Shown: piece by piece, positions 1-64,000 of the stretch
Layout: every line of letters begins with the position of its first letter
How positions within the stretch are numbered: position 1 is the stretch's first letter
Assembly (NCBI GenBank): GCA_014695345.1
Contig: JACJOC010000087.1
Coordinates: 124,001 to 188,000, forward strand
Source: Cyanobacteria bacterium FACHB-471
Lineage (GTDB): Bacteria > Cyanobacteriota > Cyanobacteriia > Elainellales > Elainellaceae
Length of the DNA: 64,000 nt
Direction: 5' to 3'
Position numbers and translations under genes: made by a program
Notes under the pieces: model-generated
Seen by the model: only the letters and a program-made list of their open reading frames with translations
Database searches by the model: none
Told to the model about the DNA's origin: nothing

Positions 1-489
1 ATGACCTTTTATTACCGTCCGACTGTAGCAGAGGCGTTCGAGTCAGTTCAGTATTTGATGACCGACGTTAGCTTTGGTTGGCTGATTCGCTCCATTCACC
101 GCTGGTCTGCCAGCATGATGGTGCTGATGATGATCCTGCACACCTTCCGGGTTTATCTGACGGGTGGTTTCAAGAAACCCCGTGAGTTGACTTGGGTAAC
201 CGGCGTTATTCTCGCTGTAATCACTGTCTCCTTCGGTGTAACCGGCTACTCCCTGCCCTGGGATCAAATTGGGTACTGGGCAGTCAAAATCGTCTCTGGT
301 GTTCCCGAAGCGATTCCTGTTGTAGGTACATTGATTGCTGATATGTTACGGGGTGGCTCCAGTGTGGGACAAGCAACGCTAACCCGCTACTACAGCGCTC
401 ACACCTTTGTTTTACCCTGGCTGATTGCAGTCTTCATGCTGTTGCACTTCTTGATGATCCGCAAGCAGGGTATTTCTGGCCCCTTGTAG
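1..489 (+). CDS. petB: Cytochrome b6 (5' truncated by window)
   Basis: Core haem-binding membrane subunit of the thylakoid cytochrome b6f complex, which passes electrons from plastoquinol to plastocyanin or cytochrome c6. Only the last 162 residues are present. The family is about 215-222 aa, so roughly 60 N-terminal residues, including the haem c_i cysteine region, lie upstream, and the Met at base 1 is internal. The four histidine contexts expected for the two b haems are visible: [21 protein letters not shown] and LLHFLMIRK. The PW of SLPWDQ and the usual C-terminus GISGPL are present. petD follows 150 bp downstream on the same strand, the normal cyanobacterial petBD pair. Confidence 0.97.
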
Positions 490-638
490 GTTTCAGACCT
501 CACAAGGTTGGCAAATTGTATCCTTGGGTGGCAGATGTTGATTCTCTGATTTCGGTAAACTAGGCTGTAATTGTTGAACGGCACTGCTTAACCTTTCTTT
601 ACTTCCTGTCTCAGACCCAAAGGAGAACACCATAGGCT

Positions 639-1121
639 ATGGCAACTGTTAAAAAGCCGGATCTTAGCGATCCCGCATTGCGCGAAAAACTCAAGAAGGG
701 CATGGGTCACAACTATTATGGTGAACCCGCTTGGCCAAACGACCTGCTCTACATCTTCCCCGTTGTAATTCTGGGAACGATTGCTTGCTGCGTCGCCCTA
801 GCCGTCCTGGACCCAGCCCTGACTGGAGAGCCTGCTAATCCCTTCGCAACTCCTCTGGAAATTCTGCCAGAGTGGTATCTCTACCCCGTATTCCAGATTC
901 TCCGTATTCTGCCTAACAAGCTGTTGGGTGTTGCGGCGATGGCATCTGTCCCATTGGGCATGATCCTTGTTCCTTTCGTTGAGAGTGTTAACAAGTTTCA
1001 GAATCCTTTCCGTCGTCCAATCGCGACCAGCGTGTTTCTGTTTGGTACGCTCGTCACGATTTGGCTGGGAGTGGGTGCAACTTTCCCAATTGACAAATCT
1101 CTAACTTGGGGCCTGTTCTAA
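639..1121 (+). CDS. petD: Cytochrome b6f complex subunit IV
   Basis: Subunit IV (160 aa, the normal family length) completes the quinol-oxidising half of the b6f complex together with cytochrome b6. Three hydrophobic segments are visible (about residues 36-56, 92-115 and 127-150). The PEWY motif of the Qo site is present as [10 protein letters not shown] near residue 75. The start ATG is preceded by AGGAGA at about 12 bases. Its position directly after petB on the same strand implies co-transcription, although the 150-bp gap could also hold a processing site or a weak internal promoter. Confidence 0.98.
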
Positions 1122-1177
1122 GAGAAAGCTGGGCTTTCCAGATTTTCTGGTTCTAAAGTTGTTTAGAATGCTCTTTT

Positions 1178-1234
1178 ACGCCTGTGTTGGTTTATTGGGA
1201 TGTGGGTGCATCTCCAGTAGGTCAACGCAGGCGT
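1178..1234. repeat. Imperfect inverted repeat after petD
   Basis: Two 12-base arms, ACGCCTGTGTTG and CAACGCAGGCGT, pair with one G-T wobble around a 33-base loop. There is no T-tract after the right arm, so it is not a typical intrinsic terminator. It could still be a 3' stabilising hairpin of the petBD mRNA or an operator for the following gene. Confidence 0.5.
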
Positions 1235-1389
1235 TATGCGTTTTGAACCTGCAGCTTTTAACTAAAAGATGTGTTCTAATCTGTTGACTAAGACATCATT
1301 TTATTGCTAACAATGCGGCTAAGTAGGCAACTAATCAAAAAATTGGCTACTTAAGCTCAGTGGAATTTGAGTCCTGGCTGAGTGTGGGC

Positions 1390-1839
1390 ATGTTGCAGCA
1401 CGATCATTTAATCGTTAAGAGTGATTTGAGCGTCTTGACGCACATCCAGGAGTGGTTCGACCAGTTTTGTCTGCGATATGCTGCCAAGTCGTTTTGGCTC
1501 AAAGAGCAGCATTATCCGATGAATCTGGCTTTGACTGAAGGATTTACGAATGCGGTGCGTCACGCTCATCACGAGCTTCCTTCAGAAACGACAATTGAGA
1601 TCGATTTGTGTCTCTGGAATGACCGGATGGAGATTCGCATTTGGGATCAGGGCAAGCCTTTCAACCCGGATGTTTTAGAAGAGCCTGAACCTGGTACTTT
1701 GCGGCAGGGGGGCTATGGCTGGTTTTTGCTCAGGCGGTTGGCTGATTATGTAGTTTATGAGCGATCGCCAGACAACAGAAATTGCTTATTAATCGTCAAA
1801 CACGCAACCAAAGAACAAACTGTGCCTGACAAGGGCTAA
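1390..1839 (+). CDS. RsbW-type serine kinase / anti-sigma ATPase domain protein
   Basis: Small stand-alone GHKL ATPase of the HATPase_c_2 (RsbW/SpoIIAB-like) class, which in partner-switching systems phosphorylates and sequesters a STAS protein. The N-box is clear (EGFTNAVRHAHHE), as is the G1 region (IRIWDQGKPF). The G2 glycines are altered to GGYGWFLL where the paralogue at 49.1-49.5 kb has GGRGLKLM. ATG 1390 is chosen because it matches the start suggested for that paralogue. A GTG at 1360 would add ten residues, and neither has a strong ribosome site. No STAS or phosphatase gene is adjacent, so the partner must be elsewhere. Confidence 0.85.
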   Translation: MLQHDHLIVKSDLSVLTHIQEWFDQFCLRYAAKSFWLKEQHYPMNLALTEGFTNAVRHAHHELPSETTIEIDLCLWNDRMEIRIWDQGKPFNPDVLEEPEPGTLRQGGYGWFLLRRLADYVVYERSPDNRNCLLIVKHATKEQTVPDKG

Positions 1840-2044
1840 CCAGATATAACGGGCTGATAAAGCTTTAGCGATATTTTTCTTAGTTGGATACAAAGATTCG
1901 GTTAATCCAGTAGGTTTTGGGATTGAGTTTGAGGGGGAGTTTGCTACGATTTAGCAGCTACCAGCGACCGCTTCTGCTAAAGAGATTCACCCATCTAAAT
2001 CATTGCTGGTCGTGCGGGCGGCGTGATGGAGATAAAGTGAACGC

Positions 2045-3031
2045 ATGTCGAAGACAGCTCTAATCACAGGAATCACGGGTCAAGATGGTTATTACTTGAG
2101 CCGTTTGCTTTTAAAGCACGGCTATCGTGTAGTGGGGCTAATTCCTCCGCAGCGGCAAAGTAATTTAGCTAAGTTGGGCGACCTGGCAGGGCAGGTAGAA
2201 GTGTACTCTGTTGCTTTAACTGACAGTGCAGCTCTCCTGGAAGCTGTCGAGCAGCTTCGACCCGACGAGATTTACAATTTAGCGGCTCCTAGCTTTGTCC
2301 CTGCTTCCTGGTCTGATCCGTTAGGGACGCTGGACTTGGTCACAGGCACTGCAACTCGCCTGCTGTCAGCCGTGCGACAGGTTGGCTTAGCTACGCGGTT
2401 TTACCAGGCAAGCAGTTCAGAGATGTTTGGGCAGGTTGATCAGTCGCCCCAGGACGAAAACACGCCCTTCCGTCCGATGAACCCCTATGCGGCAGCAAAG
2501 GTACACGCCCATTGGACAATGGTGCATCATCGCCAGCGATATGGTTTGTTTGCCTGTAGCGGCATTTTGTATAACCATGAGTCTCCGCTCCGTCCTCCCA
2601 ATTTTGTTACGCGTAAAGTTGCTCTAGCTGTCGCATCAATCAAGTTGGGGTTAAGCGATCGCCTGGAGATGGGTAACCTACAAGCTAAGCGTGACTGGGG
2701 CTATGCCGGAGATCACGTTGAGGCAATGTGGCGGATGCTGCAAGCCAAAACACCCGAAGACTATGTGATTGGTACAGGGCAACTGCATAGCGTCGAGCAA
2801 CTTGTGGCGGCGGCTTTTGCTTGTGTAGACCTAAATTGGGCAGAATATGTCAACGTCGATCCGAAGCTGATTCGTACCGACGAGCATTTTCACTTAGTCG
2901 CCAATCCTGCTAAAGCCAAACAGAACTTGAACTGGCAACCTCAAGTCAGCTTTGAGGCACTAATTCAAGAAATGGTTTTGAAGGATCTGGAGCGCCTGAA
3001 ATCAGGTGCAGTTACTCCTGCTGCTCCCTAA
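2045..3031 (+). CDS. gmd: GDP-mannose 4,6-dehydratase-like SDR
   Basis: Extended short-chain dehydrogenase (328 aa) expected to convert GDP-mannose to GDP-4-keto-6-deoxymannose, the first step toward GDP-fucose or GDP-rhamnose for surface polysaccharide. The NAD(P)-binding motif TGITGQDGYYLS is at the very N-terminus. The active-site elements SSSEMFG and YAAAK (Tyr-x3-Lys) are present, and the region ILYNHESPLRP is characteristic of GMD. It is slightly shorter than the usual 340-370 aa. A glycosyltransferase starts 15 bases downstream, so the two probably form a small glycan operon. I did not verify substrate specificity; another NDP-sugar dehydratase is possible. Confidence 0.88.
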   Translation: MSKTALITGITGQDGYYLSRLLLKHGYRVVGLIPPQRQSNLAKLGDLAGQVEVYSVALTDSAALLEAVEQLRPDEIYNLAAPSFVPASWSDPLGTLDLVTGTATRLLSAVRQVGLATRFYQASSSEMFGQVDQSPQDENTPFRPMNPYAAAKVHAHWTMVHHRQRYGLFACSGILYNHESPLRPPNFVTRKVALAVASIKLGLSDRLEMGNLQAKRDWGYAGDHVEAMWRMLQAKTPEDYVIGTGQLHSVEQLVAAAFACVDLNWAEYVNVDPKLIRTDEHFHLVANPAKAKQNLNWQPQVSFEALIQEMVLKDLERLKSGAVTPAAP

Positions 3032-3046
3032 CCACTTATAAGCAAT

Positions 3047-4246
3047 TTGACGAACCCACCTGTGACTCAGCGCAACTCTCTCAAAGAACCCAGCCCTGCG
3101 ATCGCTGCTGCTCCCTATCTGTTTATTTTTCTGGAAATTTTTGCGCGAGAGGGTGGCATTCAGTCTTACGTCAAGGATATCTTTCGCAGCTATTCAGAGC
3201 TAACTGACGTTCCCGAAGCCGACGTATTTCTCCTGCGAGATGGACAGGATTGCTCAAATCCTTTTGCTACGCGGTCTTTCAGGTTTAGATACCTGAGAAC
3301 AAAGTCCCCGAGGTTAGGACGCATTCGCCTGGCGATCGCCCTACTCGTTTATCTGGTGCAACACCGACCGCAGCAAGTATTTTGTGGTCACGTGAATCTA
3401 GCTCCGCTGGTGCAATTGCTGTGTCGTCCTTTGGGCATTCCCTACACGGTACTGACCTATGGCAAAGAGGTATGGACAACCTTACCTAAGCGAGATCGTG
3501 AAGCACTGCACCATGCTGACCAGATTTGGACCATCAGTCGTTACAGCCGCGATCGCGCTTGCGAGGCAAACGGACTTAACCCAAACAAGGTGAAATTTTT
3601 ACCTTGCGTTGTCAATGGAGATTACTTTACACCTGGAGCTAAATCTGAAGCGCTGCTAAAGCAGTATGATTTGGTCGATTACAAGGTGCTGATGACCGTG
3701 GCGCGGCTGTGGTCTGGAGACATCTACAAAGGTGTAGATGTGACGATTCGGGCACTGCCTGCGATCGCCCAGGTTTTTCCAGAAGTCAAGTATCTAGTGA
3801 TTGGACGCGGCGATGATCAACCTCGATTGGCTCAGCTAGCGAAGGATCTGGGAGTTGAAGATCAGGTTGTTTTTGCCGGATTTGTGCCAACTGAAGCATT
3901 GGTGGAGCATTATCGGCTTGCAGATGCCTATGTGATGCCGTCACAAGAAGGCTTTGGCATTGTGTATCTGGAAGCGATGGCTTGCGGTGTACCTGTGCTG
4001 TCGGGTGATGCAGATGGCTCTGCCGATCCGCTCCAGGATGGCAAACTGGGCTGGCAGGTACCCCACCGAAATCCGGAGGCAGTTGCTCATGCCTGTATTG
4101 AAATGCTCAAAGGCTGCGAACAGGTGAACGGTGTGCCCTCCGATCGCCGTTGTGACGGCGCGTGGCTAAGGGAGCAGGCGATCGCCCTGTTTGGTCAAGA
4201 TGCTTTGACTCACAAACTCCATCACCTCTTACAGTCCAGCCTGTGA
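3047..4246 (+). CDS. Glycosyltransferase, GT4 family
   Basis: GT-B fold retaining glycosyltransferase (399 aa). The C-terminal half carries the nucleotide-sugar site with VARLWS, the GRGDD loop and the EX7E-type segment EGFGIVYLEAMACGVPVL followed by GSADPL. No membrane segment is seen, so it is likely a cytoplasmic or membrane-peripheral enzyme adding a sugar to an extracellular polysaccharide or lipid carrier. The start is taken as TTG 3047; GTG 3062 is an alternative, and neither has a good ribosome site. It follows gmd by 15 bases, which suggests it may use the deoxyhexose that pathway makes. Acceptor unknown. Confidence 0.88.
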   Translation: MTNPPVTQRNSLKEPSPAIAAAPYLFIFLEIFAREGGIQSYVKDIFRSYSELTDVPEADVFLLRDGQDCSNPFATRSFRFRYLRTKSPRLGRIRLAIALLVYLVQHRPQQVFCGHVNLAPLVQLLCRPLGIPYTVLTYGKEVWTTLPKRDREALHHADQIWTISRYSRDRACEANGLNPNKVKFLPCVVNGDYFTPGAKSEALLKQYDLVDYKVLMTVARLWSGDIYKGVDVTIRALPAIAQVFPEVKYLVIGRGDDQPRLAQLAKDLGVEDQVVFAGFVPTEALVEHYRLADAYVMPSQEGFGIVYLEAMACGVPVLSGDADGSADPLQDGKLGWQVPHRNPEAVAHACIEMLKGCEQVNGVPSDRRCDGAWLREQAIALFGQDALTHKLHHLLQSSL

Positions 4247-4404
4247 GGAGTTAGCTTGACTGACAAGATTCTTCCTGTCATTGGTCAGCCAGATATCCTA
4301 TCCTGAAGGAAGGTCTGGAGAGCATTTGATTCTTGTCGAGGTTGCCACCTTGAAAGGGAGCAAATGCAAAATCTAGCTAGTCTGGCTGATTGAAGGAGAT
4401 TACT

Positions 4405-4785
4405 GTGAACCAAAACAGCTACAGAAACCTACAGCTAAACCTATCTGGCTTTAGCTTTTGGCTCACTATATTTGCAGTTGTCTGGCTATTGGGTGCAATT
4501 GGGCTGGGCTGGCTAGTCAAATCTTTTGTGATCCTGATTGGGTTGCTTTTGATTACTCCAGCGATTGCTTTCTTGGGCTTCCGCTGGTGGTTGCAGCGCA
4601 ATCTGGTTGAAGACAATTGCCCGGTGTGTAGCTACAGTTTCACGGCCATTAACGGAATGCAGTTGCGTTGTCCTAACTGTAGTGAACCTCTAAAGATGGA
4701 GAAGCGGCACTTTCACCGTCTTACCCCTCCTGGCACGGTTGACGTTGAGGCGGTAGAAGTTTCTGCTAAGCAAATCGAAGATTAA
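4405..4785 (+). CDS. Small membrane protein with C-terminal zinc ribbon
   Basis: Unrecognised protein of 126 aa. Two adjacent hydrophobic segments occupy about residues 14-35 and 38-60. They are followed by two CxxC pairs (CPVC, then CPNC after about 18 residues), forming a probable cytoplasmic zinc ribbon. The C-terminus is hydrophilic. GTG 4405 is chosen because AAGGAG lies six bases before it; the in-frame TTG at 4390 would overlap that site. The hairpin at 4851-4872 would end its transcript. The architecture resembles many small cyanobacterial zinc-ribbon membrane proteins, but no function can be assigned. Confidence 0.8.
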   Translation: MNQNSYRNLQLNLSGFSFWLTIFAVVWLLGAIGLGWLVKSFVILIGLLLITPAIAFLGFRWWLQRNLVEDNCPVCSYSFTAINGMQLRCPNCSEPLKMEKRHFHRLTPPGTVDVEAVEVSAKQIED

Positions 4786-4850
4786 GCGATCCAACAGGCG
4801 AAGGCAAATCATTTGAGCTTAGCGTAGTGGTTAACTACAGCCATAAAAGA

Positions 4851-4872
4851 GAAACCCGTCTAAACGGGTTTC
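4851..4872. terminator. Bidirectional intrinsic terminator
   Basis: Perfect 9-bp hairpin (GAAACCCGT / ACGGGTTTC, 4-base loop) between the convergent zinc-ribbon gene and the SDR39U1 gene, with short A-rich and T-rich flanks. It could serve both strands. Confidence 0.75.
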
Positions 4873-4905
4873 TATAGTCGCGAGTTTTATTGGTCAGCAG
4901 TAGTG

Positions 4906-5832
4906 CTAAACCTTTTGAACAATTTCCTGTACTGCCTGTTTCACTAAAGGGTACTGATATTTGAAGCCAGAAGCCTGTGTTTGCTTGGGCAAAACCTTCT
5001 GACCTTCTAGTACTACAATGGCAGCGTCTCCCAGCAGAGCTTCTAGCGCAAAGTCAGGTACGGGTAGCCAGGAAGGACGATTTAGCACTTCCCCTAAGGT
5101 ATTGCAAAGTTCAGACATGTGAACCGGGTTGGGTGCGGTGGCGTTGAATGTTCCCTCCATGTTTGGCTGAGTCAAAGCACTCAGAATAAGGTTCACCAAA
5201 TCTTCTCGATGAATCCAGGAAACCCACTGGCGACCACTGCCAAGCGGACCGCCTGCAAAGAGTTGAAAGGGTGGCAGCATTTTGGCGATCGCTCCGCCCA
5301 TTCCCAGCACAATGCCTGTGCGTAAAATGACTAGCCGTGTGCCACTTTCTTTCACTTTGCTAGCAGAAGCTTCCCAGGCTTGACAGACCTGCGCCAGAAA
5401 ATCATCCGCTGCCGGGCTGCTCTCATCAAAGGTTGCTGTTTCGCTAGTGCCGTAGTAGCCGACTGCTGAGGAGTTGACCAGCACTGAGGGTTTAGGATTT
5501 GCTCGGGCGATCGCTTCTACAATCTTCTCAGTTCCGACCTTGCGGCTGTCGAGAATAATTTGCTTGCGCTGTAGCGTCCAGCGTCCTTCGGCGATCGGCT
5601 CTCCTGCCAAATTGACCACGCCATCACAGCCCGAAATCACGGCTTGCCACTCTCCCGACTCTAAGGGTGCGTAAGCAAACACTTCCACATTTGGAAATGC
5701 TGTAGCGGGAAAGACTTGCTTGCCTCGCTCGAGACTGCGGGTCAGCACTACAACTGTGTGTCCTTCGGCGTTGAGTCGCTCTACCAATCGAGTGCCGACA
5801 AATCCGGTTGCACCCGTCACTGCTACTTTCAT
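4906..5832 (-). CDS. TIGR01777-family (SDR39U1-like) epimerase
   Basis: Atypical SDR of 308 aa with an N-terminal Rossmann motif, VTGATGFVGTRL. The family member in plants (GC1/SulA-type) affects chloroplast division, but the enzymatic substrate is unknown. VNLAGEPIAEGRW and the segment SSAVGYYG are typical of TIGR01777 proteins, as is the C-terminal DUF1731-like region containing VPDFALEALLGD. Its ATG shares one base with the stop codon of the psb28-like gene (TAATG), so the two are translationally coupled. Transcription would end at the hairpin 4851-4872. Confidence 0.9.
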   Translation of the reverse strand: MKVAVTGATGFVGTRLVERLNAEGHTVVVLTRSLERGKQVFPATAFPNVEVFAYAPLESGEWQAVISGCDGVVNLAGEPIAEGRWTLQRKQIILDSRKVGTEKIVEAIARANPKPSVLVNSSAVGYYGTSETATFDESSPAADDFLAQVCQAWEASASKVKESGTRLVILRTGIVLGMGGAIAKMLPPFQLFAGGPLGSGRQWVSWIHREDLVNLILSALTQPNMEGTFNATAPNPVHMSELCNTLGEVLNRPSWLPVPDFALEALLGDAAIVVLEGQKVLPKQTQASGFKYQYPLVKQAVQEIVQKV

Positions 5833-6200
5833 TAAACTTCCCCATAAACCATACCGTTTGCCTCTGCGTAGCGGTGCATAAAGCGCATAAACCGCTCCCA
5901 GTGGTCTTCTCGATCGATCTCAAACTTGCACTCTAACCGCTTTAAATCATCCCCTTCTGGTCCGCCAAAAATAAACTGTACAGAGGACGGTTCTATGTTA
6001 ATTTCGCCTTCCTCATCGGTTAAGCGAACAGAGTTTGTGAACCTTTTGGTGTAGCTCCTGAACCTTTCCAGTGATTTCAGTTCTTGAAACACCAGCAGCA
6101 CACTGCGAATGCCAGAAGTGCGGTTTTTTCGGAGGCTGACATCGCTAAGTGTTTCAGGAACGCCTTCAAAAAACTGGATAGAGGGAGTTTGGGCAGACAT
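5832..6200 (-). CDS. Photosystem II Psb28 family protein (Psb28-2-like)
   Basis: Psb28 is a transient PSII assembly factor on the cytoplasmic face of the CP47/RC47 complex. This 122-aa protein has the family signatures near the end, DEEGEI and ERFMRFMHRYAEANGM, and an N-terminal IQFFEGVPE strand. The middle is divergent and slightly longer than the main Psb28 (about 112 aa). That suggests the second paralogue (Psb28-2), although I cannot run a tree. ATG 6200 (MSAQTP) is preferred to the upstream TTG 6212. Its stop overlaps the next start by one base, linking it to the SDR39U1 gene. Confidence 0.87.
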   Translation of the reverse strand: MSAQTPSIQFFEGVPETLSDVSLRKNRTSGIRSVLLVFQELKSLERFRSYTKRFTNSVRLTDEEGEINIEPSSVQFIFGGPEGDDLKRLECKFEIDREDHWERFMRFMHRYAEANGMVYGEV

Positions 6201-6334
6201 AAAATTAAACAAAGCTTAAGAATCAGTATAACGGAGGCTGAGAGGGAATAACTCTGGATTGAGAATGACCCGCATCACGCCAAATCCATTAAAGTGAAAA
6301 ACAGCAATCTTTTCTTGTTCTAACGCTTCAGCTT

Positions 6335-7060
6335 TTGGTGAGTTCAACTTCCTGGTTAGAATCTGCGCCAGCTCTCTGGCTGCAACTACTGATCGTCGCA
6401 GTCTGGTTAGGGGTTGTTTTGCTGTTGGCAGAAGCCCTAAATTGCTCAAGATGGGCAGAGCCAGAGTCCGTCCGAAAGGTCATTCACATCGGCACGGGTA
6501 ATGTTATTCTGCTGGCTTGGTGGCTCCAAATTCCAGCGTGGGTAGGAATTGCTGCGTCGATATTGTTCAGTGCAGTGACGCTCCTCTCCTACCGAGTTTC
6601 TCTGCTGCCCAGCCTTAACAGCGTTGGGCGTAAAAGTTTGGGAACGTTCTTCTATGCAGTTAGCATTGGCGTTCTAATTGCCGTTTTTTGGCAGCAGCAA
6701 CCCCAGTATGCAGTGATAGGCATTCTGGTCATGACTTGGGGAGATGGACTGGCAGCGCTGGTGGGGCAACGCTGGGGACAGCATCGCTACAAACTGTGGG
6801 GAATTGAAAAAAGCTGGGAGGGGTCGCTGACGATGGCGATCGCCAGCTATCTCGTCACTAGCCTAATTTTGCTCAGTGTTCAAGGAAATATCTGGCAAAC
6901 CTGGCTAATTGCAGGGGCGATCGCCATTACCGCAACAGGCTTAGAAGCTTTCTCCAAATTTGGCATTGATAACTTGACTGTCCCCGTTGGCAGCGCCATT
7001 TTGGCATTTGCCTTGAGTCAAGCTCTCCCGGAGAACCTGCTCCTTCTCCTTTCCCACTAA
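6335..7060 (+). CDS. Phytol kinase-like integral membrane CTP-dependent kinase
   Basis: Polytopic membrane protein (241 aa, about six hydrophobic segments) of the dolichol/phytol kinase family. Cyanobacterial and plant VTE5-type members phosphorylate phytol released from chlorophyll, for tocopherol and chlorophyll re-synthesis. Family motifs are RKVIHIGTGN in the first third, TWGDGLAALVG in the middle and KSWEGSLTM, the CTP-site region. The start is ambiguous: TTG 6335 or GTG 6338. The hairpin at 7059-7090 overlaps the stop codon. Farnesol kinase or another polyprenol kinase is the alternative. Confidence 0.87.
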   Translation: MVSSTSWLESAPALWLQLLIVAVWLGVVLLLAEALNCSRWAEPESVRKVIHIGTGNVILLAWWLQIPAWVGIAASILFSAVTLLSYRVSLLPSLNSVGRKSLGTFFYAVSIGVLIAVFWQQQPQYAVIGILVMTWGDGLAALVGQRWGQHRYKLWGIEKSWEGSLTMAIASYLVTSLILLSVQGNIWQTWLIAGAIAITATGLEAFSKFGIDNLTVPVGSAILAFALSQALPENLLLLLSH

Positions 7061-7090
7061 AAGATTCAGAGGTGTATTCCTGAATCTTTT
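7059..7090 (+). terminator. Intrinsic terminator after phytol kinase gene
   Basis: Perfect 10-bp hairpin, AAAAGATTCA / TGAATCTTTT, with a 12-base loop. It begins in the stop codon of the phytol-kinase-like gene and could also stop opposing transcription. Confidence 0.75.
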
Positions 7091-7146
7091 AGTACCTGAT
7101 CTTTAAACAGGAAGAGAGTAAAACTACTGACCTGGTGCATTCAGAA

Positions 7147-7749
7147 CTAAGAAAATCGCCCACTATAGCGCTCTTCGGCCCAGGGTTCACCTCGGCGATG
7201 GTAGCCATTTCGCTCCCAAAATCCCAGTTCTTCGTGATCAAGAAACTCTAAGCCATTGATCCACTTGGCGCTCTTCCAGGCATATAGGTGAGGCACCACC
7301 AGCCGCATCGGCCCGCCGTGATCCGGGGGAAGTGGTTCACCGAAAAGCGTGTGAGCAAAGAAATTTTCTTCTCGCAGAAAATCGTCAAGGGCAATGTTGG
7401 TGGTGTATCCGCCGTAGCAATGCTCCAGGATGTGGGCAGCTTTGGGGTCAACTTCTATATGTTTGATGAAATCTGTTACTTTTACTCCAGTCCACTGCAC
7501 GTCTAACTTTGACCAAGTGGTGACGCAGTGAAAGTCAGCCGTGAAGTCGCTTTGAGGCATCTTCATGAAGTCTGACCAGCTAAACGTGACCAGTTTAGCT
7601 AGTCCCCAAACCTTAAACTGCCAATCTTCAGAATTGACGGTCGGCGTTTGCCCGTAGGTCAACACGGGAAACCCTTTAGTCAGGTGTTGTCCTGGAGGTA
7701 CGCGATCTTGTAGCTCGGGACTTGGCTTTTGAAAAAATTTTCCCAGCAT
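7147..7749 (-). CDS. Sulfite oxidase-like molybdopterin oxidoreductase (YuiH-like)
   Basis: Single-domain protein (200 aa) of the sulfite oxidase/MsrP molybdenum-cofactor fold. The Mo-ligating cysteine context is FHCVTTWSKLDVQWTGV. Other family motifs are HGGPMRLVVPHLYAWKSAKW and the C-terminal RNGYHRRGEPW. It lacks the C-terminal dimerisation domain of eukaryotic sulfite oxidase and has no Tat signal, so it is probably cytoplasmic, like Bacillus YuiH. The physiological substrate is unknown. Confidence 0.92.
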   Translation of the reverse strand: MLGKFFQKPSPELQDRVPPGQHLTKGFPVLTYGQTPTVNSEDWQFKVWGLAKLVTFSWSDFMKMPQSDFTADFHCVTTWSKLDVQWTGVKVTDFIKHIEVDPKAAHILEHCYGGYTTNIALDDFLREENFFAHTLFGEPLPPDHGGPMRLVVPHLYAWKSAKWINGLEFLDHEELGFWERNGYHRRGEPWAEERYSGRFS

Positions 7750-7944
7750 AGTGGTTTAGAGTAGCGGCATATATGGATGGTAGGCAATCATTCCATCTTC
7801 TATCTAACTGTGTAGCAAAATTAGCCGCTGAAGTTACTCTCTGAAGAATTTGTCCAACTTTTATAGGACTTTCTTCTATAGAACTTTGACCTATTGAGCG
7901 ATCGCTCGACTCACCGTACTTAATACCCAGTTCCTAAAAACCAA

Positions 7945-7979
7945 AAGGTTTGCCCTGTGCAGTGCGCGGGGCAAACCTT
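7945..7979 (-). terminator. Intrinsic terminator of rpmF
   Basis: Perfect 11-bp hairpin (AAGGTTTGCCC / GGGCAAACCTT) lying 93 bp after the rpmF stop. On the minus strand it is followed by TTGGTTTTTA. The rest of the 7750-8071 gap shows no gene. Confidence 0.85.
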
Positions 7980-8071
7980 CTAGGTCGTTTTATGTGCAGC
8001 AGCTCTTTAAGCGGCAATAGCTTTATTGAACTGCCTTTGAGAGTTAAGCCAACAGCAATAATTGCCGTCGC

Positions 8072-8245
8072 TTATTCTTCCTCTTCTTCTTCTTTTTCGG
8101 GATAGACAAAGCTAGCAGAACGCCCAGTCAGGATTGACTTACCGAGCGAGAGAGCTTTTTGAGCTTGCAACGTTGCTTTGCGCTTCCAGGTCGCTTTGCG
8201 CTTGTCTCGCTTAGACTTGGACGTTTTCTTCTTAGGCTGAGCCAT
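8072..8245 (-). CDS. rpmF: 50S ribosomal protein L32
   Basis: A 57-aa reading frame beginning [20 protein letters not shown], the standard N-terminus of cyanobacterial and chloroplast L32. It is followed by [16 protein letters not shown] and FVYP. The C-terminus is a run of six glutamates, common in cyanobacterial L32. This is a structural protein of the large ribosomal subunit. The four-cysteine zinc finger of some L32 proteins is absent, as is normal here. A strong hairpin (7945-7979) follows. Confidence 0.97.
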
Positions 8246-8297
8246 GACCGTGATTGCTCAAATTTTACAACCTTTCGATTATAGTCTGTTTTTCACG

Positions 8298-9281
8298 CTA
8301 TTTCCCAACCCCTGAACGAGGTACCCCAATTGGTCCTGGATCGTAAACCTCGGGTACCCCAACGGGCCCGGGTGAAGGAACGCTTCCAGGAGTATCTACT
8401 TCAGTTTGAGGAGCTTCATTCGTAGTGTTTTGATCGCCAACGCTGGGATCTCCTATTTCAGGTTGCTGAATATCGTTTTGAGTTGGGGGAGCGGTGTCGC
8501 TGGTGTCTTCTCCAACGCTGGGATCTCCAAGAGCAGGCTGCCGGGGATCGCCTGTGTTGCTCCCAGATTGTCCTGCGGGTTGTTGATTGAGTGTGTTGCT
8601 GGGTTGAGTGCTTGGGGTGCCTGGAGCTTGCTGAGGCTCACCTGGAGGTGTCTGTGAAGAAGTTCCCGAAGTGGGTTGAGTCGTAGGACTAACCTGAGCA
8701 TTAGGTGGAATGACAATCGTTGTCGCAGGAGTAGTTGCGGGAGTTTGAGCGGTTGGCTCGGGTGTTGTTGGGTTGTTGGGGTCTGCTGTGGATTGGGTTG
8801 GTACCGCTGGGGTGGGCTGTGCAGCGGTAGCAGGAGCAAGGCTCTCGAAGCCTAGTAGGGTTCTGGCATCGCTGTAGTAGGTTGCCCATTGCTGAGGGTC
8901 TGGGCGACTACGCCAATTGTCGCGGTTGACTTCTAGGGACAGAAGGGGAGCTACTAAACCAGCACTTTCACCTAGAACCGTGACGGCTACACCACTCGTT
9001 GCGCTGCTTGCAAAGTTTTGCTGCGCAGTTGCTCTAGCAGCGGCTTCTGCCCGGTTGATCAGTGTTTCAAAACTTTCGTTAGGTTGGCGCTGGAGGGAGA
9101 CGCTAACTTGATTGGTTTGAGCGTGGACAGCTTGGGGGGCGATCGCTTCCACTAGCAAGACTCCACTGGACAACCCTAAAACAGTTGCCATAACAGGGGC
9201 GATTGCCCTTCCTAAACCCAAGCAAAAGCAGGATTTAACTTGAACATTCCCTTGTATGGAAACAGACTTCAAGAATTCCAC
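8298..9281 (-). CDS. Secreted Pro/Thr/Gln-rich hypothetical protein
   Basis: Not recognised. From GTG 9281 (GGAGGA seven bases upstream) it is 327 aa. Residues about 23-55 form a hydrophobic stretch ending AVHAQ, consistent with a Sec signal peptide. A short ordered region (about 60-145) is followed by a long Pro/Thr/Gln/Ser-rich linker that probably stays unfolded. Near the C-terminus the motif GDPSVG occurs twice (LGDPSVGE, IGDPSVGD), and the end has VGVPEVYDPGPIGVP. It looks like an exported cell-wall or sheath protein. The composition is unlike its housekeeping neighbours. Confidence 0.75.
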   Translation of the reverse strand: MEFLKSVSIQGNVQVKSCFCLGLGRAIAPVMATVLGLSSGVLLVEAIAPQAVHAQTNQVSVSLQRQPNESFETLINRAEAAARATAQQNFASSATSGVAVTVLGESAGLVAPLLSLEVNRDNWRSRPDPQQWATYYSDARTLLGFESLAPATAAQPTPAVPTQSTADPNNPTTPEPTAQTPATTPATTIVIPPNAQVSPTTQPTSGTSSQTPPGEPQQAPGTPSTQPSNTLNQQPAGQSGSNTGDPRQPALGDPSVGEDTSDTAPPTQNDIQQPEIGDPSVGDQNTTNEAPQTEVDTPGSVPSPGPVGVPEVYDPGPIGVPRSGVGK

Positions 9282-9635
9282 AGTAGATTCCTCCAAAGCT
9301 GAAAAGTCATGGCAAGCTCTCTCGGGACAGGTCTAATTTGGCGTTGCCATATATGCAGAAGATAACGATATGAGAATGCTCAGTCATGCTCCCTAAAGAA
9401 GATTCTTGACTTTAGTGAACTGCGAAAGTTTATATTCAGATCTAAGTCGAAATCAATCATCACTAACTTGAGGTGGCAACCAGACTCAGAGCAATAGTGA
9501 ACGGCACGACTTCTAATCCTCTTCTGATTTTTTGGCTCAGACCTTGCCTCAAAATCAGTTAGATTTTTGCCGATAAACCACTTATTTGTGTTATCTTCTG
9601 GGCACCCTATTTAGTACTTATTTGGGGCATCTGTA
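9282..9635. other. Gene-free divergent promoter region
   Basis: About 350 bp between the divergent secreted-protein and pseudo-caspase genes. No coding frame, tRNA or strong hairpin is visible. It presumably holds both promoters, but I cannot place them with confidence. Confidence 0.5.
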
Positions 9636-11738
9636 ATGACAAGTTACTGGGCGATCGCAATTGGCATCAATCAGTATAAGTTCTTCCAACCGCTAATTTA
9701 TGCCCAGCGCGACGCACGGGCAATGCGCGACTTTTGGGTAGGTGAAGCAGGTTTTGCTCCTGATCAGTGTTTGATGCTGATTGACTCCGACGCGAAGGTG
9801 GAGCGGGGTGCAATCTATCCTAATCGAGAGAATATTCGCGACTACGTCACTCAACTGTGTCAGGAGCAATTGCCAGCAGGTGGCTTCCTCTGGTGCTTTT
9901 TCAGCGGCTACGGGATGCAGTTTGAAGGGCAAGACTATCTGATGCCGATTGATGGCGATCCGGAGCAGGTAGCTACTACAGGAATTGCCGTTGAGGAAGT
10001 GTTTAAGCTGCTAAAAGCAGCGCCAACTGACAAAATTTTGCTAACGCTAGACATGAATCGCAGCAAAAATGCTCTAGCGGGCGAAGGCATTGGTGAGCAA
10101 ACTATTGCTTTGGCAGACACTTACGGCATTGCAACGCTGTTGTCTTGTCAACCCGAGCAGACTTCCCATGAAACGCTGGCTCTGCGTCAAGGGCTATTCA
10201 CGGCAGCGCTATTAGAAGGATTGCGCTATCGCGGCTGCATCACGCCTGACTCGCTGGCTCATTACTTGAGCGATCGCCTGCCTGCCCTAAGTGACTACCA
10301 TTGGCGACCCAAACAGCAGCCCTTAGCCATTATTCCGGTTGAGCAAAGACATCAGCTGATTTTGCCGCAGCAGGCGATCGCCAAAGTTGGAGCAGATTAC
10401 AGGCCTGATTTTGTAGCAAGTGATTTACCAACCACTTCGTCGATTAGCCCTTCTCAAAGCCTAATTGTTTATCCAACACAGCCTTCTGTTGCAGATGATC
10501 TTGATCCGGTTTTGACACCCGAAACCCTCAACGGTAACGCTGAAACGCTCAATGGCAAAGGAACAAATAGCCCTGCTTCAGTTACCTCAGTCGATGTAGC
10601 CTATGAAGACGTTGAGTCTGAGTCAGACGATGTGTTTTGGCAAAGGGTGCGGCTGTGGGGCAGTGTGGCAGTGCTGTTGCTATTTTTGGGCGTCCTGCTG
10701 AGCAACTGGGCAGCGTTGCGAAATTCATTTTTCCCTGCTCCGGAGGTGGCTTCTGAAGATTCCGACGGCTCTGACGGAATTGAAGCTGCCACTTCAAGTG
10801 TTAATTCCAGCCCTGCTGACCCAGAAACATCCTCTCCGCTAGCACCTGCTCCTTCCCCTGATGCTTCGTCAGAGGGAGCAAGCTCGTTTATGGCTCCGCC
10901 AGAGTCTCCTGATGCCGGAGCGTTACCGAACTCAGAACAACCCTCTCCTACCGCTGAGAATGGGGAAGGACAGTCTACACCCCCTGCAACGCTAGGCAAT
11001 GCTCGTGCTGCTCTGCAAAATCAGCGCCAGGAAGAGGCGATTGCCCTGCTTGACCAGATTCCAACCGAACAGCGCACAGAAGACTACACTCAACTGCGAA
11101 CTGAAGCAGAACAGGCACTAAACCAGGCACGCCAGCGAAATCAAGCAATCTTGAACAATGCCAGAGCAGTGCTGAGCCGTTCTAGAGCGTTGAATGCAAC
11201 CAACCAGGCTTCTGATTTTAGTCAGGCGATCATTATTGCCCGTCAGGTTCGACCCGGACAACCCTTGTATCAACAAGCCCAGCAGAGTATTGCAACTTGG
11301 AGCCAAGTCATTCTAGACCTGGCTGAAGGAAGAGCCGGACAAGGAAATTTAAATTCTGCGATCGCTGCTGCCCGTTTGGTTCCGTCTAGTAGCCCAGAAG
11401 TTTACTCAGCCGCGCAACAATCAATTGCCCGATGGCAGCAGCAGCAAGCCAACCAGGAAACTTTGCAGCAGGCACGAAGCTTAATTCGACGCAACCAGGC
11501 TTCTTCTTACAATCGGGCGATTACCATTGCGCGTCAAATTCCCGCCAACCAGCCTTTACATAATGAGGCGCAGCAGTTAATTGGTGAGTGGAGCCAAGCA
11601 ATTCTCGATTTGGCTCGTTCTCGTGCAGATCGGGGTCGGTTAAACAGTGCGGTACAGACGGCTGCATTGGTTCCTGCTAATACGCCTGCTCATACTGCGG
11701 CTCAAGAGGCGATCGCTTCTTGGAGAAGTCAGCTTTGA
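9636..11738 (+). CDS. Pseudo-orthocaspase (YN variant) with TM segment and helical repeats
   Basis: Caspase-fold (peptidase C14) p20-like domain at residues 1-240. The catalytic His position is Tyr92 (FFSGYGMQ instead of SGHG) and the catalytic Cys position is Asn141 (LDMNRS instead of DxCRS). Proteolysis is therefore not expected; such Y/N-substituted pseudo-orthocaspases are known in cyanobacteria. A single membrane segment lies near residues 340-358, followed by a Ser/Pro/Glu-rich linker. The C-terminus holds two copies of a roughly 100-residue helical repeat (QAIIARQV..QPLYQQAQQSIATW and QARSLIRR..AITIARQIPANQ). The N-terminal domain is inferred to be cytoplasmic. A scaffolding role is plausible but unproven. 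Confidence 0.87.
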   Translation: MTSYWAIAIGINQYKFFQPLIYAQRDARAMRDFWVGEAGFAPDQCLMLIDSDAKVERGAIYPNRENIRDYVTQLCQEQLPAGGFLWCFFSGYGMQFEGQDYLMPIDGDPEQVATTGIAVEEVFKLLKAAPTDKILLTLDMNRSKNALAGEGIGEQTIALADTYGIATLLSCQPEQTSHETLALRQGLFTAALLEGLRYRGCITPDSLAHYLSDRLPALSDYHWRPKQQPLAIIPVEQRHQLILPQQAIAKVGADYRPDFVASDLPTTSSISPSQSLIVYPTQPSVADDLDPVLTPETLNGNAETLNGKGTNSPASVTSVDVAYEDVESESDDVFWQRVRLWGSVAVLLLFLGVLLSNWAALRNSFFPAPEVASEDSDGSDGIEAATSSVNSSPADPETSSPLAPAPSPDASSEGASSFMAPPESPDAGALPNSEQPSPTAENGEGQSTPPATLGNARAALQNQRQEEAIALLDQIPTEQRTEDYTQLRTEAEQALNQARQRNQAILNNARAVLSRSRALNATNQASDFSQAIIIARQVRPGQPLYQQAQQSIATWSQVILDLAEGRAGQGNLNSAIAAARLVPSSSPEVYSAAQQSIARWQQQQANQETLQQARSLIRRNQASSYNRAITIARQIPANQPLHNEAQQLIGEWSQAILDLARSRADRGRLNSAVQTAALVPANTPAHTAAQEAIASWRSQL

Positions 11739-11915
11739 TACTCTCACAACCTTCTACGCTCTACTCGTCATAACCCTGCCCGGGAATTACTTCGCTGGCT
11801 TTAGCGACATTCAACCCCTTCGGGAAAAGTTTTTCCTGATTCTTCAGCAAGTCTGACCTTATTTGTGGGAAGGCACGGTTGAAGGAAGAGGGCAGACTAC
11901 GCAACTTGACCTGAC

Positions 11916-12131
11916 TTAAAGCGAAGCAATAATGGCATTTTTTATGGAATTAATATAGGCATCTATTTGTTGAATTGCCTGTGTATTGCTATTTGCTCCG
12001 ATATCCTTAACGCCATCACCAACACTCTTACCGACGCCTGCTGCACCAATACCTGACACAAGTGTAATTGCACCAGCGATTGCAGTAGGCGGAAATAGCA
12101 TCAAAGCAGCGCCTGTTACCATAGCTGCCAT
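11916..12131 (-). CDS. Small glycine-zipper peptide, possibly frameshifted
   Basis: A 71-aa hydrophobic peptide rich in Gly/Ala with GxxxG-like spacing (ITLVSGIGAAGVGKSVGDG), reminiscent of glycine-zipper membrane peptides or bacteriocin-like precursors. ATG 12131 lacks a clear ribosome site. The best-placed start is ATG 12163, with GAAAGGA upstream, but its frame stops after four codons (ATG AAT CTT AAT TAG). A one-base shift would fuse it through LAASGAG to this frame. Either the gene is broken by an indel or the downstream ATG is used. Function unknown. Confidence 0.45.
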   Translation of the reverse strand: MAAMVTGAALMLFPPTAIAGAITLVSGIGAAGVGKSVGDGVKDIGANSNTQAIQQIDAYINSIKNAIIASL

Positions 12132-12163
12132 CCCAGCGCCGCTAGCAGCTAATTAAGATTCAT

Positions 12164-12479
12164 GTGGTAATTCCTTTCGTGGTGCAGTTAACTCAAGTTT
12201 TCCCACAAGTTCATCGTTGTGTGGCTTCGACTTGAACTGGTAATCAACTACAGACGATTCCTTAATCACACCTACCAAAAAACAATACTTACTTCAATCG
12301 GAGAAGTAGTGCTTAATAGATTGAATTGAAGGAGGAAATGGGAAGTCACTCCTAATCTGGGATATGTCGGATAAATTGACGTTCCGCATGGTACCCATCA
12401 GGTTGTGGTCGCACCGTAGATTTCCCACAACATTCTGATTGACAAAGGACAAATAGTCACCTTAACAACTCCACGTTCC
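12164..12479. other. Gene-free intergenic stretch
   Basis: No reading frame of note. It contains the likely promoter of the small glycine-zipper peptide (minus strand) near its left end and nothing else that I can identify. Confidence 0.4.
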
Positions 12480-12529
12480 AAAAGATCGAGGGGAAGCATA
12501 GCAGCACTACACTTCCGCCTCGATCTTTT
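12480..12529 (-). terminator. Intrinsic terminator of Gly-rich secreted protein gene
   Basis: Perfect 12-bp stem AAAAGATCGAGG / CCTCGATCTTTT with an internal GGAAG/CTTCC extension, just after the stop of the minus-strand gene at 12545. Confidence 0.85.
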
Positions 12530-12544
12530 AAACTTTTTGTACCC

Positions 12545-13729
12545 TCAATCCTGAGTCAGTGTGATTTCGGTAGGTCGGCTTGTCTCATTATTGAGGCTAG
12601 CCGCAGCACGAACGGTGTAGCGGGTTCCGGGGACAGGAATGCGAGGTCCGGGAACCTCTACTTCAAAGCGTCCATTTCGGTCAGCGGTGACTTCTTCGTC
12701 AAGCAGAGTTTGTCCGCCCAGGTTAACGACACCCAGCACCGAGACTCTGGACGTGACCCGCACATCGACAGTGGCATTGGGGCGAGTTTGACCCACCAGT
12801 GTGAAACCGCTGCCGCTGACTTCACCCCCATTACGGTGACTGGTAAAGCTGGGTTGAAGCTGCTGGGTTGTGCTGCCCGTGTTGCCTCCAGTGTTACCTC
12901 CAGTGTTACCTCCGGTGTTACCTCCAGTGTTGCCCGATCCAGTGTTGCCTCCGGTATTGCCTCCAGTGTTGCCCGATCCAGTGTTGCCTCCGGTATTACC
13001 TCCAGTGTTGCCCGTTGAGCCACTGCTGTCTGGTACTACAGCCGTTCCGCCAGCATTGGGGTTAAATACGACGGGTTGAGAGGCAGCTCCAAAGGTGGTT
13101 TGGTTTTGGCGACGCAGGCGACCGACGACAATTCCTTCATTCAGGCGATCGCTCGACTGTACGTTTAGCGTTGCTACATACACGCCAGAGGAAACTTCCT
13201 GAGCCTGTAGCTCTCGCACAGTGCGTCCATCTTGAATCAACAAAACTGCAGCCTGTGAACCAGGCGTGCCATTAATGGTTGCCAAAAATGTGGTGCCTGG
13301 GCCAAGTGGGTTGCTGGCGGCATTGTGCGTAACTGAGCTAACCTGCACCGCAGCTTGAGGTTGCTGCACGGTGAATGCCCAGTTGACACTACGCTGTTCA
13401 CCGTTGGCATTACGGTAGTCAATTTGCACTCGTGATTGACCCGGAGGCAAAGGTTGAGCAGGACGGTAGCTAAAGAAGTTCCGCGTCACCGTACTGCGAT
13501 TGGTGACATCCTGTCCATTGACGAGAATTCGCACAGAGTTGAGGTCAACCGCGGGCGTGTTGCTCGTGTCAAATTGACCAGAGATGGAAGTGTCAGGCGG
13601 CACGTTTTGACTATTCACATCGGGGCTGACATCGACAACCCGTTGCGCCAGGGCAGCTTGCTGAGGTGAAGCGATCGGAGAAATCAGCAAACCTGAAACC
13701 GCTAGCAGCGTTAAAAGACTTTTCTTCAT
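12545..13729 (-). CDS. Secreted Ig-like domain protein with NTGG repeat linker
   Basis: Exported protein (394 aa): MKKSLLTLLAVSGLLISPIA followed by an A-x-A-like site (ALAQ) forms a signal peptide. Two beta-sandwich-like regions follow (about 30-125 with DVTNRSTVTRNFF, and 130-225). Then comes a Gly/Asn/Thr linker of tandem NTGGNTGG units (about 238-290) and a final beta-rich domain (ASLN, TRPNATVDV, VPGPRIPVPGTRYTVRAAA). Bacterial Ig-like adhesins have this plan, but no family is recognised with certainty. The linker is encoded by a 12-base minisatellite at 12881-13011. Confidence 0.78.
   Translation of the reverse strand: MKKSLLTLLAVSGLLISPIASPQQAALAQRVVDVSPDVNSQNVPPDTSISGQFDTSNTPAVDLNSVRILVNGQDVTNRSTVTRNFFSYRPAQPLPPGQSRVQIDYRNANGEQRSVNWAFTVQQPQAAVQVSSVTHNAASNPLGPGTTFLATINGTPGSQAAVLLIQDGRTVRELQAQEVSSGVYVATLNVQSSDRLNEGIVVGRLRRQNQTTFGAASQPVVFNPNAGGTAVVPDSSGSTGNTGGNTGGNTGSGNTGGNTGGNTGSGNTGGNTGGNTGGNTGGNTGSTTQQLQPSFTSHRNGGEVSGSGFTLVGQTRPNATVDVRVTSRVSVLGVVNLGGQTLLDEEVTADRNGRFEVEVPGPRIPVPGTRYTVRAAASLNNETSRPTEITLTQD
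12881..13011 (-). repeat. 12-base minisatellite coding for NTGG units
   Basis: Tandem copies of a 12-base unit (CCAGTGTTACCT on the plus strand) with third-position variants and two GSG interruptions. The repeat lies wholly in frame inside the gene at 12545-13729, so copy-number change would alter linker length without a frameshift. Confidence 0.85.
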
Positions 13730-14085
13730 AAGAAAACTGAACCTGAATAAAAACCAGGTGAAAACGGTGGTTAGTACTGTAGAATTCCCGACTTAAATGG
13801 AAGTTCCACAAATGGAGAAGTATCAAAAACTACGGTAAATGCGAGTCGCCCTCAGGACGATCAGCCATAAACCGTATCACAGGCTGCTAAATGCACAACA
13901 CTACCAAAGTGGGTATAAAAACTTTTCCTTAAAGGAAATCTGAAAAATAGCGAACGTCCTCCTGAGGAGCCTAGTATCCTGCCGATGAACCCTCGCACGT
14001 TCTAGAAATTCTGACCTGAACGCTACGCCCTACAGGTTTTTGGATCGCAGATTAAACTTCACAAACATCCTCTGAGGCAAATTGG
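13730..14085. other. Intergenic region with short palindromes
   Basis: No gene seen. Perfect short palindromes occur at 13924-13938 (TTTCCTT/AAGGAAA around one base) and 13959-13969 (CTCCT/AGGAG around one base). They could be operators, but I have no independent support. Confidence 0.4.
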
Positions 14086-14337
14086 TCAGTTAGATTGAGA
14101 ATCCAAACGTTTGTTGACCCAACTGATTACACCGCTGAGGATTGCACCTCCCATTAAGATTCCAATGGAAGGTGTAAAGACAGGTTCCCACAGTTTGTAC
14201 CAAAGATCTAACCCAAGAGGGATATTTAAAGAGCGTCCTAGAACAGCGATCGCTAGCCAAAAAAAGCTAAACAAAACTAAAAAAATGTTTAGCATTAAAG
14301 CCTGATTTAGCCAGTTTAAAAGTTTGTCTTTCATCAA
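14086..14337 (-). CDS. Small two-TM hypothetical protein
   Basis: An 83-aa protein with two clear hydrophobic helices (about residues 13-34, NIFLVLFSFFWLAIAVLG, and 53-72, TPSIGILMGGAILSGVISW) and a charged C-terminus. No family is recognised. It stands alone, followed 180 bp later by another small minus-strand gene. Membrane location is clear from composition; the role is unknown. Confidence 0.6.
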   Translation of the reverse strand: MMKDKLLNWLNQALMLNIFLVLFSFFWLAIAVLGRSLNIPLGLDLWYKLWEPVFTPSIGILMGGAILSGVISWVNKRLDSQSN

Positions 14338-14437
14338 ATCTGTGAATAATTTGAGCTTAAAGATGAGTAGACCGAGTGTAAAGAGTTCGTTGCTTAAAAG
14401 TGAAAAACAATGCCAGTCATCAGATTAGCAAAAAAAT

Positions 14438-14467
14438 ATGGCTGCACTCTCTGAGAAGAACAGCCAC
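14438..14467 (-). terminator. Terminator-like hairpin between small genes
   Basis: On the minus strand, arms GTGGCTG and CAGCCAT are followed by ATTTTTTT. It lies 52 bp after the stop of the small gene at 14519. Confidence 0.65.
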
Positions 14468-14518
14468 ATTAGTAGAAGCAGAAAACAAAAGTACTCATGA
14501 AAGCTTGTAAAAGCCTGC

Positions 14519-14710
14519 TTAGACTAATTCGTTAGATTCTTCTGAAAGCTGCAGATTATCTGGATCTACATAGTGGCAAGTTGCATCGTCAATGCAAATC
14601 AACGCCCAACCTGATTGATCAATGCCCATGAACTTGTAAGACGCTTCTTGAACAAAAAATCCTTTGTGATTACGAGTATCCGGTTTCACTTCAACGTTGT
14701 GAGTGACCAT
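14519..14710 (-). CDS. Small hypothetical soluble protein
   Basis: A 63-aa acidic protein (from MVTHNVEVKPDTRNHKG to EESNELV) with no membrane segment or known motif. ATG 14710 is chosen because AAGGAG lies nine bases upstream; TTG 14719 would abut that site. A terminator-like hairpin follows. It has good coding character and a ribosome site but no assignable function. Confidence 0.65.
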   Translation of the reverse strand: MVTHNVEVKPDTRNHKGFFVQEASYKFMGIDQSGWALICIDDATCHYVDPDNLQLSEESNELV

Positions 14711-14881
14711 AGTTAACAACTCCTTGAATTTTTTAAAAGCTCTGATGCAACGAATAGCGATAAGAACAGCTCATCGTTTACTTCATCGAATCTTATCATT
14801 AGATTTTCAGATCTATCGTTAAATTATTTTGAGCTTAAGATTACAATCTCGAAATAACAGAAATGCTGTGTTTCGACAGCT

Positions 14882-14918
14882 AAAACGCCGACCAACTCTG
14901 AGGTTAATCGGCGTTTTT
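14882..14918 (-). terminator. Intrinsic terminator of TPR gene
   Basis: Perfect 10-bp stem AAAACGCCGA / TCGGCGTTTT with a 16-base loop, 57 bp downstream of the minus-strand TPR gene. Confidence 0.8.
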
Positions 14919-14974
14919 AGGTCGCATCAACGAATTGCCTTACTTTTGCAACAGGCTACTTGTGAAAGCTTGGA

Positions 14975-15400
14975 CTAGCTGCCAAACAGCCATTCCTTAA
15001 CTCGGTTCAGGCTTTTCCAGTCTGGTTTTCTGCTTAACCCTTCTTCAACATTCTGTTTAACTTCGTCGCGCAGTTCGGGTACAGCCATGATCAGTTGTTC
15101 AGCCACTTCTACGTGCTGTCGAACTCCTTTTTGAGCTGTTTCCAGCATGGCGATCGCCAAATTAACTCGCGCCTGCGGATCTTGAGGATTCAGCTTAACT
15201 GCCTTTTGAGCAGCTTTGTAAGCCTGTGTCGGCTTACTGTCCAGCAAATACAGCCAGGCTAAACATGTCCAGGCAGGACTACTCTTGGGGGCACGATCGC
15301 ACACCTCTTTAAAGACCGGAATCAACGTTGCAGGAGGGTCGCCTGCGTGATACCGCTCAATGCCTTGATCGAACAACGTTTCAACTGTAACCTCAGTCAT
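14975..15400 (-). CDS. TPR repeat protein
   Basis: A 141-aa soluble protein with two to three tetratricopeptide-like helical pairs (AWTCLAWLYLLDSKPTQAYK, then AVKLNPQDPQARVNLAIAML). TPRs mediate protein-protein contact. ATG 15400 (MTEVTVETL) is preferred over the upstream TTG 15412. It lies downstream of the A-type Fe-S carrier on the same strand, but a very strong hairpin (15448-15500) separates them, so it probably has its own promoter. A C-terminal EEGLSRKPDWKSLNRVKEWLFG region is outside the repeats. Confidence 0.85.
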   Translation of the reverse strand: MTEVTVETLFDQGIERYHAGDPPATLIPVFKEVCDRAPKSSPAWTCLAWLYLLDSKPTQAYKAAQKAVKLNPQDPQARVNLAIAMLETAQKGVRQHVEVAEQLIMAVPELRDEVKQNVEEGLSRKPDWKSLNRVKEWLFGS

Positions 15401-15447
15401 ACAGCGTCCCAATTTAACTCTTTAAACTTAAACGCTACAGCAATTCT

Positions 15448-15500
15448 GGGTAGTTTATGAAAGCACCTGCCCTCAGGGCGGGTGCTTTCATAAACTACCC
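15448..15500 (-). terminator. Long hairpin terminator after A-type carrier gene
   Basis: Perfect 20-bp stem (arms GGGTAGTTTATGAAAGCACC and its complement) extended by an inner GCCC/GGGC pair. It lies 27 bp after the stop of the gene at 15528. It is much longer than an ordinary terminator; the two sides of the stem could also be a palindromic repeat. Confidence 0.75.
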
Positions 15501-15527
15501 TTTCAAAAATTAAATCAGCCACACATG

Positions 15528-15881
15528 TCAAGAAAATGACTTGCCGCAGCCGCAGGTCTGATTAGCGTTGGGGTTAGTGAACTGGAAGCCGCCACCAATC
15601 ATTGCATCGCTGTAGTCTAAAACCAAACCATAGAGATAAAGCATACTCTTAGGGTCACAGACTACTTTGAACCCTTCATAGTCGTACACTTCATCACTTT
15701 CTCTAATATTGCTAGCGTCTTCGAAGTCCATCATGTAAGACATTCCAGAGCAGCCTCCCTGCCTCACTCCAACTCGCAAGCAGAGATCCTTGCCTTGCCT
15801 TTCCCGTAGCATCAGGACATGGTTTAGGGCTGTCTCAGTCATCTGAATGCCCCGTTGTTGAGACTGGGTTGCTTGTGTCAT
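15528..15881 (-). CDS. A-type iron-sulfur carrier (SufA/IscA/HesB family)
   Basis: A 117-aa protein of the HesB/IscA/SufA family, which accepts and delivers Fe-S clusters to target apoproteins. The three conserved cysteines are present: GGCSGM in the middle and CGCGKSF at the C-terminus. AAGGAG lies about 12 bases before ATG 15881. The length is normal. A single cysteine desulfurase gene lies about 7 kb away and may be its sulfur source. It is the SufA-like class by sequence, but sub-class cannot be fixed by eye. Confidence 0.94.
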
Positions 15882-16222
15882 GGGTATTAGAGACTCCTTA
15901 GTGCTATCAAACGTGCCCTGTCAAAGTTTTCAATCCTGCGGATTGACCGTGCAGAGTCAGGTTGAATTACTTTATGTTCCTGCATCTATTATCCTGATCG
16001 TAGCGGATTTGAGGCAATCTTTGGCTGGTGCGGTGGTCTTGAGGTCAACTCCCTCTATCAGATGTGCTGATAAAAGAGGTTAGAGAAGGTCATTCAATGT
16101 TTAAGATGAATGTCTATGCCCTCACGTCCTGGGTTTGCTAAGCCCACTTAAGACTGATTCTTGCTTTCAGGCTTAGCGTTTCATCTAAACCCACACTAAT
16201 CACTCAATCAATTGGTTGGTCT

Positions 16223-17866
16223 ATGACTGCTCTCAATCGCTCTACCCGCCGCCGCCTCCAGCAGCTACGTCAGCTTCCTAGCGTGTGGGAGGGCGATCGC
16301 CGCGCTATTTCCCCCCGGGTAGCAGCCAGTATCGAGCCAGATGCAAATATGCGAGGAGAATGCATTCTCTGGGTAGATGGCAGCGAGGCAATGGTGAGAG
16401 CAATGGATGTGGTGCCTGCTGAAACTGGACCAGAAGCGATTGTGCGAACGCTGATCCGGGCAATGGAGACCCCTCATGCTTCGGTCAGTCCGGGTCGTCC
16501 CCAAAAGATCGTCGTATGTAATCGCGAAATTCAGTTTTTTTTGCGGGGAGTGCTGCAAGACTTAGGCATCACCATTGACTATGTGCAAACCCTGCCGCTG
16601 ATTGACGAAATCTTTCGGGGGCTGCAAGAAATCGCTACGTCCAGACAACCGCAACTTCCGCCGGAGCAGGCAGAAACGTTAATGGAGGCAGCGCTTGCTA
16701 TTTGGAACGATGCCCCTTGGGAGGCACTGGATGAGGAAAAAATTCTCTCCATTGAGTTGAACTATGGCGATGTCGGAACGCTGTATGTCTCCATATTGGG
16801 GATGCTCGGAGTCGAATACGGCATTCTGATGTATCGCTCTCTGGATTCGCTGAAGCATTTTCGGCAGCAGGTGCTCCTTGCCAACGATTCCCCCAAGCGC
16901 ATGGAGGAAGCATTTTTGGAGCAGGACTGTTTCTTTGTGACGTTTGATCAGCTTGAGGATTCAGAGGGGTTTGAAGAGGCTGACGAAGAAATGGATGGCG
17001 CGTTTGTCGAAATGGGCATTCGTCCATCGTTCGGCAACTTGCACCCTTTGGAGGGGCTACGCCCTTCTCTGTATGATGAAGAAGCGATCGCCGTCTTAGT
17101 TGCGCTGACCGCGCTGCATCGATTTCTTCAGCAGCACCAAAAGACGCTCAACACAGGAGAGTTTCCCGCTCTTTCTAGCCGTTACCGCGTTCCTGATTCT
17201 GCTCATTCCAAGACCAAAGTGTCAGTCACCGTCGCCACGATGCCTGATTTAGCAGAAGAACTGTTTCAGATGTCTACTGACTCTGACTTTGACGACCTGT
17301 ATGAGGTTTTGCAAAATCAAGCTCCTGTTCTGCGCGACGACCTGATTCCGTCAGATGCCTTCTTCAGCCTGGGGGCAATGTCTTGGGAAGTGGTGGAGTA
17401 TCTGCGCTTGGGAGCCAAGCATCATCAGCCTGCCGAGGAGGAGTTTCCCACCAAGGCGGATGGGTTCCCGGTAATTCTGATTCAGACGTCTCGTCCCAAG
17501 GCGATCGCCCTGATTGAACAACTGCAAGCAGCAGGCGGCTTAGAGTCTATTTGCTTTAACCCTGGGAAAGATCCACTGGCAGACAAGTCTTACGATCTAG
17601 GCATCCTCAAAACCCAAAATGGTGAAATGCATCTGTTTGGTGAATTTGAGGAAGATGACCCCGTTCATATCGCAGCCCGCAAAAAATGGGATCAGCGCTG
17701 CAAAAAAACCAAGGGATATTGTGGTTTGGTGATTGCCAGAGGGCTGAAAGGGGCATCTAGAGGCAAGCCTGAGTTCAAAGATATGATGGCGCTGTTTGAA
17801 ACGCGATCGCTCTCTCCTAAAGAGTTAGGACTGGGGACGTTGGAAATGATGCCGCAGTTGGAGTGA
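16223..17866 (+). CDS. Conserved cyanobacterial hypothetical protein (possible DUF6930)
   Basis: Soluble 547-aa protein with no membrane segment and no catalytic motif I can name. N-terminal RRRLQQLRQLPSVWEGDRR is basic; the middle is acidic and helical (EEADEEMDGAFVEMG). The C-terminus has VILIQTSRPKAIALIEQL and GYCGLVIARGLKG, suggesting alternating beta/alpha structure. I associate this layout tentatively with the DUF6930 family of cyanobacteria and plants; a profile search would decide. It is monocistronic, with an AT-rich repeat region separating it from psaD. Confidence 0.75.
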   Translation: MTALNRSTRRRLQQLRQLPSVWEGDRRAISPRVAASIEPDANMRGECILWVDGSEAMVRAMDVVPAETGPEAIVRTLIRAMETPHASVSPGRPQKIVVCNREIQFFLRGVLQDLGITIDYVQTLPLIDEIFRGLQEIATSRQPQLPPEQAETLMEAALAIWNDAPWEALDEEKILSIELNYGDVGTLYVSILGMLGVEYGILMYRSLDSLKHFRQQVLLANDSPKRMEEAFLEQDCFFVTFDQLEDSEGFEEADEEMDGAFVEMGIRPSFGNLHPLEGLRPSLYDEEAIAVLVALTALHRFLQQHQKTLNTGEFPALSSRYRVPDSAHSKTKVSVTVATMPDLAEELFQMSTDSDFDDLYEVLQNQAPVLRDDLIPSDAFFSLGAMSWEVVEYLRLGAKHHQPAEEEFPTKADGFPVILIQTSRPKAIALIEQLQAAGGLESICFNPGKDPLADKSYDLGILKTQNGEMHLFGEFEEDDPVHIAARKKWDQRCKKTKGYCGLVIARGLKGASRGKPEFKDMMALFETRSLSPKELGLGTLEMMPQLE

Positions 17867-17874
17867 GTTAGGAG

Positions 17875-18003
17875 TTAAGAGTTACGAACTTTAGGTTATG
17901 AGTTTTGAGTTGGTGGCGCAAATTCCCACCTCTTGGGGTTTGGCATAAATTCAAACTTCATAACTCTTCATAACTTATAACCCATCACTCATAATTCATA
18001 ACT
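17875..18003. repeat. Degenerate GAGTTATGAGT-type repeats upstream of psaD
   Basis: The left part carries repeated GAGTTA/TTATGAG words and the right part their complements (ACTCATAA, CATAACTT), forming a loose inverted repeat. Such decayed simple repeats are common between cyanobacterial genes. It may contain the psaD promoter, though none is certain. Confidence 0.6.
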
Positions 18004-18083
18004 TCTGTAACAGTTCCTCAAGAAGTCGAGATTTGGGTGAACTCGCGGTGATACGATGCCAAAAAATGTTCAGAGACAAATTC

Positions 18084-18512
18084 ATGGCAGAAACTCTTAC
18101 TGGACAAACTCCCCTGTTTGGCGGCAGCACAGGTGGCTTGCTGACCAAAGCTGAAGTAGAAGAAAAATATGCAATTACCTGGACTAGCCCTAAGGCGCAG
18201 GTATTTGAAATGCCAACTGGTGGCGCTGCAACGATGCAGGAGGGAGATAACCTGCTGTATCTAGCTCGTAAAGAGTATTGCATCGCTCTAGGAGCGCAGC
18301 TTCGCAATAAGTTCAAGCCCAAAATCGATAACTACAAGATCTACCGCATTTTCCCAAGCGGTGAGATTCAGTATCTGCATCCTAAGGATGGCGTTTTCCC
18401 TGAGAAGGTGAACCCTGGTCGTCCTTATGTTGGCAAGAACGACCGCAACATCGGCAGCAACCCAGAGCCTGCCTCAATCAAATTTAGCGGCAACAAAACC
18501 TACGAGGTCTAG
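18084..18512 (+). CDS. psaD: Photosystem I subunit II (ferredoxin docking)
   Basis: Stromal/cytoplasmic PSI subunit that docks ferredoxin. From ATG 18084 the protein is [20 protein letters not shown]..., 142 aa, the normal cyanobacterial length. The central [18 protein letters not shown] and the C-terminal [17 protein letters not shown] are diagnostic. In-frame codons upstream of ATG 18084 encode a sequence atypical for PsaD and are rejected. A strong terminator follows and trpE lies 132 bp downstream, an arrangement also known from Synechocystis (slr0737-slr0738). Confidence 0.98.
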
Positions 18513-18568
18513 TACACGTAGCGTCCTGCTAGTCTTTGGCTGTGGACTTGATCAATAGCTTCTTGGTT

Positions 18569-18596
18569 GGGGCAGGGTAAAACCTGCCCCTTTGTT
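18569..18596 (+). terminator. Intrinsic terminator of psaD
   Basis: GC-rich 8-bp stem GGGGCAGG / CCTGCCCC followed by TTTGTTTTG, 56 bp after the psaD stop. Confidence 0.9.
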
Positions 18597-18644
18597 TTGT
18601 TGCGATAGGATATCCAAATCAGCTCAGATCGCCAGTAGGGACGC

Positions 18645-20180
18645 ATGATTTTTCCTGATTTTGCTCAATTTTCTGAACTCGCACAGCAAGGTAATTTTGT
18701 TCCGGTTTACCAGGAGTGGGTTGCTGATTTAGAAACTCCGGTATCTGCGTGGTACAAGGTCTGTGCAGGACAGCCCTACAGCTTTTTGCTGGAGTCGGTT
18801 GAGGGTGGGGAAAAACTGGCTCGTTACAGCCTGCTGGGTTGTGATCCGCTGTGGATTTTGGAGACCAGAGGCAATCAGACAATTCAAACTCATCGGGGGG
18901 GCGATCGCCATACCTTCGAGGGCGACCCTTTTGCAACCCTTGCCCAGTGCCTTGAACCTTACCACCCTGTTAACTTGCCTCAACTGCCCCCCGGAATTGG
19001 CGGATTACTTGGCTTTTGGGGCTACGAACTGATCAATTGGATTGAGCCACGAGTACCCGTCTACCCGGTTGAGGAGACTGACTTGCCGGATGGACTGTGG
19101 ATGCAGATTGACCATCTGCTGATTTTTGACCAGGTGCAGCGCAAAATTTGGGCGATCGCCTATGCTGACCTACGCGACCCGCAAACCGATTTGCAGCAAG
19201 CTTACCAGCAAGCCTGCAACCGAGTAACACAGCTTGTTGACAAGCTTCAGTTGCCGTTATCTCATCAAGACACCATTCTGGAATGGACACCGCCCAGTGA
19301 TGCAGATCGTCCGCAGCTTGACTACGCCAGCAATGTTTCAAAGGCTGAATTTTGCGCCAACGTGGAAAAAGCCAAGGCACATATTCAGGCAGGCGACATT
19401 TTTCAGGTGGTAATTTCGCAGCGGCTTTCGACGCAGTTTAGGGGCGATCCGTTTGCGCTGTATCGCTCTTTGCGGTTGATCAATCCGTCGCCTTACATGG
19501 CGTATTTTCACTTCCACGACTGGCAGATTATTGGCTCTAGCCCTGAAGTCATGGTTAAGGTAGAGCGATCGCCCCAGCCTGACCAGCCTATGATCGCGAC
19601 CCTGCGTCCGATCGCCGGAACCCGTCCTCGCGGCAAAACTCCTGAAGAAGATGCAGCTCTGGCTCAGGACTTGCTGCAAGACCCTAAAGAAGTTGCTGAA
19701 CACGTCATGCTGGTAGACCTGGGGCGAAATGACCTGGGGCGAGTTTGTGCCAGCGGCACGGTAACAGTTGATGAGCTGATGGTAATCGAGCGCTATTCTC
19801 ATGTCATGCACATTGTCAGCAACGTGATTGGTGAACTAGCACCCGGTAAAACAGCTTGGGATTTGCTCAAAGCCTGCTTCCCGGCAGGGACAGTCAGCGG
19901 CGCACCTAAAATTCGGGCGATGGAAATCATTCATGACCTGGAATCGTGTCGGCGCGGTCCCTACTCAGGAGTCTATGGTTACTACGACTTTGAGGGAAAT
20001 TTGAATACGGCGATCGCTATTCGCACAATGGTGGTTCGTAGCCAGTCCGACAGCACCCATATGGTCAGCGTTCAGGCAGGCGCAGGATTGGTTGCTGACT
20101 CCGAACCGGAAAAAGAGTATGAAGAAACCCTGAATAAAGCAAGAGGAATGTTGGAAGCAATTCGCTGTTTGAGACTGTAG
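18645..20180 (+). CDS. trpE: Anthranilate synthase component I
   Basis: Chorismate-utilising enzyme (511 aa) that makes anthranilate, the first step of tryptophan synthesis, with a TrpG glutaminase partner not in this window. The N-terminal LLES motif of the tryptophan feedback site is present (FLLESVEGGEKLARYSLLG). C-terminal catalytic motifs include RPIAGTRPRG, DLGRNDLGRVC, FPAGTVSGAPK and GPYSGVYGYYDFEGN. The LLES motif favours TrpE over the related PabB. AGGGAC lies just before ATG 18645. It follows psaD but has its own transcription unit after the psaD terminator. Confidence 0.95.
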   Translation: MIFPDFAQFSELAQQGNFVPVYQEWVADLETPVSAWYKVCAGQPYSFLLESVEGGEKLARYSLLGCDPLWILETRGNQTIQTHRGGDRHTFEGDPFATLAQCLEPYHPVNLPQLPPGIGGLLGFWGYELINWIEPRVPVYPVEETDLPDGLWMQIDHLLIFDQVQRKIWAIAYADLRDPQTDLQQAYQQACNRVTQLVDKLQLPLSHQDTILEWTPPSDADRPQLDYASNVSKAEFCANVEKAKAHIQAGDIFQVVISQRLSTQFRGDPFALYRSLRLINPSPYMAYFHFHDWQIIGSSPEVMVKVERSPQPDQPMIATLRPIAGTRPRGKTPEEDAALAQDLLQDPKEVAEHVMLVDLGRNDLGRVCASGTVTVDELMVIERYSHVMHIVSNVIGELAPGKTAWDLLKACFPAGTVSGAPKIRAMEIIHDLESCRRGPYSGVYGYYDFEGNLNTAIAIRTMVVRSQSDSTHMVSVQAGAGLVADSEPEKEYEETLNKARGMLEAIRCLRL

Positions 20181-20284
20181 TCGTAAAGTTTTCTTTAATA
20201 TTCTTTAACTGAGGAACAAGCTATTCAGTAGCTTTCGTCACACCACTCGACTAGGCAAACATTACCTGTTTACGAGGTGTGAGC

Positions 20285-22681
20285 GTGGCGAAAAAGCGAA
20301 TTTTGGCTGTCAGTGCGATTAGTAAAGTGATTTTGGCGCTCTCAGGGCTTACTGCTCTGGCTCTCTTGCCAACACCTGCCCTTGCTTTTGATTTTGAAAC
20401 TCAGTCTGGCGAAACAGCAGGCAACCCATCGGGTCAATCGCTATATGAGGTCGGAATAACTGCAACGGATGTAGGTCAAAGATTTCCCGTAAGTTGGGTG
20501 CTACCTGCTAACGCAGACATTCCCCAACTTACAGCGACGGCAGTTTTTGAAGTGGTTGAGCTAACGTCCAATCGCCTGGTGCTAGACGTAAGCATTAACA
20601 ACGAAACCGCCAGTTCCTTTCAGGCTGCAATTACCAGCTTTGGCTTTGGCATCACCCCCACTGCGACAGACGTTGCTTTAAGCGTGATCGAGGGTAACAC
20701 CGCAACATTTGAAACCGTCGTCATCAATCAGAACCAGCAAAACTTTCCCGGTGGTTTCAAAGACATCAATGTTTGCATCTACGCAGCCAACAACTGTAGC
20801 GGTGGCTCAATCATGCAGGGGCTACAGTCGGGCAGCAGCGAAGACTCTTTCCGTTTAGAAATTGCAGGCGACTTTGGTGCAACGCCCAGCGTTTCTCTTG
20901 CCTCCTTCCCCATTAAGTTTCAAACCGAGGCAGGCAGCTTTGAGCTAGCAGGTTCATTCACAGAAGTCAGCAACGATGTTGCAACGTCGGAATCCGATGA
21001 TGACAATGATGATTCGGAATCTGACAACGATGACTCAGAATCCAATGACAATGATGATGATTCGGAATCTGATGATGAATCTGACGACGATGACGCAGAA
21101 TCTGACGGTGAGTTGCCTGATTCAGTTCGCGAATCGGTTTACCGAGCAATCTCTACTCAGTCAGGAGTAGCTATTTCTGAGCTGCGAATTGTAGAAGCTC
21201 GTCAAGAAACTTGGACGGATGGTTGTTTAGGATTGGGTGGCCCTGCAGATTCATGCCTTCAAGCACTCGTTTCCGGATGGCGGGTTGTTGTTGAATCTGA
21301 CGAGCAAACCTGGGTTTACCGCACGGATGAATCCGGTTCTGTTGTCGTTCTGGATGTGGCAGCAACCGAAACCCGGACGGCTAGCGTTTACACCGAAACG
21401 AGAACTGAAACAAGAACTGAAACGAGAACCGAGGGACAAGTCACTGGGGTTTCGGGCGGCACTTCTGGCAACGTCACAACTGAACGGACTGCGGTTAGTG
21501 TAAGTCAGACTGGTTTTTCAGAATCAGTACGGTCTTCTGTGCTGCAGGCGATCGCCCGACAATATTCGGGTGAAGTCACGAACTTAGAGATCGTCGAAGT
21601 GCGTCGTAAAGTTTGGTCAGATGGTTGCTTAGGCTTGCCTAGCAACAACGCCTGCACCGAAGCACTTGTTCCGGGCTGGGCAGTTGTAGCACGCAGTCAA
21701 CAGCAGGTCTGGGTCTACCACACCAACGAGACGGGCAGCGTTGTTCTACTGAATGAATCCGCTACCGCAATTCGCAGGGCGCAGTTGATTGCTCGTCAAG
21801 GCACACGGGTTAGCTTCCGCGATGTTGCCTCCAACTATTGGGCAAGTGAGTTTATTAGCGAACTGGCTGCTCTGGAAATCATCGAAGGTTTCCCCGATGG
21901 CACCTTCCGCCCTGACCAACCCGTCACTAAAGCTCAGTTTGCGGCAATGCTGCGTCGTGCTTTTGAGCTGCGGGACGTGCGGGATGCAGTCAACTTCAGG
22001 GATGTATCTTCATCCTATTGGGCTTACACCGCAATTCAAGAAGCTTATGAGATGGGCTTTTTGAGCTTGGATGACGACAACGAGTTTAGCCCGACGCGGA
22101 GTTTGACTCGTGCGGATGTGCTGCTGGCGATCGCCAGAGGTTTACGGCTTTCCTCCAGCAGTTCTGTGGATACAACGCTGGCTTACTACACCGATGTTTC
22201 GACCATTAGTTCCTCCGAAACTCGTAGTCTGCTTGCAGCGCTGACCGAGCAAGGCATCGTGGTGAACTATCCAGAAACTCGCGTGCTCAGCCTTAGCCGC
22301 GTTGCTACCCGTTCAGAGGTTGCTGTTTTCATCTACCAAGCACTCTTCAGCACAGGCAGTGTTACCGAAATTTCATCGCCTTACGTTGTCACAACATCAG
22401 ATGACGATGATGACAGTGACGACGATCTCGAAGAGCGCGATAACGACAGTGATGACGATGACGACAGCGATGATGACGATGACGACGGTGATGATGGCGG
22501 TGACGATAGCGACGACGATAGCGACGATGATGACCGCGACGACGACGATGATGATAACTCTGGTCGTCAGAATTGCAATCAGGGCATCGGTAATGGTGCA
22601 GAGGGTTGTGACCCTGGCAACTCACAGCCTCGTGGTGGCAGCAACGATGAAGGTGGACGCACTCCAGGCGGACGTAACTAA
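20285..22681 (+). CDS. Asp-rich SLH-domain surface protein
   Basis: Exported protein of about 798 aa. A signal peptide ends near PALAF. An N-terminal beta-rich domain (about 35-225) is followed by an Asp/Ser-rich run. Two copies of a domain with W(T/S)DGCLGL....C...L..GW.VV....WVY.T...GSVV follow, then three SLH-type repeats (FRDVASNYWASEFI, FRDVSSSYWAYTAI, YTDVSTISS). The C-terminus is another long Asp run and a Gly/Asn-rich end. SLH domains anchor proteins to cell-wall polymers, and the acidic runs suggest cation binding. GTG 20285 fits the ribosome site (GAGGTG) better than GTG 20279. Expression would end at hairpin 22771-22798. Confidence 0.85.
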   Translation: MAKKRILAVSAISKVILALSGLTALALLPTPALAFDFETQSGETAGNPSGQSLYEVGITATDVGQRFPVSWVLPANADIPQLTATAVFEVVELTSNRLVLDVSINNETASSFQAAITSFGFGITPTATDVALSVIEGNTATFETVVINQNQQNFPGGFKDINVCIYAANNCSGGSIMQGLQSGSSEDSFRLEIAGDFGATPSVSLASFPIKFQTEAGSFELAGSFTEVSNDVATSESDDDNDDSESDNDDSESNDNDDDSESDDESDDDDAESDGELPDSVRESVYRAISTQSGVAISELRIVEARQETWTDGCLGLGGPADSCLQALVSGWRVVVESDEQTWVYRTDESGSVVVLDVAATETRTASVYTETRTETRTETRTEGQVTGVSGGTSGNVTTERTAVSVSQTGFSESVRSSVLQAIARQYSGEVTNLEIVEVRRKVWSDGCLGLPSNNACTEALVPGWAVVARSQQQVWVYHTNETGSVVLLNESATAIRRAQLIARQGTRVSFRDVASNYWASEFISELAALEIIEGFPDGTFRPDQPVTKAQFAAMLRRAFELRDVRDAVNFRDVSSSYWAYTAIQEAYEMGFLSLDDDNEFSPTRSLTRADVLLAIARGLRLSSSSSVDTTLAYYTDVSTISSSETRSLLAALTEQGIVVNYPETRVLSLSRVATRSEVAVFIYQALFSTGSVTEISSPYVVTTSDDDDDSDDDLEERDNDSDDDDDSDDDDDDGDDGGDDSDDDSDDDDRDDDDDDNSGRQNCNQGIGNGAEGCDPGNSQPRGGSNDEGGRTPGGRN
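22399..22560 (+). repeat. GAC/GAT trinucleotide-rich tract coding for poly-Asp
   Basis: About 160 bp of nearly uninterrupted GAC/GAT/AGC codons within the SLH gene; a shorter similar tract lies at 20992-21105. Synonymous GAC/GAT alternation means it is not a pure microsatellite, which suggests selection for the acidic protein sequence. Confidence 0.8.
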
Positions 22682-22770
22682 AGAAGTTGCAGGTTAATGA
22701 CATGCCGCTATTAGAGCGAACAAACGTTTGCTTCAATAGCAGACATTCCTAACAGTAGGCATTAAGTGAG

Positions 22771-22798
22771 GTGGAGGTGCATTGCGCCTCCACTTTTT
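22771..22798 (+). terminator. Intrinsic terminator of SLH gene
   Basis: Stem GTGGAGGTGC / GCGCCTCCAC (one wobble, ATT loop) followed by TTTTT, 90 bp after the stop. Confidence 0.88.
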
Positions 22799-22943
22799 CA
22801 TTAGGTAACTGGTGTTTGTCATATCGAATTGCGATCGGGATAGATCGTCGATCGGACGTTTCGCGAAATGCCCTGCTTGTCATCAATTGCCCTGAAATTT
22901 GTTTAGATCGGTATTAGATGACAAACCGATCGCAGGAATTATT

Positions 22944-24119
22944 GTGCAACGCCCCATCTACTTAGACTGTCACGCTACCACGCCGGTTGATCCACGAGTG
23001 CTAGAGGCAATGTTGCCTTACTTTACAGAGCATTTTGGTAACCCTGGTAGCACCACTCATCTGTATGGCTGGGCAGCAGAGGCAGCGGTTAAGCAGTCAC
23101 GAGAAATTTTGGCAGAGGCGATCGCCGCTACCCCCGAAGAAATCATCTTCACCAGCGGTGCAACAGAAGCCAACAATTTGGCAATCAAGGGCGTAGCAGA
23201 AGCTTACTTTTCTCAGGGACGACATCTCATCACTGTGCAAACCGAACACAGTGCAGTGCTAGACCCCTGTCGCTATTTGCAGTCACTTGGCTTTGAGGTG
23301 ACGTTTTTGCCCGTTCAGCCAAACGGTTTGATTGACCTGAAAGAACTGGAGCAAGCTTTTCGACCGGACACCATTTTAGTGTCAGTAATGGCAGCAAATA
23401 ACGAAATTGGAGTGTTGCAGCCTTTGGCAGAAATTGGGGCGATGTGCCGGAGTCGAGGCGTATTGTTTCATACGGATGCAGCTCAGGCGATCGCCAAAAT
23501 TTCCCTCGACGTAGAGACAATGCAGATTGACCTGATGTCTCTGACTGCACACAAAGTCTACGGACCGAAGGGAATTGGGGCGCTATATGTGCGTCGCCGT
23601 CAACCGAGAGTGCAACTGGCAGCACAACTGCACGGCGGTGGGCAAGAGCGAGGAATGCGATCGGGAACGCTGTACCCACCGCAGATTGTCGGTTTTGCCA
23701 AAGCAGTGGAGTTGGGATTAGCAGAATTGGAGACAGAATCCCAACGGCAAATTCAACTGCGCGATCGCCTCTGGCAGCGCCTGGGTGAGCTTCCGGGCAT
23801 TTACCTCAACGGACATTCAACCCAACGTTTACCCGGAAACCTGAACATCAGCGTCGCGGGTGTAGATGGGCAGGCGCTGCTATTGGGATTGCAGTCTACT
23901 ATTGCCGTCTCTTCAGGGTCTGCTTGCTCTGCCGCCAAGATCGAACCTTCTCATGTGCTATCCGCGTTAGGACGCTCCGAGGAATTAGCCTTTGCCTCGA
24001 TTCGGTTTGGCATTGGTAGATTCAATACAGAAGCAGAAATTGACCAGGCGGCTGAGGTGGTGATCGCCACCATCCAATCCCTACGTCAAACCTCAGCAAA
24101 AGTATTGATTGAACCATAA
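22944..24119 (+). CDS. Cysteine desulfurase (IscS/NifS class I-like)
   Basis: PLP enzyme (391 aa) that removes sulfur from cysteine as a persulfide for Fe-S clusters and tRNA thiolation. The PLP lysine context is TAHKVYGPKGIGAL, preceded by HTDAAQAIAKI. The active cysteine lies in SSGSACSAAKIEPSHVL, followed by R-rich RFGIGRF. GTG 22944 (MQRPIYLDCHATTP) is chosen because homologues begin there; the upstream in-frame codons look non-coding. It is not in a suf or nif cluster; an A-type carrier lies about 7 kb upstream. Confidence 0.93.
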   Translation: MQRPIYLDCHATTPVDPRVLEAMLPYFTEHFGNPGSTTHLYGWAAEAAVKQSREILAEAIAATPEEIIFTSGATEANNLAIKGVAEAYFSQGRHLITVQTEHSAVLDPCRYLQSLGFEVTFLPVQPNGLIDLKELEQAFRPDTILVSVMAANNEIGVLQPLAEIGAMCRSRGVLFHTDAAQAIAKISLDVETMQIDLMSLTAHKVYGPKGIGALYVRRRQPRVQLAAQLHGGGQERGMRSGTLYPPQIVGFAKAVELGLAELETESQRQIQLRDRLWQRLGELPGIYLNGHSTQRLPGNLNISVAGVDGQALLLGLQSTIAVSSGSACSAAKIEPSHVLSALGRSEELAFASIRFGIGRFNTEAEIDQAAEVVIATIQSLRQTSAKVLIEP

Positions 24120-24122
24120 AAA

Positions 24123-24155
24123 TTGGGGGTCAGAGTGCAAGCCTCCAACCCCCAA
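24123..24155. terminator. Bidirectional terminator between convergent genes
   Basis: 8-bp stem TTGGGGGT / ACCCCCAA with a 17-base loop between the cysteine desulfurase and ABC permease stop codons. Confidence 0.75.
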
Positions 24156-24177
24156 CTTAGTGGTCTTAGAATGTGGA

Positions 24178-25857
24178 CTACTTAACTCCAGCCAGCAGCG
24201 GTTTCGACTCTGACGCACCTACCCGCTTCAGATTCTTGGCAAGCTGAGCATTAAGCAATACGATCGCCCCCCACTGCCCCACAATCGCCAGTAGCGGCAT
24301 AAAGGCAGGCGCACCTTGAGCCAGGCAAACCCAGTGCATAGGTGAGAACAACAGTAGGGCAGTTGCCGTACCTGAACCGAACTCGGCGTAGAGGATCACA
24401 CCTGCAAGGAGGGGTAGTCCGATCGCCAGTGCAACTGCACTCATTGCATACCAACCACGCCGTTGATTTTTCATCATCAGGGTCAGTTGGGCGATCGATG
24501 CATAGATAGCAATCAGGTTCAGGCTGATGACCAACCCAAGCACAACCGTCCATTTCTCCACGCCCTCTGGGTGGAAGATGATCCAGGGCAGCAGAATTGC
24601 CGCCGTGATCAGCATGTTGATGGCGATCGCCACCACAGGCGGACTCTTTTCACCCCAGACCAGGTCTTGCCACATCGACGAACGTTGCCGAGTGGAACCT
24701 GTCGTGGTTTGTGCTGACCCGATTTGCAGGCTGCTTCGCTCAAAGTGACGATAACGTGCCCAATCCAGCAATGTTTGACGGTGAGCTGACAGCATGGCAA
24801 TCAACACCAAAAACAGCACCAGATTGGCACTAGAAACTACGGCAACCTGAGCAATGAAAAACCCAGAATCATCGTAAGCATATTGCCCCCAATCGCGTAT
24901 AAAGAATCCCAGCATCAACACCTGAAAGCTGATCATCAGCCCATAGCTTTGTCGCTTGCTCAGCAAGGTTGCCCCAGGGCTATGAAAACAGCGGTCTAGC
25001 GCTTGCCAAATCCAGTAACTTCCAATGCCCAGGGCAAACAGAGTAAACCCGTGCGAAAGGATCAAACTCTGCTCCAGCGGAATGTAAAACCACTGCACTG
25101 AGCTTGTTCCCGTGCTGCCAATAACATATTGGGAAAAGCGGCTCCAGACGGTTAACACATTCCAGAGAAAGTAGTTTGGGATGAATAAAAAGGCGGTCAG
25201 AAATACGCCCAGGAAAGCCGTTCCAGTCGTAATCTGAATTCCACCAATGCCGCCTTGCAGCTTACCCATAAAGCCACCCAGCAGCGCAGCGCTATACAGG
25301 AAATAACAACCTGCAAACAGCATCAGGTAATAGCTCGCCGTAAAAACGGTCGGTACATCCGCTTGCATTCCCACAAATAGATGCAGTGGCACAATTGCGC
25401 CGACTGCCAGGTAAAGCAACACCGGAACTCCTAACAGTTTGCCTGTCAGTAGGCTACGGCTCCGCTGGGGACTGAGACGAATAAAATTCAGCGTTCCGCG
25501 CCGTTCTTCCTGGTCGAGGTCATTGATTAGCAGATAGACCCCAGCCAGCATTAACACCAGGATGATGCCCCAGTTTAAGGCGATGAAGATGTCTCTCCAC
25601 CACATCATCCAATCAATTAAATAGTCCCCGCCCTGTTTGAGACATCCATAGCTGGCGGGGTCATACTCAGTGCAGTATTTGCTGTAAGTCCTACTGAGAT
25701 TAGGAAGCTGATTGTTGAAAAAGTTGAGTAGAAGAAACTGAGCCATCAGCGACAAGCCGATCGCAATCAAAACATTGCGGGACTTGAGCCGACCCTTAAG
25801 TTCTCGAAATAGCTGAGGATTCCAGTCGCCGATTTGGTCTAGTAGATTAAGACGCAT
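24178..25857 (-). CDS. ABC-2 type transporter permease
   Basis: Integral membrane protein (559 aa) with about ten hydrophobic segments. N-terminal WNPQLFRELKGRLKSRNVL precedes the first segment. A cytoplasmic loop with LDQEERRGTLNFIRLSPQRSRSLLTGK is typical of ABC-2 exporter permeases. It pairs with the ATPase gene upstream on the same strand (104-bp gap). It is longer than usual (about 250-400 aa), possibly because it carries additional membrane helices. The exported substrate is unknown. Confidence 0.88.
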   Translation of the reverse strand: MRLNLLDQIGDWNPQLFRELKGRLKSRNVLIAIGLSLMAQFLLLNFFNNQLPNLSRTYSKYCTEYDPASYGCLKQGGDYLIDWMMWWRDIFIALNWGIILVLMLAGVYLLINDLDQEERRGTLNFIRLSPQRSRSLLTGKLLGVPVLLYLAVGAIVPLHLFVGMQADVPTVFTASYYLMLFAGCYFLYSAALLGGFMGKLQGGIGGIQITTGTAFLGVFLTAFLFIPNYFLWNVLTVWSRFSQYVIGSTGTSSVQWFYIPLEQSLILSHGFTLFALGIGSYWIWQALDRCFHSPGATLLSKRQSYGLMISFQVLMLGFFIRDWGQYAYDDSGFFIAQVAVVSSANLVLFLVLIAMLSAHRQTLLDWARYRHFERSSLQIGSAQTTTGSTRQRSSMWQDLVWGEKSPPVVAIAINMLITAAILLPWIIFHPEGVEKWTVVLGLVISLNLIAIYASIAQLTLMMKNQRRGWYAMSAVALAIGLPLLAGVILYAEFGSGTATALLLFSPMHWVCLAQGAPAFMPLLAIVGQWGAIVLLNAQLAKNLKRVGASESKPLLAGVK

Positions 25858-25961
25858 AGGTTAAGGATGAGAGATGAAGGATGAGGGATAGACACTTGAG
25901 CTGGTTATTAAATCGTCGTTAAGTCATGGGTGAATGCAGAAAATTCTTGTCGCTTATGATG

Positions 25962-26912
25962 TCACGATGCTTGTTGATGCCCCAGCTTGAGGAAGATAGT
26001 TTCTAAATCTTCGCGAACACAGTGAAAGTCATTGATTGGAATGCCTGCGCCGACGAGCGATCGCAGCAACAGCGCAGATTCCTTTGGCTCTCCCGAAAAT
26101 TGCACTCTGACGGTTTGGGTTCCAGGCAAAACTTCTACGTTCTCCACCTGGGGATGGCTTCTCAAGTTTTGCCGGAGTGCATCTAGCTTGCCGAGCGTTG
26201 AAATGAGAATTTGCTGACGGCTCAAGCGACGGTAGAGTTCTTGCAGGGGCGCACTTTCTACCAGATAGCCTAACTCCATAATCCCGATTGAAGTACAAAG
26301 TTCTGCCAGGTCGCTCAGCACGTGGGACGAAATCAAAATTGTCATCCCCGCCTCTTGCAGCACTTTGATGATTTCGCGGAACTGCATCCGGGCGATCGGG
26401 TCAAGCCCCGAAACTGGCTCGTCCAGCAACAGCAAAATCGGTTCGTGGATAATCGTGCGGGCCAGGCTAAGGCGCTGTTTCATGCCTCGCGACAAAGTGG
26501 CAATCAGGCTATTTCGCTTTGGTGCAAGCTGCACCAGGTCTAGCACTTCATGCAAACGACGATTGCGGTGGGGCTGCCGCAGCTTATACATTCGCGCAAA
26601 ATAGTCTAGATAATCCCAAACGGTCAGGTCATCATAAAGCGGGAAGTCATCTGGCAGGTAACCAATCCGTTGCTTGATGTGAGCGTTGGTTTTATCGCGC
26701 AGGAGGCGATCGCCATTAATCAAAATCTCTCCTGTCGTTGGCTCCTCTGCCGTTGCCAACATCCGAATCAGAGTCGTTTTCCCTGCGCCATTCGGTCCGA
26801 TTAGTCCATAAACTTCTCCAGCCTCAATTTCTAAATCGATGTCATTTACGGCAACCTGACGGTCAAACTGTTTGGTCAGCCCGCGAGTACGAATTGCCAG
26901 TTCCTTCGCCAT
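25962..26912 (-). CDS. ABC transporter ATP-binding protein
   Basis: Cytoplasmic ATPase (316 aa) driving the adjacent ABC-2 permease. Walker A is GPNGAGKTTLI, the Q-loop is at YLPDDFPLY, the signature is LSRGMKQRLSLA (Leu-Ser-Arg-Gly rather than Leu-Ser-Gly-Gly), Walker B is ILLLLDEPVSGLDP and the H-loop is ISSHVL. The roughly 80-residue C-terminal extension is common in CcmA/NatA-like exporters. The order ATPase then permease on one strand implies a two-gene operon. Confidence 0.94.
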   Translation of the reverse strand: MAKELAIRTRGLTKQFDRQVAVNDIDLEIEAGEVYGLIGPNGAGKTTLIRMLATAEEPTTGEILINGDRLLRDKTNAHIKQRIGYLPDDFPLYDDLTVWDYLDYFARMYKLRQPHRNRRLHEVLDLVQLAPKRNSLIATLSRGMKQRLSLARTIIHEPILLLLDEPVSGLDPIARMQFREIIKVLQEAGMTILISSHVLSDLAELCTSIGIMELGYLVESAPLQELYRRLSRQQILISTLGKLDALRQNLRSHPQVENVEVLPGTQTVRVQFSGEPKESALLLRSLVGAGIPINDFHCVREDLETIFLKLGHQQAS

Positions 26913-27030
26913 AAGATCACGGAATGTAAAGGGCAGGACAAGAGGTTAATCGATAGCCTAACTGTCCCTACAAGATCTGTCGGTAAATTTTCAGAAATTG
27001 AAACTAAGTTAGGGGTTAGGGGCTAGGGTT

Positions 27031-27084
27031 GTGGGATGGGCATCTTGCCCGTCCAAATCCAAGCAGGCAAGATGCCTGCTCCAC
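27031..27084. repeat. REP-like palindrome (GGCATCTTGCC family)
   Basis: Arms GGCATCTTGCC / GGCAAGATGCC flanked by GTGG / CCAC, within the 350-bp gap before gatB. I recognise this as a dispersed palindrome frequent in cyanobacterial intergenic DNA. The flanks (27005-27030 and 27160-27195) are runs of GGGGTTAGGGGC-type words. No gene is seen in the gap. Confidence 0.7.
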
Positions 27085-27261
27085 AAGAAACTAGAGCTTC
27101 CAGGAATTTAGTTGCACATCGCATCATTTCTCCTTCCCTTTCAGTCACTTGCCTTCTCTTTCCCTAGTCCCCAGCCCCTAGCCCCCAGCCCCTCTTTAGC
27201 CCCTCCCTCTTCCCCTTACGGGCTAAAATAGACCCAATCACTGCCTAGCTAAAAAGTAATC

Positions 27262-28746
27262 ATGACAACTGCTGCTCCGGTTAAGACCCAATATGAAGCA
27301 GTTATTGGGTTAGAAACCCACTGTCAACTCAAAACTGACACGAAAATTTTCTGCAACTGTTCTACCGAATTTGGCACGCCTCCCAACACCAATGTTTGTC
27401 CGATTTGTATGGGAATGCCGGGAGTGCTGCCTGTGCTCAATCAAAGGGTGTTGGAATATGCCGTCAAAGCGGGTTTGGCGTTGAACTGCCAGATCGCGCC
27501 CTACAGCAAATTTGACCGAAAGCAGTACTTCTACCCCGATCTGCCCAAAAACTACCAAATTTCGCAGTATGACCTGCCGATTGCCGAACATGGTTGGTTA
27601 GAGGTTGATGTTGAAGATAAAGATGGCACTCTAGTCCGCAAGCGCATCGGCATCACGCGCCTGCACATGGAAGAAGACGCAGGCAAACTGGTGCATGGTG
27701 GCAGCGATCGCCTCTCTGGTTCTACCCATTCCCTCGTAGACTACAACCGCACGGGTGTACCGCTGGTCGAAATCGTCTCCGAGCCGGACATGCGCTCTGG
27801 GCAAGAGGCGGCTGAGTATGCTCAAGAGTTGCGGCGAATTTTGCGCTACCTAGGTGTGAGCGATGGCAACATGCAGGAAGGCTCGTTGCGCTGCGACGTG
27901 AATATCTCAGTGCGTCCCGTCGGACAGGAAGAATTTGGCACCAAGGTCGAAATCAAGAACATGAACTCGTTCAACGCAATTGAACGGGCGATTAACTACG
28001 AGATTGAGCGGCAAATCGAGGCGATCGAATCCGGCGAACGGATTTTGCAAGAAACGCGGCTGTGGGAAGAAGGCTCCCAACGCACCATCAGCATGAGGAT
28101 CAAGGAAGGCTCAAGCGATTACCGCTATTTCCCTGAGCCAGATTTAGGTCCGATTGAAGTAACCGCTGAGCAGTTGGAAGAATGGCGATCGCAACTCCCT
28201 GAATTGCCTGCCAAAAAGCGCGAACGCTATCAGAGCGAGTTAGGATTGTCTGCTTATGATGCGCGAGTGCTGACGGATGATCGGGCGATCGCCGAATACT
28301 TTGAAGCTGCCACTGCTGCCAAAGCCAATCCCAAGCTCGCTGCCAACTGGATCATGGGCGACATCAGCGCCTACCTGAATGAAAAGCGGCTCAGCATCAC
28401 TGAAATTCCCCTCCAGCCCGAAACCTTGGCAGAACTGGTTGAACTGATCGAAAGCAACACAATCAGCAACAAAATTGGCAAAGACATTCTGCCTGAACTG
28501 TTGGTGAATGGCGGCTCCGCTAAGAAGCTGGTGGAGAGCAAAGGGCTAACCCAAATCTCTGACACAGGTGCCCTCGAAGCAGCCATTGATGCTGTGATCG
28601 CTGCCAATCCCGACGAACTGGCTAAATATCGGGGTGGTAAGACCAAGCTGCTGGGCTTCTTTGTCGGTCAGGTCATGAAACAAACGGGTGGAAGAGCTGA
28701 TCCAAAGCTGACCAACCAGCTTCTCACCCAGAAATTAAACGGTTAG
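27262..28746 (+). CDS. gatB: Asp-tRNA(Asn)/Glu-tRNA(Gln) amidotransferase subunit B
   Basis: Subunit B (494 aa) of the GatCAB complex, which converts Glu-tRNA(Gln) to Gln-tRNA(Gln) and is needed because cyanobacteria lack GlnRS. N-terminal [15 protein letters not shown], the GatB signature region [18 protein letters not shown], and zinc-type cysteines (CNCSTEFG...CPIC) are present. The C-terminal YqeY-like tail ends [15 protein letters not shown]. Length is normal. gatA and gatC are not adjacent. The terminator at 28781-28818 follows. Confidence 0.98.
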
Positions 28747-28780
28747 GTTGTTTAAACTCAAGTAAACTCAAGATTTAGTG

Positions 28781-28818
28781 AAATTCCAGGGAAACTACCA
28801 CTATCCCTGGAATTTTTT
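28781..28818 (+). terminator. Intrinsic terminator of gatB
   Basis: Perfect 12-bp stem AAATTCCAGGGA / TCCCTGGAATTT followed by TTT, 35 bp after the stop. Confidence 0.9.
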
Positions 28819-28937
28819 GGGCAAAATCTAAAACGAGGGGTCAAACCCCTCACCCTATGCAGCGGTTTTTCTGATCTTTACAAAACTTTTCCTGAAAAAC
28901 TCGTTTTAGGGGGTGACACCCCCCACCCCTTTAGTGC

Positions 28938-29002
28938 CATAATACGATAAGTAGATGCACCCTGATGGTAGGGAGAGTTGTTTTAACGGCTCTCCCTTTT
29001 TT
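28938..29002 (+). ncRNA. Candidate short non-coding RNA
   Basis: The 28819-29176 gap has no gene. It does contain an isolated terminator-like hairpin, GGGAGAG / CTCTCCC followed by six T (28971-29002), well past the gatB terminator. A -10-like CATAAT at 28938 lies upstream. Together these could mark a roughly 50-nt transcript. The proposal rests only on these two elements. Confidence 0.3.
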
Positions 29003-29172
29003 AGTAGCTTTCCAAAGAAAGTAATTCTGCGCTCCCCGTCTTCCTAATCTAGATACTGCCCAGAATTCCAATCTGAGCATGGAAGTAAAGAAGTAAAACT
29101 GTTGCCATACCCAAATTCACCTTTTAGGTTCAGCAACGTTGGCTTTCTTTTGCTAAAATATCTAAGCTAGAT

Positions 29173-29940
29173 TCATGCGGATGTGGCGGAATTGGTAGAC
29201 GCGCTAGATTTAGGTTCTAGTTTCGCAAGAAGTGAAGGTTCAAGTCCTTTCATCCGCATTTCCTGAAACTGAACGTTGAATACCTCTGCAAAGGAGGTAG
29301 CAACCTGCTGGTGAACCTGATCGAGGTCAACAGTAGGAAGAAACTGTGCCAAGCTGCCAACGGGTTTATCGGCAATACCGCAGGGGACAATTTGATTAAA
29401 CCCTTGCAAGTCAGGATAAACATTCAGCGCGAAGCCGTGCATTGTAATCCAACGGCTAACTTTAATGCCAATCGCCCCAACTTTACGTCCTTCCAACCAT
29501 ACTCCGGTTAACCCTGGCACTCGTTCACCCTGTAGACCGTAGGCTGCAAGTACTCGGAGCAACACTTCCTCTAGCTGGCGTAGATACCAGTGCAAGTCTT
29601 GCTTGTAGTAGCACAAGTTCAAAACTGGATAGCCAACGATTTGACCGGGGCAATGGTAAGTTACTTCACCGCCACGCTCGACCCGACAAACTTCTATATC
29701 TGATGTGTCTGGGTCAAACTTCAAAAAATCTAGAGTAGCGCCTTGACCTAGCGTGTAGACAGGCGGATGTTCTAGCAGTAGCAGTACGTCATCTAGGTCA
29801 GGTTGGTTACGTCGCTCTGCTACAAGCGATCGCTGCCATGACAAAGCCGTTGAGTAGGGTACAAGTCCCGGTTTGTAGAGCAAACACCGACGGGAACGAG
29901 TATCAGTTAATGAAGCGATCGCAAGTGTACCCAAGTCCAT
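29173..29940 (-). CDS. lipB: Octanoyltransferase (lipoate biosynthesis)
   Basis: Transfers octanoyl from acyl carrier protein to lipoyl domains, the first step of lipoate assembly. Family motifs include [37 protein letters not shown]-like [29 protein letters not shown] and IVPCGI (catalytic Cys) before KPVGSL. ATG 29940 gives 255 aa. The last roughly 28 codons (from about MKGLEPSLL) are antisense to the complete tRNA-Leu gene and are probably not functionally required. It stands alone, with its start facing lrtA across a divergent promoter. Confidence 0.95.
29177..29258 (+). tRNA. tRNA-Leu (anticodon TAG)
   Basis: Class II tRNA. The acceptor arms GCGGATG / CATCCGC pair fully and the discriminator is A. 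The anticodon stem CTAGA/TCTAG encloses a loop with TAG, reading CUA. A long variable arm and the T-arm GGTTCAAGTCC are present; CCA is not encoded. The gene is entirely antisense to the 3' end of lipB. Confidence 0.96.
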
Positions 29941-30099
29941 TTTTGAAATCAAGGGTGAATTGACACAAATTCAACTAAAAATGACGCTGATTCAATCAAG
30001 AATTATCAACGGATGCAAAACATTTTAAACGACACTGTTCTCCAGAATACAAAGTGCTAGGGTGAAAACATAACCTAAACACTTAGGGGAGGCGACTCC

Positions 30100-30747
30100 A
30101 TGAAGCTTGTTATCCAGGGCAAAAACATCGAAATCACCGATTCGATTCATGAGTATGTACATCAGAAGATTGAAAAGGCAGTCAATCATTTTCAAAGTTT
30201 AACCACTGAAGTTGATGTGCATTTATCGGTAGCCCGCAACCCTCGGATAAACCCCAAACAAACCGCTGAAGTCACGATTTACGCAAACGGTACAGTCGTT
30301 CGAGCCGAAGAAAGCAGCGAAAACCTTTACGCCAGCATTGATCTGGTTGCAAACAAAATTGCTCGGCAACTGCGGAAATATAAGGAGAAACGGCAAGCAA
30401 AAGTTCACGCTCCCGTGAAGACAGCAGACGTAGTGAGCGAGCAACCTGTTGAAGCCGATTTAATCAAAGATCGCACTCCTGAGCTTCCGGGTGAAGTGGT
30501 TCGCACCAAATACTTTGCAATGCCTCCAATGACGCTTGATGAAGCGTTGGAGCAATTAGAACTGGTAGACCACGATTTTTACATGTTCCGCAACTTAGAA
30601 ACAGGCGAGATTAATGTGATCTATGAGCGGAATCATGGAGGATATGGAGTAATTCAGCCGCGAAATAACAACGGTCATGTAAATGGCAAGTTTGCTCAAA
30701 TCGCTCACGAAAAAAGGATTGAAACAGCAAATCACGCCCAGTCGTAG
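30100..30747 (+). CDS. lrtA: Long-form ribosome hibernation promoting factor (LrtA type)
   Basis: Dimerises ribosomes (100S) in dark or stationary phase; in cyanobacteria it was described as light-repressed transcript lrtA. The N-terminal HPF/YfiA domain (about 1-100) has [13 protein letters not shown] and [21 protein letters not shown]. The C-terminal dimerisation domain (about 145-200) has [29 protein letters not shown] and [18 protein letters not shown] strong ribosome site GGGGAGG precedes the ATG. The 5' leader region could carry the known light control, but I see no specific element. Confidence 0.95.
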
Positions 30748-30785
30748 AGTATTGAAGTAAGGTTAGGGCGTGTAATATCTCGTAG

Positions 30786-30849
30786 GGGCGTGGCATTCGG
30801 CAGCTATATTTGTGGTTTTCAACCCAATCCTTGCCCGAATGCTACGCCC
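30786..30849. repeat. 64-bp palindromic repeat, copy 1
   Basis: The inverted arms begin GGGCGTGGCATTCGG and end CCGAATGCTACGCCC. A second copy of identical length lies at 58263-58326 in the opposite orientation. No coding capacity. MITE- or REP-like. Confidence 0.8.
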
Positions 30850-30878
30850 TCTCAGAATTGCATCATCTTCGTCATTGC

Positions 30879-30962
30879 GTAGGTTGGGTGGAGCGAATGC
30901 GGAACCCAACACAATTTAGGCAAGCACAGTTGTTGGGTTCCGCTATGCTTCACCCAACCTAC
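30879..30962. repeat. GTAGGTTGGG palindromic repeat
   Basis: Ends GTAGGTTGGGTG / CACCCAACCTAC with inner arms GGAACCCAAC / GTTGGGTTCC. It sits between the convergent lrtA and dehydrogenase genes. I recognise this palindrome class as common in cyanobacterial and other bacterial genomes. Confidence 0.8.
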
Positions 30963-30982
30963 AAGTTTAGAGTTAGGTGATA

Positions 30983-31909
30983 TTAATTCACCACATTAAC
31001 CGGCTTGCCTTCGATGCAAGCCTGAATATTTGCGATTAATTCTGCTCCCAATCTTGCTGCCATTTCTTCACTGTTGTAAGCAATGTGAGGCGTGGCAACA
31101 ACATTACCGAGTCTGATTAGCTCCAGCATTTCTCGAGTTGGCAGTCCTGAAACTGGCTCATCTTCAAATACGTCGAGTGCAGCTCCAGCGATGCGCTTCT
31201 GATTCAAGATTTTAATCAACGCTTGCTGATCGACGATCGCCCCTCTAGCGGTGTTAATCAAATAGGCTGAGGGCTTCAACAAATTGAGCCGCCTTTCGTC
31301 AATCAAATGTCTGGACTGTTCCGTTAACGGCAGATGCAGGCTGAGAATGTCAGAGGTTGCAATTAGCTGGTCGAGATCGCCTGAAGAAGTTTTGGAGGTG
31401 GCGTGCTCAACTTCCATGCCGAGGGCGATCGCTAGCTTTTCCACTTCTCGACCGCTGTTTCCGTAACCGATTAGCCCTAGCTTTTTGCCCCGCAACTCTA
31501 CCCCGCGAAATCGCTGCTGACTCCAGCTTCCTTCTCGCAAAAATAAATTTGCTTCCAGGATTCTACGCGTCACAGTAAAGATTAGCCCAATCGTATATTC
31601 TGCGACTGCTAGAGCATTGTGAGTTGGACAGTTGATGACTTTAATATTTGCTGCGCTTGCGGCTTGAAGATCAATCTGGTCATAGCCAACTGCTAAAACC
31701 ACGATGTACTTTAAGTTGGGATTGCTCTTGATGATATTTTCGGTGATGTCAATCCAGCTTAAGGCAATCAATTCTGCACCGTCGATTCTTTGAATCACCT
31801 CTTCTTCGGTTGCAGGCATCTCTTCGTAGAAGGTGACTTCTCCTAAGCTTTTCAGTCTAGTTTTGTCGGTTTCTAATAAATCAGAAGGGTCGGGCAAGAC
31901 AAATTTCAT
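30983..31909 (-). CDS. D-isomer-specific 2-hydroxyacid dehydrogenase
   Basis: NAD(P)-dependent reductase/dehydrogenase (308 aa) of the D-2-hydroxyacid family. The nucleotide-binding GxGxxG appears as IGYGNSGREVE, the catalytic Arg in LINTARGAIVD, the Glu in FEDEPVSG and the His in VATPHIAYNS. The length is near the family norm. Its ATG directly follows the stop of the M48 protease gene (TAAATG), so the pair is an operon with possible translational coupling. The substrate is not identifiable; a glyoxylate/hydroxypyruvate or lactate-type activity is possible. Confidence 0.92.
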   Translation of the reverse strand: MKFVLPDPSDLLETDKTRLKSLGEVTFYEEMPATEEEVIQRIDGAELIALSWIDITENIIKSNPNLKYIVVLAVGYDQIDLQAASAANIKVINCPTHNALAVAEYTIGLIFTVTRRILEANLFLREGSWSQQRFRGVELRGKKLGLIGYGNSGREVEKLAIALGMEVEHATSKTSSGDLDQLIATSDILSLHLPLTEQSRHLIDERRLNLLKPSAYLINTARGAIVDQQALIKILNQKRIAGAALDVFEDEPVSGLPTREMLELIRLGNVVATPHIAYNSEEMAARLGAELIANIQACIEGKPVNVVN

Positions 31910-33751
31910 TTATTTAGCCTCATCGGGTGCTAGGAGCAGTTGTTCAACCCGTTGCTGCATTGCCTGATGCCGCTCCACGCCCTCATAGGTGTAGCGGTTG
32001 TAGCCGTTGAGTTCAATCTGCGTTTCGATATTTTCAATTCGTTCGTCGGCATCAGGGTGAGACGAGAGCCAGATAAACGGCAGGCTTTCTTCTTCTGCTT
32101 CTTCCAGCGTGATCATCAGGTTGCGTAATCCGTCAGCCGCATAGCCCGAAGTCGCCAGGATGCGAGTGCCAAGGGCATCGGCTTGACGCTCCATGTCGCG
32201 GCTGTAGCTCAGTACTGCCAGGTTTGCGGCATAGCCGCCATAGGGAATGAATTGCAGCAGATTGGCGGTCAAGTTACCGCTGGTGACAAGCTGAAAACCG
32301 TGTGAAAGAACGGCGTGAGACAGTTCATGAGCCAGCAAACCAGCTAGTTCTGCTTCAGAATTGGCTTCTAAAATAGCTCCAGCATTGACGAAAATTTTGC
32401 CACCAGGAAGCGCAAAAGCGTTTAGCGTTTCGTCTTGAACGACGTAAAATTCATACTCAAAGTCATCTCGACCGCTAACCTCTGCTAGCCGTTGTCCCAG
32501 TTCATTCACGTAAGCAACGATGGCTTCATCTTCAACTAGCTCTAGCTGACGTGTAGCTTGATTAGCGATGCTTTCACCTACCGCAGACTCGCCGCGCAGC
32601 ATCAAGACGGTTGTTTCAATTGCCGACAAAGGACCAAATAGATTGCCGGTGAGAACGAAGCTGGCTGCCCCCGTGACGAAGTTGGCGATCGCATTTCCCC
32701 TCAACCGACTCCGTGTTCGCTCTTGAAACTCTTCTAAATGCTGATCGGCTAATGTCTGAAACTCAGCTACATCTGGGCGCTCAGGATTGAGCAGCGCAAA
32801 TTGTCGGGCAGCGATCGACGCTTCCAGCCAGCGCTCATTGTCTGCCAGCGCTTCAACTCGTGCCTGAATCAACTCTGGCTCATTTGGATAAAGCGTTGTT
32901 GCCCGCTCCAGGACTGCCAGAGACTCTTCGGGCTTGTCTTGCTCGGCTAAAACTTCGGCGTGGAGCAGATGACCGGGAATAAACTCGGGGTATTCCTCCA
33001 CCAAAAGCTCTAGGGGAACCATCAATCGGGTGTATAGCTCTGCTTCTCGTCCGGCGTTAGCTTCCCGCCAATAGACCTGACCCGCAGGAGACAACAGCGC
33101 CGGATCAGAAATTGCAGCGGGGCGATCGCGCACTGCCTCGGCGATAAACGGCTCTTTTGCTTTGCGATAAAGAAATTCTGCCTGTTCATACTGCCCTTGC
33201 AGATAGAGTCGATCGGCTTCGATCAAAAGCTGTTGCCGACCTTCGTTAGCCAGAGTAGTTGCAGGTTCTGCCTCGCTGGGTGAATTCGGATCATCAGTAG
33301 GGGAATCAGGGTCGATCGCATCCTCAGCTTCACCTGCAGATGAAGGAGCTTCACCATTCTCTAAATCGGGTTTTGGCTCAGCCTCAACAGCTTCAACTTC
33401 CTCTAGCTCAGGTTCCTCTAGTTCAGGGTTTTCTACCTCTAAGTCAGGTGCTACGGCCTCTTCGCTAGTTGGAATTTCAGGATTGCTTGTTGGGGATAGG
33501 CGATCGCTTATTTCCGGTTCGCCATCGCTGATTGCAGGGTGTTCTGGATTAACTTCTACGACTTGAGCCTCGGTTGAAGGTAGCGTAGACTCAGCGATCG
33601 GTTCTAACTCAATGGGGTCGATGAGTTGCGTAACGGTCGCGTCGGCGGATTGGTGCTCAACCAGAAGCTTCTCAGGAAGGGCTGCCTGCACTGTAGGGCA
33701 CAGCAGGGCTGCGCTACTACAGGCAATTAGAAAACTCCAGATTGGTTTCAT
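31910..33751 (-). CDS. Secreted M48-family metalloprotease with TPRs
   Basis: Exported protease of 613 aa from ATG 33751 (GGAGAG just upstream). The signal peptide is MKPIWSFLIACSSAALL ending VQA. A long acidic Pro/Glu linker (about 35-165) precedes a TPR-like region. The M48 domain follows, with the zinc site HELSHAVLSH (HExxH) and the third ligand region YSRDMERQADALG. This resembles BepA/YfgC-like periplasmic quality-control proteases of the outer membrane, except that TPRs come before rather than after the protease. It is in an operon with the dehydrogenase gene downstream. Confidence 0.92.
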   Translation of the reverse strand: MKPIWSFLIACSSAALLCPTVQAALPEKLLVEHQSADATVTQLIDPIELEPIAESTLPSTEAQVVEVNPEHPAISDGEPEISDRLSPTSNPEIPTSEEAVAPDLEVENPELEEPELEEVEAVEAEPKPDLENGEAPSSAGEAEDAIDPDSPTDDPNSPSEAEPATTLANEGRQQLLIEADRLYLQGQYEQAEFLYRKAKEPFIAEAVRDRPAAISDPALLSPAGQVYWREANAGREAELYTRLMVPLELLVEEYPEFIPGHLLHAEVLAEQDKPEESLAVLERATTLYPNEPELIQARVEALADNERWLEASIAARQFALLNPERPDVAEFQTLADQHLEEFQERTRSRLRGNAIANFVTGAASFVLTGNLFGPLSAIETTVLMLRGESAVGESIANQATRQLELVEDEAIVAYVNELGQRLAEVSGRDDFEYEFYVVQDETLNAFALPGGKIFVNAGAILEANSEAELAGLLAHELSHAVLSHGFQLVTSGNLTANLLQFIPYGGYAANLAVLSYSRDMERQADALGTRILATSGYAADGLRNLMITLEEAEEESLPFIWLSSHPDADERIENIETQIELNGYNRYTYEGVERHQAMQQRVEQLLLAPDEAK

Positions 33752-33907
33752 CGCTCTCCAGTCCAGGTAGAATTTCCGGTAATTTCGCAAAGAATTTAGG
33801 ACAGCTATATTCAGTTTGTAACTCTAAAGCAAGGAATTGGGCACAAAATATTGGGTTGTTTCTATCATTAAAACTGAAGGAACTGATAACCTATCTGGGC
33901 TGAAAGC

Positions 33908-34399
33908 ATGAATGACAAGGGCACCAGTTATATGCTGTGGCTGATCTGGCTATTTGGACTAGCAGGAATCCATCGGCTCTATAACAAAAAGATCTTCACA
34001 GGCGTTCTGTGGATGTGTACGTGGGGTTTATTTGGCGTGGGGCAACTCGTGGATCTTTTTCTGATTCCCAATATGGTTGACGAGCACAACACCAAAGCCA
34101 GAATCAAGTTGGGTTTGTCGCCAATGGGGGTGCCTTACCAGCCAACAATTGAAACGTTGGTTCAATCGGCACCTGATTCCAAACCTTTGCTGTTGACCCA
34201 AGATCAGCTAATGCTCAAATTGCTGAAAGCGGCTGAGGCAAGAGGGGGCAAACTGTCGGTGACCCAAGCTGTACTAGATACCGAATGCAACTTTGCCGAC
34301 GTGGAGAACACGCTGCGGGCAATGGCGAAAACTGGCTATGTGGCGATCGAAAACGACCCTACTACGGGAGTTGTGCTTTACGACTTTGTTGAACTTTAG
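33908..34399 (+). CDS. TM2-domain protein with C-terminal winged-helix-like region
   Basis: A 163-aa protein. The N-terminal TM2 domain has two hydrophobic helices joined by a short loop: LIWLFGLAGIHRLYNKKIFTGVLW and WGLFGVGQLVDLFLIP, with the usual GxHRxY. Residues about 95-163 are soluble and read like a small winged helix (LLKAAEARGGKLSVTQAV...VENTLRAMAKTGYVAIENDP). A membrane-tethered regulator is conceivable but not shown. The terminator 34434-34466 lies just downstream. Confidence 0.85.
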   Translation: MNDKGTSYMLWLIWLFGLAGIHRLYNKKIFTGVLWMCTWGLFGVGQLVDLFLIPNMVDEHNTKARIKLGLSPMGVPYQPTIETLVQSAPDSKPLLLTQDQLMLKLLKAAEARGGKLSVTQAVLDTECNFADVENTLRAMAKTGYVAIENDPTTGVVLYDFVEL

Positions 34400-34433
34400 A
34401 TGGGTACGTGGGGCGATCGCCACTCCAATAAAT

Positions 34434-34466
34434 AAAGACCCCAATTCATTGAAAATTGGGGTCTTT
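34434..34466. terminator. Bidirectional intrinsic terminator
   Basis: Perfect 13-bp stem AAAGACCCCAATT / AATTGGGGTCTTT with a 7-base loop, between the convergent TM2 and DUF2996-like genes. Confidence 0.92.
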
Positions 34467-34495
34467 ACTTAATCCACCGGATCTAGTCCTAAGAT

Positions 34496-35338
34496 TTAGT
34501 TTCCGACTAGCCACTTCTGAGCGTTGAGTCGCTGCACTGTGTACAGCACCAACAAGTCTAAATTAACTCTTCGCTCGTCAATCATAAAGGACTCTAGCGT
34601 ACTGGCCTTGCCGCCATTATCGGAATAGGTAAACACCTTAGAAGCCTGAATATCTTCCTTCAAAAAGCCAACATTGAACTGGCGCTTGCCACTCTGTAAG
34701 CGTCCAATCACCTGCCAGCACTCAGGATTTTCATCTAGCCCAGGAACGGGTATCTTCTGTTTCTCAAACTTCAGGTCTAGGTCTTGAACCCCTTGCTTGG
34801 TCAGATTCTCTTTTAGGGTCGGCAAAAAGTGCTGATTAATAAACTCAGCAAAAGGTTTGTCTTCTAAGGCAGGCGGCTTTTCTTTCTTTGCCTTAGCAGC
34901 AGGTTTGGCGTCCCCATCTCCGTCTGCGGCTTTTTCTTTAGCTGCCTTTGCTGCTGCTGCTTTGGCTTTTCTCTCTTCAGGTGAGGGTTTATCCCCAGCC
35001 GCTTTAGCAGCAGGTTCATCGGCAGGTGCTTTCTCTTTCGCATCCTCTGGGGTCGGCTTGCGCTCTGGACCAGTTGGGTCGTCGTCGGGCTTGTTTGCAG
35101 AAGGAAGCGAAGTTGCCTCTGGCTCATCTGAGCTGGGTGCGTTGTCTTCTGCCACTTCAGGAGTGTGAGCATTGCCCGCAGCAGGGTTTGCAACTTCTTC
35201 TCGCTGAGCCGTTTCAGACACCGCTGGCTTTTCGGCTGCGTCGGTCAAAGCTGCTTCAGACTTCCCATCGGCGGGAAGTTCAGTGGTTTTTGCTTCGGAA
35301 TTGTTTTCTCCAGCGTTTGATTTAGCTTCTTCTGCCAT
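34496..35338 (-). CDS. Lys/Ala/Glu-rich protein with DUF2996-like C-terminal domain
   Basis: A 280-aa soluble protein. The first roughly 160 residues are low complexity (Ala, Glu, Lys, Pro, Asp), likely disordered. The last 120 residues form an ordered domain (FAEFINQHFLPTLKENL, CWQVIGRLQSGKRQFNVGF, LVLYTVQRLNAQKWL) that I associate with cyanobacterial DUF2996. No signal or membrane segment. Function unknown. It is transcribed alone, ending at 34434-34466. Confidence 0.8.
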   Translation of the reverse strand: MAEEAKSNAGENNSEAKTTELPADGKSEAALTDAAEKPAVSETAQREEVANPAAGNAHTPEVAEDNAPSSDEPEATSLPSANKPDDDPTGPERKPTPEDAKEKAPADEPAAKAAGDKPSPEERKAKAAAAKAAKEKAADGDGDAKPAAKAKKEKPPALEDKPFAEFINQHFLPTLKENLTKQGVQDLDLKFEKQKIPVPGLDENPECWQVIGRLQSGKRQFNVGFLKEDIQASKVFTYSDNGGKASTLESFMIDERRVNLDLLVLYTVQRLNAQKWLVGN

Positions 35339-35573
35339 TGTGAAGTGAGTCCTTACGTGAATCTCGACGGCTTAGCTTCTGAATGCCCTTATGCTGTCAT
35401 CCGTTCTCATCTTAATGAATAGTGGCTTTGATGCTCAACTTGCTGCAGATGGAAATTCTGATAACAGCTATAGCGATCGCCATATTTGCCAAAACTACAG
35501 AATCGATTGTGACGAGAATACGATAGACCGGATAATATAGTTAAGGCTTGGACAACAAAATAACCATGCACCT

Positions 35574-35658
35574 GGAGAGGTGGCAGAGCGGTTGAATGCG
35601 GCAGACTCGAAATCTGTTTAAGGGAAACCTTACGGGGGTTCGAATCCCCCCCTCTCCG
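35574..35658 (+). tRNA. tRNA-Ser (anticodon CGA)
   Basis: Class II tRNA. Acceptor arms GGAGAGG / CCTCTCC and discriminator G. The anticodon stem GCAGA/TCTGT encloses CTCGAAA, anticodon CGA (codon UCG). A long variable arm and a T-arm with GGTTCGAATCC are present; CCA is not encoded. Confidence 0.96.
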
Positions 35659-35887
35659 TTTAAGAGTTAGAAGTGAGAAATCGGTTAAGGATTGCCAAAA
35701 GCAGTTTAATCTAGGCTTAATAAGAAGGAATAATTCGCCTTGTAGAACTTGGATTTAGATGTAAGTTACAACACAAATCCGAGTTTTCTAGGCTTAACTT
35801 GAATCTGTTTTGAATTTCTCTTCATCATGGTTGTTAGGTTAAGTCTTATCAGGCTAGACCTTAAACTGTCTTAATTAGAAAACCCTT

Positions 35888-36760
35888 ATGCCGCTGTCTC
35901 GTGTCCTCAGTGCTATTGTTGCGATCGCCCTTGCTCTGGGGATGATTGTTTTGGGTGGATGGTACTTTACCCTCGGTTTTGGCATCATCATTTACCTGGG
36001 GCAGCTGGAATATTTTCAACTCGTCCGGGCTAAGGGGATCGCTCCAGCCGCAAAGACGACTTTGGCAGTCAGTCAGGCACTCTTGATTATTTCGACGTTC
36101 TATCCCACAACGCTGGCTGATGCGGTTTTGCCCGTTGCTGGAACTTTCATTTGTTTCTATCTACTGTTTCAGCCCAAGTTTGCCACGATCGCCGATATCT
36201 CTGCTTCAATTTTGGGATTGTTCTATGGTGGCTATTTACCTAGCTACTGGGTTAGGTTGCGATCGCTAGGTAACGCTGAAGTCAGCAATTTACCTCTAGG
36301 TGGCTACTTCCCCACCTCACTCGAAAGCCTAAGCGATCTTCCCATTGGGCTAACCACTACCCTGCTGGCCTTTGGCTGCATCTGGGCAGCAGACATTGGA
36401 GCCTATGTCTTTGGCAAGCTGTTTGGGAAAACTCGGCTTTCTGACATCAGCCCTAAAAAGACAGTTGAAGGAGCCGTGTTTGGGGTGGCGGGCAGTGTTG
36501 GTGTCGCGGTTGTAGGAGCATGGTATTTGGGTTGGACGGGATGGCCGCTCTCGGGCATGGCGCTCGGCTTACTGATTGGTATTGCCAGTTTGTTGGGCGA
36601 CTTAACCGAATCGATGATGAAGCGAGATGCCGGTGTGAAGGACTCAGGTCAGTTGATCCCCGGTCATGGTGGCATTCTTGATCGAGCAGACAGCTATGTT
36701 TTTACGGCTCCACTGGTCTATTATTTCGTGACTTTGCTGCTGCCTCTGTTGCCCAATTGA
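35888..36760 (+). CDS. cdsA: Phosphatidate cytidylyltransferase
   Basis: Integral membrane enzyme (290 aa, about seven to eight helices) making CDP-diacylglycerol from phosphatidate and CTP, the precursor of phosphatidylglycerol, which PSI and PSII need. The CdsA signature near the C-terminus is complete: SMMKRDAGVKDSGQLIPGHG followed by GILDRADSYVF. A conserved GADIGAYVFGK-like AADIGAYVFGKLFGKT and SPKKTVEGA precede it. It is monocistronic, downstream of tRNA-Ser. Confidence 0.96.
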   Translation: MPLSRVLSAIVAIALALGMIVLGGWYFTLGFGIIIYLGQLEYFQLVRAKGIAPAAKTTLAVSQALLIISTFYPTTLADAVLPVAGTFICFYLLFQPKFATIADISASILGLFYGGYLPSYWVRLRSLGNAEVSNLPLGGYFPTSLESLSDLPIGLTTTLLAFGCIWAADIGAYVFGKLFGKTRLSDISPKKTVEGAVFGVAGSVGVAVVGAWYLGWTGWPLSGMALGLLIGIASLLGDLTESMMKRDAGVKDSGQLIPGHGGILDRADSYVFTAPLVYYFVTLLLPLLPN

Positions 36761-36786
36761 GAATGAACTGTGGGGTAGATGTCTCG

Positions 36787-37620
36787 CTAAGGAATAACGT
36801 TGATTTTGCCCTGACAAAAAATTTGTCCCGACTCTAAAGTTAGCGTTTCAATATCCACTTCTGATCCCAGGTCAATTAGGAAGCCATGCAGATCGTTTAA
36901 GGGTAATCCTCGCTTTGCTTGCAAGTGAGGCAGCCATTGAGGATGAGTAAGCTGTAACTCGTGTCCACTGACTTGCTCCAGTCCGGTACGAATTACCAGA
37001 AGCGTTGTTTCACCGCTAACAGAAATTAAGTCTGCGCTTAACGTTAGCTGGTTTGCGCCAATTAAAATACTGAGATTTTGCAGATTCAGAGATTGCTCTT
37101 CGCCGCCCTCCGCTAAACCGGCCGCATCACTGGATCGCAGCAAATTCACCAAAAATTCGGTTACTGCATTTGCTAGGAGTGGAGCTTTCAAGGAGGCATT
37201 TAGCTCTGCTTCTCGCATCAACAGTTCCCCCCAAACGGGCACAACTTCCAGAAGCCGTAGCGGTTTTCCTTTGATGACTTGACCCAAATTGACTCGGATG
37301 CCTGTTCCCGTCAAATCAATGCAGCTAAGGTGCAACCCTTGATAAATTACGCCTTGAGCCGAAATTGAGACTTGAGGAATGTGCCCAGTGAGCAGTTGGC
37401 GATCGCCCCCCTCAATTTCAACCTCTAGCTGGTCTACTTGCTCAACTTGCGATCGCAACCACAAGCGTACTGCCGGAGACAAAACGCTACTAATCATGCG
37501 ATGCCTAGGTGGAGCCGAGTTCTTACCTTGCTGTGCCTTCTCACTCAAAGATTCAGATGTTGATTGATGTGCTTTAGAGCAGCTTACAGCAGGGGATGGT
37601 TCTCTGCACAACTTCTGCAT
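36787..37620 (-). CDS. DUF2993 (LmeA-like) protein
   Basis: A 277-aa protein of the DUF2993 family, whose actinobacterial member LmeA binds phospholipids. Family features are LSPAVRLWLRSQVEQVDQLEVEIEGGDRQLL and the beta-rich central part (GVIYQGLHLSCIDLTGTGIRVNL). No signal peptide is evident. The first 41 residues are Ser/Gln/Lys-rich and may be untranslated; ATG 37497 (MISSVLSPA) is an attractive alternative start matching the domain edge. Function in cyanobacteria unknown. It diverges from the DUF4912 gene across a 378-bp region. Confidence 0.85.
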   Translation of the reverse strand: MQKLCREPSPAVSCSKAHQSTSESLSEKAQQGKNSAPPRHRMISSVLSPAVRLWLRSQVEQVDQLEVEIEGGDRQLLTGHIPQVSISAQGVIYQGLHLSCIDLTGTGIRVNLGQVIKGKPLRLLEVVPVWGELLMREAELNASLKAPLLANAVTEFLVNLLRSSDAAGLAEGGEEQSLNLQNLSILIGANQLTLSADLISVSGETTLLVIRTGLEQVSGHELQLTHPQWLPHLQAKRGLPLNDLHGFLIDLGSEVDIETLTLESGQIFCQGKINVIP

Positions 37621-37627
37621 CAGCAGT

Positions 37628-37852
37628 GATCCCCTTGCTATTGGAGGAGCTTTACAGCAAAAGTCAATTTCTTATGACATTTTTTGATCCCGTCTACGAT
37701 CCCCCGCTTGAATAAATGTTATGAAATCATGACATTCTGATCCCGTGCAGGCTGATAAAACCGTGGATCAAGCCAGAATCAAGCGATCGCCCCCCCTTGA
37801 TCTCCTGATTATTTTTCTGCAAGATAAACCTAACGGCTGATCCCCTGATCCC
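37628..37852. promoter_or_regulatory. Cluster of GATCCC motifs in divergent promoter region
   Basis: The gene-free stretch 37621-37998 contains GATCCC at 37628, 37686, 37698, 37739, 37839 and 37847, all on the plus strand. Two of them read CTGATCCC(C/G). The density is far above chance for a 6-mer. They may be binding sites for a regulator of either neighbour, or remnants of a short repeat. Confidence 0.35.
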
Positions 37853-37998
37853 GAAGAAAATCCTGTCTTATCCTATTGAGACTTAAAGTCCTGACATCCG
37901 GTTGTCTATGAATTCATAAGGCTACGAGGTGGTTCACCGCCAGAACGGATAACTCAGGGTCAAATCAACCCGATATAGAAACTACCGGAGATCGAATC

Positions 37999-39249
37999 AT
38001 GGCAAATGAACGCCTACCACTAGAGGAAATGACGCTAAGGCAACTTCGCAAAATTGCTAGCGAATATGGCATATCTCGCTACAGTCGAATGCGTAAAGAG
38101 CAGTTGTTGACCTCAATTCAAGAAGCGCAAAAAGCTAAATATCCCCCAAGTTCACCCCGCATTTTGGAGGCACAAGAAGAAGTGGAAGCAGCAAAGTTTG
38201 ACGTAGGGCAGACCGATCGCACAGGTGGTTCGCTGGCAGTCGTAGATGAAGGACTTGCTGATCTTCCAGAGGGTTATGGCGAAAGCCGGATTGTGCTGAT
38301 GCCTCGTGATCCCCAGTGGGCTTACACCTATTGGGATGTGCCCAGTAGCCACAAAGAGGAGCTACGTCGGCAGGGTGGATATCGGTTGGCATTACGCTTT
38401 TATGACGTAACCGATGTCAACCTGGACTACCAGAGACCCCACAACCTGCAGCAGTACGAGTGTGATGAACTGGCACGGGAGTGGTATTTGCCCATCCCTG
38501 TAAGCGATCGCGACTACGTTGCTGAGATTGGCTACATTGCAGGTGACGGCCGCTGGCTCATTCTGGCTCGTTCTGCACCCGTGCGAATTCCTCCCGTTTA
38601 TCCCTCCGACTGGATTGACGACCAGTTCATCAGCGTATCCTGGGAAGAGGAACTGCGCGGCAAGCAATTCGTCGAGCTTGCTCCTCCCAGCAAGCAGGCA
38701 GCAACAGCAGCAGCAGCAGCAGCAGCAGGGGTAATGACTAATGGCAACGCAATTTACGATGAGATTTTTGGCATGGCTGAGTCTGCCGAAGCTCAACGAG
38801 TTGCCGGATCGCTATTTGGCTCAATGCAGCAGGTGCCTGAGCAGGCGATTAGCTCTTACGTCTTCCCGTCGGGTGTTGGCATGTGGGCTGTTCCGACTAC
38901 ATCAGGGTTGAATATGTCTGGCGTGGGTATGTCCGGTGTAGGCTTCTCTGCTTCGGCTCCTCCAATTCGCCCACGCCAGTTCTGGTTGGTTGCTGATGCG
39001 GAGCTTATCGTCTACGGTGCAACGGAGCCTGATGCAACCGTTACCATTGGTGGTCGCCCCATCAAGCTCAACCCCGATGGCACTTTCCGTTTCCAAATGT
39101 CTTTCCAGGATGGGCTGATTGACTACCCAATTATGGCAGTCGCTGCTGACGGTGAGCAGACCCGCTCAGTTCACATGAAGTTTACTCGTGAGACTCCAGA
39201 GCGCAACACGAACACCAAAGCGGAAGCCGTTCAGGAATGGCTGGTATAG
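37999..39249 (+). CDS. DUF4912 protein with Rho-N/SAP-like N-terminus
   Basis: A 416-aa protein. Residues about 8-40 (LEEMTLRQLRKIASEYGISRYSRMRKEQLL) are a Rho N-terminal/SAP-like helical motif that often binds nucleic acid. The DUF4912 domain (about 85-215) has RIVLMPRDPQWAYTYWDVP and ARSAPVRIPP. An Ala-rich linker encoded by a CAG/GCA repeat (38697-38728) and a Gly/Met-rich stretch follow. A C-terminal beta domain (FWLVADAELIVYGATEPDATV) is last. Function unknown; the combination is typical of cyanobacteria. Confidence 0.87.
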   Translation: MANERLPLEEMTLRQLRKIASEYGISRYSRMRKEQLLTSIQEAQKAKYPPSSPRILEAQEEVEAAKFDVGQTDRTGGSLAVVDEGLADLPEGYGESRIVLMPRDPQWAYTYWDVPSSHKEELRRQGGYRLALRFYDVTDVNLDYQRPHNLQQYECDELAREWYLPIPVSDRDYVAEIGYIAGDGRWLILARSAPVRIPPVYPSDWIDDQFISVSWEEELRGKQFVELAPPSKQAATAAAAAAAGVMTNGNAIYDEIFGMAESAEAQRVAGSLFGSMQQVPEQAISSYVFPSGVGMWAVPTTSGLNMSGVGMSGVGFSASAPPIRPRQFWLVADAELIVYGATEPDATVTIGGRPIKLNPDGTFRFQMSFQDGLIDYPIMAVAADGEQTRSVHMKFTRETPERNTNTKAEAVQEWLV

Positions 39250-39504
39250 GTTTATTTAGCCATATATGACAACAGAGGGTGGGAGGGATTACCTCTCACC
39301 CTTTGCTTTTTGTTTGGGCTCCTGCATTCATGCTCCTGCATGAATGCTGTTTTGGAACTGTGCAACGATTCACGCAGCAGACCATTTTGACCACTATGGT
39401 TGAGGCTAATCCAGGGGAGCAGGGATCAAGTCCTCCTTCTGGCGGTTTAACCCGTCTACCCGCGCTCTTTATAAGATGAAAGTGCAGGATAAAAATTAAG
39501 ATAA

Positions 39505-40068
39505 ATGACTTCTCAAGAAATCACCGATACTCTAAAAGCGCTATTTGGTCATGCAGTTGAAATCTCTGAACCTGAATCTTGGCAGGTACAGTTAGACAAT
39601 GTCCGCCTGCTGGTTTTGCTGTCCGAGGATCAATCCTGGCTGCGATCGCTTGTCTCGATTGCCCCGGCTCAAGAAGCGCTTCCCTACCTGGAGCAATTGC
39701 TCGAAGCCAACTTTGACGAAACTCAGGAGACGCGTTACGCCCTTCACCAGAACGTACTTTGGGGAGTATTTCAACACAGTCGAGCGAGCTTAACGCCAGA
39801 AGATTTTAAGGCTGCGATCGCCCGCTTGTTGACACTGCAACAACAAGGACTATCAGCCAGTTTTAATCGACTTGCCGAAACGCAAATTCGTCAGATTGTT
39901 CAAGCAGCCAAACTTCAAGGGCAATCCTTGGAGACGACCTTGCAAACGCTAGATCGGTTTTATCAGGAAGGCGTAATGGGAGAAATTGACCAAAGTGCAA
40001 CCCAACGAGAACAAATATTAGCAGCCTGGCAATATCAATTAGAGCGACTTTGGAACGAAGAGATTTAG
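39505..40068 (+). CDS. Conserved hypothetical protein
   Basis: A soluble 187-aa, mainly helical, acidic protein (MTSQEITDTLKALFGHAVEISEPESWQVQLDN...). No family motif is recognised. The C-terminal half has heptad-like helices (GLSASFNRLAETQIRQIVQAAKLQGQSL). Good codon use and HIP1 sites argue that it is real. It is followed by a palindromic element, then by a response regulator on the same strand. Confidence 0.7.
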   Translation: MTSQEITDTLKALFGHAVEISEPESWQVQLDNVRLLVLLSEDQSWLRSLVSIAPAQEALPYLEQLLEANFDETQETRYALHQNVLWGVFQHSRASLTPEDFKAAIARLLTLQQQGLSASFNRLAETQIRQIVQAAKLQGQSLETTLQTLDRFYQEGVMGEIDQSATQREQILAAWQYQLERLWNEEI

Positions 40069-40081
40069 AAAACCAGAGCTA

Positions 40082-40176
40082 TTAATACCGTTTCTACATG
40101 AAGATGCATATCTTGGAACGTATCCTGCATACGCGGGGCACGTTTCAAAATATGCGTCCTCAAAGAATTGGTATAA
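40082..40176. repeat. Degenerate 95-bp palindrome (MITE-like)
   Basis: Outer ends TTAATACC / GGTATAA enclose long arms. The left arm GAAGATGCATATCTTGGAACGT matches the complement of the right arm at about three quarters of positions, with nearly all differences being transitions. It lies between the hypothetical gene and the response regulator. An internal 37-codon open frame is best explained by the palindrome itself. Confidence 0.65.
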
Positions 40177-40363
40177 GTTCATTACGATCAGATTTGATCG
40201 CTTTAGTTTGATAAATTAAGAATGTGTTTCTCTTTTAATCGTCGGAATTGTTTAAAGTATTCGGCAATACATCAGCCTGATCACTTAATTACATCAGTCA
40301 ACTTGCCCATTTATTTGTTTCACCTGTAAATTAGGGTGAAGGCATAGCACTTGAGCTCGGGTT

Positions 40364-40771
40364 ATGGAGAAACGCATTCTTTTTATTGAAGATAACGATG
40401 ATCATCGTTTCTTGACTCAAGATATGCTTGAGCATTACGGATACACCGTATTTAGCTCTCCTAATGGGGCAAACTTTCTACAATCAATTGCAAGTTTTAG
40501 ACCCCACGTTATTTTGCTCGATCTCAAGCTGCCTGACAAAGATGGATTTGCGTTACTGGAAGAGTTGCTCCATTCGGGATGGAACAACGTTCCAGTAATC
40601 GTGGTTTCTGCATTCACGTTCCGCAGAGAAAAGCTGAGAGCCTTGCACTTAGGCGCACGCCGATATTTGACTAAACCAATCAATCTAAACACGTTGACCC
40701 AAGCAATTGATGCTGAAATTGCTAGCTCTAAGCCTGACCTCCATCTTGTTGCTGGCTCTCTTGGCGACTAA
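40364..40771 (+). CDS. Single-domain response regulator
   Basis: A 135-aa CheY-like receiver. The acidic pocket is in ILFIEDNDDH, the phospho-acceptor Asp in VILLDLKLPDKDG, the Thr/Ser switch in VIVVSAF and the conserved Lys in YLTKPINL. There is no output domain, so it acts by protein contact or in a phosphorelay. No kinase is adjacent; hybrid kinases lie at 45.9 kb and 62.3 kb. Its last 44 bases overlap, tail to tail, the small gene on the other strand. Confidence 0.93.
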   Translation: MEKRILFIEDNDDHRFLTQDMLEHYGYTVFSSPNGANFLQSIASFRPHVILLDLKLPDKDGFALLEELLHSGWNNVPVIVVSAFTFRREKLRALHLGARRYLTKPINLNTLTQAIDAEIASSKPDLHLVAGSLGD

Positions 40772-40928
40772 TAAATTCATCAACTACTTCGTTCATCCTT
40801 GAGTAGTCTGCGGAAATAAGCGAAATTAATTCTTCAAACTGCGAGGTTAAATCTGTGAGAGTTTGGAGATGATTGCCCAGATCGTTTTGCGATTCTAAGT
40901 AGGCTTCTCTGAATTCTTGTGGAGTCAT
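40728..40928 (-). CDS. Small helical acidic protein
   Basis: A 66-aa protein (MTPQEFREAYLESQNDLGNH... RQESQQQDGGQA), predicted helical, with hydrophobic heptads (LQTLTDLTSQFEELISLI). No family is recognised. It overlaps the 3' end of the response regulator gene by 44 bases on the opposite strand. No ribosome site is obvious, so support comes only from the protein-like composition. Confidence 0.45.
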   Translation of the reverse strand: MTPQEFREAYLESQNDLGNHLQTLTDLTSQFEELISLISADYSRMNEVVDEFISRQESQQQDGGQA

Positions 40929-41206
40929 TGCTGAATGTCTGAGTAATCCGTTACATCTATAATTCTCTGTACAATTGTTCTAAAACTGATCGGCTGAATC
41001 GCTTAACTCCCACTAACAAAATTGTGTAGAGCATGAATTGGGTTCTCTACATTTTAAAAAGTTCGTGTAAAGTTGCGATCGCCTCCTAGTCTAGCGCTAC
41101 GTTTGCCCTTTTAAGAAAATACAGCATTCTGGATTTTGTGATTGCTTATTTATTACTTGCTATTGCCACATAAGATTATTCGCCATTGCTTAAGTGTCTT
41201 CTCGCC

Positions 41207-42022
41207 CTACTTTCTCAACTCTTGCTGAGCGATTTTAGTGACCTGCTCAATTTCTGCTAGCGTAGGTGCTACTGCTGAACTTTCCATGTGCAACCACAAC
41301 AGATATTCAATATTGCCGGCTGGTCCTAACAGCGGTGACCAGGTTAACCCACGATACTGCCAACCCAAATCTTGAGCTGAATCTAGGACTTGGGCGATCG
41401 CCCCTGCCTGATCCTGCAAGTCTTGCACAACACCTTTTTTCCCAACCTTTTCTCGCCCAACCTCAAATTGAGGTTTGACCAGCAGCACGACTTCTCGTGG
41501 AGCCTGAAGCAGGTGCCACAGTGCAGGCAAAATTTTAGTTAAAGAAATAAACGAAACATCTGCAACGCCTAGATCAGGATAGGGCTGCTCGGCAATATAA
41601 AGCTCTTCGGGTTTCAGGTTTCGCAGATTGGTTCGCTCTCGCAGCACCACACGTTGATCCTGACGCAGGCTCCAAGCGACTTGTCCATAGCCGACGTCTA
41701 CACCATATACCTGCTTTGCACCAGCTTGGAGCAGACAATCTGTAAAGCCTCCTGTAGAAATTCCTGCATCCAGGCAAATTCGCTCTGCAATTGGAATCTG
41801 GAAAACCTGGAGTGCCCTTGCGAGTTTTTCACCGCCTCTAGAGACAAAAGGCGATCGCTGCTTCACCTGGATCTGAGCCGCAACCTCCACTTCAGTTCCG
41901 GGTTTGTCAACAAGTTGCTGATTCACCATCACCTCCCCTGCCCGAATCAGCCGCTGGGCTTGCTGGCGGGAGTCTGCGAGATTCAGTTCCACTAAAAGAG
42001 TATCGAGTCGCTGTTTAGCCAA
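41207..42022 (-). CDS. tlyA: TlyA-family rRNA methyltransferase
   Basis: A 271-aa protein with an N-terminal S4 RNA-binding domain (RLDTLLVELNLADSRQQAQRLIRAGEVMVN) and an FtsJ-like methyltransferase domain (ICLDAGISTGGFTDCLLQAGAKQVYGVDVGYGQ; DVSFISLTKILP; VVLLVKPQFEVGREKVGKKGVV). TlyA methylates ribosomal RNA ribose 2'-OH groups in Mycobacterium and is sometimes annotated as hemolysin A. The K-D-K-E type catalytic residues seem present. It lies 60 bp downstream of tRNA-Arg on the same strand and may be co-transcribed. Confidence 0.93.
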   Translation of the reverse strand: MAKQRLDTLLVELNLADSRQQAQRLIRAGEVMVNQQLVDKPGTEVEVAAQIQVKQRSPFVSRGGEKLARALQVFQIPIAERICLDAGISTGGFTDCLLQAGAKQVYGVDVGYGQVAWSLRQDQRVVLRERTNLRNLKPEELYIAEQPYPDLGVADVSFISLTKILPALWHLLQAPREVVLLVKPQFEVGREKVGKKGVVQDLQDQAGAIAQVLDSAQDLGWQYRGLTWSPLLGPAGNIEYLLWLHMESSAVAPTLAEIEQVTKIAQQELRK

Positions 42023-42081
42023 ATTCGGAAATGGGTAAGGAAAAGTGGGGTAAAGGAATTACCCTTCACGCCCAAATCTAA

Positions 42082-42155
42082 CGCCCCAGGCTGGACTCGA
42101 ACCAGCGACCAACTGCTTAGAAGGCAGTTGCTCTATCCACCTGAGCTACTGGAGC
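42082..42155 (-). tRNA. tRNA-Arg (anticodon TCT)
   Basis: A 74-base class I tRNA on the minus strand. Acceptor arms GCTCCAG / CTGGGGC (one G-T pair), discriminator G. Anticodon stem ACTGC/GCAGT with loop CTTCTAA, anticodon TCT (codon AGA). D-arm AGCTCAGGTGGATAGAGC and T-arm GGTTCGAGTCC are standard. Confidence 0.96.
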
Positions 42156-42261
42156 ATGTATTGAAGCGAATCAGGCTAAGAAGGCTCACTGGTGCCAAGG
42201 TGCTGCAATGGCTGCCCTGAACACATTGGGAAACCAAACTTCTCTGTACTAACCTTTTCGC

Positions 42262-42301
42262 GAACCAATATATAGTATCAAAACAAACGTTATATTGGTT
42301 C
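42262..42301. promoter_or_regulatory. Perfect 11-bp inverted repeat
   Basis: GAACCAATATA / TATATTGGTTC separated by 18 bases, about 110 bp upstream of tRNA-Arg and facing the plus-strand genes. No T-tract follows. It could be an operator; it is not a terminator. Confidence 0.4.
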
Positions 42302-42356
42302 AGCTAATATCTCAGCTTCTAACACAGGAGTTAGTTGCAGAATAGTTCAACAACAG

Positions 42357-42479
42357 ATGTACACTGAAAACCAACTCAAATCAGTTTTAGATGGGATAGT
42401 AAAGTTAACTGAGGCGATCGCTGTTCACGATCAGCTCAATTTAGACGGCACTTTCCATCTGGAGGGCTTGCCTGAATGA
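42357..42479 (+). CDS. Candidate 40-aa small protein
   Basis: Reading frame MYTENQLKSVLDGIVKLTEA... ending LEGLPE, 40 aa, acidic and amphipathic, with a HIP1 site inside it. It sits in the otherwise gene-free 42156-42532 gap, 53 bp before the next gene on the same strand. No clear ribosome site. It may be a real small protein or chance. Confidence 0.35.
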   Translation: MYTENQLKSVLDGIVKLTEAIAVHDQLNLDGTFHLEGLPE

Positions 42480-42532
42480 GTTTTGCGTCTACCCCGTATC
42501 CCTAGTCTTGACAGGAGTAAATTGGCAGCGTC

Positions 42533-43201
42533 ATGTTTATCCTAAAGAGGCAGGATGTTGAAATCTCAAGCGTTCAGCATCCAAAAAGGGATCAGCAAAT
42601 TCCAATCCTGCAATATCAGGGGCAAACTTTTCGTCTGATTAGCGTCTTTAACGCTTCCCAGGAAGAGGAAGCCAAAGCTTTTTGGCGAGATTTAACCGAC
42701 AATCGGGGCAAAGCCTGCGTCTTATTAGAAGAACCTGAACGCTATAGCGTGTGGGGCAAAGTGCGTCTGGAGCAGCTTGGGGTTGATCCTGATGCTCAAT
42801 CCGATGATGAAACTACACCGCATTTCATCCAGGCGTGTTTGTTATTGTTGCAGGCGATGTATATCGACATCGAAGATTTGCTGGGAGCCAGACAAGTCGG
42901 CTTATTTCAGAAAGAGATTACAGCAGTCTTTCAACAGGGGCGCTTCCCTCAAACTGAATCGCCTGCCGCAATTAACCAGCTATTGACGATTGACCCACTA
43001 GCATCGCTACAAATTCCCTCCTGGCAAGAACACCATCTGAACACGCTGCTGCGAGAACTGCATCGAATCGGGAAAGAGCATTTTGGTAATGCAACCTTCA
43101 CAGAACGAGTCATGGATGCCTTGCAAGACATGTCAGCAAAAGATCGAACGCAATTCTTAGGTTGGTTGAAGCAGTCTCCATACGGTAAAGAGTGGCTGTA
43201 G
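42533..43201 (+). CDS. Conserved cyanobacterial hypothetical protein
   Basis: A 222-aa soluble protein (MFILKRQDVEISSVQHPKRDQQIPILQYQG...). The N-terminal half is beta-rich (FRLISVFNASQEEEAKAFWRDL; CVLLEEPERYSVWGKV). The C-terminal half is helical (ERVMDALQDMSAKDRTQFLGWLKQ). I think this is a widely conserved cyanobacterial family without assigned function (Npun_F0813-like), but that name is from memory and unverified. Confidence 0.75.
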   Translation: MFILKRQDVEISSVQHPKRDQQIPILQYQGQTFRLISVFNASQEEEAKAFWRDLTDNRGKACVLLEEPERYSVWGKVRLEQLGVDPDAQSDDETTPHFIQACLLLLQAMYIDIEDLLGARQVGLFQKEITAVFQQGRFPQTESPAAINQLLTIDPLASLQIPSWQEHHLNTLLRELHRIGKEHFGNATFTERVMDALQDMSAKDRTQFLGWLKQSPYGKEWL

Positions 43202-43335
43202 GTTCGCGCTCGTCAATTTGCTAGCGATCGCTGTTATGAACAGCACTGCTTAGAGCTGAATGTTAAGTTTTGTGAGGTTAGACTATAGAAAGATACTTAT
43301 CGTCCTGATTGAAACAGTTAGCCCCAAGTCTGCTT

Positions 43336-43833
43336 ATGTCTCCGTCAAACTCCCGAAAATCAACAGTGACCACAGCACCTCCTGCATCCTCTGGTCCGAC
43401 GTGGCAGATTAAGCTGCTGTATGACGGTGAGTGTCCGCTGTGCTTACGAGAAGTGAACTTTTTACAAAAGCGAGATGCGGGTCGCGGTCGAGTCGCGTTT
43501 GTTGATATTGCTGCTGATGATTATGCCCCCGAAGCCAATGGCGGTGTGGACTTTGAAACCGCAATGGGGCGCATTCACGCTGTGTTGCCCGACGGCACGG
43601 TGATCAAAAACGTTGAGGTGTTTCGTCGAGTCTACGAAGTTCTGGGAATCGGCTGGATTTACGCGGTCACCAAGTTGCCTATTGTCGGTCGTTTGGTTGA
43701 CTGGCTGTATGAAATCTGGGCAGACAAACGATTGGCTTTGACTGGACGAGCAGACTTAGCTACCCTTGTTGTCGATCGCCAAAAGCGGCTTGAATGCAAT
43801 ACTCAAGATCGCTGCCGCCTGCCTGACAAATAG
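43336..43833 (+). CDS. DUF393 / thiol-disulfide oxidoreductase DCC family protein
   Basis: A 165-aa protein from ATG 43336. The hallmark DGECPLC (DxxCxxC, the DCC motif) opens the thioredoxin-like domain at about residue 30, preceded by a Ser/Pro-rich leader of about 25 residues. FRRVYEVLGIGWIYAVTKLPIVGRLVDWLYEIWADKRL matches the family's C-terminal membrane-associated helices. The role of this family is undefined; electron or thiol exchange is assumed from the CxxC. A longer start at TTG 43309 is possible. Confidence 0.9.
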   Translation: MSPSNSRKSTVTTAPPASSGPTWQIKLLYDGECPLCLREVNFLQKRDAGRGRVAFVDIAADDYAPEANGGVDFETAMGRIHAVLPDGTVIKNVEVFRRVYEVLGIGWIYAVTKLPIVGRLVDWLYEIWADKRLALTGRADLATLVVDRQKRLECNTQDRCRLPDK

Positions 43834-43936
43834 CAGGTTTGGTTCGTAGCAGTTTAAACCGGGTCTGTAACGATTTGAATGGGCGATCGCCTTACCATAA
43901 ACCTATGAGCTTCTTAGTTTGTCGTATATCTGTAGA

Positions 43937-43968
43937 GTAGGCATTGCCTACACTTCTTGGTGTGTAGC
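43937..43968. promoter_or_regulatory. Palindrome upstream of invertase
   Basis: GTAGGCA-T-TGCCTAC is a perfect 15-base palindrome, overlapping a second pair CTACAC / GTGTAG just downstream. It ends 18 bases before the start codon. The spacing is not that of NtcA (GTA-N8-TAC), because here the gap is nine. A possible operator or leader hairpin. Confidence 0.4.
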
Positions 43969-43985
43969 TTAGAGAGGACTAACGC

Positions 43986-45362
43986 TTGAGCGATCGTTTA
44001 ATCGTAGAACAAGCCTGGGACGCGCTTGAACATTCAATTATTTATTACCAGGGTCGTCCTGTTGGCACGATCGCCGCTTGCGATCCAGACATCTCAGCAT
44101 TGAACTACGACCAGTGCTTTATTCGAGATTTTGTTTCCTCGGCGCTAGTCTTTCTAATCAAAGGAAGAACCGACATCGTTCGCAATTTCTTAGAAGAAAC
44201 TTTGAAATTGCAGCCCAAAACAGGACAGCTGGACTGCTCAAAGCCCAGTCGCGGATTGATGCCAGCCAGCTTCAAAATTGCTTCCCAAGGCGGCAAAGAA
44301 TACGTAAAAGCAGACTTTGGTAACCATGCGATCGGTCGAGTTGCACCGGCAGATTCTTGTCTGTGGTGGATTGTCCTTCTCCGAGCCTATGTCATTGCTA
44401 GTCAAGACACCGACCTAGCCCATCAAGCCGATTTTCAAGAAGGAATTCGCCTCAGCTTGGAGCTTTGCCTGGTCACTCGGTTCGACATGTACCCGATGGT
44501 GCTAGTTCCCGACGGTGCAGGCATGATCGATCGCCGTATGGGGCTTTACGGACATCCTCTAGATATTCAAGCGCTGTTTTATGCAGCCTTGCAAGCCAGC
44601 CTAGAGCTTTTGATTCCTAGCCCGGAAAACCAATTTATGATTCAGGCGATCCAAAGTCGTCTGGTACCTTTGCTCAGACAAATTCGGGAGAATTACTGGC
44701 TCGACTCCGATCGCCTCAACGTTATCTACCGCTTTCAGGTAGAGGAATATGGCGAAGAAGCACTCAACCAGTTCAACATTTACTCCGACTCCATTCCGTT
44801 TTATCGGCTGGCAAACTGGCTACCGGAAGCAGGGGGCTATCTGGCAGGTAACCTGGGACCTTCTCAACTCGACTGCCGCTTTTTCTCTTTGGGAAATCTA
44901 CTAGCCGTGATCACTTCATTAGTGGATGAGCAGCAATCTCACAGAATTTTGAATTTGATTGAGTTGCGCTGGAGTGATTTGGTCAGCCACATGCCGATGA
45001 AGCTCTGCTACCCAGCGTTAGAAGACACAGATTGGAAAATAGTTACGGGTGCTGATCCTAAAAATCGCCCCTGGTCCTACCACAATGGCGGAAGTTGGCC
45101 CGTGCTGCTCTGGATGCTGACGGCGGCAGCTAAAAAGATGGACAGAGGTGAGTTGGCTCACCATGCGATCGCCATTGCAGAACGTCGACTCGTGTTAGAC
45201 CAATGGCCCGAATACTACGACGGACCAGATGGACGGCTAATCGGCAAAGAGGCACGAAAATATCAAACCTGGACGATTGCTGGTTACCTACTTGCCAAAG
45301 AACTAATTGCGAACCCTGATCATCTGAAACTAGTTACTTTTGATCCCGTTCTTCCCGGGTAA
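43986..45362 (+). CDS. Alkaline/neutral invertase (GH100)
   Basis: Cytoplasmic sucrose-hydrolysing enzyme (458 aa, matching cyanobacterial GH100 invertases). Characteristic segments are [21 protein letters not shown] near the N-terminus, [16 protein letters not shown] in the centre, and [12 protein letters not shown] plus WPEYYDG towards the end. It splits sucrose made as an osmolyte or carbon carrier. The TTG start at 43986 has GAGAGG about nine bases upstream, and no ATG lies nearby. A palindrome precedes it. Confidence 0.94.
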
Positions 45363-45394
45363 TTGATTCTTCTGGGTAAATCAAATCATTCCTT

Positions 45395-45583
45395 ATGCAG
45401 AATACAGCAGAGTATGGATGCGCCTACTGTGGTGAGACTAACCTCACTTTCATTGATTTAAGTGCAGGTAGCCAACAGTCCTATGTCGAAGACTGTCAGG
45501 TGTGTTGTCGCCCCAATATTCTTTATGTTCGCATCGATGAAGACACCCTAGAGATTGAAATTGACACTGAATACGAAGGCTAA
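45395..45583 (+). CDS. CPXCG motif-containing cysteine-rich protein
   Basis: A 62-aa protein with two paired-cysteine sites (CAYC and CQVC), a likely zinc ribbon, and an acidic end (DEDTLEIEIDTEYEG). This matches the bacterial CPXCG small-protein family, of unknown function. It begins 32 bases after the invertase stop on the same strand and may be co-transcribed. Confidence 0.87.
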   Translation: MQNTAEYGCAYCGETNLTFIDLSAGSQQSYVEDCQVCCRPNILYVRIDEDTLEIEIDTEYEG

Positions 45584-45589
45584 ACCTGT

Positions 45590-45754
45590 ATGTCTCTAAT
45601 CATGCTCGCTTTTAGCTTGTTCTTGGGATTACTGGTATTAGATGTAATAGCTTATTTACCACTAAATTTGCTAACTTTGTTTCAGCCTCCTAGGTGGCTC
45701 ATTTGGAGTGTTATCTTTGTTGTTGCTGCATGGTGCATGGGTGAATCAGAGTAG
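45590..45754 (+). CDS. Small two-helix membrane peptide
   Basis: A 54-aa frame beginning six bases after the CPXCG stop: MSLIMLAFSLFLGLLVLDV..., then PPRWLIWSVIFVVAAWCMGESE. It has two hydrophobic helices joined by a Pro-containing turn. Tight spacing to the upstream gene argues for a third operon member, but there is no known family. Confidence 0.5.
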   Translation: MSLIMLAFSLFLGLLVLDVIAYLPLNLLTLFQPPRWLIWSVIFVVAAWCMGESE

Positions 45755-45930
45755 TGATTTAAAGGTGAAGTTTTGGTTTGGATAGACCCGTTATATTGCA
45801 ATTCATCTGTATCTAAATCTCCTAATCACTGATGTAAGCAGCAGCAAAACCACGCTCGTACCCGTTCGAAAAAAGCTTATTGGTATAGAAGGGTTGCTTT
45901 TGCCTACTTTGCTAATTGTTTGCTAATCGC

Positions 45931-48900
45931 ATGACGCAGCACCAACAGGCAGAACTAGAAATGAGGCGATGGAGTCAACTGCTTCAGGGCGTTGCGCGAG
46001 CCACTAACCAGCTTCTAACCAGCACAAACTATAGCCTGGCGCTCGACGAAGCCTTGCAGATTCTTGGACAAGCTGCTGAGGTTGACCGGATTTGCATTTT
46101 TGAAAACCACCTGGTACCGGGTAAATCATCGCTACATACCAGCCTTCGCCATGAATGGACGCAAGATCCTAGCTTGGCTCAGTTAGGCAACCCGGCTCTA
46201 CAAAATTTGCCCTACAAAGAGTCCTGCTATTGGTACAACACACTGCACCGAGGCGAGACGATCGCCACTCTGGTTAGAGATTTACCATTCCCTGAACAGT
46301 CCCTACTGAAAGCACAGGGCGTTTTGTCTATTCTAGTGGTGCCCATTCTAGTCAACGGCAATTTCAATGGGTTTATTGGCTTAGACGATTGCCATTCTGA
46401 GCGTCAATGGTCTGAAGCCGAAGAATCTACTCTGCTAGCGTTGGCAGGAGGAATTGGCGGCGTTTTAGAGCGACGACGAGCAGAAGCAGAACTGCAGCGT
46501 CAGAATCAGCGATCGCAGCTCCTCGCAGACATCGCCCTCCGTATTCGTCAATCGCTTAACCTGGAAAAGATTTTGACCACTACTGTAGCCGAGGTCAGAC
46601 GCTTCCTTCGGGCTGACCGGGTACTGATGTATCGCTTTGAGCCTGATTGGATGGGCAGGGTCGTGGTTGAATCAGTAGAACCGCCGTGGACAGCTGCGCT
46701 AGGCGAATTGATTGAAGATACCTGCTTTAAAGAGGGGCAGGGCGAGCAATACCATCAAGGGCGAATTTGGGCTGCTGACGACATCCAGCAGGCAAACCTG
46801 ACCCCTTGCCACTTCGCCTTGCTAGACCGCTTTCAGGTACGGGCAAACCTAGTGGTGCCAATTCTTGCTAGTCATCAGCTTTGGGGCTTGCTGATTGCTC
46901 ATCAGTGTGGTCAACCTCGCCAATGGCAGAGCTTTGAAGTGGAATTTTTAGGACAGCTTGCTAACCATGTAGGCATCGCAATTGTTCAGGCACGGTTGCT
47001 GGCTCAAGAGGTGCAGCAGCGGCAGCAGCTTGCACAACAAAACCTGGCGCTAGAGCAAGCTCGCAAAGAAGCAGAGCAAGCCTCTCAAATGAAAAGTGCA
47101 TTTCTGGCGATCGTCAGTCATGAAATTCGTACACCCATGAATGCTGTTCTAGGCATGACCGGTTTGTTGCTAGATTCTCAGCTCAACCCTGAACAGCAAG
47201 ATTTCGTAGAAACGATTCAAATGAGCGGTGACAGTCTGCTGATGTTAATTAATCAAATTCTAGATTTCTCCAAATTAGAAGCTGGAGAAATGGAGTTAGA
47301 AGTTTTAGATTTTGATTTAAAGAACTGTGTTGAAGAAGTTGCTGAACTTTTGGCAACCAAGGCACACGAAAAAGGAGTTGAAGTTGCAACTTTAATTTAT
47401 CGCAACGTGCCAACTTATCTACGCGGTGATGCCAACCGCCTGCGGCAGATTTTGACCAATTTGGTTAACAATGCAATCAAATTTACAGATGTTGGAGAGG
47501 TCGTTATTCAAGCGGCATTAGTAACAGAAACACCGTCTTCGGCAACTGTCATGTTTTCCGTCTTTGATAGTGGCATTGGCATTGCGCCAGAATCTCAGGC
47601 AAGGCTGTTTCAGCCCTTTTCTCAAGTCGATGCTTCAACGACTCGCAAATATGGAGGAACGGGGCTGGGATTAGCAATCTCCAGACAGCTTGTGGAATTG
47701 ATGGGTGGACAAATTGGGCTGGAAAGTACTTTAGGGCAAGGGTCAAAGTTTTGGGTTTCACTTACGTTTGATAAGCAGATTATTCCCCCTGTTCCGCCTG
47801 TCGCTAAAGAAACGATTCAAGTGTTGAGTGGGTTAAGGCTGCTGATTGTTGATGACAATGCAACCTATCGCAAAATTTTGCGCTATCAAGCAATGGTTTG
47901 GGGAATGCAAGTGACTGAGGCTGAGAGTGCGGCGATCGCTCTGCAACAGTTGCGTCAAGGTGCTTTATCTGGTGCTCCCTATAATCTGGCACTCTTAGAC
48001 ATTCAGATGCCAGAAACAGATGCAAAATCACTAGCGCAACAAATTAAAGCTGACGCTACTTTGGCAGATACCCACTTGGTTATGATGATGACCTCCGTTG
48101 ATTTGGCGTCCGGTGTCCATCGGGCATTAGAACTCCATTTTTCTGCCTATCTAGTAAAACCCGTGAGACAATCACGGCTTTTGGAATGTTTTCTATCTCT
48201 TGCCTCTGACAGTCTTGCCAGCACCGAAAATCCACAGGGAATTACCCAGGAGACACCGCCAGAGCGTCCAGCCGCCGTATTGCCTGCTGAATCTAACCTC
48301 AAAATTTTGTTAGTCGAAGACAATGTTGTTAATCAGAAGGTAACGTTAAAACAACTCAACAGTTTGGGATTTAAGGCAGATTTAGCTGCTAATGGTCAAA
48401 CAGCTATAGAGGCGATCGCTCAGATCGATTACGATATCGTTTTGATGGATTGCCAAATGCCCATACTGGATGGATACGAAGCAACTCGCCTGATTCGTAA
48501 AATGGAGCAGGAAAGGCTAACTCAACGTCAAACCGTGATTATTGCAGTTACTGCTAATGCGCTTCAAGAAGACCAGGAAAGGGCGATCGCCGCTGGGATG
48601 GACGATTACTTGAGCAAACCTGTACGTAAGGATGTATTAGCCGCCATGTTAGATCGTTGGGGAAAAGCCATTCTGACAGATTCAGCTGCCCTGCAAGATC
48701 AGTCAACGACGCCCGATGCGGCGCGTGATGCCCTTAACACTCAACTCAACTGGAAGCATCTGCATCAAATCTCTGACGGCAACCGCGAATTTGAACTGGA
48801 GCTACTACAAATTTTTGTTGAAGACAGCCAAATTCACCTTGAAACATTGAAAGGGGCGATCGCTAATCAAGACCTGTGGCAAGCTGAACAGGCTGCCCAT

Positions 48901-49068
48901 CACATTAAGGGAGCCAGTGCTAACGTGGGTGCCAAAATCATGCAGGCTGCTGCGGAGCATCTAGAGCAGCAGGCTCGCCAAAAACAGCTTCAAACCCCTG
49001 AGCGTTTTCTAGCAGAAATTGAACTGTCTCTTGACAAAATTCGAGCCTTCGTCGAAGCCAAAATCTGA
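45931..49068 (+). CDS. Hybrid histidine kinase with DXCF cyanobacteriochrome GAF
   Basis: A 1045-aa multi-domain sensor. GAF1 spans about 25-185. GAF2 (about 205-365) carries Cys265 in IEDTCF and Cys293-His294 in TPCHFALL, then [11 protein letters not shown]. That is the DXCF cyanobacteriochrome signature with the 28-residue spacing of TePixJ. HisKA has His397 ([10 protein letters not shown]). The HATPase has the N-box NLVNNAIKF and DSGIGI, GGTGLGL. REC1 has LLDIQMP, REC2 LMDCQMP, and the C-terminal Hpt [12 protein letters not shown]. All phosphotransfer residues appear intact. ATG 45931 is chosen over TTG 45916. It probably senses light and relays phosphate to a receiver such as the REC-PP2C protein at 49.7 kb. 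Confidence 0.9.
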
Positions 49069-49090
49069 ACTGGAGTTGGGTTCTTAACCC

Positions 49091-49522
49091 TTAAGCAGAG
49101 GCGCTAAAATTCTTCGCAATAAGCAAACAGTTTCGGCGATCGCCAGTTTGGGTATAGGTAAGTGAATCTGATAGTTGTTGCATCAACTTTAAGCCTCGTC
49201 CTCCTTCTGCATCAGAATCGACTTCTAGCGGCATCTGGTTTAATTGTTGGTTTAAATCAAACCCTGATCCAACATCCCAGATACGAATCTCCAGTAGTTG
49301 GTCAAACAAGGTAATTTCTATATCGATCGGTGTCTCTTGAGGAGCGTTTTTATGGGCATGGCGCACTGCATTTGTAAAACCTTCTGCTAGAGCTAACTGG
49401 CACTGTAGCCAGATCGAGGGTGGAATAATAGCGCTGTTAAACTGATCAAACCAACACAGAATTTGAGTCAGCGCACCAAGATCTGTATTAACTTGAAGAT
49501 GTGCCTGTTTAACGACTTCCAA
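49091..49522 (-). CDS. RsbW-type serine kinase / anti-sigma ATPase
   Basis: A stand-alone HATPase_c_2 domain (about 144 aa). The N-box AEGFTNAVRHAHKN, G1 IRIWDVGSGFD and G2 EGGRGLKLMQQL are all good, so ATP binding is expected. In partner switching it phosphorylates the STAS protein. TTG 49522 is chosen because AGGA lies nine bases upstream and the paralogue at 1390 aligns from there; TTG 49564 would add 14 residues. Its stop is 22 bp from the hybrid kinase stop, and it is divergent from the REC-PP2C gene. The STAS partner is at 50.9 kb. Confidence 0.9.
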   Translation of the reverse strand: MEVVKQAHLQVNTDLGALTQILCWFDQFNSAIIPPSIWLQCQLALAEGFTNAVRHAHKNAPQETPIDIEITLFDQLLEIRIWDVGSGFDLNQQLNQMPLEVDSDAEGGRGLKLMQQLSDSLTYTQTGDRRNCLLIAKNFSASA

Positions 49523-49641
49523 CTGAAAACATCCTGATATTAAAAAAATGTCTAATGCTGACAACGTGGCATTTCGTAATGTGTATAGTCTTGCAAAATC
49601 AAACCTTAAACATCAACTCGGAGCGCTATACGTTAATGATC

Positions 49642-49734
49642 TATAGCAATCCTAAATGGATTGTGAGAGGCACACCTCTGAGAAACGCGCTTCTCACAAA
49701 TCACTTATCTCACACTTGATTTAGGACTGCTATA
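49642..49734. repeat. 93-bp palindromic element overlapping a start codon
   Basis: Terminal arms TATAGCAATCCTAAAT / ATTTAGGACTGCTATA differ at one position. An inner pair GATTGTGAGA / TCTCACAAATC is nested within. The right end supplies AGGA (49723-49726), seven bases before ATG 49734, and the last A of the element is the A of that ATG. It therefore appears to provide the ribosome site of the phosphatase gene. The layout is that of a cyanobacterial MITE-like element. Confidence 0.75.
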
Positions 49735-50864
49735 TGGCACAAATATTAGTTATTGATGACGATCCTATTATTAGATTAATTTTAAGAAAATCACTCCAAG
49801 GTCAAGGGCATACTGTTACAACAGTGGACAATGGTGAAGCTGGGTTAGAGCAGGCACAAAACCTCCACCCAGCATTAATTATTTGTGACTGGATGATGCC
49901 CGGAATTGATGGGCTGGAAGTTTGTCGGCAGGTCAAGTCCAACTTAGAGCTTTCCACAACATTTTTTATCCTACTAACCGCCCGCGGTGCAACAGCTGAC
50001 CGTGTTCAAGGTTTGGATACAGGTGCGGATGATTTTCTCGCTAAACCAATTGAGCTGACCGAGCTACAGGCAAGAGTGCGGGCTGGACTGCGATTACACC
50101 AGCTTACCCGTGACCTGCAAACCCAAAAACAGCTTCTAGAGGCAGAATTAGCAGAGGCAGCCGAATACGTACGATCGCTGCTCCCTGCTCCCTTGGTCGG
50201 CAAGATTTCTATCGATGCCCGGTTCATCCCCTCTCGCCAGCTGGGGGGAGATTGTTTTGACTATTTTTGGCTCGACCCAGACTATCTAGTCATTTATCTA
50301 CTCGATGTTTCAGGACATGGATTAGGAGCAGCTTTACCGTCAATCGCAGTATTAAATTTGTTGCGATCGCAGTCCTTACCCAATGTCAACTTCTACCAAC
50401 CCCATGATGTTCTTCGAGGGTTAAACGAAACCTTTCAAATGAATAGCCAGAACGAGAAATACTTCACGATTTGGTACGGCGTTTATAATCAGGCTAAACG
50501 TCAGATGACCTACGCGAGTGCTGGACATCCACCCGCAGTTTTGGCATCTAACACTGAAAATGGAGCGTTAGAAGTTCAGTTGCTCAAAACTCCAGCGCTA
50601 CCGGTCGGCATGTTAACGGACGTTTCCTTTACAAGTAGCCGTTGCGAGATTCCAGTAGGCGGTAATCTATATGTGTTTAGTGACGGCGTTTATGAAATAC
50701 GTCAAACCAATGAAGAAATCTGGGGACTAGAGCCGTTCATTGATTTGCTAACCAAGCAGGGAAATACTTCTAACCTGGATGAACTGTTAGAAACAGTTCA
50801 TTTGCTCAGCAACGAAGCAGCCTTTAATGACGATTTATCCCTACTTAGAGTTCGTTTTGATTAA
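49734..50864 (+). CDS. REC-PP2C phosphatase (RsbU/SpoIIE type)
   Basis: A 376-aa protein. The N-terminal receiver (1-120) has VIDDDPIIR, the phospho-acceptor in ICDWMMPGIDG, LLTARG and the FLAKPIEL lysine. A helical linker follows (QTQKQLLEAELAEAAEYVRSLLPAPL). The PP2C/SpoIIE domain (about 165-376) keeps the metal aspartates in GGDCFDYF, LDVSGHG, FSDGVYE and NDDLSL. It should dephosphorylate the STAS protein when its receiver is phosphorylated, releasing it to bind RsbW. AGGA lies seven bases before the ATG, inside a palindromic repeat. Its stop is five bases from the convergent STAS gene. Confidence 0.94.
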   Translation: MAQILVIDDDPIIRLILRKSLQGQGHTVTTVDNGEAGLEQAQNLHPALIICDWMMPGIDGLEVCRQVKSNLELSTTFFILLTARGATADRVQGLDTGADDFLAKPIELTELQARVRAGLRLHQLTRDLQTQKQLLEAELAEAAEYVRSLLPAPLVGKISIDARFIPSRQLGGDCFDYFWLDPDYLVIYLLDVSGHGLGAALPSIAVLNLLRSQSLPNVNFYQPHDVLRGLNETFQMNSQNEKYFTIWYGVYNQAKRQMTYASAGHPPAVLASNTENGALEVQLLKTPALPVGMLTDVSFTSSRCEIPVGGNLYVFSDGVYEIRQTNEEIWGLEPFIDLLTKQGNTSNLDELLETVHLLSNEAAFNDDLSLLRVRFD

Positions 50865-50869
50865 TCTGC

Positions 50870-51205
50870 CTAAAGTGAATTAGTACAAGTCGTTAAGACT
50901 TGCTGGTTAAACTCTGCTCGATCTGTAAATACCTCAAACACTCGATCCATACTGGTGAGTTCAAATAGCATTTTCACCTGATCATTGATTGAGCAGATGT
51001 AGAGCTTGCCGCCTGCTGCTCGAACTGTTTTAAGTGCGACAACCAGCGCGCCTAAGCCTGAACTATCAACAAACGTTACGTCTTTCAGGTCGATCAATAC
51101 AATTCCTGCGTTTTGTTCCACTACATCAGCAACCTCGCGTCGAATTTCGGTTGCTTTTGTGCTGTCTAGGATGCCAGCAGGCTGTATCACTTTGATAGTT
51201 TTCAT
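50870..51205 (-). CDS. STAS anti-sigma factor antagonist (RsbV type)
   Basis: A 111-aa STAS domain. The phosphorylatable serine motif is FVDSSGLGALV (Ser48/49). MKTIKVIQPAGILDSTKATE and VLIDLKDVTFVD are standard strands. It would be phosphorylated by the RsbW-type kinase at 49.1 kb and dephosphorylated by the PP2C at 49.7 kb. It is convergent with the PP2C gene, five bases apart. The downstream target freed by the switch is not identifiable here; no sigma factor lies nearby. Confidence 0.94.
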   Translation of the reverse strand: MKTIKVIQPAGILDSTKATEIRREVADVVEQNAGIVLIDLKDVTFVDSSGLGALVVALKTVRAAGGKLYICSINDQVKMLFELTSMDRVFEVFTDRAEFNQQVLTTCTNSL

Positions 51206-51699
51206 GGCTTATGTCCAAGTGCGGCGTTGGATGAGGGCTACTACCTCTTCATACTGCCCACATTGCCTCTAGCTCTAACGTGTGAGAACGCGATAGCCAT
51301 GCATGAAAAACTGAAACAGAAACTGCAAAACAGGTGACGTTGGGGTAAAACACCTGCTATGAATTGGGAAACAACAGTAGTCCTGTCGCCTTGAAGTTAG
51401 TGCTTTCCTATCCTAAAAATTGCTGGGTGCTGTTTTTATTGGTGCAAGCCCAGCTCAAGCTGACAAAGATAAAAGTTTTAGCGAAGTTTTAATCTTCGTC
51501 TTGTACTCTACTTGCAACCCCCATCAGTGTCTTAACCGCTAAAAATCCGGATTTGGATCACTCATTGAGGGATGGTAACAAAGCAAGGGGCTTAAAAATT
51601 TCTATATAAGTGCCCGAGGGAACTGCAAATTTAACCGCAAACCGAGAAATTTGTGAAATCCCAAGACACCGTACACTAAATTTTGCGGACGCAGTGCAG
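51206..51699. other. Divergent intergenic region with probable mrdA promoter
   Basis: No gene is seen. Near the right end CTATATAAG (51602-51610) resembles a -10 element. That makes the in-frame GTG at 51610 an unlikely translation start and supports ATG 51700. The left end should carry the STAS promoter. Confidence 0.45.
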
Positions 51700-53475
51700 A
51701 TGGCTAGTGGAATTTCTTATGCATCCGATAGACGCTCTGCCAAAACTTCCCTGCTGCGATCAGCCAGCCGGGATAAGTTGGTATGGCGTGGAGTATTTTT
51801 AATGCTTTTTACGACTGCAATCATGAGCGCATTTGTGGTGCGTCTCACCCATTTGCAGTTAGTTCAGGGCGAGTTTAACCAGCGCCTTGCAGAACAAAAT
51901 CGAGTTCGACTGATCCCGATTCCTTCTGATCGAGGCAATATTACTGATCGCGACGGGAAACTGTTTGCAGCCAACCGGTTGGCCCGTTCGGTATATCTTT
52001 GGCCGCGTCAACAGTCACCCGAACAGTGGCAGGTGACGGCTTCTCGCCTCAGCCCGTTATTAAATACGCCAGCCGCAGAAATCATTGAGCAACTGGAGAA
52101 GGCGGGCTACAACTCACCGATGCCTGTCCGCATTACTCAGCAACTCAATCAAAGTGCGTTTGTCGCTTTGGCTGAGCAGTCGGCTCAGTTTCCTGGTGTA
52201 GAAACGATCGCCGAGTCGAGTCGCTATTATCCTCATGGCGATTTGGCAGCTCACGTGCTGGGCTACATTGGCGAGGCGACTGAGGAGGACTTGAAGGAGA
52301 ACCCGGATTATCCCTATGGCATGATCGTGGGGCAAATGGGGATCGAGCGGTTAGCCAACGCTGAGCTAGACGGTCGCTGGGGCAGTCGTAAGGTTGAGGT
52401 GAATGCACGAGGGCAAGAATTACGCTGGATGGGTACGGACCCTGCTGTGGCAGGTAATCAGGTGCGGCTAACGCTGGATTTGGATTTACAGCAGACGGCT
52501 GAGCGAGCGCTTGCTCAACGACGAGGGGCAGTGGTGGTAATGGATGTAAAAACGGGGGCAGTGCTGGCGATCGCTAGCGGTCCTAGCTTTGATCCCAATA
52601 TCTTTACCCGTCGCGTTACAGAGTCAGAGTGGCAACAACTCAACGGAGAAAGCCAGCCGTTCTTAAATCGGGCTTTACAGGGTTACCCTCCTGGCAGCAC
52701 CTTCAAAATTGTTACAGCGGCGGCGGGATTGCAGTCGGGCAAATTTTCCCCAGACTCTATCGTGAATACCTACGCTTCGATTAACGTTGGCGGCACTGTT
52801 TTTAACGAGCATAGCGGCGGTTATGGTCCGATTGGGTTTCGCAAGGCGATGGCAGTTAGTAGCAATACCTTTTTCTACCAGGTTGGCATTGCTGCTGGAC
52901 CAGAGCAAATCGCGCATTGGGCAGAAGCTTTAGGAGTTGGGATCACCGATTTGGGGCTAGATGGGGGCAGCCGAGGATCTGTGCCTACTCCAGAGCAAAA
53001 GGAGGAGCTGTATGGCGAACCCTGGTATACGGGCGACACAGTAAGTATGTCTATCGGTCAAGGTTTGGTGCAGGTTACACCACTTGAGATGACAGTTCTT
53101 GTGTCGGCGATCGCTAATGGTGGCTGGCGGGTCAAACCTCATCTGCTGAGCAATCAAACTGAAACAATGGCCAACGAACGGGTTGAAACGGGGCTGTCTC
53201 CAGAGAACATTGAAGCTATTCGAGTGGGACTGGTCGCAGCCGTGCAGGAAGGAACTGCTCGTCGGCTAAATGATGGTTCTATTCCTTTGACGGCTGGCAA
53301 AACGGGCACTGCAGAAGTACCGGGTCAAAAAGACAATGCGGTATTCGTAGGCTATGGACCAGTGGATGATCCCCAGATTGCGATCGCAGTAGTCGTTGAA
53401 AATGGTGGTTTCGGTGGGGTAACGGCTGTCCCGATTGCACACGAAATCTACAAAACCTACTTTGGACAGCGCTGA
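51700..53475 (+). CDS. mrdA: Penicillin-binding protein 2 (elongasome transpeptidase)
   Basis: Class B PBP of the lateral wall synthesis machinery (591 aa). One N-terminal membrane helix (about residues 30-50) leads into the pedestal domain (IPSDRGNITDRDGKLFAANR). The transpeptidase motifs are PPGSTFKIV (SxxK), VSSNTFFY (SxN) and TAGKTGTAE (KTG). ATG 51700 is preferred; GTG 51610 overlaps a TATA-like promoter element. A 25-bp perfect hairpin follows. No rodA or mre genes are adjacent. Confidence 0.95.
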   Translation: MASGISYASDRRSAKTSLLRSASRDKLVWRGVFLMLFTTAIMSAFVVRLTHLQLVQGEFNQRLAEQNRVRLIPIPSDRGNITDRDGKLFAANRLARSVYLWPRQQSPEQWQVTASRLSPLLNTPAAEIIEQLEKAGYNSPMPVRITQQLNQSAFVALAEQSAQFPGVETIAESSRYYPHGDLAAHVLGYIGEATEEDLKENPDYPYGMIVGQMGIERLANAELDGRWGSRKVEVNARGQELRWMGTDPAVAGNQVRLTLDLDLQQTAERALAQRRGAVVVMDVKTGAVLAIASGPSFDPNIFTRRVTESEWQQLNGESQPFLNRALQGYPPGSTFKIVTAAAGLQSGKFSPDSIVNTYASINVGGTVFNEHSGGYGPIGFRKAMAVSSNTFFYQVGIAAGPEQIAHWAEALGVGITDLGLDGGSRGSVPTPEQKEELYGEPWYTGDTVSMSIGQGLVQVTPLEMTVLVSAIANGGWRVKPHLLSNQTETMANERVETGLSPENIEAIRVGLVAAVQEGTARRLNDGSIPLTAGKTGTAEVPGQKDNAVFVGYGPVDDPQIAIAVVVENGGFGGVTAVPIAHEIYKTYFGQR

Positions 53476-53487
53476 TCAGCAGCTTGG

Positions 53488-53544
53488 TTAGGGAGGAATT
53501 TTAGAGGTAGAAGGATTGTTTCTACCTCTAAAATTCCTCCCTAA
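53488..53544. terminator. Long perfect hairpin after mrdA
   Basis: A perfect 25-bp stem (arms TTAGGGAGGAATTTTAGAGG plus GTAGAA and complement) with a 7-base loop GGATTGT, 12 bases after the stop. It lacks a T-tract after the right arm, and it is longer than normal terminators. It may be a dispersed palindrome acting as a 3' barrier. Confidence 0.6.
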
Positions 53545-53621
53545 AGCAATGGCTCAAAGGTTTAGGGTGTAGGTGTAAGTCGTTGGCTTACATGCACCTT
53601 AGCTAAAGGGCAAAGTTTCCC

Positions 53622-54047
53622 ATGCGCCAGATTATTGTCGTCTGCTTAACGCTCGTGCTGTTGGTACTAGTAAGTGCCTGTAGTCCAGCACTGAATTCAG
53701 ATGCGGTTGACCCGGAGACAGCTCCATTGGAGGCAGATGTCCCATCTCCAACGGCAACAACTACATCTCCTAACCCAGTAACGGTTTTGCCTGCTGCATT
53801 AACAGAGCGCCTAAAATCATTTTTGGCAGCGGAGACGGCGATCACCAGTGAGGCGATCGCCCTACAACAGTTTGAACCAGTAGATTGGAATAACGCTTGC
53901 ATAGGAGTTCCCAGTCCAGAAGAGTTCTGTGCTGAGATGATCACACCCGGATACCGCATCGTGTTCAACACTCCTAATGGAGCTTATGTTGTGCACACAG
54001 ATCACTCAGGGCAAACAATTCGCCTGGCTGAAAGTCCTTCTGATTAA
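53622..54047 (+). CDS. Lipoprotein with DGCLGL-type secreted domain
   Basis: A 141-aa lipoprotein. The hydrophobic N-terminus ends in the lipobox LVSAC (Cys20). A Thr/Pro/Ser linker is followed by a domain with WNNACIGVP...FCAEMITPGYRIVF....YVVHTDHSGQTIRL. This is the same fold signature as the two domains in the SLH protein at 20.3 kb (WTDGCLGL, C, GWRVV, WVYRTDESGS). The two cysteines likely form a disulfide outside the cytoplasm. Function unknown. Confidence 0.82.
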   Translation: MRQIIVVCLTLVLLVLVSACSPALNSDAVDPETAPLEADVPSPTATTTSPNPVTVLPAALTERLKSFLAAETAITSEAIALQQFEPVDWNNACIGVPSPEEFCAEMITPGYRIVFNTPNGAYVVHTDHSGQTIRLAESPSD

Positions 54048-54335
54048 CGTCCTTAAAGGTAGAAAAGGGCAGGGGTAACGTCTACCAATTTGCATTACAT
54101 TGGCGTTATGATGCTACACGCAACCAAGGTAGAGACTTGCAGAAAAATTTTCTGAATTGGGAATACCTACTCTCAAAATGATTTTCGGGAATCAAACCAG
54201 ATTAGGCTGAATCAGGGTGAACTGACTTGAATGTTGAGGTTGAGCTAGCAGCAGATCCAAATTGAAGATAGGTTGTTTTAGCCACAGTAAGCTGCATTCG
54301 GTTGTCTCCAACTTCCTTCGGCTAGAGGTAAACCC

Positions 54336-55103
54336 ATGTCTATGATCGTTTCGATCCATTCCTACCGTGGCGGAACGGGTAAGTCCAATTCAACCGCTAA
54401 TCTGGCTGCAACGATTGCCCGTCATGGCTATCGGGTTGGTGTGGTCGATACTGATATTCAATCTCCTGGAATTCACGTTCTCTTTGGTTTTGATGAAGAC
54501 CAGATTGACCGCTCGCTCAATGACTATCTTTGGGGTCGCCGTACTATCCAGGAGGTTGCCTATGATGTCACCTCAGTCTTAGAGGGAAAAGGCACTGAAC
54601 GCAGCAAGCTCTTCTTAGTACCTTCTAGTGCCAAAGCTGGAGAAATTGCCAAGGTGCTACGAGAAGGCTATGACGTAGGATTGCTCAATGATGGCTTTCA
54701 AGACCTGGTTAAAGCGTTGAGGTTGGACTACCTGCTAATTGATACGCATCCGGGACTCAATGAGGAAACGTTGCTGTCGATCACCATTTCTGATGTGCTG
54801 GTGCTAATTTTGCGACCCGACCAGCAGGACTATCAGGGAACGGCCGTTACAGTAGATGTGGCTCGTAAGCTAGAAGTTCCTAAGCTGTTAATGGTGGTTA
54901 ACAAAGCGCCCACCGTCTTTGATTTTGATTTACTCAAGCAAAAGGTTGAGGAGGCTTATAGTGCTGTAGTCGCTGGAGTTTTGCCTCACTCCGATGAAAT
55001 GATGGTATTGGCTAGCGCAGGGATATTTTCGGTGAAATATCCTCAGCATCCCTTGAGTCGAATTGTGGAAGCGATCGCTCAGCAAATTATGAGCAAACGC
55101 TGA
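54336..55103 (+). CDS. MinD/ParA-like P-loop ATPase
   Basis: A 255-aa SIMIBI-class ATPase. The N-terminal P-loop is YRGGTGKSNS; the deviant-Walker signature Lys of MinD/ParA (KGGxGK) is replaced by Arg. The switch regions DTDIQSPGIHV and LLIDTHPGLNEETL are typical. The C-terminus has MVVNKAPTVFDFD, which is MinD-like. No amphipathic membrane-targeting tail is obvious. It may position or regulate a partner; the nearest gene is the tandem cyclase, convergent and 70 bp away. Confidence 0.88.
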   Translation: MSMIVSIHSYRGGTGKSNSTANLAATIARHGYRVGVVDTDIQSPGIHVLFGFDEDQIDRSLNDYLWGRRTIQEVAYDVTSVLEGKGTERSKLFLVPSSAKAGEIAKVLREGYDVGLLNDGFQDLVKALRLDYLLIDTHPGLNEETLLSITISDVLVLILRPDQQDYQGTAVTVDVARKLEVPKLLMVVNKAPTVFDFDLLKQKVEEAYSAVVAGVLPHSDEMMVLASAGIFSVKYPQHPLSRIVEAIAQQIMSKR

Positions 55104-55135
55104 TCCTCGACTGTCACTCTAGACGTGATTTTAGA

Positions 55136-55165
55136 GCAGAAGGCGCACTCCTTCTCGTCTTTTTC
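55136..55165. terminator. Intrinsic terminator between convergent genes
   Basis: AGAAGG / CCTTCT stem with outer GAG/CGTC support followed by TTTTT on the plus strand, after the ParA-like gene. Confidence 0.7.
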
Positions 55166-55172
55166 GGTACTT

Positions 55173-56726
55173 CTATAGCTGGCTTTGCAAGGCAAAGATA
55201 GCGGTTGGTAAAACTTTGCCCTTGAGGGCGATCTTCCCTAATGGCTCACCGCTGAAATGGGGAGCGATCGCTCCATAAACCTGCTCCGTCACCAAAATCT
55301 GATTGGGGGTTGCCTGCATGGCCAATCGCGCTGCCGTATTCACGGGATCACCGAGAATATTAAATTCTCGCCTGCCTCTGGGTTCACCAATCTCGGCAGC
55401 AAATACAAAGCCAGACGCAATTCCAATCCGGCAGTTGACTTCTACCGGTTGACCTTCAACCATCAGCGTAGACAGTTTCATCACAATTTCCTGGATTGCT
55501 GTAGCTGTTTCAACTGCCCGCACGGCGTCATCCGTGTGAGCATCCAAAACGCCAAAGTAGATCAGAATATCCGACCCATCCAGATGATAGGTGACTTTTT
55601 GTAGAATGCCGCCGTGCGAGCGCACTGCCGCATGAACTAAGGCAAACGTGCGCGAAAAGCTGCCGACTACATCCTTAACCTCATCTGAGGTCGCTTTATC
55701 TATCGACTCCGGAAAGCCAACCAAATTAACAAAAACGACGGTAGCTTCTGGAAAATTTGGTGAAATTTGGCGTTTTGCAGCACTTTCAACTAACAAATTG
55801 AGGATTGGCGTGGACAAATAGCTGGCAAGCGGCTCGATTCGCTTTACTGCTTCTTGAATTTCAGCAATCAATCCTTGTGGGCTGCGATCGAGTAAGAGGG
55901 AGTTGGAAAGGCGGCGACGACTGGGTGTGATGTCATATTCCCCTAGCTGGTCCAGCAGGAGGTCATCCTTGACCAAGACATGATCTGCATTGAGATCTGC
56001 ATTCAGAGACTCAAGCCGAAATTTGCTTCGAAGGCGATCGCCCACCTTATCCGTCAGACAAACTCTGCCTACCTCACCTGCCCCCTCCGCATGTTTTGCT
56101 TGCTGTACCGTACTGCCCAATAGCACATGCGCCATTCGCATCGGTGTCCCGATTTCTGCTGTAAGAAAGCGTCCGGTATGAATCCCTACCCGCATCTCCA
56201 GACAAAATTTGCCTTGAGGCGTTTCTATATCCTTAAAATGAGCCATTGCCCGCTGCATTCGCAAGCCTGCTCGCACTGCCTGAGCAGCATCACTCTCATA
56301 TGAGTCAGCTAGAAACTGCACCAGTATTGCATCCCCTGTGAACTCAAGCAGATCGCCACCTGATTTGCTTACGATCTCGACCATCTCGGAGAAATAGCGA
56401 TTGAGTATGTCCAGCAGCAGCAGCGCGCCTTGCTGACCGTGGGCTGCGTTTGCCTCCATTAGAGGGGTAAAACCTGCTAGGTCAGTGAATAACAGCGTGC
56501 CCTCTTGCCAGGAATAACGCACCTCACCTGGACAGGGCGGCAATTCTAGAACCTGCCGGGGCATATAGCCGTGTAAAACATGTTGAAGCGTTCGCAAATG
56601 CTCAAACACCTGCATTAAGCTATTGGGCAACGGCTCAACCCAAATTTCTGCATATAAGCTAGCAGGCAAAAGCTGCCGCAATCGTAACTCAATTGCTGCC
56701 AAATCAGGAGCAGAGTCAAACAGCAT
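55173..56726 (-). CDS. Tandem class III nucleotide cyclase-domain protein
   Basis: A 517-aa cytoplasmic protein with two class III cyclase domains. Domain 1 (about 75-235) keeps both metal aspartates (TDLAGF, Asp82; TGDAIL, Asp132). It has VQQAKH where active cyclases have VNxAAR. Domain 2 (about 328-500) has the first Asp replaced by Asn335 (VNLVGF). It retains Lys378 in ILQKV and the transition-state pair Asn464/Arg468 in PVNTAAR. The halves are therefore complementary, as in mammalian C1/C2. Asn457 occupies the usual substrate Asp position, so the nucleotide is uncertain. ATG 56726 follows a TTG. Confidence 0.88.
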   Translation of the reverse strand: MLFDSAPDLAAIELRLRQLLPASLYAEIWVEPLPNSLMQVFEHLRTLQHVLHGYMPRQVLELPPCPGEVRYSWQEGTLLFTDLAGFTPLMEANAAHGQQGALLLLDILNRYFSEMVEIVSKSGGDLLEFTGDAILVQFLADSYESDAAQAVRAGLRMQRAMAHFKDIETPQGKFCLEMRVGIHTGRFLTAEIGTPMRMAHVLLGSTVQQAKHAEGAGEVGRVCLTDKVGDRLRSKFRLESLNADLNADHVLVKDDLLLDQLGEYDITPSRRRLSNSLLLDRSPQGLIAEIQEAVKRIEPLASYLSTPILNLLVESAAKRQISPNFPEATVVFVNLVGFPESIDKATSDEVKDVVGSFSRTFALVHAAVRSHGGILQKVTYHLDGSDILIYFGVLDAHTDDAVRAVETATAIQEIVMKLSTLMVEGQPVEVNCRIGIASGFVFAAEIGEPRGRREFNILGDPVNTAARLAMQATPNQILVTEQVYGAIAPHFSGEPLGKIALKGKVLPTAIFALQSQL

Positions 56727-56904
56727 CAAGTTCTACCAATGGAATATGAACTGAACTATAGCAATTCTCCATTTGTAGAAATTGTTTTGAAGGCTAATCG
56801 CCTTGCCTGTTTAAGTTCAGTTGGTAGGGCAGAACCTTCAAGTCAAATCTCGATCGGGTACACAAAATTTCTGCCTGAAAGCCTCGTTCCAAAAAATCAG
56901 GCAC

Positions 56905-56957
56905 AATTTTCCCTCTTGTCGAGCTGTGATAACTCGCTGTCTCGGCAAGAGGGAATA
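56905..56957 (-). terminator. Terminator hairpin after glnB
   Basis: Arms TTCCCTCTTG / CAAGAGGGAA with an inner CCGAG/CTCG pair. On the minus strand it follows the glnB stop by about 50 bp and is trailed by AATT. It shows that the open frame on the plus strand here is not a gene. Confidence 0.75.
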
Positions 56958-57004
56958 GAGTATGCCCTGGAAGGGCAGTGTGTTGTTTAAAGGGCTTTTA
57001 GTGT

Positions 57005-57358
<354 letters not shown>

Positions 57359-57422
57359 TTACTCGGTTCACTAATGCGCTTACTAGCATGAATGTTTCTA
57401 CCACCGCTAGGAAGTGATATTT

Positions 57423-57438
57423 TGTAACATTCAATACA
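57423..57438 (-). promoter_or_regulatory. NtcA box upstream of glnB
   Basis: TGTATTGAATGTTACA (minus strand) fits GTA-N8-TAC exactly and is palindromic at its ends. It lies 80 bp upstream of the glnB start, with a TAGAAA-like -10 sequence about 23 bases downstream. NtcA activates glnB under nitrogen limitation in cyanobacteria. Confidence 0.8.
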
Positions 57439-57596
57439 TTTTACGGTAGAGCTATCAATCCTCATCTTGCCACTACCGTCTTTCAAAATCGGGTTTTGTT
57501 TAACTTGCAATCTTTAAGGAATACGAAGTAGACAAATTCCAGATTGAGCGGATTGGGCACTACTTAGCATAATGGCAGTAGGGAGGTTGGGGAATT

Positions 57597-58235
57597 ATGG
57601 ACCAGGGCATTAATTTGGTGACAAAGGTCAAAAGTCAGGTCACAGATCGGCTGACAGCAATGTTTGGAGAAGCTCAGAACGCTGCTGCTAGTTTTTCTGA
57701 GCAGGCAACCCAGACGATTGCCCAGCCTATTCATCAAACTAAAGCAACCTTAACTGAAACGGCAGCAAGTGCTAGGACCTCCCTGGATGGAATGATTGGT
57801 GGAACAATGCAGCGCGGTGGACGTATGGGAAATGCTTTTGGAGAAGGAATGCAGAACGTTGTCTTAGGTTCCTTTCAAGACTGGCTGACAACTCACCCGA
57901 TGTTGGCGTGGCTGATTACGCACCCGCTCTATGCTTTGGTGATCGGGCTGTTGCTGTTGGTGCTGCTGTGGGGACTGATTGGGGCGATCGCCAACCTAGT
58001 GCAGCAAGCCTGGGTTGCTTTACTTCACGCCCCGCTGAGGCTGATTCACTGGGTCTGGTGCAGCATCATTAGTTTGTTTACGGTTGCTACCTTGCCTAAG
58101 TCCGCTCCTGAACCAGACAAAAACCAGCGGCTAGCCGATTTGCTGAACCAACTAGAAGCAATTCGCCTGCAACAAGATCAACTGCTTGAAGAAGTGAAAG
58201 CGATTCTGGCACTAGAAGCCTCTAAGCAACCTTGA
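57597..58235 (+). CDS. Membrane-anchored hypothetical protein with helical N-terminus
   Basis: A 212-aa protein. Residues about 1-85 are polar and helical with repeated Gln/Thr/Ala (AQNAAASFSEQATQTIAQPIHQTKATL), apolipophorin-like. Two hydrophobic helices follow (about 107-135 and 143-170, WLITHPLYALVIGLLLLVLLW; LRLIHWVWCSIISLF). A short coiled-coil-like tail is last (ADLLNQLEAIRLQQDQLLEEVKAIL). No family is recognised. Divergent from glnB across about 250 bp. Confidence 0.72.
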   Translation: MDQGINLVTKVKSQVTDRLTAMFGEAQNAAASFSEQATQTIAQPIHQTKATLTETAASARTSLDGMIGGTMQRGGRMGNAFGEGMQNVVLGSFQDWLTTHPMLAWLITHPLYALVIGLLLLVLLWGLIGAIANLVQQAWVALLHAPLRLIHWVWCSIISLFTVATLPKSAPEPDKNQRLADLLNQLEAIRLQQDQLLEEVKAILALEASKQP

Positions 58236-58262
58236 AAGGTTTGAAATTTAAGCTTCGCTTGG

Positions 58263-58326
58263 GGGCGTAGCATTCGGGCAGAAATCCTCGGTATGGTTCA
58301 GAGTTTATCTGCTGAATGCTACGCCC
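58263..58326. repeat. 64-bp palindromic repeat, copy 2
   Basis: Arms GGGCGTAGCATTCGGGCAG and CTGCTGAATGCTACGCCC, 64 bp long like the copy at 30786-30849 and best aligned to it in reverse complement. Between convergent genes. Confidence 0.8.
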
Positions 58327-58363
58327 TTAAGGACTGCGGTAGTGGAAGGGTAATTGTAGCAAC

Positions 58364-59494
58364 CTATCCCATACCCGGAATTAGCCCCGCACCTAACCGC
58401 TTCATCGCCCGATTAGCAACGTCTGCATAACGCAGTTCGCCACACAAGATCTTGACCATCCGCTCAGTTGCGGAAGGGCGCTTGACTCCTACCCGGTAGC
58501 CAATGCCAGGTGCCCGGTAAAAGATCCCAGCGAGGCGTTGGGCCCAGACCATGTCAGCGCCCCATTCATCGCTAATGACTTGGGTATAGCGTTCTAGGGC
58601 ATTTTTGTCCCCGGCGATCGCCCCATCAATTGCCTCTGCTGCCTTTACTCCAGTAAAGATGGAAGGACGAATGCCTTCAGCAGTAAACGGATCAACAACA
58701 CAGGCAGCTTCACCCGCTAGCAGCGCGTTTTGCGTATGCAGCTTCTGGTTGCCATCCCACAAGCAAAGCGGATGTCCATATTGCTGCGTGGTCTTTAAGT
58801 CAATGCCAAACAAGGTAGCGTATTCGGTCAAGATTGCTTTGAAATCTTGCTGCTCACCGCCCCGGAAGGTGCCTACGCCAATTGAGTAGCCATCTGCCTT
58901 AGGAAAGTTCCAGATATAGCCGTTCTTGACCATACCAAACTCAAAATGAGCAGATTCGGGGTCTTTCACATTTGCTGCTGCTTCGGCTTCTAGCGCTCCC
59001 GCAAAACGGCGTTTGCGGTCTTTGAAACCAAGCCATTTTGCCATTGACCCTTTAGCTCCATCCGCTGCAATCACGTAGCGTCCGGTGACGGGCCCATTTG
59101 CAGTATTAACTTGCCAGTGGTCACTCTTAAACTCAATTCCTGTAACTTCGGTATTGTCACGAAGTTCTGCGCCTTGCTTCTGCGCCTGCTGCACGAGGAA
59201 ATGGTCAAATACATCCCGCCGCACCATCCAAATGGGTTCTGAGTCCTTTAGCTTTGCTTCGACTGGATCGCCCATTTTCCAGGTATAGCGAATCGCATTG
59301 ACCTTGATTGAAATCGCAGGGCTAAAGTCGAAGTCAAACCACTCAGCTACTTGTGGCGATACGCCACCGCCACAAGGCTTATAGCGGGGCAGGGAAGCTT
59401 TTTCTAGCACTAAAACTGAGCGTCCGCGCTTTGCCAGATGATATGCCGCAGTGCCACCGGCTGGCCCTGCGCCCACAATAATGCAATCAAACAT
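58364..59494 (-). CDS. Geranylgeranyl reductase-family FAD oxidoreductase
   Basis: A 376-aa FAD-dependent reductase. The Rossmann motif is IIVGAGPAGGTAAYHLAKRG and the family signature is PRYKPCGGGVSP. A second nucleotide segment is LLAGEAACVVDPFTAEGI. Such enzymes reduce geranylgeranyl groups for chlorophyll, tocopherol or archaeal-type lipids. It is shorter than the classical ChlP (about 406 aa) and lacks the usual ChlP N-terminus (LRVAVxGGGPAG). It may therefore be a ChlP paralogue. Start ATG 59494 is unambiguous from the motif. Confidence 0.9.
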   Translation of the reverse strand: MFDCIIVGAGPAGGTAAYHLAKRGRSVLVLEKASLPRYKPCGGGVSPQVAEWFDFDFSPAISIKVNAIRYTWKMGDPVEAKLKDSEPIWMVRRDVFDHFLVQQAQKQGAELRDNTEVTGIEFKSDHWQVNTANGPVTGRYVIAADGAKGSMAKWLGFKDRKRRFAGALEAEAAANVKDPESAHFEFGMVKNGYIWNFPKADGYSIGVGTFRGGEQQDFKAILTEYATLFGIDLKTTQQYGHPLCLWDGNQKLHTQNALLAGEAACVVDPFTAEGIRPSIFTGVKAAEAIDGAIAGDKNALERYTQVISDEWGADMVWAQRLAGIFYRAPGIGYRVGVKRPSATERMVKILCGELRYADVANRAMKRLGAGLIPGMG

Positions 59495-59999
59495 AAGCTT
59501 TGAATCTAGCTCCTAGTACACCAAATTGATCTGGTAGTTACACTGGGCATTCTGCTACTCAACCCCAAAACTACGTAGTTCACAGTCTAGAATCCAGGCT
59601 GGCTGTGATCACGTTTTTAGCGAAAAGTTTTCTGAAACTTCCATGAAGGAGAGTTGAAGAATCAGCTTTGATGCTTCGATTCCGAGGAAGTTGATGCAGT
59701 TCTTTATCTTCAATGCGTTTTGTTTACCTAGAAATCCGGATAGTGCTAAGCAATGCCGGACAGTGAATCCTTGTATGTGACGGAACAGGCATTGTGCTTG
59801 TGATTTAGATCAAATTGGACATTTGCACGGAGTACAAAGTCCTGATGAAGCTCATAGGATTGTGTATGAAAGATTGATGAAGTCACCTTGAGTCAAAAGG
59901 GTACTTCCAGGATTAGACCTTCTTCATGCTGTGGGCTTTGGCGAAACCATCGCCCACAGCATTTATTCCAAGCTTGTTGTGATTCACGAGGATAGGACT
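59495..59999. other. 505-bp gap with hairpin
   Basis: No reliable gene. A perfect 11-bp hairpin ATGCTGTGGGC / GCCCACAGCAT (59926-59962) lies 38 bp before the small gene at 60000. It could be a leader structure. The rest shows no recognisable RNA or repeat. Confidence 0.45.
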
Positions 60000-60164
60000 A
60001 TGATTTGGCAACTTTGCATTCAATACGCTAACGGCAGAGAGCGGGTTCTGCGCTCCTACAAAAATCGTGACGCTGCGCTCAAATGCGTAGATGCAATTTA
60101 TGCACATGGCTATCCTCTGCATGTCGCTTACGTGGTGCGTCATGCACAAGTGCAAGTTGCATAA
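60000..60164 (+). CDS. Small conserved-looking protein
   Basis: A 54-aa soluble protein, MIWQLCIQYANGRERVLRSYKN...YVVRHAQVQVA, from ATG 60000 with AGGATAGGA just upstream. It has good beta/alpha character. I think similar short proteins occur in other cyanobacteria, but this is recollection only. It is convergent with frr, 12 bp away. Confidence 0.6.
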   Translation: MIWQLCIQYANGRERVLRSYKNRDAALKCVDAIYAHGYPLHVAYVVRHAQVQVA

Positions 60165-60176
60165 AGATTCGAATCG

Positions 60177-61458
<1,282 letters not shown>

Positions 61459-61520
61459 TCAGGTTGCTCCACCTAAGATAACAGCACAGGTGTAATTCCG
61501 TGAAATTTAGGTAGCCACTT

Positions 61521-62066
61521 TTACTGCCGCCATTTCACAGAGCAGCCGACCGAATTGGTGGAAGGTACTGCAACTGAGCCGTGAGCCAAGAGTTGGGCAA
61601 TCGCATCCCGTAAATAACTCACCCGAACTGCATCTGGATCTTGAGGGTTGTCATCGATCAGCCCACTGTAGCGGAGAATACCTGAGCGATCGATCAAAAA
61701 GGCTTCTGGTGTTTTCTCTGCTCCAAAAGTTTTGGCAACATCCTGAGTGATGTCACGTAAGTAAGGAAAATTAAGCTGCTGTGCTGCTGCAAACTGTTTC
61801 ATATTCTCAAAACTGTCATCGGGATAGCGCTTATCGTCATTGGCATTGATCCCAATCAACGTAAATCCCTGGCTCTGAAAATCGGTCTGAATCTGGTTTA
61901 AACGGCTCAGATATAGCTGCACATAGGGGCAGTGGTTACACATAAAAATCACGCCCACTGCTGAAGCTTTCTCCAGGTAGCGAGCTAGATGATGCACCAT
62001 GCCGTCGATTCCCGGCAGTTCAAAATCAGGAGCGTAGCTGCCGATGGGGGTTCCTGTTTTTTCCAT
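61521..62066 (-). CDS. Thioredoxin-like redoxin (AhpC/TSA-type fold)
   Basis: A 181-aa soluble thioredoxin-fold protein. The N-terminus GSYAPDFELPGIDG is typical of peroxiredoxin-like redoxins. The active site is MCNHCPYVQLYLSRL, a CxxC. A cis-Pro region TPEAFLIDRSG follows. A distinct INANDDKRYPDD loop marks the small thioredoxin-family group found in many bacteria. Substrate unknown. The C-terminus has a single extra cysteine (GCSVKW). Confidence 0.87.
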   Translation of the reverse strand: MEKTGTPIGSYAPDFELPGIDGMVHHLARYLEKASAVGVIFMCNHCPYVQLYLSRLNQIQTDFQSQGFTLIGINANDDKRYPDDSFENMKQFAAAQQLNFPYLRDITQDVAKTFGAEKTPEAFLIDRSGILRYSGLIDDNPQDPDAVRVSYLRDAIAQLLAHGSVAVPSTNSVGCSVKWRQ

Positions 62067-62083
62067 GAGAGCTTGCGTTGCCT

Positions 62084-62150
62084 GACTAAAGGGGTCATTG
62101 GTTATTCGTCATTGGTCATCAGTCGTTGGTCCTTGGCAGACGCAAACAAG
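62084..62150. repeat. Short direct repeats (CATTGGT words)
   Basis: Repeated GTCATTGGT/GTCGTTGGT words in tandem between the redoxin and kinase genes, a typical degenerate cyanobacterial intergenic repeat. Confidence 0.55.
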
Positions 62151-62249
62151 CGACGAGTGACAAATGACAAACCAGCTAGAATTCCTGTTGCTCAAACAAG
62201 ATATCCATAATCTATAGACTAATTGACTAGCTGTAAACTCACTTGACCC

Positions 62250-64000
62250 TTACCCGCGATCTCTCCCCACAACGCCTAGTGTTTGCTCAACAATTTGAAT
62301 CAAGGCCTCTGTACCGACCGCCTGTTTGCTAACCAGGGTTGCCAAACCTTGTTTGAGGTAGGCTTTTTCGGTTGGAGTCAGGTCGGCCCCAGTCATAACT
62401 AATACTGGAAGCGTTAGCGTATTTCGGTCTGAACGCAGGAACTGCAGCACTTCAAACCCGTTGATCTGTGGCATCAGCAAATCGAGAATCAGCAGGTCAG
62501 GTAACTGCTGCTGAATGCACTCAAGTGCCTGTTTACCGTTTTCAGCTTCGATAAAGTGTACGTCTGCCGTCTCATTGAGAGAATCGATCACCTGCTGGCG
62601 GAAGTTTGGATCATCATCTACAACTAACAGAACTTTGCTGGAGGACTGCGGTAAGTAATGTTCGACTGCCTGCTGCAATAGTTCAGTAGCAGCCGTTTTA
62701 GGCAAATATTCAGCGCCCTTAAAGACGAGTCCTTTGGTGTTGGGTTCTGTCATGGTAATCACCATGACGGGTAGTGATGCAAGTTGGCGATCGCCCTTAA
62801 TGGCAACGAGAAAGTCCCACCCGTCCATTTCTCCAGCCAACAAAATGTCGAGAAATATCAAACGGGGTAAATGTTGCTGAATCAGTTCCAGAGCTTGTTC
62901 TGCAAATGCGGTGGAAACGATGTGTAAACCTGTGTGGCTAAATTCTTCTCGCAAAAGTTCGGTAAAAGCGGTATCGTCTTCGACTAGCAAAATATCGATC
63001 ACCCCCGAGGAATGGTTTCCATTTGTAATGGCTTTGGCTCCCTGAATGGCTTGGGGCAAGGTGAAGAAGAAGGTGCTGCCTTGTCCTAGTTCGCTCTCTA
63101 CCCAGACTTGTCCGTCATGAGCTTCGATAATCTCTTTGACCAGCGCTAACCCCAATCCCGTTCCACCAATCTTGCGGGTGTTGGCGTTGTCTACGCGATA
63201 AAACTTGGTGAAAAGGCGTGCCATTGCTTCGGGTGCCATGCCCATTCCCCGGTCGGTGATGCTGATCTGGACGAGGGCATCTTGTTGAACCGCAGAAATT
63301 ACGACTTCTCCGCCATCTGGAGAGTATTTGATGGCGTTGGAGACTAAGTTGGAAAGTACCTGACGGATGCGATCGCTATCTGCTTTTACGTCTGGCAAAC
63401 TATCTGGAGCTTCAACTCGAATTACGTGTAGTTTATCTGTTCCAGCAAATAGGTCTACTGTCTCATGTAGCAGAGGTACCACGTCAATTGGGGCAAAGTC
63501 GTAGTTTTGTTTGCCTGATTCAATCCGCTGAAGGTCGAGAAAGTCATTAATCAGATTGGTCAAACGCTTGCTTTCGTTTTGGATGATGGTGAGATACTGC
63601 CGCTGCTTTTCAGGAGAGCAAGCTTTACGCAACAGGATTTCACTAAAGCCGCGCAAACTGGTTAGCGGAGTCCGCAGCTCATGGCTGACTGTAGAGACAA
63701 ATTCATTTTTCAGTCGCTCGACTTCTTTACGCTCTGTGTTGTTGCGGGCGACGCAAAATAGCAGTTGTTCAGTGGTAGACCAGCTGGCAGACCAAACAAT
63801 GTCTATCCAAGAGCCGTCTTTGCGAACGTAGCGATTTTCAAAACCTGAGATGGATTTACCTGCAAGAGCTTCGGTGGCGATCGCCCGCGTTTTTTCCAGA
63901 TCGTCAGGCACCACAAACTCTTCGTAAAACCGACCAATTAGCTCATGGGGGAGATAGCCCCAAGTCTTAAGAGAAGCTGGACTGACTTCTACAAAGCGGC
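62250..64000 (-). CDS. PAS-hybrid histidine kinase (5' cut by window)
   Basis: The reading frame is open to base 64000, so the N-terminus lies outside. From the cut, a PAS domain (SPASLKTWGYLPHELIG... RKDGSWIDIVWSAS) leads to HisKA with VSHELRTPLTSLRGFSE. The HATPase follows ([31 protein letters not shown]), then two receivers: REC1 with IFLDILLAGEMDG and REC2 with LILDLLMPQINGFEV. The first receiver loses the usual Pro-Gly after Asp (ILLAGE). There is no Hpt domain within the visible part. It probably phosphorylates its own receivers or a stand-alone regulator. Confidence 0.93.
   Translation of the reverse strand, partial: RFVEVSPASLKTWGYLPHELIGRFYEEFVVPDDLEKTRAIATEALAGKSISGFENRYVRKDGSWIDIVWSASWSTTEQLLFCVARNNTERKEVERLKNEFVSTVSHELRTPLTSLRGFSEILLRKACSPEKQRQYLTIIQNESKRLTNLINDFLDLQRIESGKQNYDFAPIDVVPLLHETVDLFAGTDKLHVIRVEAPDSLPDVKADSDRIRQVLSNLVSNAIKYSPDGGEVVISAVQQDALVQISITDRGMGMAPEAMARLFTKFYRVDNANTRKIGGTGLGLALVKEIIEAHDGQVWVESELGQGSTFFFTLPQAIQGAKAITNGNHSSGVIDILLVEDDTAFTELLREEFSHTGLHIVSTAFAEQALELIQQHLPRLIFLDILLAGEMDGWDFLVAIKGDRQLASLPVMVITMTEPNTKGLVFKGAEYLPKTAATELLQQAVEHYLPQSSSKVLLVVDDDPNFRQQVIDSLNETADVHFIEAENGKQALECIQQQLPDLLILDLLMPQINGFEVLQFLRSDRNTLTLPVLVMTGADLTPTEKAYLKQGLATLVSKQAVGTEALIQIVEQTLGVVGRDRG

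Follow-up and report, generated by a model that had tools for sequence, protein, structure and literature searches.

The window, by which we mean the whole 64,000-nucleotide stretch of DNA that was analyzed, comes from an assembly of 7.15 Mb in 118 contigs. It contains a hybrid histidine kinase gene that is adjoined by genes for a REC-PP2C phosphatase, an RsbW-like kinase, and a STAS protein (Table 1). The expected motifs are present in the kinase, its receivers and HPt domain, and in all three of the partner-switch proteins. Residues are numbered here from the listed TTG start, in the translation of positions 45916 to 49065, although an alternative ATG start is possible at 45931 (M6), five codons after the TTG. 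The sequence-only reading had numbered the two cysteines discussed below 265 and 293; these are the same residues as our Cys270 and Cys298, and the difference of five fits counting from that ATG. Its extent for the second GAF domain, 46540 to 47030, was right, with Pfam model PF01590 spanning residues 215 to 356. Among the NCBIfam matches listed, 25 of 156, no model scored over its own cut-off for the kinase. By its HxxKG pattern, His995 is presumably the phospho-site of the HPt domain.

Table 1. Features of the hybrid kinase and of the adjoining partner-switch genes, in window positions.
Feature	Position	Strand	Remarks
Hybrid histidine kinase gene	45916..49068	+	1050 aa; GAF1-GAF2-HisKA-HATPase-REC-REC-HPt; TTG start as listed
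GAF1	46039..46449	+	
GAF2, cyanobacteriochrome domain	46558..46983	+	Residues 215-356; Pfam GAF (PF01590)
DTCF motif	46717..46728	+	Residues 268-271; Cys270 (codon 46723-46725), expected second, reversible bilin cysteine
Cys298-His299	46807..46812	+	Cys298 (46807-46809), expected canonical bilin-attachment cysteine; His299 (46810-46812)
HisKA	47089..47286	+	Phospho-acceptor His402
HATPase_c	47425..47769	+	N, G1, and G2 boxes
Receiver 1	47833..48190 (end approximate)	+	Asp695
Receiver 2	48304..48651	+	Asp845
HPt domain	48799..49047	+	
RsbW-like GHKL kinase	49091..49564	-	157 aa; HATPase_c_2
REC-PP2C (SpoIIE/RsbU-like) phosphatase	49734..50864	+	376 aa; REC Asp52; proposed phosphoryl receiver
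STAS anti-sigma-antagonist-like protein	50870..51205	-	111 aa; DSSGLG motif

The two GAF domains of the kinase differ in their relatives. GAF1 carries the second Cys-His pair of the protein (residues 159-160) with no DXCF partner, and a query with kinase residues 1 to 191 found no PDB relative for it at an E value of 0.001, so it was dropped as a bilin domain. GAF2 matched 99 PDB sequences at an E value of 0.001 or below in a phmmer search. The highest scores were for 6oap (175 bits), which we take to be PPHK, and miRFP670nano (154 bits), then its variant, NpR6012g4 (144 bits), RcaE (8k9o; 140 bits), and TePixJ (3vv4; 136 bits). An AlphaFold2 model of GAF2 built from 36 sequences had a mean pLDDT of 87.5 and a pTM of 0.84, and its 11 best Foldseek matches include 6oap (E value of 2.3e-22), miRFP670nano3, 3w2z (AnPixJ), and TePixJ (4fof; rmsd of 1.5). 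PPHK and miRFP670nano are thus the best PDB matches in both sequence and fold, but they have DQYF and DRYF, respectively, with no second cysteine, unlike GAF2.

The TePixJ GAF, a DXCF domain of the blue/green type with phycoviolobilin, shares 71 of 150 aligned residues with GAF2. GAF2 keeps TePixJ residues D492, C494, F495, Y503, G506, R507, C522, H523, N535, and I551, with the two cysteines 28 residues apart as in TePixJ, whereas P493, W499, and Q526 are replaced by T269, Q275, and L302. In TePixJ the bilin is held by C494 and C522 and surrounded by D492, H523, Q526, and N535, according to PMC6955287. The protein contexts also differ, TePixJ being a chemotaxis-type receptor and the GAF2 protein a hybrid kinase. 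A structure-based comparison with known cyanobacteriochromes had been proposed as a check, and the predicted fold, with cyanobacteriochromes as its best matches and most of the TePixJ pocket residues kept, agrees with that class. GAF2 has both a canonical cysteine followed by histidine (Cys298-His299) and a second cysteine within an Asp-X-Cys-Phe motif (DTCF, residues 268-271). Judged by its sequence and predicted structure, GAF2 is a cyanobacteriochrome domain with both bilin cysteines. It is one more photoreceptor of a class that is already large and well known, and with 109 GAF matches in its own assembly (Pfam), it is one sensor among many in that genome.

The 28-residue interval between Cys270 and Cys298 was seen in the translation just as the sequence-only reading had described it. 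That reading held that the spacing and the pair of cysteines made chance unlikely; the spacing is set by the fold and was rejected as independent evidence, while the retention of the cysteines does count. Both cysteines are intact in the window and in its two congeners, and they are kept in 22 of the 23 GAF sequences of the clade described below. We also compared 28 distinct GAF sequences of the same genome, found at an E value of 1e-12 in the loci where the 30 highest-ranking of 62 family-model matches lie. Both cysteines occur in 10 of these (GAF2 included), the canonical one only in 4, the second only in 2, and neither in 12, a co-occurrence with a Fisher P value of 0.006 that is indicative only, since the sequences are paralogues. 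Two GAF sequences of this assembly, L133 (residues 157-323; contig C99) and L137 (residues 155-323; contig C63), have DPCI or DACI with no canonical cysteine, and each adjoins a DPCF/CY domain in its own protein. In this they resemble the DXCIP type, which is described in PMC6628166 as having no canonical cysteine.

The kinship of GAF2 was examined in a midpoint-rooted, and thus undirected, tree of 72 GAF sequences. Fragments of fewer than 125 residues, exact duplicates, long-branch non-bilin GAF domains, and sequences of the category "other" beyond a random 24, with more of that category, had been dropped beforehand. The tree includes a congener sequence (L046) and two sequences of L244, two other L244 sequences without both cysteines having been left out. 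The labels Tlr0911, Tlr0924, and Tlr1999 are presumably right; they follow from position and length within a genome that has a 100% identical TePixJ GAF. GAF2 fell in a clade of 23 sequences (support of 95/89) that holds none of the reference proteins used and is joined to a clade of 14 holding RcaE (37 sequences together; 99/95). TePixJ lies in a separate group of 8 (92/92). The XRG domains and PPHK fall in other parts of the tree, as do the remaining Thermosynechococcus DXCF domains.

Topology tests, with groups defined after a first tree had been viewed, rejected a single clade uniting the GAF2 group with TePixJ and the four own-genome sequences closest to TePixJ (P-AU of 0.0135; 0.0076 in an earlier 69-sequence tree) and a single clade of all 55 dual-cysteine sequences (P-AU of 0.00029; 6.6e-8 in the earlier tree). 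A TePixJ lineage for GAF2 was therefore discarded. A clade of GAF2 with the XRG domains was not rejected by these tests (P-AU values of 0.167 and 0.207 in the two trees, respectively), but membership by motif was, as GAF2 has the DXCF cysteine and is missing the four-residue insert that carries the XRG tryptophan in AnPixJ (WXDXXL). Placement outside the cyanobacteriochromes had been named as a result that would speak against the assignment; by PDB matches, Foldseek, and the tree, GAF2 is closest to known cyanobacteriochromes. The term "TePixJ-type" held for motif and likely chemistry, but not for descent, the nearest structures being 6oap and miRFP670nano. DXCF motifs occur across lineages according to PMC11284453 as well. 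Together with the rejection of a single dual-cysteine clade, this makes the motif a good indicator of chemistry, yet not of descent or exact color. Among 388 genomes of the class, the best matches to Slr1393g3 stood at 93% and 91%.

The pigment should be at hand. The assembly has one ferredoxin-dependent bilin reductase match, to PcyA (366.5 bits against an NCBIfam cut-off of 206), and one heme oxygenase match by Pfam, with none for heme oxygenase in NCBIfam; phycocyanobilin should therefore be available and is the expected chromophore. It would be bound by Cys298 and perhaps be partly or wholly isomerized to phycoviolobilin. In an XRG domain, three positions have been connected with the formation of phycoviolobilin, and a Val-to-Thr change at the place of GAF2 Thr269 lowered that formation (PMC11284453). 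The residues of GAF2 at these positions are Ile266 (its number obtained by counting backward from the Asp), Thr269, and Ile327, and those of TePixJ are Ile, Pro, and Ile, two alike and one not. In typical DXCF domains, the second cysteine bonds bilin C10 in the dark state and the photoproducts absorb from teal to orange (PMC6628166). In GAF2, Cys270 would similarly bond C10 in the dark, and light would isomerize the C15=C16 bond, after which the second bond would break and a longer-wavelength form arise. From this cysteine chemistry, the dark state likely absorbs blue or violet light, and the other state may absorb green, teal, or orange; since kinship with TePixJ is not supported, colors are extrapolated across lineages.

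We consider that GAF2 probably binds a bilin and uses both cysteines in doing so. Points against this are Thr269, Gln275, and Leu302 in place of the TePixJ residues, and the absence of any reference protein from the GAF2 clade. A sensor linked through Cys298 only, in which Cys270 forms no stable adduct and green to red light is absorbed, would fit the nearest solved relatives, 6oap and miRFP670nano, which have no second cysteine, and Thr269, which is as in AnPixJ. It would also fit the clade joined to that of GAF2, where RcaE (8k9o, 7ckv) is a green/red type with CL in place of CH and no DXCF cysteine. We regard this as unlikely, given that Cys270 stands in all but one of the 23 clade members, in a motif that forms an adduct in TePixJ (PMC6955287). 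Far less probable still is a degenerate GAF with no bilin, serving as a dimerization or relay domain. One relative, L233, has lost both cysteines and yet keeps the kinase and its linkage, and 12 of the 28 own-genome sequences have neither cysteine, but the window and both congeners have both, the pocket residues are kept in the window, and the pigment genes are present.

Proceeding from a bilin-binding GAF2 with two working cysteines, its light-driven change could pass through a helix to HisKA and alter kinase activity, and phosphate could then move from His402 through Asp695/Asp845 to His995. A protein ending in an HPt domain should need a partner receiver, and the hybrid kinase, which ends in one, should thus need a receiver outside itself. 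The REC-PP2C protein next door would be the best candidate to receive the phosphoryl group; it would dephosphorylate the STAS protein, which would then be free to bind the RsbW-like kinase. The kinase and RsbW genes are convergent in the window and so do not form one operon. The gene order GH100-HK-RsbW-REC-PP2C-STAS-PBP2 is kept in both congeners, two Leptolyngbyaceae metagenome assemblies of the same genus. The PBP2 (MrdA) gene, at 51610 to 53475 in the window, also follows the switch genes in a number of relatives' loci.

The linkage of kinase and phosphatase was followed in the best 80 of at least 546 confirmed loci of relatives, with 6-kb flanks, contig ends hiding some neighbors (L069 is cut). 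The seeds of the search alignment (A1) all had both cysteines, and the scan patterns lay outside the cysteines. In 24 of the 80, the kinase core reached 60% identity or more; a REC-PP2C gene lay in the fetched stretch of 9 of these 24 and of none of the other 56 (Fisher P value of 5.6e-6, kinship ignored). Seen from the phosphatase side, in 63 REC-PP2C loci (60 picked from the top of the listing and 3 of the same genus), an RsbW or STAS match occurred in 53 and a kinase-core match in 11. The kinase adjoins REC-PP2C in the three loci of the genus and in genomes G050, G003, G053, G058, G008, and G055; the kinases of L213 (44%) and L232 (32%) are less similar and lie further off. The remaining 52 have no kinase-core match in the fetched stretch, some of which stop at contig ends. 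Among 60 genomes, 32 kinase cores of at least 60% were listed (two of them fragments), and 10 of these, in nine loci, adjoin REC-PP2C or, in G052, RsbW only; six cores without fetched flanks were judged by contig and position. Linked kinases of 54 to 59% also exist, at three loci of G041 and one of G055, which counts against a strict 60% rule. In a kinase-core tree, one clade of 29 sequences (SH-aLRT of 100) includes the window together with 13 of 14 distinct linked loci, the exception being L244. The linked kinases of L244 and of the three G041 loci are less similar, and linkage extends beyond this clade.

From this gene linkage and by analogy with the HptB chain of Pseudomonas aeruginosa, we propose, with confidence somewhat short of even, that light controls phosphotransfer to REC-PP2C and hence the partner switch. 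In that chain, as PMC6482189 describes it, hybrid kinases feed HptB, and the HPt protein acts on a REC-PP2C protein, HsbR, that sets the phosphorylation of an anti-sigma antagonist, HsbA. The HPt protein is separate there and HsbR has its own kinase domain, whereas the window has a fused HPt domain, a gene of its own for RsbW, and a cyanobacteriochrome as sensor. For the coupling speak the adjacency of the genes, the fused HPt domain, and loci with REC-PP2C a short distance downstream of the kinase and in the same orientation (37 bp in L049, 76 bp in L326, 85 bp in L233, and about 20 in L244; 403 in L053). It is a real possibility, which we would put a little under an even chance, that the kinase does sense light yet passes its signal to a different receiver, and that the REC-PP2C linkage is an inherited neighborhood without function. 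The convergent genes of the window, the 22 of 32 listed kinase cores that lie away from switch genes, and the linked kinases without a bilin GAF are in keeping with such a neighborhood and count against tight coupling; linkage in several genera, the co-directional pairs, and three neighborhoods of kinase and REC-PP2C in one genome (G041) weigh against it.

If the kinase does feed REC-PP2C, light would become a defined input of cyanobacterial partner switches, and pathways without known upstream components would have a candidate sensor and a candidate phosphatase. Synechocystis Slr1861/Ssr1600/SigC (PMC12329169) and Nostoc HmpU-V-W (PMC6495340) have an RsbW-like kinase and a STAS antagonist as the window does, a likeness by protein type; PMC12329169 states that the Ssr1600 phosphatase is unsolved. 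HltA, a high-light tolerance protein, is an RsbU-like PP2C of cyanobacteria, with a GAF and not a REC domain before the PP2C (PMC9430166). Novelty, if anywhere, would lie in the proposed coupling to the partner switch: in the titles and abstract openings of the literature searched, the full texts of which may differ, no link of a cyanobacteriochrome to partner switching, an anti-sigma factor, or PP2C was seen.

Six linked kinases that were scanned all have HisKA, HATPase, HPt, and one or more receivers, but they differ in their sensors, which are GAF, PAS, CHASE, or CHASE3 domains. Light is not a fixed input, as some linked kinases have no dual-cysteine GAF. None was found in L239, and in L233 (genome G053) the GAF domain belongs to the GAF2 clade but has DPSF and AY in place of both cysteines, an apparent loss of bilin binding at a locus that is otherwise kept. 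Nostoc and Calothrix kinases (L113, L114, L059, and L121) have a core of the window's clade and a GAF from another clade, and such combinations, as in Nostoc L113 and L114, suggest from sequence comparison that sensors have been exchanged among these kinases. We offer tentatively that the hybrid kinases, many with their own dual-cysteine clade, may serve as an interchangeable sensory input to a REC-PP2C/RsbW/STAS switch that is widespread in cyanobacteria and in which light color would set anti-sigma antagonist phosphorylation. The three neighborhoods of G041 (L326, L327, and L328) are separate from one another, and in L327 RsbW is also adjoined by a kinase whose GAF has DTFF and CH.
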